From: Gammaproteobacteria bacterium
Lineage (GTDB): Bacteria > Pseudomonadota > Gammaproteobacteria > Pseudomonadales > Azotimanducaceae
DNA length: 47,319 nucleotides
Reading direction: 5' to 3'
Assembly (NCBI GenBank): GCA_028821405.1
Contig: JAPPGK010000110.1
Location: 1-47,319, forward strand
Below the pieces are notes generated by a model that worked only from the letters and a program-made list of their open reading frames with translations, had not been told where the DNA came from and searched no databases. The position numbers were made by a program, and so were the translations under genes. Numbering within the stretch: position 1 is the stretch's first letter; every line of letters begins with the position of its first letter. Positions 1-47,319 of this stretch are shown in pieces.

Positions 1-1951
1 TGTCGGTTCCGGTGCCGCCGTCGTCCCAGGTCAGGCCGAGACCGCTCAGGGTCGCGTCGCTGGAGGGCACCACGGCATGGCCGCTGACGTCGACGAACGG
101 GACCGCGTCAGCCGTTGTCCAGACACCTGAGTCCCGGATCCCGGTATGCCGGAAGTCGTTCATACTCCAGCCGTCCGCGACCCTGCTGACGACGTCCGAC
201 TTCGTCCCGAAGACCTTGTAGAACCTATAGAGTTGCGAGGATCTCGAATCGAGCACCACGAAGTACCGGGTGTTCGGCTCGAGGGTGGCGTTCGCCGGCG
301 CCCCGAACGTACTGGCGGGGGAGCTGTCGCCCGGCGGCAGGTCCGGGTTGGTGGGGAGGACGACCTCGCCGCTCAGGGTGTAAAGACTGCTGTCCGGGTC
401 TCCTTCCGCCGTGCTGCTGAAGATCCTCACCCGCACGCCGGCCGAATGCGTGATCTCCCAGATGAGAATCTTGACCGAGGCGAGGACGTACCCTGCTTCG
501 TTGTCGCCGGTTTCGAATCCGAGTGCCTGAGCGCGCAAGATCTTGCCGGGCTCGAGGTTGCCGATGTAGAGCCTCTTGCTGAAGGGCTCGTCCAGATTGC
601 TGGCCAGGGCATCCTGCGACACCCGCGTCTCCTTCCGCGTCACGACCATCGTGTAGGTCCGCGTGGTGGTGCCGTCCTCGGCCGTCACCCGCACCCCGAT
701 CGGGTTCGCGCCGACTTCCAGATCGACCTGGAAGCCCTCCTGCACGGCGTCGGCGTCCGTCCGCAGCTGGTCGTCGCCGTCGACGTAGGCCACCGTTGCA
801 CCCTCGGCGTTGCTCGCGGTCCCCTGGATGGTGATCCGGTCGACGGGGTAGCGCACGCTTCTGGCATAGGAGGTCGCCGCGGAATCGAAGTACGGGGAGT
901 AGGTGACCAGCTTGCCGTCCCGATCCCGCATCCGCAGGGCACGCAGGTTCGCGTCCGTGGCTTGTACGACGGCATCACCGTTGATCTCGATCAGCGGAAC
1001 CGCGCTGTCGGTTGTCCAGGACGCCGAGTCCTTGTTCTTGGCGTGCCGATCCGCACTCAAGCTCCAGGCGGCCGCCTTGGTGTTGAGGGAGTCCGACTCC
1101 GTCGCCCGTATTTCGTAGTCGTTGCCGGCGTCCGAGGCCGTCGAGTCGAACACCACGAAATACCCCGCGTCCTTGCGCAGCGTGGCGCTCGTCGGTGCGG
1201 CGAAGGTCAGGGTCCCGTCGGCGATGATCGGGTTGCTCAGCGTGTACAGGCTGTAGTGCGGCGTTCCGATGGTCCTCGCGCCGAAGATCCTTACCCGGAC
1301 CCCGTCGGAAGCCGACGCGTTGGCGAGAACAGCCTTGACCGACGTGAGGTGGTAGCCACGCTCGGCGCTGCCGGTTTGAAATCGAACCGCCTGGGTGAAT
1401 TCAACGTTCGGGGAATCAGCCGGGGTGCCGACATCGATGCCGACGCCGCTGCTTTCGTCCAGGTTGCTGAGCAGCGCGTCGGGCGACGCCATCGGCACCG
1501 CCCGCGTCACCACCAGCGTGTAGGTCGCCGTGGTGACCGTGTCCTCGGCCGTCACCTTCACCTTGATCGTGTTCGCGCCCGCTTCGAGATCGACCTGGAA
1601 GTGATCCGCCACGGCGTCGGCGTCGGTCAGCGCCTGATCGCCGCCGTCGAAGTAGTCCACCCCGGCGCCGTCGTCGTTCTGGGTCGCCTCGACGGTTATC
1701 CGGTTCACCCGGGCAGGCGCGTTCGCGGCGTAGGAGGTCGTCGCGGCATTGAAGCCGGGGGAGTAGGCAACCGTGGCGCCGTCCCTGTCCTTCAGCGACA
1801 GCGCGCGCAGGGTCGCGTCGGTGGAGGTGGCGTTCGCTGCGGTAGCGGCCGTGCAGAGGCAGGCGCCGAGCGACAAGGTCAGAGCGGCGCCCCGCAATGA
1901 CCCGCTCCGCCGCCGGACAAGGACCCCGGAGTCCTGACGACGCCGCTTCAT
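1..1951 (-). CDS. Secreted cadherin-like beta-sandwich repeat protein, C-terminus beyond window
   Basis: The reverse strand is open from an ATG at 1951 to the window edge, giving 650 codons with no stop, so the C-terminus is missing. Residues 1-40 form an Arg-rich n-region plus a hydrophobic stretch ending in Ala-rich sequence, a signal peptide. Residues 44-150 and 332-439 are two copies of a cadherin-like beta-sandwich domain, each ending in a TYTxVVTR-type strand (TYTLVVTR, TYTMVVTR). Each is followed by a ~180-residue domain containing QAVRFQTGS or QALGFETGD, GVRVRIF and a YFVV(F/L)DS strand, resembling choice-of-anchor R modules. A third cadherin-like unit starts at the edge. The two-domain unit repeats every 288 residues. 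The likely role is an extracellular adhesive or surface protein. Opposite-strand open frames here, including one of 584 codons, are shadows. The domain reading is firm; the function is inferred. Confidence 0.82.
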   Translation of the reverse strand, partial: MKRRRQDSGVLVRRRSGSLRGAALTLSLGACLCTAATAANATSTDATLRALSLKDRDGATVAYSPGFNAATTSYAANAPARVNRITVEATQNDDGAGVDYFDGGDQALTDADAVADHFQVDLEAGANTIKVKVTAEDTVTTATYTLVVTRAVPMASPDALLSNLDESSGVGIDVGTPADSPNVEFTQAVRFQTGSAERGYHLTSVKAVLANASASDGVRVRIFGARTIGTPHYSLYTLSNPIIADGTLTFAAPTSATLRKDAGYFVVFDSTASDAGNDYEIRATESDSLNTKAAAWSLSADRHAKNKDSASWTTDSAVPLIEINGDAVVQATDANLRALRMRDRDGKLVTYSPYFDSAATSYARSVRYPVDRITIQGTASNAEGATVAYVDGDDQLRTDADAVQEGFQVDLEVGANPIGVRVTAEDGTTTRTYTMVVTRKETRVSQDALASNLDEPFSKRLYIGNLEPGKILRAQALGFETGDNEAGYVLASVKILIWEITHSAGVRVRIFSSTAEGDPDSSLYTLSGEVVLPTNPDLPPGDSSPASTFGAPANATLEPNTRYFVVLDSRSSQLYRFYKVFGTKSDVVSRVADGWSMNDFRHTGIRDSGVWTTADAVPFVDVSGHAVVPSSDATLSGLGLTWDDGGTGTD

Positions 1952-2414
1952 GCGTCCGGCCGCCCCGCCGAACCCGAGCGATCCGGTTCGCGCACGCTCC
2001 CCACCATGGGAAACACAATAGGAAACACGGGCCCGATCCGCGTCCCCAACATTGAGGATTCTTGTGGACATCGCCGAATCGGCTTCGATGGACTTGCACG
2101 CGTGGCGAGCGGCGCACGGACCTGGAGTGCCTATAGAAGTGGCGAGCACCGTCGAAAGCGCACCGCCAGGCGGCGCGGCGGGCTGACTAGGCCCGTCACC
2201 GTGGCCGTACCGGACAAGAAGACCGGCGACACGTCGGTACGACTTCCGGCGGAGTTGGCGGCGTGGAAGCGCGCACTGGAGGAGTCCGGGGCGCGGCAGC
2301 GGGAGAATCTTAGCGAACGAATCGGCCAGCGAATGCATGTGAGCGTGGGGCGCGGAGAACTGCTAACTCGCGCGACACCCCACGCGAAAGGACTCGCGGT
2401 CAGCTCTATTCGGC
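1952..2414. other. Intergenic spacer, no convincing gene
   Basis: This 463-bp gap separates the start of the cadherin-like gene from the 3' end of the first TonB receptor. A plus-strand frame from a GTG at 2201 reads as a charged, helix-like segment (SVRLPAELAAWKRALEESG) but runs straight into the receptor-module duplication that begins near 2334 and has no recognisable family. It may be a truncated gene or chance. The last ~80 bases (2334-2414) recur at 6610-6695 downstream of the second receptor, with the block ctgctaactcgcgcgacacc identical in both. Confidence 0.4.
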
Positions 2415-5400
2415 TTACGTCTCCCAGCGCAGATCCAGGAACAGGACGCGGCTGCGCGCATCCCATCGAACCCGGTCGTAGCCCAAGCCATAGCTGATCG
2501 TCGGCGCTTCCTTCCTGAACAGGTTCCGTGCGCCGGCGCGTACTCGGGTACCGTTGCCGAAGTCATAGTTCAGCATGATGTCAAATGTAGTCAGAGAGCC
2601 GAGTTCCAGCGTCGGGAGGCCCTCCCCAACCCGCTGACACCGCCCCACGACCTTCCGGCAAGGGCCCGCAGTGTCGTTCGAGTACCCCGCCCTGTGATAG
2701 ACAAAAAGGTCCGCTTCGAAGCGCCCCCGCATCCAGGTAAGCTGACCGTTGACCTTGTACTTGTCGCTACCGTCCGCAGTGCTCACGCGATCTTCCCGGT
2801 CAGCGGCCCTGGTGAGTTGCACAAACTCATCCAATACCCCTGCATAGGTGATCCGGGAATCGAAACGCCCGAACCTCGTTTCAACCGCGTATCGAACGCT
2901 CGTCGTGATCATCTCGCTGACCACCAATGAAATGTTGACGGGCTTGTTGATGATCGTAGTGGCAAATCCGTTCTCGTCGCGAACTACGAGCTCCGGGTGA
3001 GCTGCATAGGTGCGCGGAAAGAAAGTCCGCAACCTGTAGGAAATCTCGACTCTGTTGGCGTGGTCGATTCGCGACCAATCCGCCGTCCAGCGCAGCCCCC
3101 GGATGGATTCCGGCTCAAAGTCGAAACCCAACGAGTACTTCTCTCCGTACTCGGACTCGATGTCCGGATTGTGAGCCTGATCGATGTTTCTGACGGTTAC
3201 TTGGGTTGTTTCACCGGATGGATGCAGTGGATCATCCCAGCGTGTTTGATATTCCGTAGGCGTGTGGGGACTAAACTGCCACGCCAGATTGGGTGGGCGG
3301 AACGACTTCGTCCACGCTGCGTGGAGCGCAAACGTCTCGGTGGGCTCGTATCGAAGTCCGACGCGCGGGGTCGTATCGCCTTTCGATCGTGTGACGACAT
3401 TTGGCGAGCCCGAAGGATCGACAACATGCCGAGGCGCCCAGGACCATCCGGTTCCGGGTATCCAGAATCGCCAGCCTTCCTCCCTATACGCGAAACGCCA
3501 CGCACTCCCGCCATCCGCACCCTCATACTCGTAAAGGTCGCGCCGCCCCTGGAGGCTCAGATGAAGCCCGCGAAGGCCCGGGCGGGCATTTTTCTCTCCT
3601 ACGAGCGGAAGACCCAACTCCATGAAGGCGGCACCAAGTCCAACCTTGGGCTCCCGATGGCCTACGGTATTGGCGTAGTCGCCAATCCATAGGCCAGAAT
3701 CCGGAGTGAGGAGCCTCCACGCACGCTCAATCTTCTGGACTCGGTACTCTCCACCTAACACATAGTCGATTGGACCGCCCCAGATTTCAAATAGGTGGCC
3801 GCGCAACAATGCTTCGGCAGAGGTAAATGCCGAGCCGCCTTTCCTTGTCGATTGGGGGAGGAGAAAAGACCCAAAATCGGAACCTTGGGCTGTACCATCA
3901 CCAAAGGGATTGAAGGCAACACTCGGATCGGTACTCTCCAGAGTGCGGTAGAACGCTTCCGCGGTCGGGTCACCTTGATCGGTACGGTACCAGGAATGAC
4001 CATTGTTTGTTCCGAAAGTCTTGGGTCTGGAATGCGTCACACCTGCATCCAACTCGTGCCCGTCGCCAAACGTCCAAAGGACGCCGGCCGTGTAACTCGA
4101 ATGCCTGAACTGGGTTACCGTGGTTGCGGGCGGAAACAAGTCCGACTCCACTTCCCGTTGCGGATAATAGTTCACCAATACATCATGGCCGAAGGGGTTG
4201 TACGCGTTGCTCGCCGGAATGTAGTAGTCAAATAGTTGAGTCCGCGTTTCCTGAAAGGCCTCCAGTTCTGAATACAGCACCTCGCCGTAGAGCATCAGGT
4301 TTTCCCCAAAAGACTGCTCGGCGCGCACGTAGGCGGCCCGCGTCGTGGAATCCGACCCGTTGTAGGGCGTCACGTAGTCGGTGGGCGCGATGTCGGTCGT
4401 AAAATCCTCCACCGTCGCCCCGAGGCCGCTGTGCCCGGGCCGCAACTGCAGGTAGGGCTTCCGCGAATCGCAAAGCGGATAGTAGTATCTCCATGGCGAA
4501 TCCAAGACTGGGCACACCACACCGGGTTGGCCGATGCTGTAGTCGCGCCTGTCATACTCCGGCCCGAACTGGTCCCGAAAGTCGTTACTGGTCCAGACTT
4601 TGCGGTTGTTGATTGGCTCGGAGCGGTCATGCGACGCCAACCACGTCATGCGACCGGTTTCCCAGGAATAGGCGCCCTGTACGCTCATCGTCCTGCGGTC
4701 GGCATCGGTGGCGCTGTACTCTCGGCGAACCGTCGCCTTCAGACCGGGATCGCGCTTCTTGGTGATGAAGTTGACAACGCCGCCAATGGCGTCCGAGCCG
4801 TAGACTGCGGAGGCAGACCCCAAATCGATATCGACACGCTCAATTGCCGACAGCGGAATGTTCAAGAGGTTAACAGCGCCACCACTATCCCCGCCGATTG
4901 ACGATACGCGCCGGCCATTGATCAGAACCAGCGTGTTTTCGGTACCTAGGTTGCGCAAATTGACATAGGATGCGCCCAATTCAAAACTGGCTACGACCTG
5001 TTTCGTCGATGACGGAAAGGCCCAAGGCATCGGGCGAAATAGCTCCTCCGCATCCGAGACGCCCCGCCGTTCAATCTGTTCGGCGGTAATGCTGATAATC
5101 CTCGAAGTCGGGTCGCCGCCCTTCATCCGAGAACCGGTGACGCGCTGCGCCTCCAATTCCAGCATCTCCTCTTCTTCGGATTCTTCGTCCTCATCCCTGC
5201 GTTCGCCCGCGGACTCCCGCACCTGGCTAACCACGACCGTGTTCTCCGAGGCAAATTCGTATTCGAGGTCCGTTCCTGTCAACAAGGCCGTCAATGCCTC
5301 CTCGAACCGGTACTCGCCCTGCAACCCGTCCACCAGGACTTCCGCGCCACTCCCTTCCGCCAGCATGATCTGCACGCCAGACGCTCCGCCCAGTTCCATC

Positions 5401-5549
5401 AGTGCCGGACCCACCCCCTGTCGCTCGATGTCGAGCAGGAGGGTCTCGTTCGACCTGGCTACTGCGCTGGTTGCGGTCAGTGCCAATACACCCCACAACA
5501 ACACCGACAGCAGTGTCTTCAAAGGCGGGATTCCAAACCTGTCGCGCAA
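2415..5549 (-). CDS. TonB-dependent outer-membrane receptor with N-terminal STN signalling domain (copy 1)
   Basis: Outer-membrane active transporter for an unknown ligand, energised by TonB; the STN domain indicates it can signal to a FecR-type anti-sigma regulator. From a TTG at 5549 the protein is 1044 residues. A signal peptide ends at TSAVA (~31). The STN domain is at ~36-105, then an acidic linker (DEDEESEEEEM), a plug beginning TGSRMKGGDPTSR with VLINGRR and AVYGSDAIGGVVNF, and a barrel ending FLDLRWET. The TTG is preceded by GGAG at a good distance and matches the start of copy 2. The open frame continues upstream to 5885, but that part is a frame-shifted fecR remnant, so the long 1156-residue model is wrong. 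Copy 1 is strongly similar to copy 2, with most differences in barrel loops, suggesting different ligands. Confidence 0.88.
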   Translation of the reverse strand: MRDRFGIPPLKTLLSVLLWGVLALTATSAVARSNETLLLDIERQGVGPALMELGGASGVQIMLAEGSGAEVLVDGLQGEYRFEEALTALLTGTDLEYEFASENTVVVSQVRESAGERRDEDEESEEEEMLELEAQRVTGSRMKGGDPTSRIISITAEQIERRGVSDAEELFRPMPWAFPSSTKQVVASFELGASYVNLRNLGTENTLVLINGRRVSSIGGDSGGAVNLLNIPLSAIERVDIDLGSASAVYGSDAIGGVVNFITKKRDPGLKATVRREYSATDADRRTMSVQGAYSWETGRMTWLASHDRSEPINNRKVWTSNDFRDQFGPEYDRRDYSIGQPGVVCPVLDSPWRYYYPLCDSRKPYLQLRPGHSGLGATVEDFTTDIAPTDYVTPYNGSDSTTRAAYVRAEQSFGENLMLYGEVLYSELEAFQETRTQLFDYYIPASNAYNPFGHDVLVNYYPQREVESDLFPPATTVTQFRHSSYTAGVLWTFGDGHELDAGVTHSRPKTFGTNNGHSWYRTDQGDPTAEAFYRTLESTDPSVAFNPFGDGTAQGSDFGSFLLPQSTRKGGSAFTSAEALLRGHLFEIWGGPIDYVLGGEYRVQKIERAWRLLTPDSGLWIGDYANTVGHREPKVGLGAAFMELGLPLVGEKNARPGLRGLHLSLQGRRDLYEYEGADGGSAWRFAYREEGWRFWIPGTGWSWAPRHVVDPSGSPNVVTRSKGDTTPRVGLRYEPTETFALHAAWTKSFRPPNLAWQFSPHTPTEYQTRWDDPLHPSGETTQVTVRNIDQAHNPDIESEYGEKYSLGFDFEPESIRGLRWTADWSRIDHANRVEISYRLRTFFPRTYAAHPELVVRDENGFATTIINKPVNISLVVSEMITTSVRYAVETRFGRFDSRITYAGVLDEFVQLTRAADREDRVSTADGSDKYKVNGQLTWMRGRFEADLFVYHRAGYSNDTAGPCRKVVGRCQRVGEGLPTLELGSLTTFDIMLNYDFGNGTRVRAGARNLFRKEAPTISYGLGYDRVRWDARSRVLFLDLRWET

Positions 5550-5575
5550 GTCCCTGCTCCAGGACCTCGTCGTCT

Positions 5576-5866
5576 CTAATCGCCGGCCGAATCCGCAATC
5601 GCGATCCGGTCGTAGTGCCGCGTGACTTCGATTCGGCAACAGCCTTTCCAGGCCGTCAAGCGCGCCATTGATCTCACGGACATCTACGGTGGCATATGGG
5701 CTCAACTCCATGACCGCCGTGTCCTCAATCATGGTTTTCTTGCAGGAGTGGCGATTCAGCTCCTCGGCCACTCGATGTACGGCTCGCGGACGAAGGTGAT
5801 TATCCCATGGCGGCCAGGCAACGTACGAGTCCATGGACGTCGGCTGAGAGGCCTTCAGTTCGTTGC
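5576..5866 (-). pseudogene. fecR 3'-end remnant
   Basis: This is a decayed copy of the last ~95 codons of the intact fecR at 9863-10903. Shared segments include IEDTAVMELS and TVDVREIN, and the original stop TAG survives at 5576-5578. Relative to the intact gene there are at least three single-base indels: an extra base in the YVAW region, a compensating loss shortly after, and an extra base after LERLLP. The last one throws the frame into that of the downstream TonB receptor and creates a false fusion. Similarity to fecR ends abruptly near 5866, so the sensor and membrane parts are gone. Copy 1 of the receptor therefore has no FecR partner of its own. Confidence 0.8.
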
Positions 5867-6190
5867 TTCTCCGGTGACATCCCACCGGATTGCCGACGAC
5901 GTGGTTGGGAGCCCCGCTATCAGGCTTTCGGTCTCGCCTACCGGTCTGGAGTCGTTCCCACTCGTATCACGCCTGGGGCAAGTATCGGCGCACGGTGGCT
6001 TTGGTCGCACGGTGGTCGCCGATGGACGGCGTTGAGCCGTCGAGTTCGAGGCGGGGGTGTGCGCGAACGGCTTGGGCGAGTTCTCAGCTCAAAGCCGGCC
6101 CAGCCACACCGACCTCCCATGGAGCAAACGCCACGTCGCAGGCGCCCTTTGGCGTTTGTTCCATGACGGCGCTATCGTAGCATGCACAAC
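5867..6190. other. Intergenic spacer between duplicated modules
   Basis: No gene is recognised in this 324-bp stretch. Short open frames exist on both strands but none has a plausible start or a recognisable domain. It contains the stem-loop listed at 6121-6162. It is not part of the flanking duplication. Confidence 0.5.
6121..6162 (-). terminator. Stem-loop downstream of DUF551 gene, possible terminator
   Basis: Arms ggagcaaacgcca (6121-6133) and tggcgtttgttcc (6150-6162) pair over 13 positions with one G-T wobble around a 16-base loop. It lies about 30 bp past the stop of the minus-strand DUF551 gene. No T-run follows on either side, so intrinsic termination is only possible, not shown. 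Confidence 0.4.
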
Positions 6191-6595
6191 TCACAACGAT
6201 GGCGCGTCAGGCAGGTGACGCCAATGCGACGGCGTTTGGAACACGACATCCGCTGTTGACCGCATCCAATGCGCGCCGTCGTAGTACGCGGCCTCCATGG
6301 TGTCGGGGTCGCCATTCCAGCACGCCAACACGTTCACGCCGTCGTCGGGCAATGCGTCGGTGACCCTTACCCAATCCAAGTCAGGCAGCTCCACGAGAGT
6401 CGTGGAGTCATCCGGGTGTGCGACGATGATCGCTGCACCCGACTCCAGCACCTCGCAAACCAACCGCTCGCCAACCTCCTTGCTGACGGGAAGATTCGGA
6501 TACGCGCCAGGGAGGGACAACAACAGCGCTCGGTTCCCGTGGGCCTTGCGAAAGGCGGTGACTGACCTAATGTTCATGTCCAACAACAACGGCAC
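6191..6595 (-). CDS. Small protein with C-terminal DUF551 domain
   Basis: A 134-residue protein from a GTG at 6595; an in-frame ATG six codons on (MNIRSV) is an alternative start. The C-terminal ~60 residues match the DUF551 pattern: DWVRVTDALPDDGVNVLACW, an aromatic middle (AAYYDGAHWM) and the terminal HWRHLPDAP, equivalent to the family's HWxPLPxPP. DUF551 proteins are small, mostly phage- or prophage-encoded, and of unknown function. The first half resembles nothing I recognise. The gene sits alone between the two receptor modules, with no phage structural gene near it, which suggests an isolated insertion or leftover cargo. The domain call is good; the biological role is unknown. Confidence 0.72.
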   Translation of the reverse strand: MPLLLDMNIRSVTAFRKAHGNRALLLSLPGAYPNLPVSKEVGERLVCEVLESGAAIIVAHPDDSTTLVELPDLDWVRVTDALPDDGVNVLACWNGDPDTMEAAYYDGAHWMRSTADVVFQTPSHWRHLPDAPSL

Positions 6596-6609
6596 AAACC
6601 GCGTCCCTC

Positions 6610-9600
6610 GAATGCGTGTAAGCGTGGGGCGCCGCGCGGACTGCTAACTCGCGCGACACCCCACTTGAAAGGACTTGGTGTCAACTCCGTTCGCCTTACG
6701 TCCCCCAGCGCAGATCCAGGAACACGACGCGGCTGCGCGCATCCCATCGAACCGGGTCGTAGCCCAGGCCATAGCTGATCGTGGGCGCTTCTTTCTTGAA
6801 CAGGTTCCGAGCGCCGGCACGTACTCGGACACCGTTGTCGAAGTCATAGTTCAGCGTGAGATCAAAGATAGTCAGAGAGCCGAGTTCCAGGGTCGGGAGC
6901 CATTGGTCGATCTGCTCACACCGCCCCGCCACCCTGAGGCAAGTGCCTGCCGTGGCGTTCGAATAGCCCGCCCTGTGATAGACAAAGAGGTCCGCCGCAA
7001 ACCGCCCCCGGTCCCAGGTAAGCTGGGCGTTGACCTTGTACTTGTCGCTACCGTCCGCCGTGCCCAGAAGATGTTCCGGGTCACTGGCCGTGGTATGTTG
7101 AAAAAACTCATCCAGTACTCTCGTATAGGTGAGCCAGGATTCGAAGCGGCCGACCTTCGTTTCAAGCAAGTATCGAACGCTCGTCGTGAGCATTTCGCTG
7201 AATGCCGACGAAATGTTGATCGGTCTATCAATGATCGTAGTGGCAAAGCCGTTCTCGTCGCGGATGACGAGTTCCGGATGTGCCGCATAGGCAAGCGGGA
7301 AGAAGAAGGAACTTTCGTATGTGTGTGCGAATTCGATCCTGTTGGTGTGATCGATTCGCGACCAATCCGCCGTCCAGCGAAGACCCCGAGCGAAGTCCGG
7401 CGCCCAATCAAAACCCAGCGAGTGCTTGTCTCCGTATTCGGGCTCGACGCCTGGATTGTGAGACTCGAACACGGCCCTGACTATTACCGGGGTTGTTTCA
7501 CCGGACGGATGCAACGGATCGTCCCAGAAGACCTGACCCTCAACAGGCGCGTACGGACTAAACTGCCAATCCAAGTCGGGCGGGCGGAACGACTTCATCC
7601 ACGCCGCGTGCAATGCAAACGTGTCGGTGGGCTGGTATCGAATTGCGACCCGCGGCGTAGTGTCACCTGTCGAAACCGTGACGACCTTGGGCGAGCCCGA
7701 GAGATTGGCAACGAACCCTGGCGCCCAGGACCATCCGGTTCCGGGTATCCAGACTCGCTGGGCTTCCTCCTCATACGTGAAATCCCTAGCAACCCCGCCA
7801 TCGGCACCCTCGTACGTGTATCGGTCGCGCCGCCCCTGGAGGCTCAGATAAAGGCCGCGAAACGCTAAGCGGGAATTTCTCTCTGCCACCAGCGGCAAGC
7901 CCAGCTCCACAAAGGCGGCGGCTAGCCCAACCTCGGGCTCCGGATGGCCTACCAAATCGGCGTAGTCGTCAATCCATAGTCCGAAATCCTGATTGGCGAC
8001 CCTCCGCGTACGCTTGATCCTCTGGGCCCGGTACTCGCCGCCCACCACATAGCTGATGGGACCGCCCCAGATCTCGAACAGATCGCCGCGCAACAACGCC
8101 TCGGCAGAGACGAAAACCGAGCTGCCCCGTCTTGTCACGTGGGGGTGGAGAAACGACCCTGAAGCCGACCCTTGGGCGGTGCCATCACCAAAGGGGTTTA
8201 GTGCAACACTCGGATCGGAGCTCTCGAGGGTACGGTAGAACGCTTCCGCATGCGGGTCATTGTGGTCGGTACGGTACCAGACATGATCACTGATTGTTCC
8301 GGAAGCCTCGGGTCTGGAATAGGTGACGCCTGCCTCCAACTCATGGCCGTCGCCAAACGTCCAAAGGACGCCGGCCGTGTAACCAGGATGCTTGAACCGC
8401 GTTTGGGCGAATGCAGGCGGAAACAAGCCTGACGCCACCTCCCGCTGAGGAAGATAGTTCACCAGCACGGCATGGTCGAACGGGTTGTACGCGTTGCTCG
8501 CCGGGATATAGTACTGGAGCAATCGAGTCGGCCTCTCACGCAGGGCCTCAATGTCCGAATACAACGCCTCGCCATAAAGCATCAGGCTGTCGCCAAGAAG
8601 ATGCTCGGCACGCACGTTGAAACCCAGCCTCGTGGAACCTGACCCGTTGTGGGGCGTCACGTAGTCGGTGGGCGCGATGTCGGTCGTGAAATCATCCACC
8701 GTCGCCCCAAGGCCGCTGTGCCCAGGCCGCAACTGCAGGGAGGGCTTCCCCCTATCGCAATACGGATCGTAATACTTCGTTGGCCATTCCAGGACTGCGC
8801 ACACCACGCCCGGTTGCCCGATATTGAAGTCGCGTGTGTCATACTCCGCCCCAAACTGGTCCCGAAAGTCGTTACTGGTCCAGATTTCGCGGTTGTTGAT
8901 TGGCTTGGTCTGAACATGCGACATGGTCGCCGTCACGCTACCGCTCTCCCATAAACGGCCGCACTGTAGGCCGACCGTCCTTCGGTCGGCATCGGTGGCA
9001 CTGGACTCTTGGCGAACCGTCACGTCCAGACCGGAATAACGCTTCTTGGTGATGAAGTTGACGACGCCGCCAATGGCGTCCGAACCATAGACTGCGGACG
9101 CAGAACCCAAGTCAATGTCGACACGCTCGATCGCCAACAGCGGGATGACCAAGAGGTTGACCTGGCCACCAGTTTCCCCGCCGACTGCCGATACACGCCG
9201 GCCATTGATCAGAACCAGCGTGTTTCCGGTACCCAAGTTGCGCATGTTGAGATAGGAAACACCGATGCCAAAACCGGTTGTGGTCTGATCCGACCATGAG
9301 GGAAAGGCCCAGGGCGCCTGGCGGAACAGCTCCTCCGTATCGGAGACACCCCGCCGTGCAATCTGCTCGGCGGTAATGCTGATGATTCTCGAAGTCGGGT
9401 CGCCGCCTTTCATCCGAGAACCGGTGACGCGCTGCGCGTCCAATTCCAGCATCTCCTCTTGTTCGGATTCCTCGTCCTCATCCCTGCCGTCGCCGGGGGA
9501 CTCCCGCACCTGGCGAACCACGACCGTTTTCTCCGAGGCAAATTCGTATGCGAGGCCCGTACCTGTCAGCAGGGCATTCAATGCCTCCTCGAACCGGTAC

Positions 9601-10152
9601 TCGCCATGCAACCCTTCCACAAGGACTTCCGCGCCATTCGCTTCCGCCAGCAAAATCTGCACGCCCGACGCTCCGCCCAGTTCCATCAGTGCCGAACCCA
9701 CACCCTGTCGCTCGATGTCGAGCATCAGGACCTCGTTGGACCTGGCTACAGCGCTGGTTGCCGTTAGTGCCAATACACCCCACAACAACACCGACAGCAG
9801 TGTCTTCAAGGGCGGTACTCCAAACCTGTTGTGCAAGTCCTTGCTCCAGAACCTCGTTTTCTCTAATCGCCGGCCGAGCCGGTAATCGCGATCCGGTCGT
9901 AGTGCCGCGTGACTTCGATCGGCAACAGCCTTTCCAGGCCGTCAAGCGCGGCATTGATCTCACGGACGTCTACGGTGGCAAATAGGCTCAACTCCATGAC
10001 CGCGGTATCCTCAATCATGATTTTCTTTCGGGAGTAGCGATTCAGCTCGTCGACCACTCGATGCAGCGGTTCGCGAGCGAAGGTGATCATCCCGTGGCGC
10101 CAGGCAACGTACCGGTCCATGGACGCCGGTTGAAAAGCCTTCAGTTCGTTGC
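6610..10152. repeat. Direct duplication, copy 2 (fecR 3' end plus TonB receptor)
   Basis: Partner of 2334-5866. This copy keeps the full fecR upstream of the duplicated segment and is therefore probably the parental arrangement. See the copy 1 entry for the limits of the similarity. Confidence 0.75.
6696..9836 (-). CDS. TonB-dependent outer-membrane receptor with N-terminal STN signalling domain (copy 2)
   Basis: TonB-energised outer-membrane transporter of 1046 residues, ligand unknown. The start is a TTG at 9836, 27 bp after the fecR stop, with GGAG upstream; no ATG precedes the signal peptide (hydrophobic core LLSVLLWGVLALTATSAVA). Domains in order are STN (~36-105), an acidic linker (DEDEESEQEEM), a plug with TGSRMKGGDPTSRIISI, VLINGRR and VYGSDAIGGVVNF, and a large barrel ending FLDLRWGT. 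Together with the fecR before it, the protein has the layout of a cell-surface signalling receptor (FecA/FpvA type): ligand binding is passed through STN to FecR. The sigma gene that should complete the circuit is decayed at 10897-11130, so the receptor may no longer control its own expression. Confidence 0.9.
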   Translation of the reverse strand: MHNRFGVPPLKTLLSVLLWGVLALTATSAVARSNEVLMLDIERQGVGSALMELGGASGVQILLAEANGAEVLVEGLHGEYRFEEALNALLTGTGLAYEFASEKTVVVRQVRESPGDGRDEDEESEQEEMLELDAQRVTGSRMKGGDPTSRIISITAEQIARRGVSDTEELFRQAPWAFPSWSDQTTTGFGIGVSYLNMRNLGTGNTLVLINGRRVSAVGGETGGQVNLLVIPLLAIERVDIDLGSASAVYGSDAIGGVVNFITKKRYSGLDVTVRQESSATDADRRTVGLQCGRLWESGSVTATMSHVQTKPINNREIWTSNDFRDQFGAEYDTRDFNIGQPGVVCAVLEWPTKYYDPYCDRGKPSLQLRPGHSGLGATVDDFTTDIAPTDYVTPHNGSGSTRLGFNVRAEHLLGDSLMLYGEALYSDIEALRERPTRLLQYYIPASNAYNPFDHAVLVNYLPQREVASGLFPPAFAQTRFKHPGYTAGVLWTFGDGHELEAGVTYSRPEASGTISDHVWYRTDHNDPHAEAFYRTLESSDPSVALNPFGDGTAQGSASGSFLHPHVTRRGSSVFVSAEALLRGDLFEIWGGPISYVVGGEYRAQRIKRTRRVANQDFGLWIDDYADLVGHPEPEVGLAAAFVELGLPLVAERNSRLAFRGLYLSLQGRRDRYTYEGADGGVARDFTYEEEAQRVWIPGTGWSWAPGFVANLSGSPKVVTVSTGDTTPRVAIRYQPTDTFALHAAWMKSFRPPDLDWQFSPYAPVEGQVFWDDPLHPSGETTPVIVRAVFESHNPGVEPEYGDKHSLGFDWAPDFARGLRWTADWSRIDHTNRIEFAHTYESSFFFPLAYAAHPELVIRDENGFATTIIDRPINISSAFSEMLTTSVRYLLETKVGRFESWLTYTRVLDEFFQHTTASDPEHLLGTADGSDKYKVNAQLTWDRGRFAADLFVYHRAGYSNATAGTCLRVAGRCEQIDQWLPTLELGSLTIFDLTLNYDFDNGVRVRAGARNLFKKEAPTISYGLGYDPVRWDARSRVVFLDLRWGT

Positions 10153-10903
10153 GCTCGACATCGAACTCGGCCACCCAGCCTGCCGCCACGCGGGGCTGCG
10201 CCGACGAGGGTAGGTCCACGAGATCACCATCGGGGGTTGGCGACGCGTCTACTCCACTCGTCGGCCCGCCAATGACAACGGCACCCTTGACCACTGCCAC
10301 CTGGTAGCGGCGCGGGTGCTTGTGGATACTGAACTCGGTCTCGACAGCGGTGACGGATCGTACGCCCAGATCGACCGTGAAGGGGCGATTCGGATCTCCC
10401 GCCACATCGAAGTGGGCCTCGCCCCGCTCCAGCACAATCCGACGCGTGGTTCCGCTGTAGTCCACCACGAGTTGGCCCGCCGTATTCAGCGTGACGACGC
10501 TGCCGTCCGCCAGTTCTATGGTCTGCTGCTCACCGATGCGGGCGGAATACATTTGCAGTTGGCCGTCGTCCGGCCCGCGCGAAAACGAGATATAGGTCAG
10601 GGTCGCGCTGACGGCAACGAGCAACCCGGCGACCATACCCAGCGCGACACGCACCTTCGAACGGCGCTTGTGGAGCAGGCCCTGGTATTCCCGGATGACC
10701 TCTTCAACCGCGCGGTCCCCCTCGAGACCGTCGATCGAGTCGAACACCGCAAGCAGCCCGTCCAGATCGTCCCGGTATTTCGGATCGCTCGCGGACTGGG
10801 CTTGGATCGCCGCCGCCTCGGGCGCCGTCAGTTCATCGGACCATAGCCGATGCAACGCATGCTCGGCCGCGCCGCTCCTGATTTCCTGCAGATTCGTCAG
10901 CAT
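9863..10903 (-). CDS. fecR: FecR-family transmembrane anti-sigma/sensor protein
   Basis: An inner-membrane regulator that links an outer-membrane receptor to an ECF sigma factor. The 346-residue protein has a cytoplasmic N-terminal domain (~1-80), one membrane helix at ~84-103 (VALGMVAGLLVAVSATLTY), a periplasmic FecR domain (~112-205, with IELADGSVVTLNTAGQL and RGEAHFDVAG) and a C-terminal STN-like domain (~255-346, with IEDTAVMELS). Its ATG overlaps the stop of the upstream sigma remnant within atgctga, the usual coupled arrangement. The downstream TonB receptor starts 27 bp after the stop, so the two are very probably co-transcribed. The frame is intact with no sign of decay, although its sigma partner is broken. 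It could act with a sigma factor encoded elsewhere. Confidence 0.88.
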   Translation of the reverse strand: MLTNLQEIRSGAAEHALHRLWSDELTAPEAAAIQAQSASDPKYRDDLDGLLAVFDSIDGLEGDRAVEEVIREYQGLLHKRRSKVRVALGMVAGLLVAVSATLTYISFSRGPDDGQLQMYSARIGEQQTIELADGSVVTLNTAGQLVVDYSGTTRRIVLERGEAHFDVAGDPNRPFTVDLGVRSVTAVETEFSIHKHPRRYQVAVVKGAVVIGGPTSGVDASPTPDGDLVDLPSSAQPRVAAGWVAEFDVERNELKAFQPASMDRYVAWRHGMITFAREPLHRVVDELNRYSRKKIMIEDTAVMELSLFATVDVREINAALDGLERLLPIEVTRHYDRIAITGSAGD

Positions 10904-11130
10904 GGCGGATCTCCCGCCGCCTCAATCTTGCGCCGGGCTCTGCGCAGCCGCCGAGGCGCCCGCACCAGGTAGTTCCATACGTGTTCTGCGTCACTCCCAT
11001 GTGCAGCGCGATGCCGTCGTAACTCATGTTGCGCAGGCGCTGCACCAATCGCGCCACCCGCCAGATAAACGATGTTGTCTTTGCGTGGGTTCAATGGACG
11101 CCCGCAAACGCGATCTCTCACTCATGTATG
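10897..11130 (-). pseudogene. Decayed ECF sigma factor, C-terminal (region 4) remnant
   Basis: Just upstream of fecR the reverse strand reads as the last part of an ECF sigma-70 factor but only by switching frames. One frame gives NMSYDGIALHMGVTQNT, the region-4 helix-turn-helix; the next frame gives VWNYLVRAPRRLRRARRKIE and a TGA at 10897-10899 overlapping the fecR start. One base is missing near 10978. Further upstream (about 11060-11130) a third frame gives possible remains (RASIEPTQRQ). Regions 1-2 are absent, and nothing recognisable fills 11131-11314. This is the expected position for the cognate sigma gene of a FecR/TonB system. Confidence 0.72.
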
Positions 11131-11314
11131 GAAGTAATCGCCCGGCCCCTCGATTCTCCTTCCCTGCTCTGCAACAGCCCATCCCCCGGTTCGCTCGAAT
11201 TCGAGCCAACTTCGTCGCCCTCCACCTTAGCGGGATCCACAGCTTCGGCGTGTACGCGCAGCACGGGCGCGTACATGTGAGCGGCGTATCCTCCGCGCCG
11301 ACCTGTCCATGGCG

Positions 11315-12535
11315 CTACAGCGAGTAGACGAGCATGAGCCAGAACTTCGTGGTGTCCGTCGCGTAGTCGTCGGCTTCGTAGCGCGCGAGCTTCAAGAGCA
11401 GGCTCAACTTGTCCCAGGCGTAGGCGGCGGACATGCCCGCCTCGGCCCCGTAGTCGAGACCGCCGCGTCGCGCCTCGTAGCTGTGCAGCGTGGCGGCCAA
11501 CGTCAAGGCTTCGACCTTGAGGGATGCCGACACGTGGACGTCCTGAAGTCCGGCCGCCGGCTTCACCGCCGCGAACTTGTCGGTCCAGCCCCGATAGATG
11601 TGCTCAGCCCCCAAGGGCATTTGCACGCTCGCCCGCCCGCCGTCGCTGCCGAGCACCTGCCAGCCGGCCCCGAGCTTGAGTCCATCGACCGCCCAGGCGA
11701 CGTCTAGGGAATAGAACGGCGCGGCGTAGTCGAGGGGTTGGTCCGCCCAGTCGGTCTGCCGACCGACGGCGGCGTCCAAGGCGAACGGGCCGAACGAACC
11801 GGCGTAGTCCAGCCCGACGGTGGCGCTGGAGTTCGCGGGGCCGTTGTCGCTGTCGAAGTCGAGCAGGTAGCCGAATGCCGCCACGCGGTGCCCTTCCGCC
11901 GGCTTCAAGGACGCCCGCAGCAGGTGGGAGTCGCTCGACCAGGCGCCGGGTTGGGCACCGTCCCGGGGACCGAATATCCGGTTCACCCGGGCGACGTACG
12001 CGTAGTCGAGACGGGTTCGCTTGCCCGACGTCTCAATGCGCAATCCGTCGAAGCTCTGTTCGTTCTGCCGCCACGCCTTGAAGCCCACGAAATGCTGTCC
12101 CGGGTGGGCGATTCGCTGACGACCGGCCGTCACGGTCACCTGGCCCTTCCGGTAGCGCAGGAACGCCTGGTTCAGGTCGAAGCCCGTGGGATCGGCTACC
12201 ACCGGGAACTCGGTGCGGCCGTTGTCCGTGGAGTTGTAGTCCTCGGGACCCAGCTTGGCCACGTAGTCTGCCTGAACACCCACCGAGAATCCGTCCGTGG
12301 GCGCCATGATCCATCCCAATCGCAGACGCGCAGTCGAGGCGCGGGCCGCCTGTTTCAATCCCGTTTGGTCCACGGCCTCCAATCGATAGCGCACGTCGAC
12401 GAGCGGCTTCGTGGCCTTCGCGGCCTGCTCGAAATCGGCGACTGCTGGGAAGGCCATGGCGACACTGAACACGGTCGAGACGGAGACCCAACGCATTGTT
12501 TTGGGGGCGTGCGCTTGTACTCGCTCCTGACCCAC
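11315..12535 (-). CDS. Outer-membrane beta-barrel protein, alginate-export/porin-like
   Basis: A predicted outer-membrane barrel of up to 406 residues. The reading frame opens with a GTG at 12535, four bases from the stop of the upstream gene; an ATG at 12496 gives a cleaner signal peptide (MRWVSVSTVFSVAMAFPAVA) and may be the true start. The mature part alternates short amphipathic strands and turns, with the segment QAFLRYRKGQVTVTAGRQRI typical of alginate-export-like barrels, and ends in a terminal strand (KFWLMLVYSL). It probably forms a channel for small or anionic solutes; the substrate is unknown. The tight spacing to the 38-residue-repeat protein upstream suggests the two are translated together and function together. 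The barrel fold is well supported by composition and layout; the family name is tentative. Confidence 0.75.
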   Translation of the reverse strand: MGQERVQAHAPKTMRWVSVSTVFSVAMAFPAVADFEQAAKATKPLVDVRYRLEAVDQTGLKQAARASTARLRLGWIMAPTDGFSVGVQADYVAKLGPEDYNSTDNGRTEFPVVADPTGFDLNQAFLRYRKGQVTVTAGRQRIAHPGQHFVGFKAWRQNEQSFDGLRIETSGKRTRLDYAYVARVNRIFGPRDGAQPGAWSSDSHLLRASLKPAEGHRVAAFGYLLDFDSDNGPANSSATVGLDYAGSFGPFALDAAVGRQTDWADQPLDYAAPFYSLDVAWAVDGLKLGAGWQVLGSDGGRASVQMPLGAEHIYRGWTDKFAAVKPAAGLQDVHVSASLKVEALTLAATLHSYEARRGGLDYGAEAGMSAAYAWDKLSLLLKLARYEADDYATDTTKFWLMLVYSL

Positions 12536-12538
12536 GGT

Positions 12539-13576
12539 CTACGAGTCCGCCGCAGCCGAAACCGCGTCCAGGTTCTCGATGATGAGCAGAACTTGGGCGA
12601 ACACGTCGGTCGGTGCCTTGTTGCGAGGATCCGGCCGGGCCTCGCGCATGACGTTGATGTTCAGGTGATGCTTGATCCGCGTCATCTCCGCGAGCAGCAT
12701 GTTGGTCGCGTCGTAGACTTCGGACGGGGTCACGCGAACCAGCGTCAGGTTCGGCACGCTCGACGCGTCCATGCCCAGGCGCGTCTGCAGGTTGACCATC
12801 TTGTAGCCCGCCCGGAGCACCTGCTGGGCGACGTCCTTCGGCGTCTTCCTGCCCTCGACGCTGGGCACGTCCAAGGTGAGGGGCGCGCGCAGCTTGGCCG
12901 CGATCAGTTCCAACTCGTCAATGACGTACAGCGTATTGAGGTACACGTCGTTGGGGGTAAGCGGCCGCCCGGCCAAGCCGTCTAGGAGGAAGGATGCGTC
13001 GGCGAGGTTCTTGTAGACCATGGAAGGCGTCTTGCCGCCCACGAAGGATGCTGCATCGATGGAACGCCCGATGACCATCTGAGCCTTGATCTTGCGCAAC
13101 TCGGCCAGGATCGCCGCTACGCTGCCGAGAACATCCCGGGGCTCGATTTTCTTGATGGGAATCTGGCCCGCTTCGGCGGTTTCTATGCCAAGGCGACGCT
13201 GCATCCGGGAGACCTTCGACAATACCTCCAGCGTCTTCGCGTAGACGTGAACCGGCGCGCGATCCTCTTGGGTTTCCGCTTCCGGGGGATAGTCGTCGGC
13301 GCCGAGTTCCTCCCGCAGGATCTGGATCTCGGCGATGAGATCCTCGGTTGCCCGGAACACGTGGCTCGGCGTCACGTCCTCGTCGTCCTCGTCGAACCAG
13401 TCCGTGATGGACTGGACCCAACTCCTCTCCTCCGCGGCGTTGGCGGTTGTACCGACAAGGACGAAACAGCAGGCGACCGAAGTCGCCACGATTTGTGCGT
13501 GAGAGACCCGGTTCCTGTTGATGATCTTGGAGGCTAGCCACCCGCCTCGAAACGGTGTCGTCCTAGTTGTTTTCAT
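12539..13576 (-). CDS. Periplasmic protein of eight ~38-residue helical repeats, family not recognised
   Basis: The start chosen is the ATG at 13576 (MKTTRTT), with GGGAAAGAA before it; the open frame runs upstream to 13882 but that part crosses a UnbV relic. The product is 345 residues with a membrane-targeting segment at ~28-48 (IVATSVACCFVLVGTTANA), so it is probably exported. The rest consists of eight units opening with a [TAE]PxxV[YFLA] motif at residues 69, 107, 145, 183, 207, 245, 283 and 321: TPSHVF, APVHVY, EPRDVL, TPSMVY, TPNDVY, TPKDVA, TPSEVY, APTDVF. Spacing is exactly 38 residues except one 24-residue unit. Each unit continues as a helix ending near LG or LR, giving an alpha-solenoid-like pattern. 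It is followed immediately by the barrel gene. A scaffold or periplasmic partner of that barrel is a reasonable guess, not shown. Confidence 0.82.
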   Translation of the reverse strand: MKTTRTTPFRGGWLASKIINRNRVSHAQIVATSVACCFVLVGTTANAAEERSWVQSITDWFDEDDEDVTPSHVFRATEDLIAEIQILREELGADDYPPEAETQEDRAPVHVYAKTLEVLSKVSRMQRRLGIETAEAGQIPIKKIEPRDVLGSVAAILAELRKIKAQMVIGRSIDAASFVGGKTPSMVYKNLADASFLLDGLAGRPLTPNDVYLNTLYVIDELELIAAKLRAPLTLDVPSVEGRKTPKDVAQQVLRAGYKMVNLQTRLGMDASSVPNLTLVRVTPSEVYDATNMLLAEMTRIKHHLNINVMREARPDPRNKAPTDVFAQVLLIIENLDAVSAAADS

Positions 13577-14260
13577 TGGTTTCTTTCCCGTCCGCTGTAT
13601 GTTGGTGGGTGGGTTCGCGCTTAGTCCGCCGGCCTGCCAGCCGAGTCGACCCTGCGAACGTTCGGGGACTCGACACCGACAACCTGATTTCCCTTGCGTG
13701 TCTTTGCGTGCGTTCAACAGACGAAACAAACCCGAGTCCCCACGTCCCTGTAGCGGTAATCGTCCCGGACTCTCATTTTCCTTCCGCACCATTTGACGGA
13801 ACCCACGATGGAGCGTCATCGTCGTTCCATCTGGCCAGCGCACCGTCACACAAGCGTGTCGTTGTCGAAATCGGCGCGACATTCAACACGACATCCGGTG
13901 CCACCCCGGCAGCTTGATGGGGAACCCGACGGTTCTTGCACTCGACAGAACTCTCGGTCTATTCCATCCTGTGTGCGGGACGTGGTTGCGCAAACCAGTT
14001 ATGAGAGGTAGACCGGTCTCACGCAGGCCCAGAGACGACATCGTTCAAGTCGACGGCTGCGTTCTGCAGCCGCTACCGGGTTCCATACCCGGAGTGTTGC
14101 GGGCTCGCCTCAAGGCCGAAGCAGGCGTAGGGTACGGTTCGCTTGTCCAGGATTTGGCCACCGGTTCGGCTCGCGTTGGGTTCCGGTGCGACGGGTGCTC
14201 CGACGCCGGGAGGCGACACGTGATCTTCAACGGCGTCCCGTAGTCGGGAAGACTGACTTG
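13577..14260. other. Long intergenic region with one UnbV trace
   Basis: This 684-bp gap lies between divergent genes (the repeat protein on minus, the APH-like gene on plus). Apart from a short ASPIC/UnbV trace at 13790-13860, I see no gene. Short frames at 13914-14243 (plus) and 14045-14300 (minus) lack start signals and recognisable domains. Promoters for both flanking genes should lie here, but no clear -10/-35 pair stands out. Confidence 0.5.
13790..13860 (-). pseudogene. Short ASPIC/UnbV C-terminal relic
   Basis: The reverse strand reads ACVTVRWPDGTTMTLHRGF, matching the terminal strand of ASPIC/UnbV domains (VTVRWPDG). At 16766-16806 the nearly identical DNA encodes ASVTVRWPDGTTTTL. 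Only ~40 bp are clearly shared; the frame has no start of its own and no full domain. It is the debris of a gene of the same family as the longer remnant at 16723-16998. Confidence 0.5.
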
Positions 14261-15214
14261 ATGAGATCTCCCAACCGCAGCCCGATGCCCGATTTGGCAC
14301 GGCTCCTCGATGAAACCAATCTACTGTTGACGGCGAACGGCCTCCCGGCGTGTCACAGCCTGGCCCCCGTAAAGGACGGCGATACGGCCAACCCGAACGC
14401 GATTGCCTACTCGGCCGGGCGCAAGTACGTCGTGAAGGTCACGCAACGGCACCCCGACACGCTGGAGCGGCAGCTAGAGATTGCGAACGCGCTTCGGGAC
14501 GCGACCGATCTTCCCATTCCCCGTCACTACTGTTGCGCCAACGAGCGGGGTCGATTGCCGCTCATGATCATGGAGTGGCTTCCTGGCGAGCAGCTCCGTA
14601 CAGTCCTTGCGGCCGCCGAACACGAGGATCTGCGCGAACTCTGCGCGGGCCTCGCCGTGTGCCTAGCGACCTTTCACGATCCGACTCATATGAGCCTCGT
14701 TTCCGAAAAAGACCGTGGGCTCGCCCCGTGGTTCTATCGACAAACGATCGAGGCACTCCGGGAGTCCGCCCGAGCTTCCCGCCCAGACGGCGCCGGTTCA
14801 CTCGACGCGGTCGCGGTGCGATGCTACCTCGACGCGCGATTCGACGACGTAACCGCCGCCGCGATACCGTCGCTAGGAAAAGCAGACCAGGACTTGCGGG
14901 ATTTCTTAGTGGATCCCACGACATTCGAGATCACGGGCATGCTCGACTGGGAAAGAGTCACCAGAGGGGATGGCATTTACGCGCTCACGTTGATCTTCTT
15001 CAGGTTGTGGGTGAACCGCAAACTCGACGGTTGGCCGGTGTTTTGCGATACCTACAATCGCCTAGCGACGTTACGGGCCGAACAGTGTCCGCACGCCGAG
15101 TTCTACCTCATGTGCCGAGCCGTGTTGGCCCAACGGTTCACCAAACGCGCCAAAGAGATTGTCGATCTACTGCTGCAGGGGCAGCGACTGCCTTTCGAGG
15201 ACGACCAAGCCTAG
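14261..15214 (+). CDS. APH-family phosphotransferase-like protein with altered catalytic loop
   Basis: A 317-residue protein from an ATG at 14261 with GGGAA upstream. It has the aminoglycoside/choline-kinase-like fold: an N-lobe with YVVKVTQ (nucleotide-binding lysine region) and LMIMEWLPGEQL as the hinge, and a C-lobe where FEITGMLDWERVTRGDG fits the metal-binding (I/L)DWE motif. The catalytic loop is unusual. Where the family has HGDLHPxN, this protein has KADQDLRD: the Asp survives, but His and Gly are Lys and Ala and the metal-ligand Asn is Asp. It may use an altered mechanism, be a pseudokinase, or act on an unusual alcohol. No resistance phenotype should be assumed. It stands alone, with gaps of over 400 bp on both sides. 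Confidence 0.72.
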   Translation: MRSPNRSPMPDLARLLDETNLLLTANGLPACHSLAPVKDGDTANPNAIAYSAGRKYVVKVTQRHPDTLERQLEIANALRDATDLPIPRHYCCANERGRLPLMIMEWLPGEQLRTVLAAAEHEDLRELCAGLAVCLATFHDPTHMSLVSEKDRGLAPWFYRQTIEALRESARASRPDGAGSLDAVAVRCYLDARFDDVTAAAIPSLGKADQDLRDFLVDPTTFEITGMLDWERVTRGDGIYALTLIFFRLWVNRKLDGWPVFCDTYNRLATLRAEQCPHAEFYLMCRAVLAQRFTKRAKEIVDLLLQGQRLPFEDDQA

Positions 15215-15624
15215 GCTGGGCGGTGGTTTACTGAACGGACGGTCACGGTTGCCGGCTTGCCACTGCTACTTGGCGTCGGTCATGTTGTATTTGCGCAACA
15301 TCGTAGGGCCGAGGCTATCGCGCCGATCAAGCACGTCCCCGCCCGGGTTCGTGCGAGAACAACCTCGATCCGTTAGTCCGGGCGACCGGGTCGCCCCTAT
15401 GGCATGCCTCGTCGTTCTGGGGCCGAGCCAGACAGGTGCGAACACTCGTATCAGGTAGCGCGAATCTCAGCGTGTACCGGTATGTCTGAATGGCGATCCG
15501 GTCGATCCTGCTCGTGATGGTCGTCGTCGCCGAGGTGCGGCACAGCATATCCCCATGGAGAACGTCGCACCGTGGCTCCCGCGCGTTTGTCCCATGTCGA
15601 AGGACCCGGCGACGGACGAGGCTG
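15215..15624. other. Intergenic region between convergent genes, contains a REP-like palindrome
   Basis: This 410-bp gap has no recognised gene. A minus-strand frame ending MLRKYNMTDAK-stop near 15287 looks like a protein C-terminus but has no upstream body. The GC-rich palindrome at 15379-15400 is listed separately. Confidence 0.5.
15379..15400. repeat. REP-like GC-rich palindrome
   Basis: gggcgacc (15380-15387) and ggtcgccc (15389-15396) are exact reverse complements around a single base, followed by cctat. The same ggtcgcccctA end recurs at 20765-20774 and 38380-38390, marking a dispersed intergenic element. Confidence 0.55.
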
Positions 15625-16575
15625 CTATGAGCTGTCCTTGACGGGTAGCGTGACCCCCGACTCCCTCTCGAATGCCGAGATGTACTTCTGCGCACGCGCG
15701 ACGTTGGCCGCCATGTCTCCCAGGGCGGTGGTGCCACCCGCGAGCCCTTGTTGCGCCAGGATCGCGAACCGTGCCGGGTTTCGGTCGAGGACCTCCTGCG
15801 GGACCCGGCCGATGAGATCCTCCCGGGTGCGAATGATCGGCCGCACCATGAGCGCATGAACGCTGACCCGCAGCCCGGGCGCCAAGCGGTTGATCGCGCC
15901 GTGCCAGGTGTTGCCATGAAAGACGACCAACGAACCTGCCGCCGCTTCGACAGGAACAGCTCGATCATTGCCGGCTTCACGAACCAGGGTTTCGTCGCCG
16001 ACGGGGTTGCGGCACCACTTGTGGCTGCCGGGGATGAACACGGTGGCGCCATTGTCCCGGCTGTAATCGGTCAGCAAGTACATGCCCTTGCAGACCAACG
16101 CTTGCGTGGGCAGGGGCGATGGCAATCGCGTGTCCGTATGCAACCGGAACGTCGTCTTGCTGGGTCCTTTGAAGGAGCAGCTCATCGAGGACATCACGAC
16201 GTTGTAGCCGCATAGGTGGGTCACCATGGCAAGCAGCACTGGGTTCATCAGCGCCTCTTCGAATACGGGATCCTCGAGCAGGAGCATGCTGGCCGTATTG
16301 CCGACGGGCGAATTGCGGGCACGGGCGGGGGTTGGCGTGGCCAGATCGGCGTGGCCGGCACCGGGATCGGGCCGTACGCCGGTGCGCCGCTCCATGACAT
16401 CGAGACACGCTTCGAGCAGCCGTTCGGACAGGCCAGCCGGGCTTGCGATCTCGGGTGGTATTACGGTGTAGCCGTCGGTGTCGAGATCGGCAACGTAGGT
16501 CTTGAGGCCGAGACTGCAGATCTCGTTCCAAACGCGGTCGCTGTCGGATTCGAAGGTGTGTGCCGCTTCTGCCAT
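15625..16575 (-). CDS. Phytanoyl-CoA dioxygenase (PhyH) family Fe(II)/2-oxoglutarate oxygenase
   Basis: A non-haem iron hydroxylase that should use 2-oxoglutarate and O2; the substrate is unknown. The start is the ATG at 16575 (MAEAAHT) with GGGAG seven bases upstream, giving 316 residues. The iron-binding triad is visible as H146-T-D148 (FRLHTDTRLP) and H225 (NTWHGAINR), with R236 (LRVSVHA) for the 2-oxoglutarate carboxylate. GATVFIPGSHKW is the usual PhyH turn before the distal His. The frame is intact. The gene lies in the same direction as a second PhyH gene and a sulfatase further upstream (17005-19491), separated by a UnbV relic, so the three may have belonged to one catabolic set. It is only distantly similar to the other two PhyH proteins in the window. 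Confidence 0.85.
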   Translation of the reverse strand: MAEAAHTFESDSDRVWNEICSLGLKTYVADLDTDGYTVIPPEIASPAGLSERLLEACLDVMERRTGVRPDPGAGHADLATPTPARARNSPVGNTASMLLLEDPVFEEALMNPVLLAMVTHLCGYNVVMSSMSCSFKGPSKTTFRLHTDTRLPSPLPTQALVCKGMYLLTDYSRDNGATVFIPGSHKWCRNPVGDETLVREAGNDRAVPVEAAAGSLVVFHGNTWHGAINRLAPGLRVSVHALMVRPIIRTREDLIGRVPQEVLDRNPARFAILAQQGLAGGTTALGDMAANVARAQKYISAFERESGVTLPVKDSS

Positions 16576-16722
16576 GCTGTTCTCCCTGCTAGTCAACCAA
16601 GCCTACGCCCGAAGGCGGTCGAACGACTATCTTCAGACCCCATTGGGAGCAGGGCATACGATTCGTGCATCCCGCGATCATGTTCCCATGCCCGATCGCT
16701 CGACGCTGGGGCTGTTTGGTTC

Positions 16723-16998
16723 TCACGGCTGACTGATCGTAAGCAGTTGATCGGCCTCGACGGCGTCGAGCGTCGTCGTCGTTCCATCCGGCCAGCGCAC
16801 CGTCACTGAAGCGACCGCCGTCGACCCCAACCCCACGTGCGCCTCCAACGGATTGTGGGATACGTAGTTGCTCGTCCCTCCCAACTCCCGAACCTGCGTG
16901 ACCTCGTCGGTGGTGACGGTGACGAGCACCAACGCCAAACGTGTTCGCGCCCTTGCCGGCAAGGCGGATGGAAAGGTAATGATTGTCGTTGTCGGTCG
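16723..16998 (-). pseudogene. ASPIC/UnbV domain C-terminal remnant, frameshifted
   Basis: The reverse strand encodes the end of an ASPIC/UnbV domain, usually found at the C-terminus of FG-GAP-repeat exported proteins: DNDNHYLSIRLAGKGANTFG, then after a frame change QVRELGGTSNYVSHNP, HVGLGS, SVTVRWPDGTTTTLDAVEAD and the terminal LLTISQP-stop. A one-base disturbance near 16935 separates the parts. The N-terminal repeats are missing: the fragment butts against the stop of the PhyH gene at 17005. It marks a deletion or insertion joint. Confidence 0.7.
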
Positions 16999-17004
16999 CC
17001 CGGT

Positions 17005-17910
17005 CTAGGCGAATTTCTTCTTGCGGGCGGGGTCGAACGTATAGCCCGTGGTCAACCGTTCGTCGGTAACCACGGATTCCGAGATCCGACGACCGTGTTC
17101 CGACAGCAGATCGAACATTTCGCGAGGCATCGCCGGTAGCTGGCGTTCATGGAACCAAGGCGCCAGATAGACGGCGTTTGGAATCGCCCTCATCTCGCTC
17201 GACAGGTTCGGCGTACCGCCATGCCACGCGCGGACGTCCCGGATCATCACCGATCCAGCCGGTGCCGGACAGACCGTCGAATACCTCATCCAGCGCGGTT
17301 CCTCGTCAAGCTCGGGGATCTTCTCCCGCGAGTTCTGCGTACCGCGTATCAGACGCGTCGGGCCGTTCGCCCTGGTGAAGTCCTGGGCGAGGAAGTTGCA
17401 GCAGACCACGGGACACGGGAGATCGCGGATCGTAAGGATGCCGCGTGGATCGCTGAATCCGCCGACGCGATCGCCGATGTCCGCGTGCAGACGCTGATAC
17501 ATGGCACCGGGCAGGCAGAAGTCGCCCGCAGCCCGTCGTACATGGTAGTCCGGGGAGCCGAAGATCGCGGTGACGATGGGGTTGAGCGTCGGCAGGTCAA
17601 CGAGCATGACCCACTCCTCGCGGTGCAGAAGGGAATTCGTGAGGCTCGCACCGCCCCAGGAGTAGCGGTTGCGGCTACGGTTGCCCTCGCGGTTCGGATC
17701 CACCGCCACGACCTCGGCAGCTTCACGTTCGCAACCTTGGCGCAGAAACGTGACCTGGTCCGCGCTCAGCACGTCCCGGACGACAACGAAGCCGTCCCGG
17801 TAGAAGATGCCCACCGCCGCATCGACTTCGTCGGGCCGCAGGATTTCGAGCCCCGCAATGCCGTTGTTGGCTTCGAGGTCCCGCCGCAACGTTTCAACAT
17901 CCACGGACAT
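17005..17910 (-). CDS. Phytanoyl-CoA dioxygenase (PhyH) family oxygenase
   Basis: A second Fe(II)/2-oxoglutarate oxygenase, 301 residues from an ATG at 17910. Iron ligands are H142-A-D144 (YQRLHADIGD) and H230 (VRAWHGGTPN), with R241 (SSEMRAIPN) as the likely 2-oxoglutarate arginine. The C-terminus is basic (ARKKKFA). The gene begins three bases after the stop of the sulfatase gene, so the two are almost certainly one transcript. PhyH-type oxygenases beside sulfatases suggest sequential attack on a sulfated organic compound: desulfation followed by hydroxylation. The substrate is not predictable from sequence. Confidence 0.87.
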   Translation of the reverse strand: MSVDVETLRRDLEANNGIAGLEILRPDEVDAAVGIFYRDGFVVVRDVLSADQVTFLRQGCEREAAEVVAVDPNREGNRSRNRYSWGGASLTNSLLHREEWVMLVDLPTLNPIVTAIFGSPDYHVRRAAGDFCLPGAMYQRLHADIGDRVGGFSDPRGILTIRDLPCPVVCCNFLAQDFTRANGPTRLIRGTQNSREKIPELDEEPRWMRYSTVCPAPAGSVMIRDVRAWHGGTPNLSSEMRAIPNAVYLAPWFHERQLPAMPREMFDLLSEHGRRISESVVTDERLTTGYTFDPARKKKFA

Positions 17911-17913
17911 CGC

Positions 17914-19491
17914 TTAGCGAAGCTTCGCGGCGTTCACTTCCTCGGCCCACTCCTTCACTCGGGTGTTTCTAAGCTCGTCGATGACGGGATCGTCCTCGCG
18001 TCCGGTCGGCAGAACTTTGCCTTCGGGATAGTCGGCACCCAACGCGCTGCGACTCACCGAGACGCTCCAGGCAGCCAGTTCCCGGTACATACGCTCGGCG
18101 ATTTCCGGATACAACCCGATCAGGTTCTGCTCTTCTTTTGGATCCCCAATGATGTTGTAGAGCTCAAAGGCCTCCTGGATGGATTCGCCACCACGTTTGT
18201 AGGTGACGTTCTGGACGAGCTTCCAGTCGTTGTCCAGCCACATCCTCCCGCCGCTTGCCCGGAATCCCAGCGGTTGGTCGCGCCGTGCCGGCTCCGACTT
18301 GAACACAGGCGCGAGCGAGATGCCATCGTGCACCTTGTTGATGGAGTCCGGATCGAGCCCCGCCACCTCGATCAACGTGGGGAACATGTCCACGGTTCCG
18401 GCGGGGAAGTTGGACACCCGTGGTTCTATGCCGGCGGGCCATTCGACGAGGGTCGGTACGCGCAGTCCTCCTTCGTAGAAATCCTTCTTGAATCCGCGAA
18501 GATGACCGGTGCTATCGGGTCGACCTCCCCGATAGCAACCGAATGCCCTGGCTTCCTCGCTGGTCAGGTCGGGATCCAACGAGGCGCCACAGTCCGCCGG
18601 ATAGTCGATATTGGGCGTCCCACCGTTGTCGCTGGTAAACCAGACGAGCGTATTCTCCGCTATGCCAAGATCCTTGAGTCCCTGTCTCAGGTGACCGATG
18701 GACCGATCGATCGCGACGATTTCGCCATGCATATGCGCCGAGACTCGATCGATCACCCCCAGAAACGGCTTGATGTCCTCCTCGGAGGCTTCCCACGGTC
18801 CGTGGGGTGCCGAGTACCAGATGACGACGAACACCGGCTTTTGCTCGGCGAGGCGCGTTGAAATGTACTTCAACGCCTCGTCAACGATGACCTCCGAGCC
18901 ATCCCCCTGAAACCGTTCAACAGCGCCGTTGCGGCTCAGCTCGAATCCGCCGCCTTCGAGGCTGAACCGATCGAAACCGCTGGTCGTACTCAGCCAGTAG
19001 TCGAACCCCAACTGACCGGGACCATGAGGGTCGTCGGCGGGAAGCGGATGGTCTTTCACTGCCGCCTGGTTCAGGTGCCACTTGCCGAAATGGGCGGTTG
19101 CATAGCCAGCATCCCTGAAGGCCGTCGAGAGCATCTTCTCCTGTTTATTGATGGCGTGCCCGACCCGAAACGCACCGGTTCGGTCGTTGGTCCGACCCGC
19201 CATTACCGATGCCCGGGTCGGCGTGCAACTGGGCGCGCCGGCATAGAATCGGTCCATCCGGAGACCGCTCGCCGCCATGTCGTCGAGGTTCGGCGTCTTC
19301 ATGACAGGATGACCGTAGTAGCCGGTTTGCGCCCACCCCATGTCATCGGCCATGAGCAGTATCACGTTGGGCCTGGCGTCGGCAGCAATGGCGCCCGCTG
19401 TCACCATCAATGCCGTCAGCGCCAGGATCGCCTTCACCGCGTTTGGCACGAGCCGCGGCACGCTCGGTCCCTGGAATTCCGATCGGCACAT
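17914..19491 (-). CDS. Exported type I sulfatase (arylsulfatase family)
   Basis: Hydrolyses sulfate esters in the periplasm or outside the cell. The protein is 525 residues from an ATG at 19491 behind a G-rich ribosome site. A signal peptide ends near AGAIAAD (~37). The formylglycine motif is C89-T-P-T-R93 (APSCTPTRASVMAG), matching C-x-P-x-R, so maturation needs a formylglycine-generating enzyme or anSME, not seen in this window. Metal and substrate residues are in LLMADDMG (D49, D50), HFGKWHL (K137, H139), YSAPHGPW and WFTSDNGG. The Cys form fits either aerobic FGE or radical-SAM maturation. It is translationally close (3 bp) to the PhyH oxygenase downstream. The length is normal for the family. 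Confidence 0.92.
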   Translation of the reverse strand: MCRSEFQGPSVPRLVPNAVKAILALTALMVTAGAIAADARPNVILLMADDMGWAQTGYYGHPVMKTPNLDDMAASGLRMDRFYAGAPSCTPTRASVMAGRTNDRTGAFRVGHAINKQEKMLSTAFRDAGYATAHFGKWHLNQAAVKDHPLPADDPHGPGQLGFDYWLSTTSGFDRFSLEGGGFELSRNGAVERFQGDGSEVIVDEALKYISTRLAEQKPVFVVIWYSAPHGPWEASEEDIKPFLGVIDRVSAHMHGEIVAIDRSIGHLRQGLKDLGIAENTLVWFTSDNGGTPNIDYPADCGASLDPDLTSEEARAFGCYRGGRPDSTGHLRGFKKDFYEGGLRVPTLVEWPAGIEPRVSNFPAGTVDMFPTLIEVAGLDPDSINKVHDGISLAPVFKSEPARRDQPLGFRASGGRMWLDNDWKLVQNVTYKRGGESIQEAFELYNIIGDPKEEQNLIGLYPEIAERMYRELAAWSVSVSRSALGADYPEGKVLPTGREDDPVIDELRNTRVKEWAEEVNAAKLR

Positions 19492-19822
19492 TCCCCTGCC
19501 CCGTTGCTCTTTGCGAGCAGACTAGCACCAAGTAGCAACCCGGATCGGGCGATTGACGCCGAAGCTCACCCAAAACCCTCTGACGCACTGCGGGTTGTCA
19601 TGGCAGGGTATTTCACCTTGGCGCCAAGCGGCTGGTGAGATACGGGCTAGGAGCGGCCCCTGCGCTCGGCCTTGGCATGAGCCGGGGGACAACGCGTAGC
19701 GTGCGCCGTCTGTGGCGAGGCGGTCGACGTTTCTTTCGGCAACTCGATGACCGTACACTGGTCGGGCATAGGCGCTCGGAACCATCGAGCGTCATTTCCT
19801 TACTCGGCAAGCGAGGGTGAGC
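19492..19822. other. Intergenic region between divergent genes
   Basis: This 331-bp gap separates the sulfatase (minus) from the SDR (plus). No gene is recognised on either strand. It should hold promoters for both directions, but no clear consensus elements stand out. Confidence 0.5.
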
Positions 19823-20620
19823 ATGGTCAACATCGAAGACCTTTATTCCATGAAGGGCAAAATCTGCGTCGTCACGGGCGGCTCCACCGGCCTTGGCAGC
19901 TACATGGCCGAGGGATTCCTCGCCGCCGGCGCAGCAAGGGTCTACATCACGGCGAGGTCGGAGAACACCCTGCGCGCGAAGGCGGACGAACTCACCGAGA
20001 TGGGCGATGGCGACTGCATCCCCATCGCCGGTGACCTCGCCGCGCTAGATGGTGTTCACGCGTTGTCGGCGGTTCTCCACCGGGAGGAAGACCACATCGA
20101 TGTCCTGGTCAACAACGCCGGCATCGGTACCGGCGGCTACTTCGAGAACATCACCGTCGAAGACTGGGACAAGACGATGGACCTGAACCTGAGGTCGCCG
20201 CTGTTCCTCACCCAGGCGCTGCTCGACCTCTTGAAGAAGAACGCGAGCGACGCGGATCCGGCGCGCGTCATCTTCATCAGCTCGGTCGCAGCCAGCGAGG
20301 TCTTCAAGCATGTCATGGCCTATTCCACCAGCAAGAAAGGCCTCGAACACCTGACCCCGCAGCTCGCATTGGCACTGTGTGACGATCACATCCTTGTGAA
20401 CTCGATCGCGCCCGGAAGGTTCTACTCCGAAATGACCCGCGGTGCCTGGCAGGACCCCGAGTCCGAGTCGTTCAAACAGAGCCTTCAGAGAATCCCGGCC
20501 CACCGCTACGGGGGCCTGGAGGACATGGCCGGTGTGGCCGTGATGTTGTGCAGCCGGGCCGGCGCCTACTTCACGGGCGAGGTACTCAACCTGGACGGCG
20601 GCCACCGCTTCCGACACTGA
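19823..20620 (+). CDS. Short-chain dehydrogenase/reductase (SDR, classical type)
   Basis: An NAD(P)-dependent oxidoreductase of 265 residues. The ATG at 19823 is chosen over a GTG six bases earlier because GAGGG sits at normal spacing before it. The cofactor motif TGGSTGLG is at 18-25, NNAG at 97-100, and the catalytic Tyr-x-x-x-Lys is Y167-S-T-S-K171 after the SSVAAS serine region. The C-terminus (GEVLNLDGGHRFRH) follows the usual FabG-like pattern. The substrate is unknown. It has its own upstream region and is followed by repeats, so it is probably monocistronic. Confidence 0.9.
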   Translation: MVNIEDLYSMKGKICVVTGGSTGLGSYMAEGFLAAGAARVYITARSENTLRAKADELTEMGDGDCIPIAGDLAALDGVHALSAVLHREEDHIDVLVNNAGIGTGGYFENITVEDWDKTMDLNLRSPLFLTQALLDLLKKNASDADPARVIFISSVAASEVFKHVMAYSTSKKGLEHLTPQLALALCDDHILVNSIAPGRFYSEMTRGAWQDPESESFKQSLQRIPAHRYGGLEDMAGVAVMLCSRAGAYFTGEVLNLDGGHRFRH

Positions 20621-20659
20621 CAATGGCCGGAAGACCCACGCTCACCGCCCGGGACGAAC

Positions 20660-20776
20660 CGTAGGAGCACCCCTTGCGGTCGCCCCCCAACGCACACCCC
20701 CGCATCCGGCCCGGGACGGGACCAGCCCGTCTCCTACTGTGACCTGTTTGCGGATGTTTCCCCGGGTCGCCCCTAC
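20660..20776. repeat. Cluster of three REP-like GC-rich elements
   Basis: Between the SDR and pntAA lie gtaggagcaccccttgcggt at 20661-20680, gggacgggaccagcccgtc at 20713-20731 followed by tcctac (a palindrome, GACGGG/CCCGTC), and gggtcgcccctac at 20764-20776. All carry the GTAGG(G/A)G-type end seen in other gaps of this window. Confidence 0.5.
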
Positions 20777-20857
20777 ACCGGTACCGTCCATCGTCCGTCT
20801 TTCGCGTACACTTCTCGCCCGCGTCTCGACGGGAGACGCTCGCAAGAGGGGAAACGA

Positions 20858-22024
20858 GTGAGAATAGCGGTGGTGCGGGAATCGCACCCCGGAGAGCGGC
20901 GTGTTGCCCTGGTACCCGAGTCGTGCGGGAAGCTGATCGAAGCCGGGTTCAGCGTGGCCATCGAGTCCGGGGCGGGCGCAATGGCCGGGTACGACGATGC
21001 GGCATATAGGGCAGTCGATGCCGTGGTCGAGGCCGACCCGCAGGGCCTGGTTCAGTCAGCGGACATCCTGGTCAAGGTCAATCGCCCAACCAATGACCAT
21101 GGTCGTGCCGAGGTCGACTGGATCAATCCCGCGACGATCGTGGTCGGGTCGCTGATGCCGCTGCGCGAGCCCCGGGCGATGGCGGCGCTCGCGGAACGCC
21201 GTGCCATCGCGTTCTCGACGGATGCCATTCCACGCACGACCCGTGCCCAAGCCATGGACACGTTGTCCTCCATGAGCAGCATCAGCGGCTACAAGGGGGT
21301 GTTGCTTGCGGCCGCCGAGCTACCCAAGTACCTGCCGATGCTGAGTTCCGCCGCCGGCACGATCTTCCCGGCGTCGGTCTTCGTCATCGGCGCCGCCGTG
21401 GCCGGTCTTCAGGCCATCGCGACGGCCAAGCGCCTCGGCGCGACGGTGACCGCCACCGACGTGAGGCCGGAAGTCAAGGAACAGATCGAAAGCGTCGGGG
21501 CCAAGTACGTTGGCATCGAACTGACCGAAGACGCCTCGGCCGGCGGCGGCTACGCCAGGGAACTTGGCCCAGCGGATCAATCGCGCCAGCGGGAGATGCT
21601 GATCGACGAGGTGGCGCGATCCGACGTGGTCATCACCACGGCGCTGATCGGGGGCGTCTTTGCGCCGAAGATCGTCACCGCCGACATGGTGCGGTCGATG
21701 CGTGCGGGTTCGATTGTCGTGGATCTTGCCGCGGACGGCGGCGGCAACTGCGAGGTCTCCGTACCGGGTGAAACCGTCGAGGTGGACGGCGTCCGGGTGA
21801 TGGCACCCTTGAACCTACCGGCGACGGTTCCCGAACACGCGAGCCTGCTTTACTCGAGGAACCTGACGCATTTCATCACGACCTTCGCCGACGGCGGTTC
21901 ATTCCAGATCGATCTCGAGGACGATATCCAAGCGGGCTGCCTGATCGCGAGGGACGCCGAGATCGTCCACGGGCCCACGCGTGAGGCGTTGGTGTCGCTG
22001 GCCGAGGAGGTACCCGATGAATGA
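20858..22024 (+). CDS. pntAA: NAD(P) transhydrogenase subunit alpha, domain I (PntAA)
   Basis: The NAD(H)-binding soluble part of the proton-translocating transhydrogenase, which makes NADPH from NADH using the proton gradient. The 388-residue protein starts at a GTG (20858) behind GAGGGG. It opens with the alanine-dehydrogenase/PNT N-domain (MRIAVVRESHPGERRVALVP), has SSISGYKGVLLAA and the Rossmann segment VFVIGAAVAGLQAIATAKRL (G-A-A-V-A-G-L where the family usually has G-A-G-V-A-G-L), then VDLAADGGGNCE. The split form, with domain II on a separate gene, is the common layout in many proteobacteria. Its stop overlaps the pntAB start by 8 bases. Confidence 0.95.
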   Translation: MRIAVVRESHPGERRVALVPESCGKLIEAGFSVAIESGAGAMAGYDDAAYRAVDAVVEADPQGLVQSADILVKVNRPTNDHGRAEVDWINPATIVVGSLMPLREPRAMAALAERRAIAFSTDAIPRTTRAQAMDTLSSMSSISGYKGVLLAAAELPKYLPMLSSAAGTIFPASVFVIGAAVAGLQAIATAKRLGATVTATDVRPEVKEQIESVGAKYVGIELTEDASAGGGYARELGPADQSRQREMLIDEVARSDVVITTALIGGVFAPKIVTADMVRSMRAGSIVVDLAADGGGNCEVSVPGETVEVDGVRVMAPLNLPATVPEHASLLYSRNLTHFITTFADGGSFQIDLEDDIQAGCLIARDAEIVHGPTREALVSLAEEVPDE

Positions 22025-22445
22025 ACGCCGTTACCTGCCGCGTTGGGCAATCGCCGTGCTTGCCGCCGTGATTACCGTGACCGGGATCGCGCTGGCCACG
22101 CAGTCCGGTTCGGCAGCCGTCGGCGAGGGATCCGCCTCCTCGGGCCAATCAGAAGCCGGCGTCGACTACTGGCCGATGGTGATCGTCTTCCTGCTGTCCA
22201 CCTTCATCGGGCTCGGTGTGATTCGACGGGTGTCCCGGTTGCTGCACACGCCGTTGATGTCGCTGACGAACGCGATCTCGGCCATCGCCGTGGTCGGCGC
22301 GATTCTCATCGCGGGACCGGACCACCCGCCGATGATTCGCCTGCTCGGGGGCATCGCGCTGTTCGCCTCCGTCACCAACATCGTCAGCGGGTTTCTCATC
22401 ACCGACCGCATGCTGAAGATGTTCAAGCCGGACAGGTCCACATGA
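22017..22445 (+). CDS. pntAB: NAD(P) transhydrogenase, small membrane subunit (PntAB)
   Basis: The membrane half of the alpha subunit, 142 residues, forming part of the proton channel. The start ATG at 22017 lies inside the end of pntAA, with GAGGAGG seven bases before it. An N-terminal helix (IAVLAAVITVTGIALA), a polar linker, then three helices with the family's RVSRLLHTPLMSLTNAISAI and GGIALFASVTNIVSGFLITD. The terminal codons overlap the pntB start in an ATGA. It ends MLKMFKPDRST. Confidence 0.93.
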   Translation: MNERRYLPRWAIAVLAAVITVTGIALATQSGSAAVGEGSASSGQSEAGVDYWPMVIVFLLSTFIGLGVIRRVSRLLHTPLMSLTNAISAIAVVGAILIAGPDHPPMIRLLGGIALFASVTNIVSGFLITDRMLKMFKPDRST

Positions 22446-23854
22446 GCCCGGGGTTCGTCGAGCTTTTCTACCTCACGGCGACCGCGCTGTTCATCTTCTC
22501 GCTGCACTGGATGAACAATCCAAGGACGGCGCGCAGGGGCGTAGCCGCAGGTGCGGCGGCGATGCTCCTCGGCGTCCTGGCGACATGGGCGCAGCCGTTC
22601 GTCGTCAACCACGGCTGGATGTTGCTGGCGGTGGTCGCCGGCATCGCCGTCGGCTATCCCCTGTCCCGGGTCGCCCTCACCGCGGCGCCCCAACGAACAG
22701 CCCTGTCGCACGCGTTCGGCGGCCTCGCCGCGGCGCTCGTCGGCACCGCCAAGTACTACCTTTGGCTCGCCGAAGGTCCCGAAGAGCTGACCACCTTCCG
22801 GATGACCGCGATCATCGCCGAGGTCATCCTCGGCTGCATCACCTTCACCGGCAGCCTGTTCGCGGCCGGCAAGCTGCAGGAACTCAAGTGGGTACCGCAA
22901 CGGGCGGTGACGTACCCGCTGCAGAACGTGTCCAATATCGCACTGCTGGTCGTCGCGATCGCCATCGGCACGTGGCTTGCCGTCAATCCGGCGGCACCGG
23001 CCGCCGCGCTGCTGTTTCCCGCCATCATCGTCATCGCGTTGATGTTCGGCATTCTGCTGATCGTGCCGATCGGCGGCGCCGACATGCCCACGGTGATCGC
23101 GATCCTCAACTCCTACGCCGGGCTCGCGGCCGTGGCCATGGGCTTCGTACTGGAGAACAACCTGCTCATCACGGCGGGGGCGCTGGACGGATCGAGCGGC
23201 CTGATCCTGTCGATCATCATGTGCAAGGCGATGAACCGGTCGTACCTGAACGTGCTCTTCGGCGCATTCGGTTCAGTCCAGCAGGCGGTGTCCGAAGGGG
23301 TTGAGAAGGGCGAATACAAGGCGGACACGCCCGAAAGCGCGGCCCAGATCATGGGCCAAGCCAGGAACATCGTGATCATCCCCGGCTACGGCATGGCCGT
23401 GGCCCAGGCACAGCACCGCATACGCGAACTCTACGACCACCTCAAGAAAAGGGGCGTCAGCGTGCGCTTCGCGATCCATCCGGTCGCCGGCAGGATGCCC
23501 GGTCACATGAACGTGCTGCTCGCAGAAGCCGATGTACCGTATAGCGATCTCGTCGAGATGGAGGATGTCAATCGCGACATGCCGCAATGCGACGTGGCTC
23601 TTGTCGTGGGCGCGAACGATGTGGTCAATCCAGCCGCCAATCAGGACGAGACGAGCCCCATCTACGGGATGCCCATTATCGAGGCGAGCAAGGCCCGTAC
23701 GGTCTTTGCCATCAAACGGTCGAAGAACCCGGGGTTCGCCGGCATCGACAACGCCCTCTACTTCGACGAAAGGACGTGGATGCTATTCGGCGACGCCAAG
23801 CACGTCGTTGGCGAACTCATCAAGGAGTTGGCGGAGGAATCCAGCATTCACTAG
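22442..23854 (+). CDS. pntB: NAD(P) transhydrogenase subunit beta (PntB)
   Basis: Membrane domain plus the NADP(H)-binding domain III, 470 residues, from the ATG at 22442 that overlaps the pntAB stop (ATGA). About eight hydrophobic helices occupy residues 1-250, with GGADMPTVIAILNSYAGLAA as a conserved channel segment. Domain III shows IVIIPGYGMAVAQAQH, HPVAGRMPGHMNVLLAEA, VGANDVVNPAA and the terminal RTVFAIKRSKNPGFAG. The open frame continues upstream but only this start fits the family. The three genes form one operon. Confidence 0.95.
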   Translation: MSPGFVELFYLTATALFIFSLHWMNNPRTARRGVAAGAAAMLLGVLATWAQPFVVNHGWMLLAVVAGIAVGYPLSRVALTAAPQRTALSHAFGGLAAALVGTAKYYLWLAEGPEELTTFRMTAIIAEVILGCITFTGSLFAAGKLQELKWVPQRAVTYPLQNVSNIALLVVAIAIGTWLAVNPAAPAAALLFPAIIVIALMFGILLIVPIGGADMPTVIAILNSYAGLAAVAMGFVLENNLLITAGALDGSSGLILSIIMCKAMNRSYLNVLFGAFGSVQQAVSEGVEKGEYKADTPESAAQIMGQARNIVIIPGYGMAVAQAQHRIRELYDHLKKRGVSVRFAIHPVAGRMPGHMNVLLAEADVPYSDLVEMEDVNRDMPQCDVALVVGANDVVNPAANQDETSPIYGMPIIEASKARTVFAIKRSKNPGFAGIDNALYFDERTWMLFGDAKHVVGELIKELAEESSIH

Positions 23855-23874
23855 AACGAACCCGGTGGTTGGTG

Positions 23875-23982
23875 TCATGCCGTCGGGGGCCGGTTCTTGT
23901 TCTTGTTGAACCGTTCGTACCGGTACTTCCTCTTGTACTGATCCTTCTTGTCCTTGCCTCGTTTGCTTTCTCCATCAGGCAT
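23875..23982 (-). CDS. Putative 35-residue basic protein
   Basis: A very short frame, ATG at 23982 and TGA at 23875, with a strong ribosome site (AAAGGAG) six to seven bases before the ATG. The product is rich in Lys, Arg, Tyr and Asn (DKKDQYKRKYRYERFNKNKN) and has no hydrophobic segment. It lies convergent to pntB, 20 bp from its stop. Nothing about its sequence points to a family; a nucleic-acid-binding role would fit the composition but is unproven. The ribosome site and skewed composition make it better than chance. Confidence 0.42.
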   Translation of the reverse strand: MPDGESKRGKDKKDQYKRKYRYERFNKNKNRPPTA

Positions 23983-24375
23983 CCGCTTCTCCTTTCATGC
24001 CTGCCGTTAGTAACGCGGGACCAAATTGCTGCAAGATCCCCGCCTGTGCCTTCGCGAAACAACGATCAACCCGACTCATGTCTACCGGCCCAACGTTTGC
24101 CCTCTTAAAACCCCGACAGACAACACCAAACGCCGACATGACCGAACGGCTCGTCAACTGATTCTCAAGATTCCCGCACTTCGAGAGCGGATAGATGTCC
24201 CTGTACGTGATTCTCCTACCCAGCCGCTGCAACAACCCGACCTGAATTAGCGTTGTCAAGATGACCCGAGGAACCGAAAAGTCCAACAAGATGTGTAGGG
24301 ATTTCCTCGTACACTCGCCCAGGGAGGCGCATTCGTTGCATCATTGCTCACGCAAGACCGGATGGCCGCAAGTAC
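23983..24375. other. Intergenic region of lower GC, no recognised gene
   Basis: This 393-bp stretch is visibly less GC-rich than its surroundings. A minus-strand frame at 23975-24289 (104 codons) has no ATG and no recognisable domain, so I do not call it. Promoters for the small basic ORF (leftward) and the DUF2891 gene (rightward) probably lie here. Confidence 0.45.
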
Positions 24376-25380
24376 ATGCCTACGAATCCCGATGGACCGT
24401 TGAACCCCACAACGCTCGCAGAGCGGCTCGCGCGCCTAGCCATGGCCTGCGTTCACCGGGAGTACCCGAACTACATCAGCCATGCAATGCAGTCCGACTC
24501 GGACGTTCTCCCGCCGCGCCGCCTGACGCCAGCGTTCTTCGGCTGTTTCGATTGGCATAGCGCGGTCCACGCGCACTGGCTACTTGCCCGTTTGTGCCGC
24601 TTGGCGCCCGAGGGGCGCTACGCCGCCAAGGCACGGGCGGCGCTGGCTCGGTCGCTGACGCCGCGAAACATCGATATCGAGCTGAAATACGTCGCGCCGC
24701 GACCCGGGTTCGAGCGTCCGTACGGTATGGCGTGGCTGTTGCAGCTCGCGGCCGAACTGCACGAATGGGATGACCCCGAGGCCGCTGCCTGGCGCCGGAC
24801 CCTGCGCCCCCTGGAGGCCCATGCCGCCCGCGTCTTCGGCGATTGGCTTCCCAAGCTGTCGCACCCCGTGCGTGGGGGGACGCACAGCCAGACAGCGTTC
24901 GCGTTGGGTCTGGCACACGACTGGGCGCGCATTACGGAAGCTTCGCCGGTGCTCGATCTCATCGAGCGAAGCAGTCTGGCTTTCTTTGCCGCCGACCGCG
25001 ATGCGCCGCTCGCCTACGAGCCGTCCGGCCATGACTTTCTCTCGCCGAGCCTCGCGGAGGCGGACCTAATGCGCCGAATTCTCCCGCCCGACGACTTTCG
25101 CGACTGGTACGCCGGCTTCCTCGGCGCATTCGAACTCGACCCCGTGGGGGTCCCGGACCACGAAGATGGACACTTGGTGCATCTCGCCGGGCTCAACCTG
25201 AGCCGCGCCTGGATGCTCGAGGGCATCGCCTCGGTGGTGCCTTCGGAACGCTTGACGGCAATGGCGGGGCGTCACCGGGATGCGGGATTGAGCGAGTTGG
25301 ACAACCTCACCTATGCCGGGGCGCACTGGCTGGCCACGTTCGCGGGCTACCTGGTAACCCGTCGCGGACTTGCCGACTGA
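24376..25380 (+). CDS. DUF2891 family protein
   Basis: A 334-residue soluble protein starting at an ATG (24376) with only a weak ribosome site. It matches the DUF2891 family: an early HREYPNYISHAMQS, then LTPAFFGCFDWHSAVHAHWL, RPYGMAWLLQLAAEL, and the later GGTHSQTAFALGLAHDWAR and YEPSGHDFLSPSLAEADLMR. The conserved His, Asp and Trp residues and the helical pattern suggest an (alpha/alpha) barrel as in some glycoside-processing enzymes, but no activity is established for the family. No signal peptide is visible. It stands apart from its neighbours. Confidence 0.85.
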   Translation: MPTNPDGPLNPTTLAERLARLAMACVHREYPNYISHAMQSDSDVLPPRRLTPAFFGCFDWHSAVHAHWLLARLCRLAPEGRYAAKARAALARSLTPRNIDIELKYVAPRPGFERPYGMAWLLQLAAELHEWDDPEAAAWRRTLRPLEAHAARVFGDWLPKLSHPVRGGTHSQTAFALGLAHDWARITEASPVLDLIERSSLAFFAADRDAPLAYEPSGHDFLSPSLAEADLMRRILPPDDFRDWYAGFLGAFELDPVGVPDHEDGHLVHLAGLNLSRAWMLEGIASVVPSERLTAMAGRHRDAGLSELDNLTYAGAHWLATFAGYLVTRRGLAD

Positions 25381-25467
25381 CGCCGGAATCCCCGAACCGT
25401 TCACGTCCCGGGCCCCGAGTTTCGCGCGGGAGGCCGGCAATCAACGTTTGGGTGAATCGGCGCGACC

Positions 25468-25493
25468 GTAGGGGACGGGGTTGTCACGTCCCG
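25468..25493. repeat. REP-like GC-rich element
   Basis: gtaggggacggggttgtcac followed by gtccc: the same GTAGGGG- head as the other elements, with gggac/gtccc able to pair. It sits in the gap before the 25624 membrane-protein gene. Confidence 0.4.
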
Positions 25494-25623
25494 ACGGGAA
25501 ACCGCAGCCGTGTGCCGGACGGCCACAAGGGCCACCTAGGTTCCCTGTCCAGGAGCTTGACGAAGTGCCTTTTCTGGTGTTCGGTCATCCTCACGGCATC
25601 CCGGCAGCTGGAAGGAGGAAACC

Positions 25624-26787
25624 ATGGGTCGGCGAATATCCGGGCGCGTCGAGGTTCCTGGCGGGAAGCGTGAGCTAGTCCGTAGATTCTGGCTTGGGAT
25701 GGGGATCGCGGCGGTCGTGGCCTTCGTGGTCGTTCCCTTCGGCTACGCGATAACCGGACTCCATACCGACATCTTGATAGGCGCCGGCTGCGGGATTGCC
25801 ATCGGTGTCGGCATCGGCCTGCGGGGCGGTCCGCAGAGCGGCCTGTGGACCGGCATCCTGGTTGGTTCGATTGTCGGCGTCGCCGCCGCACTGCTCGCCG
25901 GGTTGGTGCCCGGAGACCCCGATGGCATCCTGGTGCCCCAGGTTCTGGCCTTGGCCGTTGGTTTGATCGTCGGGTTCCGCGGACCGTCGATCACCGGGTA
26001 CCGCGATCTAAGCCGCGAATCGTTGATCGTCTCGGTCCTGCTGGCCTTGGGGTTGCTGCCTGCTTGGATCGCCCAGGGCCGCTTCTCGGAGGGCTTGCTG
26101 GATGACAGTACGCTCTTGCCGGCGATTACCATCGCCTTCTTCGCCTGGATCGCATTGACCGGCGGGTTGCTGAGCCACCGCCGCGAGGGGTGGGTCGACA
26201 CGCGCCCGCCGGCACTGCTTGTCGGGGGTGCGGCATTGCTGCCCGCGTTGTTGGTGGTCGGCATGGCGACAGGCGCACTCCAGGAGGGGCGTGGTCTCTC
26301 GGGCATCGACCTCGTCGTCCCGACCGTCGTGATTCTGGGCTTCTTCGTTGCCGCTCCTGCGATCGCGTTCCTCTTCGGACGCACCGTCATCACCTGGCTT
26401 GAACCGCGGCTTCGCGTTTACGGACACCTTGTCGACTATCTTCGCGTCATGTGGATTCCCATCGGGGCGTTCGCCGTCGGCTACCTGACGATCATCGGCC
26501 TGTTCGCGGGGTTCTACGGCACGCTCGAGCGCTTTCTACCGGGTGCTTTCTCGAACGCCGGCACGGGAATCACCGATTGGCTGTCGTTTTCCTTCTTCGC
26601 GGCGCTGGGCCAGGACTTCGCGGGCATGAAGCCGGTTTCCGTCAGTGCGAAAATACTCGTGGGCACCCACCTGATCCTGTCGGCGGGTTGGGCGGTCGTC
26701 TTGTTTGCCGCCGTGATGTCATCCATTGGGCCGAAGCTCGACAAGATCGCGCAACGTCTCGACGGTGAGGGCGACGATTCGCCATAG
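25624..26787 (+). CDS. Polytopic membrane protein with channel-like C-terminal pore segment
   Basis: A 387-residue inner-membrane protein with an excellent ribosome site (GGAAGGAGG before the ATG). About nine to ten hydrophobic segments are visible. The Gly-rich N-half (IGAGCGIAIGVGIGL, WTGILVGSIVGVAA) is followed by a C-terminal unit of TM (MWIPIGAFAVGYLTIIGLFA), a short re-entrant-like loop (WLSFSFFAALGQDFAGMKPV) and a last TM (LIGT-type turn, then LSAGWAVVLFAAVMSSI). That layout resembles the two-helix ion-channel module (Ion_trans_2), but the TxGYGD filter is absent; ALGQDF occupies its place. It could be a channel of altered selectivity or merely similar in shape. The next gene, a CmcJ-like enzyme, starts 91 bp downstream. 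Confidence 0.65.
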   Translation: MGRRISGRVEVPGGKRELVRRFWLGMGIAAVVAFVVVPFGYAITGLHTDILIGAGCGIAIGVGIGLRGGPQSGLWTGILVGSIVGVAAALLAGLVPGDPDGILVPQVLALAVGLIVGFRGPSITGYRDLSRESLIVSVLLALGLLPAWIAQGRFSEGLLDDSTLLPAITIAFFAWIALTGGLLSHRREGWVDTRPPALLVGGAALLPALLVVGMATGALQEGRGLSGIDLVVPTVVILGFFVAAPAIAFLFGRTVITWLEPRLRVYGHLVDYLRVMWIPIGAFAVGYLTIIGLFAGFYGTLERFLPGAFSNAGTGITDWLSFSFFAALGQDFAGMKPVSVSAKILVGTHLILSAGWAVVLFAAVMSSIGPKLDKIAQRLDGEGDDSP

Positions 26788-26878
26788 GGGTTTCCCCCGG
26801 CCGCTCCCGGCCGCAACGCTTCCACCAAGCACCTGCGCGGTCTGCCATAATTGGGTGTTTAACACCAAGGGTATGCCA

Positions 26879-28150
26879 ATGGGCCGACCGAAAGTCATCG
26901 CAAACGAGCGTCGGGCGGATGCCGTTCCGCCCGCCTACGTCCCGTCCTTCGAACTCACCAAAGGACAGCCACCGCCGGTCGCGGCCAACGGGGGCCTGTC
27001 GTACATGTCGTTCGACAAGGACGGCGATGCCGGAACGGTTGCAGCGACCGTGGACGCGTTCGCCCTGATCGCCACGGGCGAGGGCCAAGCCGTGATCGAC
27101 ATGATCGAGAACGCGCCGCCGGGGCCCATCGAGACCCAGTGGGGGCTCGGGTTCCGCACCTACGACGAGTGCCTGGCCTACATCCGGGACACGAACATGG
27201 AGGCGCCGGAAGGCGGCTTGGCGCTGCCGCTGCGCTACACCGTCCACGAGGCCCCGTCCTATTCCATCGTCTCCTCCAACGCCCTTTGGCGCGACGGCGC
27301 ACGCAAGGCCGACCAGATGGCGTTGCGCAAGGAGGAGCGGGACATTGGACGACGATGTCTGTATTTCCCCCAGGTGCTCCGGGATGCGCGGCGGATGCAG
27401 GAGTACTACCCGGGTCTTAAGCCTGACAGCCCCGAATGCATGGACAGGCTCGGCGTGGCGCTCGCGCATTGCGAGTCCAAGTGCGAGAACTTCTACGACT
27501 CGGCGGAAGTGGAACGGGTGTTCTACCCGGAGATCGAGAAGCTACTCCTGGACTTCTTCCCCGGCGCGACCGACGCCCTCGTCTACAACCACGACGTGTT
27601 CAACAAGGACTACCAGGGAGATCGCACGGAGGATCAGGACAACAAGAATCCGGGTGTGAACCGGGGCTACGCGAACCTCGTGCACAACGACCTGAACGAC
27701 AACAGCGGTCGCGTGCGCTGCCGAGAGTTGCTTACCAGGAACCTGCGCAATTTCGGGCGGACCCAGCACTACACCGAGGCGCAAGCCGACGCGAAGATGT
27801 CACGGCGTTTCATGTCGATCAATCTCGCAAAGCCGATGGAGACCGTGGGACAGTATCCCTTCGTGCTCTGCGCCTGGCCTTCGTTCGCCGACCAGCCCTA
27901 CATCACCAACTACCGCATCTACGACGACCGGGTCGGCGAGACCACGCGCTTCACGTATCGGCCCGACCACGAGTGGTACTGGTTCCCCCAGCAGCAATCC
28001 ACCGAGGTCTCGATGCTCAAGTGCTACGACTCCATCACCGACGGTTCCGTCTCGCGCTGGTCCTTCCACACGGCCTGCGTCGATCCCACGGCACCGGAAG
28101 ATGCGCCTTGCCGCAAGAACGTCGTTGTCAGGTCCTTCGTCTTCTTCTAG
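26879..28150 (+). CDS. CmcJ/AsaB-type non-haem oxidoreductase family protein
   Basis: A soluble protein of 423 residues. The ATG at 26879 fits the AAGGG ribosome site better than the ATG six bases earlier. The C-terminal half matches the CmcJ/NvfI/GA4-desaturase-like family: YANLVHNDLNDNSGRVRC (putative iron-binding His-x-Asp), RRFMSINLAKPMETVGQYPF, then VLCAWPSF and YRPDHEWYWFPQQQSTEVSM, followed by WSFHTACVDPTAPEDAPCR. Family members catalyse oxidations or methoxylation steps in natural-product pathways and occur widely in proteobacteria and fungi without known substrates. No biosynthetic cluster surrounds this copy. It is convergent with the GH127 gene, and the space between them is a five-hairpin array. 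Confidence 0.78.
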   Translation: MGRPKVIANERRADAVPPAYVPSFELTKGQPPPVAANGGLSYMSFDKDGDAGTVAATVDAFALIATGEGQAVIDMIENAPPGPIETQWGLGFRTYDECLAYIRDTNMEAPEGGLALPLRYTVHEAPSYSIVSSNALWRDGARKADQMALRKEERDIGRRCLYFPQVLRDARRMQEYYPGLKPDSPECMDRLGVALAHCESKCENFYDSAEVERVFYPEIEKLLLDFFPGATDALVYNHDVFNKDYQGDRTEDQDNKNPGVNRGYANLVHNDLNDNSGRVRCRELLTRNLRNFGRTQHYTEAQADAKMSRRFMSINLAKPMETVGQYPFVLCAWPSFADQPYITNYRIYDDRVGETTRFTYRPDHEWYWFPQQQSTEVSMLKCYDSITDGSVSRWSFHTACVDPTAPEDAPCRKNVVVRSFVFF

Positions 28151-28155
28151 GAAAC

Positions 28156-28293
28156 CTACGTTCAAGTCCGTCCCTGGACTTGAACAGTAGCGAAACAAAT
28201 AGTTTCGCTCGCAAATTCAATGGCTTACGCCATCGAATTTGGCGGCACATCCCTGTGCCGCGCTAGGGAAGGTCTTGTTCAGACCTTCCCTAG
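28156..28293. other. Array of five consecutive distinct stem-loops between convergent genes
   Basis: Essentially the whole gap folds into back-to-back hairpins. H1: ctac+gttcaagtcc (28156-28169) with ggacttgaac+gtag (28176-28190, one bulged a). H2: agcgaaac (28189-28196) with gtttcgct (28202-28209). H3: caaattc+atggc (28212-28224) with gccat+gaatttg (28229-28241), one internal mismatch. H4: gcggcaca (28242-28249) with tgtgccgc (28254-28261). H5: ctagggaaggtct (28263-28275) with agaccttccctag (28281-28293). Loops are 4-6 bases. The five stems are unrelated in sequence, so this is not a tandem repeat. H5 covers the GH127 stop codon. A bidirectional terminator, a structured RNA or a cruciform-forming site are all possible. 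Confidence 0.8.
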
Positions 28294-30149
28294 TCGGCGT
28301 AGGCACACCTGAAATAGGTTCGCGGGCCCGAGCTGTCGGTGCATGCCTGGTGGTAGGGCACAAGGGCGATTCCCGTGTCCGCGATGGAATGGGAACCGTC
28401 CGTAGACCGGCGAAGCATCGCGAGTGCCTCAGCCGGAGTCCGCCCTTCGAAAGGCTCATCGCCCGGGATCGACGAGACCTTCTGCGCTAGCGCAACCGGT
28501 CCTTGGCTGAAGGCGATCCACCGCTGGCCACCCTCGCCTTCCTGAACGTCCATGCGGAGTTCCGGCTCCGCCTCGATCGCCAGGACATCGCCGCGTTCCC
28601 AACGGCGGCGCAACTCGAAGAAACCGCGTTCGTTCGTGGTGACGTCCACGCCCGCGCCGTTGACCCGCACTTGCCGCAGGACCACGCCGTCCGGGAGCCT
28701 GAATTCGCAGGTGAAGGTTCGCCGAACGCGCGTCTCGAACCGGATCTCGGTCGTCGGATCGGCAGGGAAATCCCCCTCGACGGTCAATACACCGCCGCCG
28801 AACGCTTCGCTCAATTCCACGCGGCAAGCCGCCAAGGTGCCGATCGACAGATGGCCGTCGATCTCCCCCACCAGATGTGCCGCTGCCATCTCCATCGCCC
28901 GCGGCATGCTCGATGCACAACAGGTGATGGTGTCGACATAGGCTGGCTCGACCTCGTTGGGAGCCGTGTAGTAGCACCACCGCATCCCGTCGGCGTGTTG
29001 GTGACCGTGGAGACTGTTGTATAGGGTCGCCTCGGCTGCATCGAGGTACTTGCTCTCCCCTAGGACCTCGAAGAGTTGCAGGCAAAGCTGTATCCAGGTC
29101 GTATCGCAGCATCCCTCCACCGAGACCTCCCAGGGATCGAAATCTTCGGCCCGGGCAAAGCACTCGCGGTTGCCGTTGTAGTCCGTGTGACGGGTCCACG
29201 GACCGCCGGTGACGAGAAGGTGCTTCGCCTTGATCTCGTTCCAGCCGTTCACCGCCGTACGGAGATACTCGTTCTTCCCCGTACACCGATAAAGGCGCAG
29301 ATACCCCAGGAGGTTGGCCATGATCTGGTAGCCCTTGCCTTCGCCCGGATGGACCACGCCGCCGCCCGTGAGGAGGGAACTCATCAGCCGCAGGCCGGGA
29401 TTGGCTTCCATCCGCTCCACGATATGCTCGGCGAAGGCGAGATACCTGGCATCGGAGGTACGCTCGTAGAGCATGACGATGGATTCGAGCAGCGTCGTTG
29501 CCGAGATGCCCTTGCGCGTTCCGTAGTGCGTGAGGTCGGCACCGCCTTCGCCGTAGACCTCGATCAAGAGGTCGGCCATTCGCCGGCAAGCGTCGACGAC
29601 GGCCTCGTTGGGGAAGACGCGCTCAAAGGTGAGCAGCCCGTAGAGATTGTAGCGATGCGTCCACGTGTCCCACCCGCCACGCCGCTTCTTCGCCTTGCCC
29701 CTATCCATGTCGTCGTGCCGTTGGGCCAAGGGCACGTCTTCCGGGAGCGCCACGAATGTCTGCTCGGGACCGTAGGTGCCGAGATAACCATTGGGCAACT
29801 GGGTCGCGAGCAAACGCTCGACGCTCTTCGCAAGTGCCCGCGCGAGCCGGTCGTCGCCGGTCATCAACCAGGTGAGCGTCGCGGCGTGCAGCCACTTGCC
29901 GAGGTGTTCGCCTTGCCAGGGGTGCGCGCCCGGCCTGTTCTCGAAGCCATCGATGAGATAGCCGGCCTCGGCCATGAACCAAAGCCGATGATGGCGCCAC
30001 ACCTCGAGTCTCGCGCCCTGGGATCCTCCCACCGCCACTGTCCGAAGAGCGCGCCACTTGTTCACGAGCCAATCACCAAGCCGCTGACGAGGAGCTGTCG
30101 ACTCTAGCGAGTGCGTCCTCCCCAGACAACGCGGCGTTTCCAAACCCAT
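28290..30149 (-). CDS. Glycoside hydrolase family 127 (beta-L-arabinofuranosidase-like)
   Basis: A cytoplasmic-type glycosidase of 619 residues; the ATG at 30149 is preferred over the longer frame to 30236. It has the GH127/DUF1680 layout: an alpha-barrel N-half (GEHLGKWLHAATLTWLMTGD, QLPNGYLGTYG, WDTWTHRYNLYGLL) and a beta-sandwich C-half. The zinc site of HypBA1-type enzymes is recognisable as E345-x-C347 (WEVSVEGCCDTTW) and the pair C410-C411 (DTITCCASSMPRAM), the second pair including the nucleophile Cys of the family. An extra Cys (C348) follows the first. No signal peptide is seen. It would release terminal L-arabinofuranose-like sugars; the exact sugar is not certain. It is divergent from the PhyH gene at 30260. 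Confidence 0.9.
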   Translation of the reverse strand: MGLETPRCLGRTHSLESTAPRQRLGDWLVNKWRALRTVAVGGSQGARLEVWRHHRLWFMAEAGYLIDGFENRPGAHPWQGEHLGKWLHAATLTWLMTGDDRLARALAKSVERLLATQLPNGYLGTYGPEQTFVALPEDVPLAQRHDDMDRGKAKKRRGGWDTWTHRYNLYGLLTFERVFPNEAVVDACRRMADLLIEVYGEGGADLTHYGTRKGISATTLLESIVMLYERTSDARYLAFAEHIVERMEANPGLRLMSSLLTGGGVVHPGEGKGYQIMANLLGYLRLYRCTGKNEYLRTAVNGWNEIKAKHLLVTGGPWTRHTDYNGNRECFARAEDFDPWEVSVEGCCDTTWIQLCLQLFEVLGESKYLDAAEATLYNSLHGHQHADGMRWCYYTAPNEVEPAYVDTITCCASSMPRAMEMAAAHLVGEIDGHLSIGTLAACRVELSEAFGGGVLTVEGDFPADPTTEIRFETRVRRTFTCEFRLPDGVVLRQVRVNGAGVDVTTNERGFFELRRRWERGDVLAIEAEPELRMDVQEGEGGQRWIAFSQGPVALAQKVSSIPGDEPFEGRTPAEALAMLRRSTDGSHSIADTGIALVPYHQACTDSSGPRTYFRCAYAD

Positions 30150-30259
30150 GCCAAGACCTGCCCAGACGGTGGTGTTTTTGGGTGAACCCCGTAGAGCGTG
30201 CGCCGTCCTTTGCAAAACCGAGGCGATAAAATCCACTTATCCCATTTGGAGCACCAAAG

Positions 30260-30940
30260 GTGACCCAGGCACAGACGGCGGATCTCAAGGCCGACTTCGA
30301 CCGCGACGGCGTGGTGATCATCAGGAACTTCGTCACGCCCGAGAAAGCACGGGAGATTTGCGCGCGTGCCGAGGAAGCGACCAGGGACGTGTCGCGCAAT
30401 GGGCCATTCAGCAATGTCACCAAGGGTCTGGAGAGACGGGACAGCTACTTCGGCGACCTGCTCAACGACGGCCCCCAGGTCCCGATCCTCGAGGCACTAC
30501 TCGGCAAGAAACCGGAACCGAGTACCGCCAGCCTCTTCACCAAGATTGACAACCAGCAGCAAGTGCATCCGCACTCCGATGCCATCGATGGCATCGTGAC
30601 CTGGATCGCGCTCGACGAGACCGACGAGCGCAACGGCTGCCTGCAGTTCCTCAAGGGCTCCCATAAGCGCCAGGAGGAGTTTCGGCACCTAAGGGCGCAT
30701 ACGCCGACGGACCTGTCCGACCACCCCGACCGCTTCGAGGCGGCGATGAGTCCCGGCGATATCGTGATCTTCCGCCCCACCACGGTCCACTGGTCCGGTC
30801 CCAACCACGACGGTTCGGTTCGCCGAGGGTTCAACTGCTTCTACGTCGGCGATCCCTTCAAGGGCTGGAAGAACAAGCAGGCTTACAGGAAGGACTGGCA
30901 AGCCGCAAAGAAAGCGAAACTCGGGGCGATGGCCAAGTAG
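30260..30940 (+). CDS. Phytanoyl-CoA dioxygenase (PhyH) family oxygenase, short form
   Basis: A third Fe(II)/2-oxoglutarate oxygenase, 226 residues, GTG start at 30260 with GGAGCACCAAAG before it. Iron ligands are H105-S-D107 (VHPHSDAIDG) and H177 (TTVHWSGPN), with R188 or R189 (SVRRGFNCFY) for the co-substrate. ERNGCLQFLKGSHK is the conserved PhyH turn. The C-terminus is Lys-rich (DWQAAKKAKLGAMAK). It is shorter than the copies at 15.6 and 17.0 kb and closer to ectoine-hydroxylase-like small members, though no ectoine genes are nearby. Divergently placed from GH127 and convergent with the amidase, ten bases between stops. Confidence 0.87.
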   Translation: MTQAQTADLKADFDRDGVVIIRNFVTPEKAREICARAEEATRDVSRNGPFSNVTKGLERRDSYFGDLLNDGPQVPILEALLGKKPEPSTASLFTKIDNQQQVHPHSDAIDGIVTWIALDETDERNGCLQFLKGSHKRQEEFRHLRAHTPTDLSDHPDRFEAAMSPGDIVIFRPTTVHWSGPNHDGSVRRGFNCFYVGDPFKGWKNKQAYRKDWQAAKKAKLGAMAK

Positions 30941-30949
30941 CCTCGCCGC

Positions 30950-32335
30950 TCAATCGAGGGTGGGGTACGCGAATCCTGCGGCGCCCTCGAAGGCGCTTCC
31001 GATCCCCACGAGGCTCGCCTCGCCCAAGTGCGGGCCAATGAGTTGAAACGCCCGCGGCAGGCCCTCGCCGTCGATGTCGAGGGGTAGCGTTATCGACGGA
31101 TGACCGGAGTAGTCGAACGGTGCCGTGAACCGGATGAAACGCTCCCTCGGCTGGCGTGCGTTGGACGGCGACGAGCGCTCGGCCGCAGGGATCGGTCCCG
31201 GCATACAGGGCGCGATCATTGCGTGCACGCCACGCAGCATGTCGTCCAGATCGGTTCGAAAGCGAAGTCGTTCCTCCTCCAGTCGCGCGTAGTCGCCTGC
31301 CGAGGCAGCAAGGCCGGTCTCGATCAAACCCGCCAACGCCGGCCCGTATTCGTCTTTCCGCGCCGGATAGGTCGCCGCGTGGGCGCGGGCACAGTCCACG
31401 CCGCAGGTGATTGCCCAGTTGTCGGCGAGGACCGTGTGATCGGGTAACCGAACCTCGATCACGTCAACGCCCAGATCGGTCAGCACGGCCAGGGCATCGC
31501 GCACGGCATCAACGACGGACCCGGCGACGTCCTCCGTCACATAGGACCAATCGACCCCAATCCTCACGCCATCCAAACGTTCCCGCACCACCGCCGTATA
31601 GATGGGAACCGGCGCATCAAGCGACGTCGGGTCGCGTCCATCCTTCCCTGCCATCGCGCCAAGCATCCGGGAGGCATCCTCCACCGAGCGCGCCATCGGC
31701 CCGACGTGGTCAAGCGACTGGGCAAGGGGAAAGACCCCATGCCGGCTCACCCGCCCATAGGTGGGCTTGATGCCCACCAGGCCACAGGCGGCGGATGGAA
31801 ACCGGATGCTGCCGCCCGTGTCGGTTCCGATGGCGCCGTGGGCGAGGCCCGCCGCCACCGCGACCCCAGAACCCGACGACGAGACGCCCGTCCAGCGATC
31901 CGCCTGCCACGGGTTGATCGGTGGCTGCACCGAGGGATGGTGGTCGCTGAAGGCACCTTCCGTGAGTTTGACCTTGCCGAGGACCAGGGCCCCTGCCGCC
32001 TCCAGCCGCCGCACGACCGTGGCGTCCTCGTCCGGCTGCCAGTCCGCCATCACCGCCGTTCCGCAGGTCGTGGCGATGCCACGGGTGCACAGCAGGTCCT
32101 TCAGCGCGATCGGTGCGCCCTGCAGCGGCCCGGGTGCTTCGCCCCTCGCCATCGCGGCGTCGAGGTGGTGGGCGCGTTCGATGGCCCGGTCGGCGTAGAC
32201 CCGGACGTAGGCGCCCAGTTCGGGGTCGAGGCGGGCAATCCGTTCGAGCATGGCCTCGGCGACCCGCTCCGCCGTCAACGCGCCGCTCTTGACACCTCGC
32301 GTCACGTCGGAGAGCGAAAGCCGGTGAATGTCCAT
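30950..32335 (-). CDS. Amidase (amidase-signature family)
   Basis: Hydrolyses a carboxamide; substrate unknown. From the ATG at 32335 the protein is 461 residues, normal for the family. The Ser-cisSer-Lys triad is K79 (APIALKDLL), S152 (TGVSSSGSG) and S176 (DTGGSIRFP); the 24-residue spacing of the two serines fits the family exactly. CGLVGIKPTYGRVSR is the usual segment after the nucleophile. The C-terminal region (TAPFDYSGHPSITLPL) matches GatA-like amidases, but no GatB/GatC genes are present, so a free-standing catabolic amidase is more likely than the tRNA amidotransferase. Confidence 0.92.
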   Translation of the reverse strand: MDIHRLSLSDVTRGVKSGALTAERVAEAMLERIARLDPELGAYVRVYADRAIERAHHLDAAMARGEAPGPLQGAPIALKDLLCTRGIATTCGTAVMADWQPDEDATVVRRLEAAGALVLGKVKLTEGAFSDHHPSVQPPINPWQADRWTGVSSSGSGVAVAAGLAHGAIGTDTGGSIRFPSAACGLVGIKPTYGRVSRHGVFPLAQSLDHVGPMARSVEDASRMLGAMAGKDGRDPTSLDAPVPIYTAVVRERLDGVRIGVDWSYVTEDVAGSVVDAVRDALAVLTDLGVDVIEVRLPDHTVLADNWAITCGVDCARAHAATYPARKDEYGPALAGLIETGLAASAGDYARLEEERLRFRTDLDDMLRGVHAMIAPCMPGPIPAAERSSPSNARQPRERFIRFTAPFDYSGHPSITLPLDIDGEGLPRAFQLIGPHLGEASLVGIGSAFEGAAGFAYPTLD

Positions 32336-32438
32336 CAACACCCCACAACGCCCACCCTCGCATTCGGGAAGGCTCTGCTAGCATGCGGCCACAAGGAACC
32401 CCAATTCGGCTCTATCCTAATACACGGACTCCGAACCA

Positions 32439-33734
<1,296 letters not shown>

Positions 33735-33843
33735 TTGATTGGAGGGTCCGACGCCCCGACCCGACCACCGAGAGGAGCGGCACGATTCTTCCGAGTCGCC
33801 AACGCATGCGTTCGTCACGCGCCGGTTTGGTGGACCCGGGGTA

Positions 33844-35415
33844 GTGGAGGAGCAGGCACTCGGGTCACCGAGCCCCAACACGTCGGACAGAACCCGCGTC
33901 ATCGGTCTCGTGCTGGGCGTCGTCGCGTTCGCGGTGCTGACCGTGTTTCCGGTGGATCCGGGGAACGACCCGGCCAGCCGGCTGGCCGCCATCGCCGCTC
34001 TCATGGCGATCTGGTGGATGACCGAGGCCATACCACTCTTCGCCACCGCCCTGTTGCCCCTGGTGCTGTTCCCCCTGCTCGGGATCATGTCGGGCAAGGA
34101 AACGGCGCCGTCCTACATCAACAGCGTCATCGTGTTGTTCATCGGCGGATTCATGATCGCGCTCACGATGCAGCGCTGGAACCTGCATCGGCGGATCGCA
34201 CTCAACATCATCCGCCTGGTCGGCGGTGGACCGGCGCGCATCGTGCTCGGGTTCATGGTCGCCGCCGCCTTCCTGTCGATGTGGATCTCGAACACCGCGA
34301 CCGCGGTGACGATGGTGCCCATGGGACTCGCCGTCGTCTTGCAGGTCGAGGAGCGCTTGGGCGCCGGCAACCCCAGTGCCCACCGGTTCTCCGTGGGGCT
34401 GATGCTCGGTATCGCCTACGGTTGTTCCGTGGGTGGCATGACGACGTTGGTGGGTACGCCGCCCAACCTCTCCCTGGTGCGCATCTTCGAAATCCTGTTC
34501 CCCGAGGGACCCGGCATCGCCTTTGGCCAATGGATGATCGTCGCGCTCCCGGTCGGTGCCATCATGGTGGTGATCGCATGGTTCGTCATCACCCGCGTAC
34601 TCTACCGGGCACCCGGCGAGGTCAAGGTCGAAGCCGCGGTGGTGGAGCGCGAACTCGAGCGCTTGGGACCGATCACGTTCGAGGAACGGGCCATCCTCGC
34701 CGTGTTCGCGGCCACCGCACTGCTGTGGGTGTTCCGCGTGGACCTCACCCTCGGGACATTCACCCTGCCGGGCTGGTCGCGCCTCCTGCCGTGGCCCGGG
34801 CTCGTAGACGACGGCACCGTCGCGATCACCATGGCCTCGTTGCTGTTCTTCATTCCAGGTCGCGGTCCCGACGGCGAGCCGACCCGACTCATGGGCACCG
34901 AAGTCATTCCCCGCCTTCCGTGGAACGTCGTGCTATTGATCGGGGGTGGCTTTGCGCTGGCGGCGGCTTTCCAGCAAACGGGGCTCGCGCAGTTCATCGG
35001 CGGTCAGTTCGCCGCCGCCGGCGTACTGCCGGTGTTCGTCCTGATCCTGCTCGTGTGCCTCGCGCTGACGTTCCTCACCGAGCTCACCAGCAACACCGCG
35101 ACCACCGAGATGATCCTGCCTATCCTGGCATCGGTGGCCGTGGTCACCGGCACCCACCCCTTGATGCTAATGATTCCGGCGACGATGTCCGCGTCCTGCG
35201 CCTTCATGATGCCGGTGGCCACGCCCCCGAACGCCATCGTGTTCGGCAGCAACCGGTTAACCATCGCGGAGATGGCCCGCGCCGGCATCATCCTGAACCT
35301 GATCGGCGCAGTGGTGATCGCCAGCATCGTCTACACCCTCGGCCTCGTCGTGTTCGGCATCGAGCCGGGCGTTCTGCCCGGCTGGGCGGAATCGCTCGCG
35401 AGCGGCGAACACTGA
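33844..35415 (+). CDS. DASS/SLC13-family sodium:anion symporter
   Basis: Inner-membrane transporter for dicarboxylates, sulfate or similar anions. It has the two signature Ser-Asn-Thr motifs of the family: WISNTATAVTMVP and ELTSNTATTEMILP, each in the hairpin-tip context, plus GIAYGCSVGGMTTLVGTPPN and SCAFMMPVATPPNAIVFGSN. About eleven hydrophobic segments. The frame is open from a TTG at 33739, but the first 35 residues are Arg/Pro-rich and unlike the family, so the GTG at 33844 (523 residues) is preferred; neither start has a strong ribosome site. Its GTG lies 109 bp after the APC permease. Confidence 0.9.
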   Translation: MEEQALGSPSPNTSDRTRVIGLVLGVVAFAVLTVFPVDPGNDPASRLAAIAALMAIWWMTEAIPLFATALLPLVLFPLLGIMSGKETAPSYINSVIVLFIGGFMIALTMQRWNLHRRIALNIIRLVGGGPARIVLGFMVAAAFLSMWISNTATAVTMVPMGLAVVLQVEERLGAGNPSAHRFSVGLMLGIAYGCSVGGMTTLVGTPPNLSLVRIFEILFPEGPGIAFGQWMIVALPVGAIMVVIAWFVITRVLYRAPGEVKVEAAVVERELERLGPITFEERAILAVFAATALLWVFRVDLTLGTFTLPGWSRLLPWPGLVDDGTVAITMASLLFFIPGRGPDGEPTRLMGTEVIPRLPWNVVLLIGGGFALAAAFQQTGLAQFIGGQFAAAGVLPVFVLILLVCLALTFLTELTSNTATTEMILPILASVAVVTGTHPLMLMIPATMSASCAFMMPVATPPNAIVFGSNRLTIAEMARAGIILNLIGAVVIASIVYTLGLVVFGIEPGVLPGWAESLASGEH

Positions 35416-35507
35416 CTATGAGACTCGGTCTGAACAGACTCGTCGTGACGACACGCATGATCGCCCGCAACGACTCCCTTTCCAACCGGCAACCCGCGTG
35501 GTGACCC

Positions 35508-35921
35508 ATGGCCAAAGAACCCGTACCCATCAAGTTTCCACCGGACAAGCAGCTGGCAGAACGCTTCGCCCGCGTCGTTCAGATCGCGCAGAGATATCCC
35601 GGCGTCGAAGAAAGCCGAAGCTACGGTACCCCGGCGATCAAGGTGAAGCGCAAGCTGCTGGCCCGTCTGCGTTCGGAGGCGGAGGGCGGTCTCGCCATCG
35701 TTTGCGACTTGATGGAGCGCGAGATGTTGATGCAGGCAGCCCCCGAGACGTTCTACATCACCGACCACTACGCCGATTGGCCCATGGTGCTGATCAACCT
35801 GGAAACGGTGCGTTGGGACGCCATGCCCGACATCCTCGAACGAGCCTGGCGGCGTGTCGCATCCCCGGGCCTTCTCAAGCAATACGACACGTCGGCAACG
35901 CCTCCCGCCAAGCCGCGCTAA
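35508..35921 (+). CDS. MmcQ/YjbR-like protein
   Basis: A 137-residue soluble protein of the YjbR/CyaY-like fold. Recognisable features are YPGVEESRSYGTPAIKVKRK near the start, the middle LAIVCDLMEREMLMQAAPETF, and the end YADWPMVLINLETVRWDAM followed by LERAWRRVASPGLL. The family is often annotated as DNA-binding on structural grounds, but its function is unproven. It precedes the GCS2 ligase gene by 67 bp on the same strand. Confidence 0.85.
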   Translation: MAKEPVPIKFPPDKQLAERFARVVQIAQRYPGVEESRSYGTPAIKVKRKLLARLRSEAEGGLAIVCDLMEREMLMQAAPETFYITDHYADWPMVLINLETVRWDAMPDILERAWRRVASPGLLKQYDTSATPPAKPR

Positions 35922-35988
35922 CGGTTCGTGGGCCGTCGCCAGCGACCCGGCTTGTCATCGGCGACGGTTTCGTTTCTCATGGCACCCC

Positions 35989-37407
35989 ATGGGGGACGAA
36001 ATCCGCGAGCGCCACTTCAACGCCGAGCACTTCAGCCGGTTTCGACGCCGACTCGACGCCGAGACCGATCTGGTCGCCGAGCTCTTCCATGACAACGCCC
36101 TCAGTCGCCGAGGCGACATCGTCGGCTTCGAACTCGAGGCCTGGATCGTCGACGCCGACGGCCAGCCCCACGCGCAAAACCAGCGGCTGATCGAACACGT
36201 CGCCAATCCACTGGTCGTCCCCGAACTCGCGGCGTTCAACGTCGAACTGAACGGTTCACCGACGGCGTTGTCGGGCAATGTCTTCTCGCGGATCGACGAC
36301 GAGTTGTCCGCAACTTGGCAGATGTGCCGCCAGGGCGCCGCCGACCTGGGTTGCCGCTTGGTCACCATCGGCATCCTGCCCACGATTCGTCCGGACCTGC
36401 TGAACTCGAACTACATGTCGGCCATGGTTCGCTACCAGGCGCTGAACGACCGCGTGCTGGCGTTGCGCGACGGTGCCCCGCTGCACATCCGCATCACCAC
36501 CGGTGATGGCCTCGACATGATGCACGACGACGTGATGCTGGAGGCCGCGACCACGTCGTTCCAGATCCACCTGCAATGCAAGCCCGAGCGCGCCGTGCGT
36601 GATTTCAACGCCTCCATGGTCGCCTCCGCACCGATGGTTGCGCTGGCCGCGAACTCGCCGTTCCTGTTCGGCCGCTCGTTGTGGGAGGAGACCCGCATAC
36701 CCCTCTTCGAGCAAGCCGTGGCCGCCGGTCCCCGGGCGCCGGCGCGGGTCACCTTCGGCACCGGCTATGCCCAATCGTCACTCGTCGAGATCTTCCGCGA
36801 GAACCAGAACGACCACGTGATTCTGCTGCCTTTCGTGCAGCACGACGAACCGCCCCACAAGTATGCCCACGTGCGCTTCCAGAACGGCACGGTGTGGCGT
36901 TGGAACCGGCCGCTACTCGGCTTCGACTTCGACGGCCAGCCTCACCTGCGTATTGAACACCGGGTGGTGCCGGCCGGACCGACCATCCACGACTGCGTCG
37001 CCAACGCCGCCGCTTGGCTCGGCATGGTGCGCGGCCTCGTCGACCGCGACGATCCCATCGAGACGCGGATCGGTTTCGAGACCGCCAAGAACAACTTCTA
37101 CGCCGCGGCCAAGTTCGGACTGGATGCGCAACTCACCTGGATCGACGGCGTTGAACGCTCGGCGCGCGAGTTGCTCACCGACGAACTGCTGCCGCTTGCC
37201 GCCGATGCGCTGGCCAAACTCGATGTTCCAGACGCGGAGATCAAGCGCTACGTCGGCACGGCCCAGGCGCGGGTGGAACGGGACCGCACGGGAGCGCGTT
37301 GGCAGCGTGCCTGGGTGGCCAAGCACGGGTCCGACTGGGCTGCGCTGACCCGGGCATACGTGGACGCGCAGGACACCGGCGACCCGGTGCACGAGTGGCC
37401 CTTGTGA
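35989..37407 (+). CDS. GCS2-type glutamate-cysteine ligase family enzyme
   Basis: A carboxylate-amine ligase of the glutamine-synthetase-like fold, 472 residues from the ATG at 35989. VGFELEAWIVD is the first metal/ATP strand, followed by LVVPELAAFNVELNGSP and SRIDDELSATW. RYQALNDR, SFQIHLQCKP and NSPFLFGRSLWEETRIPLFE follow the COG2170 pattern. It likely joins glutamate or a related acid to an amine with ATP. Whether the product is gamma-glutamylcysteine cannot be told; the pairing with an M14-type deacylase four bases downstream points rather to a specialised small amide. No glutathione synthetase gene is present. Confidence 0.84.
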   Translation: MGDEIRERHFNAEHFSRFRRRLDAETDLVAELFHDNALSRRGDIVGFELEAWIVDADGQPHAQNQRLIEHVANPLVVPELAAFNVELNGSPTALSGNVFSRIDDELSATWQMCRQGAADLGCRLVTIGILPTIRPDLLNSNYMSAMVRYQALNDRVLALRDGAPLHIRITTGDGLDMMHDDVMLEAATTSFQIHLQCKPERAVRDFNASMVASAPMVALAANSPFLFGRSLWEETRIPLFEQAVAAGPRAPARVTFGTGYAQSSLVEIFRENQNDHVILLPFVQHDEPPHKYAHVRFQNGTVWRWNRPLLGFDFDGQPHLRIEHRVVPAGPTIHDCVANAAAWLGMVRGLVDRDDPIETRIGFETAKNNFYAAAKFGLDAQLTWIDGVERSARELLTDELLPLAADALAKLDVPDAEIKRYVGTAQARVERDRTGARWQRAWVAKHGSDWAALTRAYVDAQDTGDPVHEWPL

Positions 37408-37411
37408 CCGA

Positions 37412-38404
37412 ATGCGCCTGAACGTCGCCCGGACATTGCCGGACTCGCTGGCGGCGATGCCGGCCACGGCGCTCGCCGAGGAACTGGGCGGACCGACGCT
37501 GTTCGACTTGCGCAAGGGGGACCACGCCCCGCTGTTCGTCTCGGTACTCCTGCATGGCAACGAGATCTCCGGTTGGGATGCCCTCCGGGGCCTCCTCGAC
37601 GAGTTCCGCCAGGTGTCCGCCCTGCTGTTCCTCGCCAACCTCGACGCGGCCCGTGCAGGCGTTCGTGCGCTGCCCGACCAGGTCGACTTCAATCGCGTTT
37701 GGGAAGGCGGCGACACCGCCGAGGCTGCCCTCGCCCGGGAGGTCACCGCCCGCGTGGCGGCAGCGAACCCCTATCTCGCCGTCGATATCCACAACAATAC
37801 CGGCCAGAACCCGCCGTACTCCGTGGTTTGCCGAGCGGACAGGAAAACCCTGGGGTTCGCCGGCGCGTTCGCGCGACGCGTGCTGCTGGCAAGCCAGCCG
37901 GGCGGGTTCCAGACCCGCCGGTTCACGCGCTTCTGTACGGCGGTGACGGTCGAAGTCGGGACGCCCGACGACCCGGACAGCACGGCCCGTGCATCCGGTT
38001 TCCTGGCGAAGCTGCTCACGAGCTACCCCGACCCCCCCGCCGACGCCTGGAGTGCCGAGAAGTTGGCGTTGTTCGAGACCGTGGCCCGGGTCACCGTCGG
38101 CGACGCCACCGAGATCGAACCGACGATGCAGCGTTTCAACTTCCGGCGAGCCCCGGCCGGTGCAGCGCTGACCCGCAGCGGTCCGTTGCGCGCGCAGTCG
38201 GCGGACGGAACGTCTGTTGGCAGCCAATACTTCAGGTCGCACAACGGCGCGACCGTTCTGACACGGCCCACGATTCTCGCGATGTACACGCGTGACGTGG
38301 AGAGCGCCCAGCGGGACTGCCTTTGCTATTTCCTCGAACCCGTCGAGCGGGCCACCGAGCGCCCTGGCGGGCGCGTTGGGGTCGCCCCTACGAACCTGCA
38401 ATGA
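37412..38404 (+). CDS. Succinylglutamate desuccinylase/aspartoacylase-family zinc hydrolase (M14-like)
   Basis: A zinc-dependent amide hydrolase, 330 residues from the ATG at 37412, four bases after the GCS2 stop, so translation is probably coupled. Zinc ligands are in SVLLHGNEISGWDAL (His, Glu) and AVDIHNNTGQNPP (His); the general-base Glu is in TVEVGTP. The family removes acyl groups from amino acids (AstE, aspartoacylase). The last dozen residues (GGRVGVAPTNLQ) are encoded by a REP-like element and are probably not functional. The 3' end overlaps the convergent SelD-fusion gene by 17 bases. Confidence 0.87.
   Translation: MRLNVARTLPDSLAAMPATALAEELGGPTLFDLRKGDHAPLFVSVLLHGNEISGWDALRGLLDEFRQVSALLFLANLDAARAGVRALPDQVDFNRVWEGGDTAEAALAREVTARVAAANPYLAVDIHNNTGQNPPYSVVCRADRKTLGFAGAFARRVLLASQPGGFQTRRFTRFCTAVTVEVGTPDDPDSTARASGFLAKLLTSYPDPPADAWSAEKLALFETVARVTVGDATEIEPTMQRFNFRRAPAGAALTRSGPLRAQSADGTSVGSQYFRSHNGATVLTRPTILAMYTRDVESAQRDCLCYFLEPVERATERPGGRVGVAPTNLQ
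38362..38392. repeat. REP-like element inside the 3' end of a gene
   Basis: The tail ggggtcgcccctacg (38379 on) matches the dispersed element at 15379-15400 and 20764-20776. Here it forms the last codons of the M14-like gene and reaches into the end of the opposing SelD-fusion gene. Confidence 0.5.
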
Positions 38405-40565
38405 TGTCTAGGCCGTGGGAGGTGACTTCCCCGATGATGCCGGCCGTGGCATAGCCCTCGCGCCTCAGCGCCTGCACGCAATCGTCGGCCGCGTGGGCGG
38501 GCACACCCGCAAGCAAGCCGCCCGATGTCTGGGGATCCGCCAACAGGCGTAGCGCCGGCGCGCCCGCTGCACCGCCCCTGATCTGGTAGTCCTCCAACGC
38601 CTGGTCGTTGTTCGCCTGGAGAGAGCTTTCGATGCCCGATTCGATCATCGCAAGGGCACCGGGCAGCGCTGGTACGTGGTTCGCCCGGACCGTCGCGCCG
38701 GAACCGGATGCCCGCGTCATCTCGGACAGGTGCCCCGCCAACCCGAACCCCGTCACGTCGGTGCATCCCCTTGCGCCGTGCGCGCGCAATATCTCGGCTG
38801 CACGGGCGTTGGAACTGTCCATGTGATCGATGGCCGCGAGCAGGTGTTCGGCCCGGGTACGGCCCACCATGGCGCCAGCCAGCAGCGTTCCGGTGCCGAT
38901 CGCGCTCGTCAGGACGAGTTTCTCGCCTGGACTCAAGCCGCCCTTCACCAGTGGCTCGTCCGAGAGCGTTCCCGTGACGCTGAACGACAACCCCAACTCG
39001 GCGCCCTCCGCGGAATGGCCGCCGACGAGATCCACCCCGTGCGCCGTGAAGACGTCGAGGGCACCCGACATCATCTGGAACAGGTCGTCCTCCATCATTC
39101 GGTCCGCCATCAGCGGTACGGTCGCGATGGCCAGGGCGAACTTCGGCACCGCGCCCATCGCGAACAGATCGTTCAATGCATGGTGCGCGCTGACCCGCCC
39201 AAAGCGGTAGGGATCGTCGATCATCGCCCGGAAGCCGTCGCAACTCATTGCCAGGGTGCCCGTCCCGACTTGCACCACCGCAGCGTCTTCGCCGATGCCC
39301 GACAACGTTGAGGTCGATACCGGCACCTCGAGCCGGTTCAGCACCGCGTTCAAACTGTCGGCGCCAATTTTCGAGCCGCATCCCCCACAGCGCATCGCAG
39401 CCGGCAAATCACCATCAAGCGCCGCCGATACTTGAGGTATTTTCTCCGCCATGTTCGGCAAATTACTGAATTTACGCATGAAGCGTCGGTCAATCCACTG
39501 TTTGACGGACCAGACCCAAGCACCCGACGCGTGGTACTTCCCCCGACTCGCCACGGCATCGCCGACACCTAAACCCACAATCGCCATGGCGTGGCGTTGC
39601 GCGCGAAAGCGGCGCATGCGCCTGCCCGTTGCGAAGCGCCGCAGGTTCTGCGCGAGAAACGGACCTTGGCGTACGGCGTATACCCCCGACTTCGGTCGCG
39701 GCGCCTCGGCGGAATGGGACACGTCGCCGGCCGCGAAGATCTCGGGGTGCGACGTGGATTGCAGGTATTGGTTGATCGACACGAACCCTGCCGTGTCGGT
39801 GGCGATTCCCGCTGCGGCGAACCATGGGGGTGCCTCCACGCCGGTGGTCCAAAGGGCGTGATCAACCGCGATTGCCGTGTCGCCCGCGATCAGCTGGCCG
39901 TCAACCGCCTTCGTGACCCGGGCCCCGGTCACCAACGAGATACCCCGTTTCTTGAGCGCATCCTTCAGCCGGCGACGCGGCTTTGCCGCCATGCCGCGCA
40001 GGATGTCCTCGTCGGCGTCCAGAAGCGTGCAACGGGTGCCAGGGTAGCGGTGACTGATGGCAAGCGCCAGTTCGACGCCGCCCGGCCCCGCCCCGACGAC
40101 ACCCAACCGCCCCGGCGGGGCGCCGCCGGCGGTGAGTTCCTTCCACACCGGCAGAAAACGACCGATGGGTTTGACCGGCGTACTGAAACCCGACGCGAAG
40201 CGTTCTCCGGGAACACCGCCCGTATTGATGGCCAACACGTCGTAGCGCAATGGCGGACGATCGCCGAAGAGAATCCGCTTTTCGGCCGTATCGATACCGG
40301 ACGCCTCCGCCGCAATGAATCTGGCATGTGCGAACCGGGCGAGTTTCGCCAGGTCGACGTGAATCTCATCCCAGTCGTAGGCACCCGCCACAAAGCCGGG
40401 GAGCATTCCGGTGTACGGCGAGTGGGGTTCTCTGGCGACGATGGTGAGACGCAACCCGGGTTCGGGCCGCATGCCAAATCGTTTCAACACCTGCACATTG
40501 GCGTGGCCGCCGCCGAGCAGGACGACATCACGGAGTGGCGGGGCGGCTTTGGACTTCATATCCAT
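38388..40565 (-). CDS. selD: FAD-dependent NADH-dehydrogenase-like oxidoreductase fused to selenide, water dikinase (SelD)
   Basis: A 725-residue two-domain protein. Residues ~12-375 form a type-II NADH-dehydrogenase-like flavoprotein with two Rossmann motifs (LLGGGHANV, VVGAGPGGVELAL) and the C-terminal FAD motif IFAAGDVS. From ~388 onward is SelD, which makes selenophosphate from selenide and ATP: RCGGCGSKI places C396 three residues before K399, as Cys17/Lys20 in E. coli SelD. Later motifs are GIGEDAAVV, the Asp in SCDGFRAM, VGGHSAEGAELG, DVTGFGLAGH and ADPQTSGGLL. The catalytic residue is Cys, not selenocysteine. The oxidoreductase may supply or handle reduced selenium. No selA, selB or mnmH lies in the window. 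Confidence 0.93.
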   Translation of the reverse strand: MDMKSKAAPPLRDVVLLGGGHANVQVLKRFGMRPEPGLRLTIVAREPHSPYTGMLPGFVAGAYDWDEIHVDLAKLARFAHARFIAAEASGIDTAEKRILFGDRPPLRYDVLAINTGGVPGERFASGFSTPVKPIGRFLPVWKELTAGGAPPGRLGVVGAGPGGVELALAISHRYPGTRCTLLDADEDILRGMAAKPRRRLKDALKKRGISLVTGARVTKAVDGQLIAGDTAIAVDHALWTTGVEAPPWFAAAGIATDTAGFVSINQYLQSTSHPEIFAAGDVSHSAEAPRPKSGVYAVRQGPFLAQNLRRFATGRRMRRFRAQRHAMAIVGLGVGDAVASRGKYHASGAWVWSVKQWIDRRFMRKFSNLPNMAEKIPQVSAALDGDLPAAMRCGGCGSKIGADSLNAVLNRLEVPVSTSTLSGIGEDAAVVQVGTGTLAMSCDGFRAMIDDPYRFGRVSAHHALNDLFAMGAVPKFALAIATVPLMADRMMEDDLFQMMSGALDVFTAHGVDLVGGHSAEGAELGLSFSVTGTLSDEPLVKGGLSPGEKLVLTSAIGTGTLLAGAMVGRTRAEHLLAAIDHMDSSNARAAEILRAHGARGCTDVTGFGLAGHLSEMTRASGSGATVRANHVPALPGALAMIESGIESSLQANNDQALEDYQIRGGAAGAPALRLLADPQTSGGLLAGVPAHAADDCVQALRREGYATAGIIGEVTSHGLDIIAGS

Positions 40566-40621
40566 CGCATGGGCGACCCTTGTCGTCGCCCGAAAAGCGC
40601 TCGGCCGCGCGTGTTGAACGA

Positions 40622-40670
40622 GTCCGGGGCGACGTCCCGCCCTTCGGGGGCGCTAGGGGCCCTCCTACGG
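40622..40670. repeat. REP-like GC-rich element
   Basis: The reverse strand reads cgtaggagggcccctagcgc, then a short cccccgaaggg hairpin-like stretch and cgtcgcccc. It shares the GTAGGAG head of the other elements and lies in the gap after the redoxin gene stop and before the SelD-fusion start. Confidence 0.4.
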
Positions 40671-40711
40671 AACTTTGCTCAACTGTCGACATGGGGCGCC
40701 GCTCAGGAACG

Positions 40712-41326
40712 CTAGTGGTGGTGCTTCTCGCGGGGTGTGGATTTCTCGCCCCGTGCCGGAAAGTTGATCAGGCAACCGATGGCGGCGACGGATTTCACCA
40801 TCGGCTGCTCGCCTGCCAAGACCGCTGCGAGAGCATCGATCACGTAGTGGTTGTCGGCTTTCTCGCGCTGGCGTTCGTACACCAGCCGATCATTGATGGG
40901 ACCGCGATAGGCGACGGATCGGGATCGCGTGTCGATCACGAACGCCTCCGCCGTGCGGGTGAAGAGAAGTGCTTCGCCAATGTCCTGTGTCTCGTCGATC
41001 AGGATGGGCAGGTCGATGCCCCACTCCTCGGCCTCTTCGCGAACGGACTCCTGATCGTCCTGCAGATTCGAGTTGATCATCAGGAAGCGAACCGGGTCGC
41101 CCTTGAATCGTTCCCGCACGGCAGCCAGGTCGATCAATGCGTTGCGCACCACCGGGCAGCCGTTCCCCTGCACCGTGAGTACCACCGCCTTGGCATCGCC
41201 GTCATCAAAGAGTTCTTGGGCGGTGCCCGTTTGGTCAGTGAGGACGAAGTTGTCCACCCGCATGGCCGAAACCGACGCCGCCAGCAACGCGGCTAACGCC
41301 GCCACCAGGGGTAGACGATGGGTCAT
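40712..41326 (-). CDS. Exported thioredoxin-like redoxin (AhpC/TSA-type)
   Basis: A 204-residue protein with a signal peptide (LPLVAALAALLAASVSA). The core is a thioredoxin fold: VDNFVLTDQTGTAQELF, VVLTVQGNGCPVVRNALIDL with a single active-site Cys followed by Pro, and VRFLMINSNLQDD. A second Cys (AAIGCLINFP) occurs near the C-terminus, the pattern of periplasmic redoxins with a distant resolving cysteine. The C-terminus ends KHHH, possibly metal-binding. Predicted role: periplasmic thiol or peroxide chemistry. It lies upstream of the SelD fusion on the same strand, 146 bp apart. Confidence 0.82.
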   Translation of the reverse strand: MTHRLPLVAALAALLAASVSAMRVDNFVLTDQTGTAQELFDDGDAKAVVLTVQGNGCPVVRNALIDLAAVRERFKGDPVRFLMINSNLQDDQESVREEAEEWGIDLPILIDETQDIGEALLFTRTAEAFVIDTRSRSVAYRGPINDRLVYERQREKADNHYVIDALAAVLAGEQPMVKSVAAIGCLINFPARGEKSTPREKHHH

Positions 41327-41419
41327 GCCAACGGTCCCGAGATTCTCGGCGGCAGTATATCAGCCGATCCAGCACCCAAACAGGAATCGCCCCTTCGGAC
41401 CCCGCCAAGCGCTGCCTCA

Positions 41420-41438
41420 GGAAGGTACCTGGCCTTCC
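41420..41438 (-). terminator. Short stem-loop downstream of the MFS gene
   Basis: ggaagg (41420-41425) and ccttcc (41433-41438) pair around a 7-base loop, ~57 bp past the MFS stop. No T-run follows, so termination is possible but not clear. Confidence 0.3.
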
Positions 41439-41494
41439 CCAAACCGGATGAGCGGCACACCAACCGCCTCGACGAAACCATCCCGATCCCGCAG

Positions 41495-42679
41495 TCAACG
41501 CGCCCATGTCGATGCGCCCGGGTGCCACCGCCACGCCCAGACCAATACCGCCGTCGTCGCCAGGACCGGCGGTATCGATGCCCACAGCACGGCGTTCCAG
41601 CCGAAAAGCTGCATCACCATACCCGCGCTCAACGACGCAACCGCCGAAAGCCCGAACACGCTGAAATCGTTGACCGCCTGCGCCCGGAACTTCTCGGCCG
41701 GCTGATGGGCTCTCGCAAGAAGCGTCGTGCCGCCGATGAACAGGAAGTTCCAGCCGACGCCCAGTGCCACCATGGACACACCGTAGTGAAGTACCTCGCG
41801 CCCGAGAAACCCAACGGCGACCATGACGCCGTAGATTCCCGTACCCGCGAGCATCACGCGGACGGCCCCGAATCGGCCGATCAGCACACCGGTGAAGAGG
41901 GAGGGGATGTACATTGCCAGGACATGGGCTTGTACCACCGATGCCGCCGTGGACAGTGGATAGCCATCGGCGACATGCATGGCCAGCGGTGCCGCCGTCA
42001 TCACGAAAACCATGACGCCCTGCCCCACGACGGATCCCAGCACCGGCACCACGAAAACCCGTCGTGCCACCATTTGCCGCAACCCTCGCACCTTGACGCT
42101 CGCCTGACGTGATGTCGGTGTCGCGACATCGCGATACAGCAGCAGCAGGCAGCAGGCAACCCCGAAGCACGCCGCGATCGCCATGAAGGTGCCAGCGAAA
42201 GGCGCCCCGCCGATCCAAGATTCCCCTCGCACCGCGAACTCGGGTCCGAGCATCGCGCCCGCAATGGACCCCAAGAGGATCACCGACACGGCCTGGGGGG
42301 CATAGGCCTCGCGGACGCTCTCGGCGGCCGCGAACCGGTATTGCTGCGAGAACGCCGCGGCGAAGCCGACGAACACGCCACCGACGCAGAACAACACGAA
42401 ACCCGATGTCGTCATCGCCGCTGTCGAGACCAGGGCACCGATCAATCCCAGCGCAGCGCCACAGGCAAAGCCGCGGGCACGACCGATCTTCGACATCAGC
42501 CAGGCCGCCGGTACCGTGCCCACCGCCGTGCCGACGACGAACAGCGACAGAGGCAGGGTCGAAAGCGCAGGCGTCGGCGCAAGCGTGCGGCCGACGATCC
42601 CACCCAGGGAAACCAGGGAAATCGTGGCCGTGATCGCGGCGACCTGTGCGACAAGCAGGATCGCAATGTTGCGTTTCAG
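41495..42679 (-). CDS. MFS transporter; start codon unconventional
   Basis: A major-facilitator-superfamily permease. A GTG at 42523 would give 342 residues lacking the first helix. The same frame continues upstream as LLKRNIAILLVAQVAAITAT and SLVSLGGIVGRTLAP, which is clearly TM1 and the following loop of an MFS protein, but no ATG, GTG or TTG precedes it before the stop near 42753. I place the start provisionally at the CTG at 42679 (394 residues, a normal length). Later segments (VPAAWLMSKIGRARGF with the loop-2 G-x-x-x-G-R-R-like motif; WNFLFIGGTTLL; NDFSVFGLSAVASLSAG) fit the DHA1-like efflux pattern. Either a rare start codon is used or the original start has been lost. Confidence 0.72.
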   Translation of the reverse strand: MKRNIAILLVAQVAAITATISLVSLGGIVGRTLAPTPALSTLPLSLFVVGTAVGTVPAAWLMSKIGRARGFACGAALGLIGALVSTAAMTTSGFVLFCVGGVFVGFAAAFSQQYRFAAAESVREAYAPQAVSVILLGSIAGAMLGPEFAVRGESWIGGAPFAGTFMAIAACFGVACCLLLLYRDVATPTSRQASVKVRGLRQMVARRVFVVPVLGSVVGQGVMVFVMTAAPLAMHVADGYPLSTAASVVQAHVLAMYIPSLFTGVLIGRFGAVRVMLAGTGIYGVMVAVGFLGREVLHYGVSMVALGVGWNFLFIGGTTLLARAHQPAEKFRAQAVNDFSVFGLSAVASLSAGMVMQLFGWNAVLWASIPPVLATTAVLVWAWRWHPGASTWAR

Positions 42680-42760
42680 TAGCTCGGCGAGAATGTGAGC
42701 ACCTTCGGTCTTGCGTTCGTGGCTCGACCTGGGGTCAGGTTCCTCGACGCAACACGACGG

Positions 42761-44722
42761 TCAGCGTCGTTGATTCCGGGCAGCCTCGACGTCCGGCCCG
42801 GTATGGCGGTCAAAGAAGGCCAGCATCTTCGTGTACATTTCGCGTCGGTTTTCACGCTGCCCGAATCCGTGTCCCTCCATGGATTCGACGTGCCAGACTT
42901 CAACCGGTCGCCCCGCCGCTCTCAACGCCCTGCGCATAGCCTTCGCCTGCGCCAAGGGTACGCGGGTGTCTTGGCCGCCGTGAACGAGCATCACGGCGGC
43001 TTCGATCCGCTCCGCGTTGTGCGCTGGGGAACGGGCACGCAACTCGGATGTGTCTTCGCCAACGGCGGCTTTCAGGTAGTTCAAGCCGCGGCGAAGCCTT
43101 GGGATGTCGCCCTTGCTCAACGCCATCTCGAGGTCGTAGACACCGACATAGCCCACCGCGCAGCGGTACAGGTCCGGTTCCCGGAATGCACCCGTCAACG
43201 CGGCGTAGCCGCCGTAGCTACCGCCGTAGATGCAGAGCCGGTCGGGATCCGCGATTCCCGCCGAGACCGCCCATCGGGTCGCATCGGTCACGTCATCCTG
43301 CATCTCGCGGCCCCAGCGGCCGTAGCCGGCATGCAGGAACTGCCTGCCGTAGCCACCCGACCCGCGAAAGTTGACCTGCAGCACGGCGTAGCCCCGGGAC
43401 GCGAACAGCTGTGCCTCGTAGTCGAAGCCCCAGTAGTCCCGAACGCCGTGGGGACCGCCATGAACCAGGACGATCATGGGCAAGGGATCGGCTTGTGTCC
43501 AACCCGCCGGGGTCGTCAGGTATCCATGGACGACAGTGCCGTCGCGCGTCGTGAGTTCAACCGGTTCCATGGGGTTCAGGTCCTTCGTCGAGAGCCACGG
43601 TCGGGCCTGCAACAGCTCGACGACACGGTTGTTTTCCAACTCCACCAAGTAGAAGGTCGCCGGTGTCAGGTCCCCGTACACCACGACCACGGCGCTCGCA
43701 CCGTCACTCGTCAGGCTGGTGAAGCGCACGTCCTCGCCCGGAAACGCGGCTCGGATGCGCCGGTGGGCGATCGCCAGCTTCGAGTCGGGTTCCACATAGT
43801 GATAGTCGGGGTAGTGCTTGTCGTAACGAACGGCAATGAGCCGGTTGTCGGCGTCGACAATCGCCGCGCCGATGTCGACCGTCGGCTCGTGAAACAACGT
43901 CTCCTTCTCGCCCGTGCCCGGGTGCCACCGCACCAGACTCGACGTCTCGGTCGCGACGTTGTCGACGGCGTAGAACCAGCCGTCGCCCAACTCGGCCAGA
44001 GGAGTGACCACGCCTTTGTCAACGGGTCCGGAGGAGACCAGGTCGGTGCCCTCGGGCCGTCTGTAGTAGACCTCGGTGACGTTGTCGTCTGTCTCGCCGA
44101 TTTCGAAGCGTACCTCGCCGCCGCGGTCGGCAACGAATCGGGACGTCGGATAGCGCCCGTTGGCAACAAGATCCAGTTGGCCGCTACGGATGTTCAAGCG
44201 GTAGGCACGGCCCGGGCGCAAACTGGCGCCGAACGGCGTGGTGCCGATCAACACATGCCGAGGCTGATCGGGCAACATGTGGAGAATCTCGGCGAAGGCT
44301 CGGGTTCGTTTCGTCCGGCCCACCCGCGCCGCTAGTCCGCCGCGGTCACCGTAGCCGAAGAGTACCGCGGCATCGCCGCCGTCCGCGTTTAGCCCGTAGA
44401 TCTCCCCCGTCAGGAAGCTGAAATCGGTTCGACCCGGTATGCGCACCGCGGGCTGAACCAAAATGCGTTCGGCCGTTGCCCAGTGGAAGTCAGCAATGTC
44501 CCAGTTCTTGCCGAAATGGGTCCGATACAGAATCTGGTTCCGTGCGAGTTCGATGACGGTCAGGTATTCGAAGTCATCCATCTTGGTGGTCACTGCGAGG
44601 TATTTACCCGTTGGCGAAATACGTGCCTGCTCGTAGTCGGGGTAGCGCGTGAAGTGGTCCACGGGCGGGAGTGCCGCCACTCCGACGGAACAAAGGGCGG
44701 CGACGGTCAGCATCAATCGCAT
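42761..44722 (-). CDS. Exported S9-family prolyl-oligopeptidase-like peptidase
   Basis: A serine peptidase of 653 residues from the ATG at 44722, with a signal peptide (MRLMLTVAALCSVGVAAL). The N-half is a beta-propeller (ARISPTGKYLAV, then repeated strands). The C-half is an alpha/beta hydrolase: PMIVLVHGGPHGVRDYWGFD (oxyanion region), the nucleophile in CIYGGSYGGYAAL, the Asp in HGGQDTRVPLAQA and the His in MEGHGFGQREN. It belongs to the acylaminoacyl-peptidase/DPP-like group. Predicted to cleave short peptides in the periplasm. The frame is intact and the length normal. Confidence 0.92.
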   Translation of the reverse strand: MRLMLTVAALCSVGVAALPPVDHFTRYPDYEQARISPTGKYLAVTTKMDDFEYLTVIELARNQILYRTHFGKNWDIADFHWATAERILVQPAVRIPGRTDFSFLTGEIYGLNADGGDAAVLFGYGDRGGLAARVGRTKRTRAFAEILHMLPDQPRHVLIGTTPFGASLRPGRAYRLNIRSGQLDLVANGRYPTSRFVADRGGEVRFEIGETDDNVTEVYYRRPEGTDLVSSGPVDKGVVTPLAELGDGWFYAVDNVATETSSLVRWHPGTGEKETLFHEPTVDIGAAIVDADNRLIAVRYDKHYPDYHYVEPDSKLAIAHRRIRAAFPGEDVRFTSLTSDGASAVVVVYGDLTPATFYLVELENNRVVELLQARPWLSTKDLNPMEPVELTTRDGTVVHGYLTTPAGWTQADPLPMIVLVHGGPHGVRDYWGFDYEAQLFASRGYAVLQVNFRGSGGYGRQFLHAGYGRWGREMQDDVTDATRWAVSAGIADPDRLCIYGGSYGGYAALTGAFREPDLYRCAVGYVGVYDLEMALSKGDIPRLRRGLNYLKAAVGEDTSELRARSPAHNAERIEAAVMLVHGGQDTRVPLAQAKAMRRALRAAGRPVEVWHVESMEGHGFGQRENRREMYTKMLAFFDRHTGPDVEAARNQRR

Positions 44723-44861
44723 GGCGCAAACGTCCAGATCGCTACGGCGATGTCGGGCCAGCTACGCGGATATCATGACATGGCTCGCGCTGCCGTGGGG
44801 CCCCGGGCGAGGGCGTTCTTGCTGACACTCCCCGTGCGGCGAGGACCGACTGCGCGCCGCA

Positions 44862-46172
44862 TCAACGGCCCCGCGCTTCCGTTCCCTCCCGAGCTTCCAG
44901 GTAGTCGAGATTGACGCCGTCGCCGGCAACGTTCGCCGAATCGGATAGATCCCGTGCGCGCATCAGCGCACCACGGCCGAAACGTTGCATCAGGTCGTCC
45001 ACGACGGTTTCCAGCTCGCGAGCGGCATGGTCCTCGAACAGGTCGAGCTGCCTGTCCCCCCGCCGCTCCTCGAGATCGAAAGCCGCCATGCCCACCAGTC
45101 GGAATGGTCCGTCGTCATCGAACTCGTTGAGCAGGCTCTGACCGGCTGCCAGCAGTTCCGCGCCTAGGTCGACGGGTGTGCGGAGTTTGCGTTGGCGCGT
45201 CAGCATCCGAAACCGGTGCGTCTTCAGCCGGACCCGGACGCCGTACGCCACGTACCGCTTGGCCCGCAGCCGGCGTCCGATCCGATCGGCCGCGCGGCGC
45301 AGGTGCATTTCGATGTCTTCGCGACGCGACACATCGGCGATAAGCGTACGGTCAGACCCGATGCTCTTGGCGAGGCGGGTACGGCGCACGGGTCTAGGAT
45401 CCCGGGCGTTGGCCAACGCGTGGTAGTGGGCGCCGAGACTGCCCAGTCGACCAAGCACACGGGCATCGGCCATCGCGACATCACCGATCGTCATGAGGCC
45501 GAGGGCATGCAAACGGGGTAGTGTCTTTCTTCCCGCACCCCAAAGCCGCGACACCGGCAGCGGGGCAAGCCACTCCCTCGCGCGATCCGGCGGGACAACC
45601 GTCAACCCGTCCGGTTTGTCGTGGTCACTCGCGACCTTGGCGACGTACTTGGTGCTGGCGACACCGACCGAAATGTCGAGCCGCGTGGCCTCGCGAACGG
45701 CGCGCTTGATCCTGGACCCCATCTCGCGCGGCGAACCGAACAGCCGCTCCGCCCCCGTCATGTCGACGAAGGCCTCGTCCATGGACAACGCTTCAACGCG
45801 CGGCGAGAAATCGGCCAGAACATCCATGACCTGCGACGAGATCTCCTGGTAGCGGTCGAAACGCGGTCCCACGACGATCGCGTCTGGACACCGCCGCAGG
45901 GCCTGGCCAACCGGCATTGCACTGGCGACCCCGTAGGGGCGGGCCTCATAGCTGGCGGTCAGCACAACGCCTCGGTTGCTCTTCGGCCCCACCAGCACGG
46001 GTCTGCCCCGCAGGCTCGGATCGTCGAGCTGCTCCACGGCCGCGTAGAACGCATCCATATCCGCATGGACCACGATGCGAGCGCCCCATAGCCGGGTCCG
46101 GTGCCTCGCTGGCGCTCGGACCGCCTCCGGCCCAGCCACACCGAGTAAGCCCATGGAAGGCCGTTGATCCAT
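44862..46172 (-). CDS. dinB: DNA polymerase IV (Y family, DinB)
   Basis: Error-prone translesion DNA polymerase, 436 residues from the ATG at 46172 (MDQRPSM; an ATG at 46154 is an alternative). Catalytic acidic residues are in VVHADMDAFYAAVEQ and EALSMDEAFVDMTG; the steric-gate-adjacent and finger residues lie in ASYEARPYGV. SKYVAKVASDHDKPDG and VSRLWGAGRKT (HhH) follow. The beta-clamp motif Q375-L-D-L-F379 is followed by 57 more residues, so the clamp peptide is internal rather than terminal as in E. coli. A LexA-type box lies 11-30 bp upstream of the start. Confidence 0.95.
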   Translation of the reverse strand: MDQRPSMGLLGVAGPEAVRAPARHRTRLWGARIVVHADMDAFYAAVEQLDDPSLRGRPVLVGPKSNRGVVLTASYEARPYGVASAMPVGQALRRCPDAIVVGPRFDRYQEISSQVMDVLADFSPRVEALSMDEAFVDMTGAERLFGSPREMGSRIKRAVREATRLDISVGVASTKYVAKVASDHDKPDGLTVVPPDRAREWLAPLPVSRLWGAGRKTLPRLHALGLMTIGDVAMADARVLGRLGSLGAHYHALANARDPRPVRRTRLAKSIGSDRTLIADVSRREDIEMHLRRAADRIGRRLRAKRYVAYGVRVRLKTHRFRMLTRQRKLRTPVDLGAELLAAGQSLLNEFDDDGPFRLVGMAAFDLEERRGDRQLDLFEDHAARELETVVDDLMQRFGRGALMRARDLSDSANVAGDGVNLDYLEAREGTEARGR

Positions 46173-46182
46173 CCGATCAGAA

Positions 46183-46202
46183 TACTGTACACATGGACAG
46201 CA
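46183..46202 (-). promoter_or_regulatory. LexA (SOS) box upstream of dinB
   Basis: tactgtacacatggacagca matches the LexA consensus TACTGT-N8-ACAGTA at 11 of 12 defined positions and keeps CTG-N10-CAG. It is in the 53-bp gap between the dinB start (46172) and the stop of the methyltransferase gene (46226), so it most likely controls dinB. The type indicates a gamma/beta-style LexA. Confidence 0.8.
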
Positions 46203-46225
46203 TGCAATCGCCGCGAAACGGGACG

Positions 46226-46840
46226 CTAGCGTCGTGTGCCAAGGACCAGCCAGAGCGGATCGGCAGCGGGTGGGGAACGATCCTCGAAGGCGATGTCCAC
46301 GAACCCGGCGTGGTCCAAGTAGGTCGACACGACGCGAACGCGGTCTCCCGGATTAAGGGCGCGAAACGCCAAGATCGCCTTGGTTGGGAAACAACGGTGG
46401 GACATGGCGATGGCCACGCGACCGCCGGGTGACAGGACCCGACCGAGATCGCTGAACACCTCCACGGGTCGCACCAGGTATTGGATGGATACGGCGATCA
46501 CCGCCCGGTCGAAGGCAGCGTCCTCGTAGGGCAGATGGGGATCGACATTGAGGTCGTGAACCACCGAATCGGTCAGACGTGGATTCGCCGAGAGTTCGGC
46601 CTCGTTCATTCCGAGTCCCGAGACCCGCGGATAGTCGATGTCCGGCAGGTGGGAGATCCAGGACGACATGAGGTCGAGCACACGAGACCCAGGCGGCAGG
46701 AAGTGCCGGTAGTAGGTCGTCAGTGCCGCAATGGTCTCGTCGTCGATATGGGTCACGAACCGGGGCTCCCGGTAGAACGCCGAATCGGGAGATTCGTCCT
46801 CGCGCTCGAAGAACCGGTCCGGGAACTCGGGATCGGGCAT
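46226..46840 (-). CDS. Class I SAM-dependent methyltransferase
   Basis: A 204-residue protein from the ATG at 46840 (MPDPEFPDRF), GGGGA upstream; a longer frame to 46891 would run into the ferredoxin gene. Motif I is SRVLDLMSSWISHLP (the usual Gly-rich loop is replaced by Met-Ser-Ser-Trp), and VSGLGMNEAEL and DAAFDRAVIAVSIQYL correspond to motifs II-IV; VLSPGGRVAIAMSHRCF is the strand-5 region. The substrate is unknown. It begins 31 bp after the ferredoxin stop, suggesting co-transcription. Confidence 0.82.
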   Translation of the reverse strand: MPDPEFPDRFFEREDESPDSAFYREPRFVTHIDDETIAALTTYYRHFLPPGSRVLDLMSSWISHLPDIDYPRVSGLGMNEAELSANPRLTDSVVHDLNVDPHLPYEDAAFDRAVIAVSIQYLVRPVEVFSDLGRVLSPGGRVAIAMSHRCFPTKAILAFRALNPGDRVRVVSTYLDHAGFVDIAFEDRSPPAADPLWLVLGTRR

Positions 46841-46871
46841 GGTCACGTCCCCGTGGTGAAGGTCTCCGCCG

Positions 46872-47189
46872 CTATTCCGGAGGAGGAACATGGATGACGA
46901 CCCCGTCGAGTTCGTCGCGGATCGGGATCTGGCAGGTTAGCCGGCTGGTGTCCCGGCGACCGGGAACGTACTCCAGGATGTCCGCCTCGTCGCCGAGGGG
47001 CGGGCCGACCAGGTGGAACCACGCTTCGTCGACGAACCCATGGCACGTCGAGCACGTGCATCCGCCGCCGCACTGGGCTCGAATGCCGCGCACGCCGTTG
47101 TCGACCGCGCAATCCATCACCGATCGACCCAGCTCACCGATGTGTGCTTCGCGCCTGCCATCGGCTTGGACATAGACAATCGTCGGCAC
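46872..47189 (-). CDS. [2Fe-2S] ferredoxin (adrenodoxin/ISC type)
   Basis: An electron-transfer protein of 105 residues, GTG start at 47189. The cluster motif is QCGGGCTCSTCH, cysteines spaced C-x5-C-x2-C style, with a fourth Cys in SRLTCQIPI about 36 residues later. The C-terminus (DGVVIHVPPPE) is typical of this group, which serves cytochrome P450 or other oxygenase partners, or Fe-S assembly. No P450 or ferredoxin reductase is in the window. It leads the methyltransferase gene. Confidence 0.92.
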   Translation of the reverse strand: MPTIVYVQADGRREAHIGELGRSVMDCAVDNGVRGIRAQCGGGCTCSTCHGFVDEAWFHLVGPPLGDEADILEYVPGRRDTSRLTCQIPIRDELDGVVIHVPPPE

Positions 47190-47319
47190 CGCCTTCTCTG
47201 CGTCCCAATGAAACCGTCCACTCTAGCCGAGCGGCCTCGGAAGGTGCCAGTAGTGTGTCTCCTGCGGGTGCACGGCAGATTTGTGGGAGTTGTGCCCGAG
47301 TCTCGGCACGCGGCGACTT

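Follow-up and report, generated by a model that had tools for sequence, protein, structure and literature searches.

REP/BIME, ERIC, BOX, RUP and Correia elements are bacterial interspersed repeats. MITEs are usually regarded as empty insertion-sequence shells; for those of IS5 type, YTAR targets are taken here to be a family trait and the PF05598 domain to be the marker of the family. A further point of comparison is provided by RNAs that bind CsrA/RsmA proteins. The high-affinity RsmE site is described as an ANGGAX hexaloop carried directly on a stem, and RsmZ stem-loops as having a C-G closing pair (PMC4005645). The CsrA SELEX consensus is given as RUACARGGAUGU and the CsrB repeat as CAGGA(U/A/C)G (PMC7652899), and such GGA hairpins are reported generally to come in pairs (PMC4383904). 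The intergenic hairpin array analysed here is probably a MITE with a conserved RNA cargo that carries twin candidate CsrA/RsmA sites on its minus strand. Far from being an empty shell, it has a filling that is conserved by compensatory change across bacterial classes and that fits the recognition code of a global RNA regulator.

The window, i.e. the whole stretch of DNA analysed (47,319 nucleotides of a gammaproteobacterial contig), was initially annotated as containing five different hairpins packed end to end at 28156-28293, between convergent genes. The five stem-loops are real, being recovered both by an arm search and by DNA folding: the region 28140-28310 folds at -54.2 kcal/mol, while 200 shuffled versions reach -19.5 +/- 2.9 (z -11.8), not one of them equalling the native value. 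H1 (28160-28185, minus strand) has a 10-bp stem and a 6-nt loop and reads, as minus-strand RNA, GUCC[AGGGAC]GGAC, an ANGGAX hexaloop on a C-G pair. H4 (28242-28261, minus strand) has an 8-bp stem and a 4-nt loop and reads GCAC[AGGGAU]GUGC as minus-strand RNA. Between them lie H2 (28189-28209; 8 bp, 5-nt loop) and H3 (28212-28241; 13-base arms with one mismatch, 4-nt loop), both without GGA, and the array is closed by the terminal hairpin H5 (28263-28293; 13-bp arms, 5-nt loop), formed by the right terminal repeat (GGAAGGTCTGAACAAG, reading inward); none of these three is assigned to a strand. Comparison of the arms bore out that the stems are mutually unrelated in sequence, which rules out a tandem repeat. 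The reported absence of a T-run also held, in that no clear T-run was seen and a simple scan gave a single weak terminator-like site (28250-28269, plus strand; 0.3 +/- 0.7 sites in shuffled sequences). A search of the window against Rfam gave no family at gathering score, and a known RNA family was rejected at that level.

The right limit of the annotated interval is correct. The left limit is not: the unit reaches back to 28147, because the left tip CTAGGAAACC... is part of the element. The whole copy therefore occupies 147 bp (28147-28293, strand not assigned), including two 4-bp CTAG target-site duplications, likewise without strand, at 28147-28150 and 28290-28293. The neighbours are indeed convergent. 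The left duplication gives a TAG stop (28148-28150) to the plus-strand gene at 26726-28150, which has no Pfam match at E 0.001, and the right duplication gives a TAG stop (28290-28292) to the minus-strand GH127-type gene at 28290-30236, whose transcript would enter the GGA-bearing strand of the element.

The element is dispersed. With the hairpin region as query against the 4.77 Mb, 122-contig genome that contains it, the best 40 of 44 candidates gave 38 match rows, 30 of them near full length: 29 are 94-100% identical and match the 147 bp to within one or two bases, and one is divergent (82%), the 8 further rows being partial. Similarity among copies stops at about 28147 and 28293, and the flanks vary from copy to copy; these unrelated flanks rule out a host-gene leader or riboswitch. 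Most copies have CTAG at both sides, three have CTAA at both sides (L019, L022 and L023) and in four the tetranucleotide differs between the two ends (L027, L038, L043 and L051). One locus, L032 (C78:16810-16959), is of the subfamily found in G009 and is about 82% identical to the window copy, so that two subfamilies occur together in this genome. Copies L033, L036 and L072 lie directly against a different dispersed repeat (GAGCCGTTCAAGAG...GGCTCGCGTACTCGCGAG), which gives the impression that one of the two served as a landing site for the other, and in L034, L049, L062, L073, L074 and L078 internal deletions take out one or two hairpins or parts of them, the rest being intact.

The tips of the element are shared with insertion sequences of the genus. 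Read inward, the right tip GGAAGGTCTGAACAAG is identical over 16/16 positions to one end of the PF05598 insertion sequences L101 and L103 of genome G013, and matches their other end at 15/16; both insertion sequences have CTAG on both sides. The left tip GGAAACCTCTGTTCAAG is an imperfect match to the ends of PF05598 insertion sequences of the genus. PF05598 is present in 10/16 genus members; a profile search of the 122-contig assembly itself gave no PF01609 or PF05598 transposase, and a DDE_Tnp_1 helper sought in that genome had no match. Blastn searches gave no match of the window element in phages and none of a relative's element in plasmids, which sets aside phage or plasmid cargo.

Insertion can be followed at copy L006, where five relatives have a left-flank match and two of the five show a clean empty site. 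In these two, G003 (L265) and G011 (L267), both flanks abut at CCCCTAACCGG, the empty site is CTAA and the flank alignments overlap by 3 bases, fitting a duplication. Both neighbour genes of L006 terminate in the duplicated tetranucleotide, and on our reading the CTAA of the relatives also overlaps two convergent stops. The three other relatives have a small indel at the site (L266), 171 other bases (L268) or no right-flank match (L269). At L018 the relatives are without the element but the site is changed by indels and other repeats, and it was rejected as a clean empty site. At the window site, the plus-strand gene of relatives G003 and G004 ends in TTCTTCTAG with no element after it; the native CTAG stop is kept and the remainder of the gap is different, so that the window insertion offers no clean two-state comparison. 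Other short palindromic repeats (GGGACGGG...CCCGTCCC, GGGCGACCACAAGGGTCGCCC) occupy the same intergenic gaps in sister genomes (L247, L248 and L271-L273). The dispersal of a short, non-coding 147-bp unit, the CTAG/CTAA duplications, a right tip shared with an autonomous element and the CTAA empty site in two relatives together identify the window array, at the level of sequence, as one copy of a MITE.

Related elements extend well beyond this genome. A DNA search found them in 6/58 genomes, own included, and a scan of named genomes with an H4 string gave at least 110 stretches; the matches listed come from Halomonas, Microbulbifer, Rhodanobacter, Lysobacteraceae, Sedimenticola, Thiotrichales, Pseudohongiella, a MAG labelled Deltaproteobacterium and others, the strain Halomonas cupida DSM 4740 being among the bearers. 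Many of the matches listed have the same hairpin order with different stems, as seen on folding 32 chosen loci. Nine sequences, from the genus and from G028, were used to train a covariance model of H2-H4. The model finds the element of G019, which lies outside the training set, at 74.5 bits; L042 and 99 of the 110 loci found by the pattern together yield 144 matches. At E 1e-5 the model identifies bearers in 49/369 genomes of the class (at most 12 candidates scored per genome) and in 41/398 genomes of a phylum sample (at most 11 scored per genome), own included in each case; all but two of the 41 (39) carry labels that place them outside the class. At least 10 matches occur in 17/49 class bearers and in 12/41 phylum-sample bearers. 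The label of CAMAVY01 (L109, L150 and L158), a MAG labelled Klebsiella pneumoniae, looks doubtful given its family content, and L156, labelled Clostridia, has a single palindrome only, without the array.

Ten loci of G446 and L261-L263, all outside the class, fold into the same array, and all 13 were judged by eye to have GGA in the H1 and H4 loops; for H1 the simple stem finder picked other registers in most G446 copies, so that by itself it does not confirm this reading. L260, also from the out-of-class set, has GGA in H1 and in H2. The out-of-class H4 stems are mostly unlike the GGCAC type (for example, GCGAGC[CATGGACG]GCTCGC in G446) and loops of the CATGGACG type are kept. In G446 copies L304, L305 and L309-L311 a second partial or whole copy adjoins the first, as if in tandem. 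G028 copies L058, L083, L085 and L086 are longer, with extra hairpins between H3 and H4, which suggests modular growth of the array; by eye, the extra hairpins of L058, L083 and L086 have GGA loops on the minus strand. The ends vary too. Sorted by a crude pattern, 42 cluster representatives comprise 18 with IS5-like ends, 4 with GTYGAAAAA, 2 with TGTCGCAAA and 18 others, the last group including the window's own family (missed by the pattern), truncated copies and Rhodanobacter/Lysobacteraceae forms without obvious terminal repeat. With several end types, or apparently none, around one core, the core does not seem to be tied to one transposon end.

The stems change in a compensatory manner. 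An alignment of 11 elements, taken from the genus and from G028, shows two-sided changes at 15 of 52 predicted pairs, although H5 of G028 is misaligned in it. Fitting 144 matches, 129 of them distinct, to the model gives an alignment in which each of the 30 core pairs varies on both sides and 95.9% of cells are paired. Its covariation score is 0.510, compared with 0.125 after shuffling and no more than 0.094 after sliding; since this alignment takes in opposite-strand matches and leans to structure, the controls outweigh the raw values. Moreover, stem mismatches are asymmetric between the strands. Read on the minus strand, G.T outnumbers A.C by 53 to 6 in 84 unique elements selected by their minus-strand fold, and with strand-neutral selection by 44 to 6 in 57 unique elements (p 3e-8) and by 23 to 4 in 29 representatives (p 3e-4), counts made less independent by shared ancestry. 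In the same strand-neutral set, 22 clusters have at least one G.T mismatch and 6 at least one A.C. Tolerance of wobbles on a single strand is what would be expected of an RNA made in that sense, although selection acting on one DNA strand is a possible source of the bias. Such patterns indicate that the interior of the element is a conserved RNA-like array. The structured RNA that had been listed among the initial options, beside a bidirectional insulator, a cruciform or protein-binding site and a template-switch product, is well supported by the covariation and the one-strand wobbles, and the refuting condition named in the initial annotation, relatives without conserved or compensating stems, did not hold.

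The loops follow a different rule. On the minus strand, H1 and H4 of the window both present ANGGAX on C-G pairs, the published high-affinity RsmE/CsrA form, and H4 matches the ACARGGAUGU part of the CsrA SELEX consensus. Conservation of these loops was assessed after a packing filter that passes 115/224 loci (own genome 22/36, relatives 19/48, pattern loci 53/110, class loci 21/30) and yields 120 four-hairpin elements in 42 clusters, so that the loop counts describe well-packed copies. Four truncated or misparsed clusters (L034, L067, L077 and L078; five elements) were set aside, leaving 38 representatives and 115 members. H4 was the search anchor and is excluded as evidence; H1 is absent from both search string and model. 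All 38 representatives have GGA in the minus-strand H1 loop (A(N)GGA in 30) and none in H2 or H3, and on the plus strand one H2 loop has GGA. Among the 115 members the minus-strand counts are 113 for H1 (the exceptions being L154 and L192), 1 for H2 and 0 for H3. In the strand-neutral set, with nothing dropped, GGA is found in H1 in 27/29 clusters (exceptions L154 and L229), in H2 in 2 and in H3 in 2, with one plus-strand H2 loop. The H2 loops with GGA are those of L192, L207 and L260. When no packing filter is applied, the 110 pattern loci divide into 62 with a GGA-loop stem at the H1 distance, 19 whose stems there all lack GGA, 23 without a stem there and 6 that stop short of it; some of the failures are truncated copies or wrong stem-finder registers (L115 and L108 have a GGA loop by eye) and others are unexplained. 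The H2 loop is often conserved too (minus strand AACCACGCTT, AATCGCACTT), with no known partner.

Other observations bear on the CsrA/RsmA assignment. For the longer G028 copy L086, the Rfam hit of lowest E is RsmV, which lies on the minus strand of the element at E 0.0027 and 19.2 bits (gathering score 100), and an unrelated hit, ar7, scores higher at E 0.014; RsmV is likewise the lowest of four sub-threshold hits on the window H4 (28244-28260, minus, E 0.057). The array has multiple A(N)GGA hairpin loops on its minus strand (H1 and H4), as do CsrB/RsmZ-type RNAs, and since no Rfam family reaches gathering score and the RsmV hits are weak, the element is not filed as a member of that type. 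CsrA (PF02599) is present in its genome and in 76/80 bearing genomes tested (70/72 of the good ones); the CsrA model has no hit in G065, G150, G180 and G239 of these 80, two of the four being at least 90% complete. Several observations weigh against the assignment. No sigma-70-like promoter was found within 28050-28400, and the RNA would therefore derive from neighbouring transcription. Neighbouring genes show no orientation bias towards the GGA strand, either in the genome itself (left plus-strand genes 21/27, right minus-strand genes 17/27, the latter reading into the GGA strand) or at 25 loci of five other genomes. The stems exceed most CsrA SELEX ligands in length, and very stable stems may disfavour binding, as discussed in PMC7652899. 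The GGA conservation could also result from descent alone.

It is rather unlikely that this is an ordinary MITE whose hairpins serve as a bidirectional terminator or mRNA 3'-end protector and whose GGA loops have no protein partner. Placement is the main argument in its favour, together with the proposal that hairpin clusters found elsewhere are terminators, as put forward in PMC8355165. Of 31 loci in the genome itself, 28 have the full pattern (L025, L030 and L031, which lack it, were left uncounted); with gene calls that here, as in all placement counts, are rough and based on codon usage, none of the 28 lies within a called gene, and flanks are convergent at 14/27 copies against 18/88 other gaps (binomial p 3e-4), or at 13/26 when L020, where a plus-strand frame enters the element, is omitted. 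This excess agrees with the bidirectional insulator suggested in the initial annotation. Elsewhere the agreement fades: of 40 loci in five other genomes, 6 have no anchor, 8 are one-sided and 1 is in a gene, and the 25 judged comprise 8 convergent, 8 ++, 6 -- and 3 divergent flanks, a weak convergent excess over 9/45 other gaps. A terminator, moreover, has no need of A(N)GGA loops in two set places or of wobble tolerance on one strand, and no clear T-runs occur in the array.

The preference for G.T over A.C could stem from selection on one DNA strand if the hairpins acted as strand-specific single-stranded DNA structures for transposition or replication-coupled insertion, as in the IS200/IS605 or REP systems. 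This seems improbable: the tips in common with PF05598 elements, like the YTAR duplication of 4 bp, speak for a DDE pathway that acts on double-stranded DNA, and one core is found with several terminal repeats or apparently none. Still less probable is an origin by template switching, an idea raised in the initial annotation, in which quasipalindrome correction would keep the palindromes perfect with no selection for structure. Switching gives compensatory pairs without function; single copies in the genome itself, moreover, bear uncompensated changes. It nevertheless predicts that loops drift faster than stems, and leaves unexplained that the H1 GGA is kept in 113/115 filtered elements whose stems differ; it also predicts mismatches without the strand bias that is observed.

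A MITE carrying a CsrA/RsmA-binding RNA would account at once for GGA loops in two fixed places, for stems that vary and for the asymmetry between the strands. Such an element would be a short non-autonomous transposon moved in trans by an IS5-type transposase, with YTAR targets and a 4-bp duplication. Its cargo would consist of the conserved four-hairpin RNA (H1-H4) and the terminal-repeat hairpin H5, the meaningful strand being the minus strand, on which H4 and H1, set apart from each other, would display a pair of CsrA/RsmA-type A(N)GGA loops. Transcription from a neighbour into the element, here from the GH127 gene, would produce an RNA that folds in the order H5-H4-H3-H2-H1 and binds a CsrA/RsmA dimer. 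Once folded, the RNA could serve as one of many dispersed decoys or form a nuclease-resistant 3' end with CsrA bound to it, and the double CTAG ends would allow the element to occupy the stops of convergent genes without harm. If CsrA binds, sites of post-transcriptional control would be spread by transposons, each insertion adding CsrA sites to genes or titrating CsrA. More speculatively, it is quite possible that these are phylum-wide selfish elements carrying a selected RNA decoy for CsrA/RsmA, the core having been adopted by several unlike transposon ends, and that the insertions, dozens in each genome, together make up a distributed sponge which could retune carbon, motility and biofilm control or derepress the element's own mobilisation.

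Neither the element nor a CsrA-binding MITE is described in the titles and abstract openings searched, subscription journals being mostly beyond reach; the closest known systems fall into three groups. As dispersed palindromes between genes, the copies resemble REP/BIME, ERIC, BOX, RUP and Correia elements. They differ from REP/BIME and their kin in having ends shared with PF05598 elements and a YTAR duplication, which point to a mechanism other than RAYT (Y1 tyrosine) mobilisation, and in having five different stems in fixed order, an architecture kept across classes. Likeness to the CsrB, CsrC, RsmX, RsmY, RsmZ and RsmV decoys lies in stem-loops with A(N)GGA loops, two per element and more in G028 copies, and in the weak RsmV hits on the minus strand. 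Unlike these decoys, the element is mobile, present in tens of copies per genome, has fewer GGA loops and is without a visible promoter or a family match at gathering score. With MITEs of IS5 type it shares its short, non-coding, multi-copy nature, a terminal repeat that also occurs in insertion sequences of the genus, duplication of a 4-bp YTAR target and empty sites in relatives. It departs from them in that its terminal repeats themselves fold into hairpins and in that its interior is a covarying hairpin array common to elements with unlike terminal repeats.
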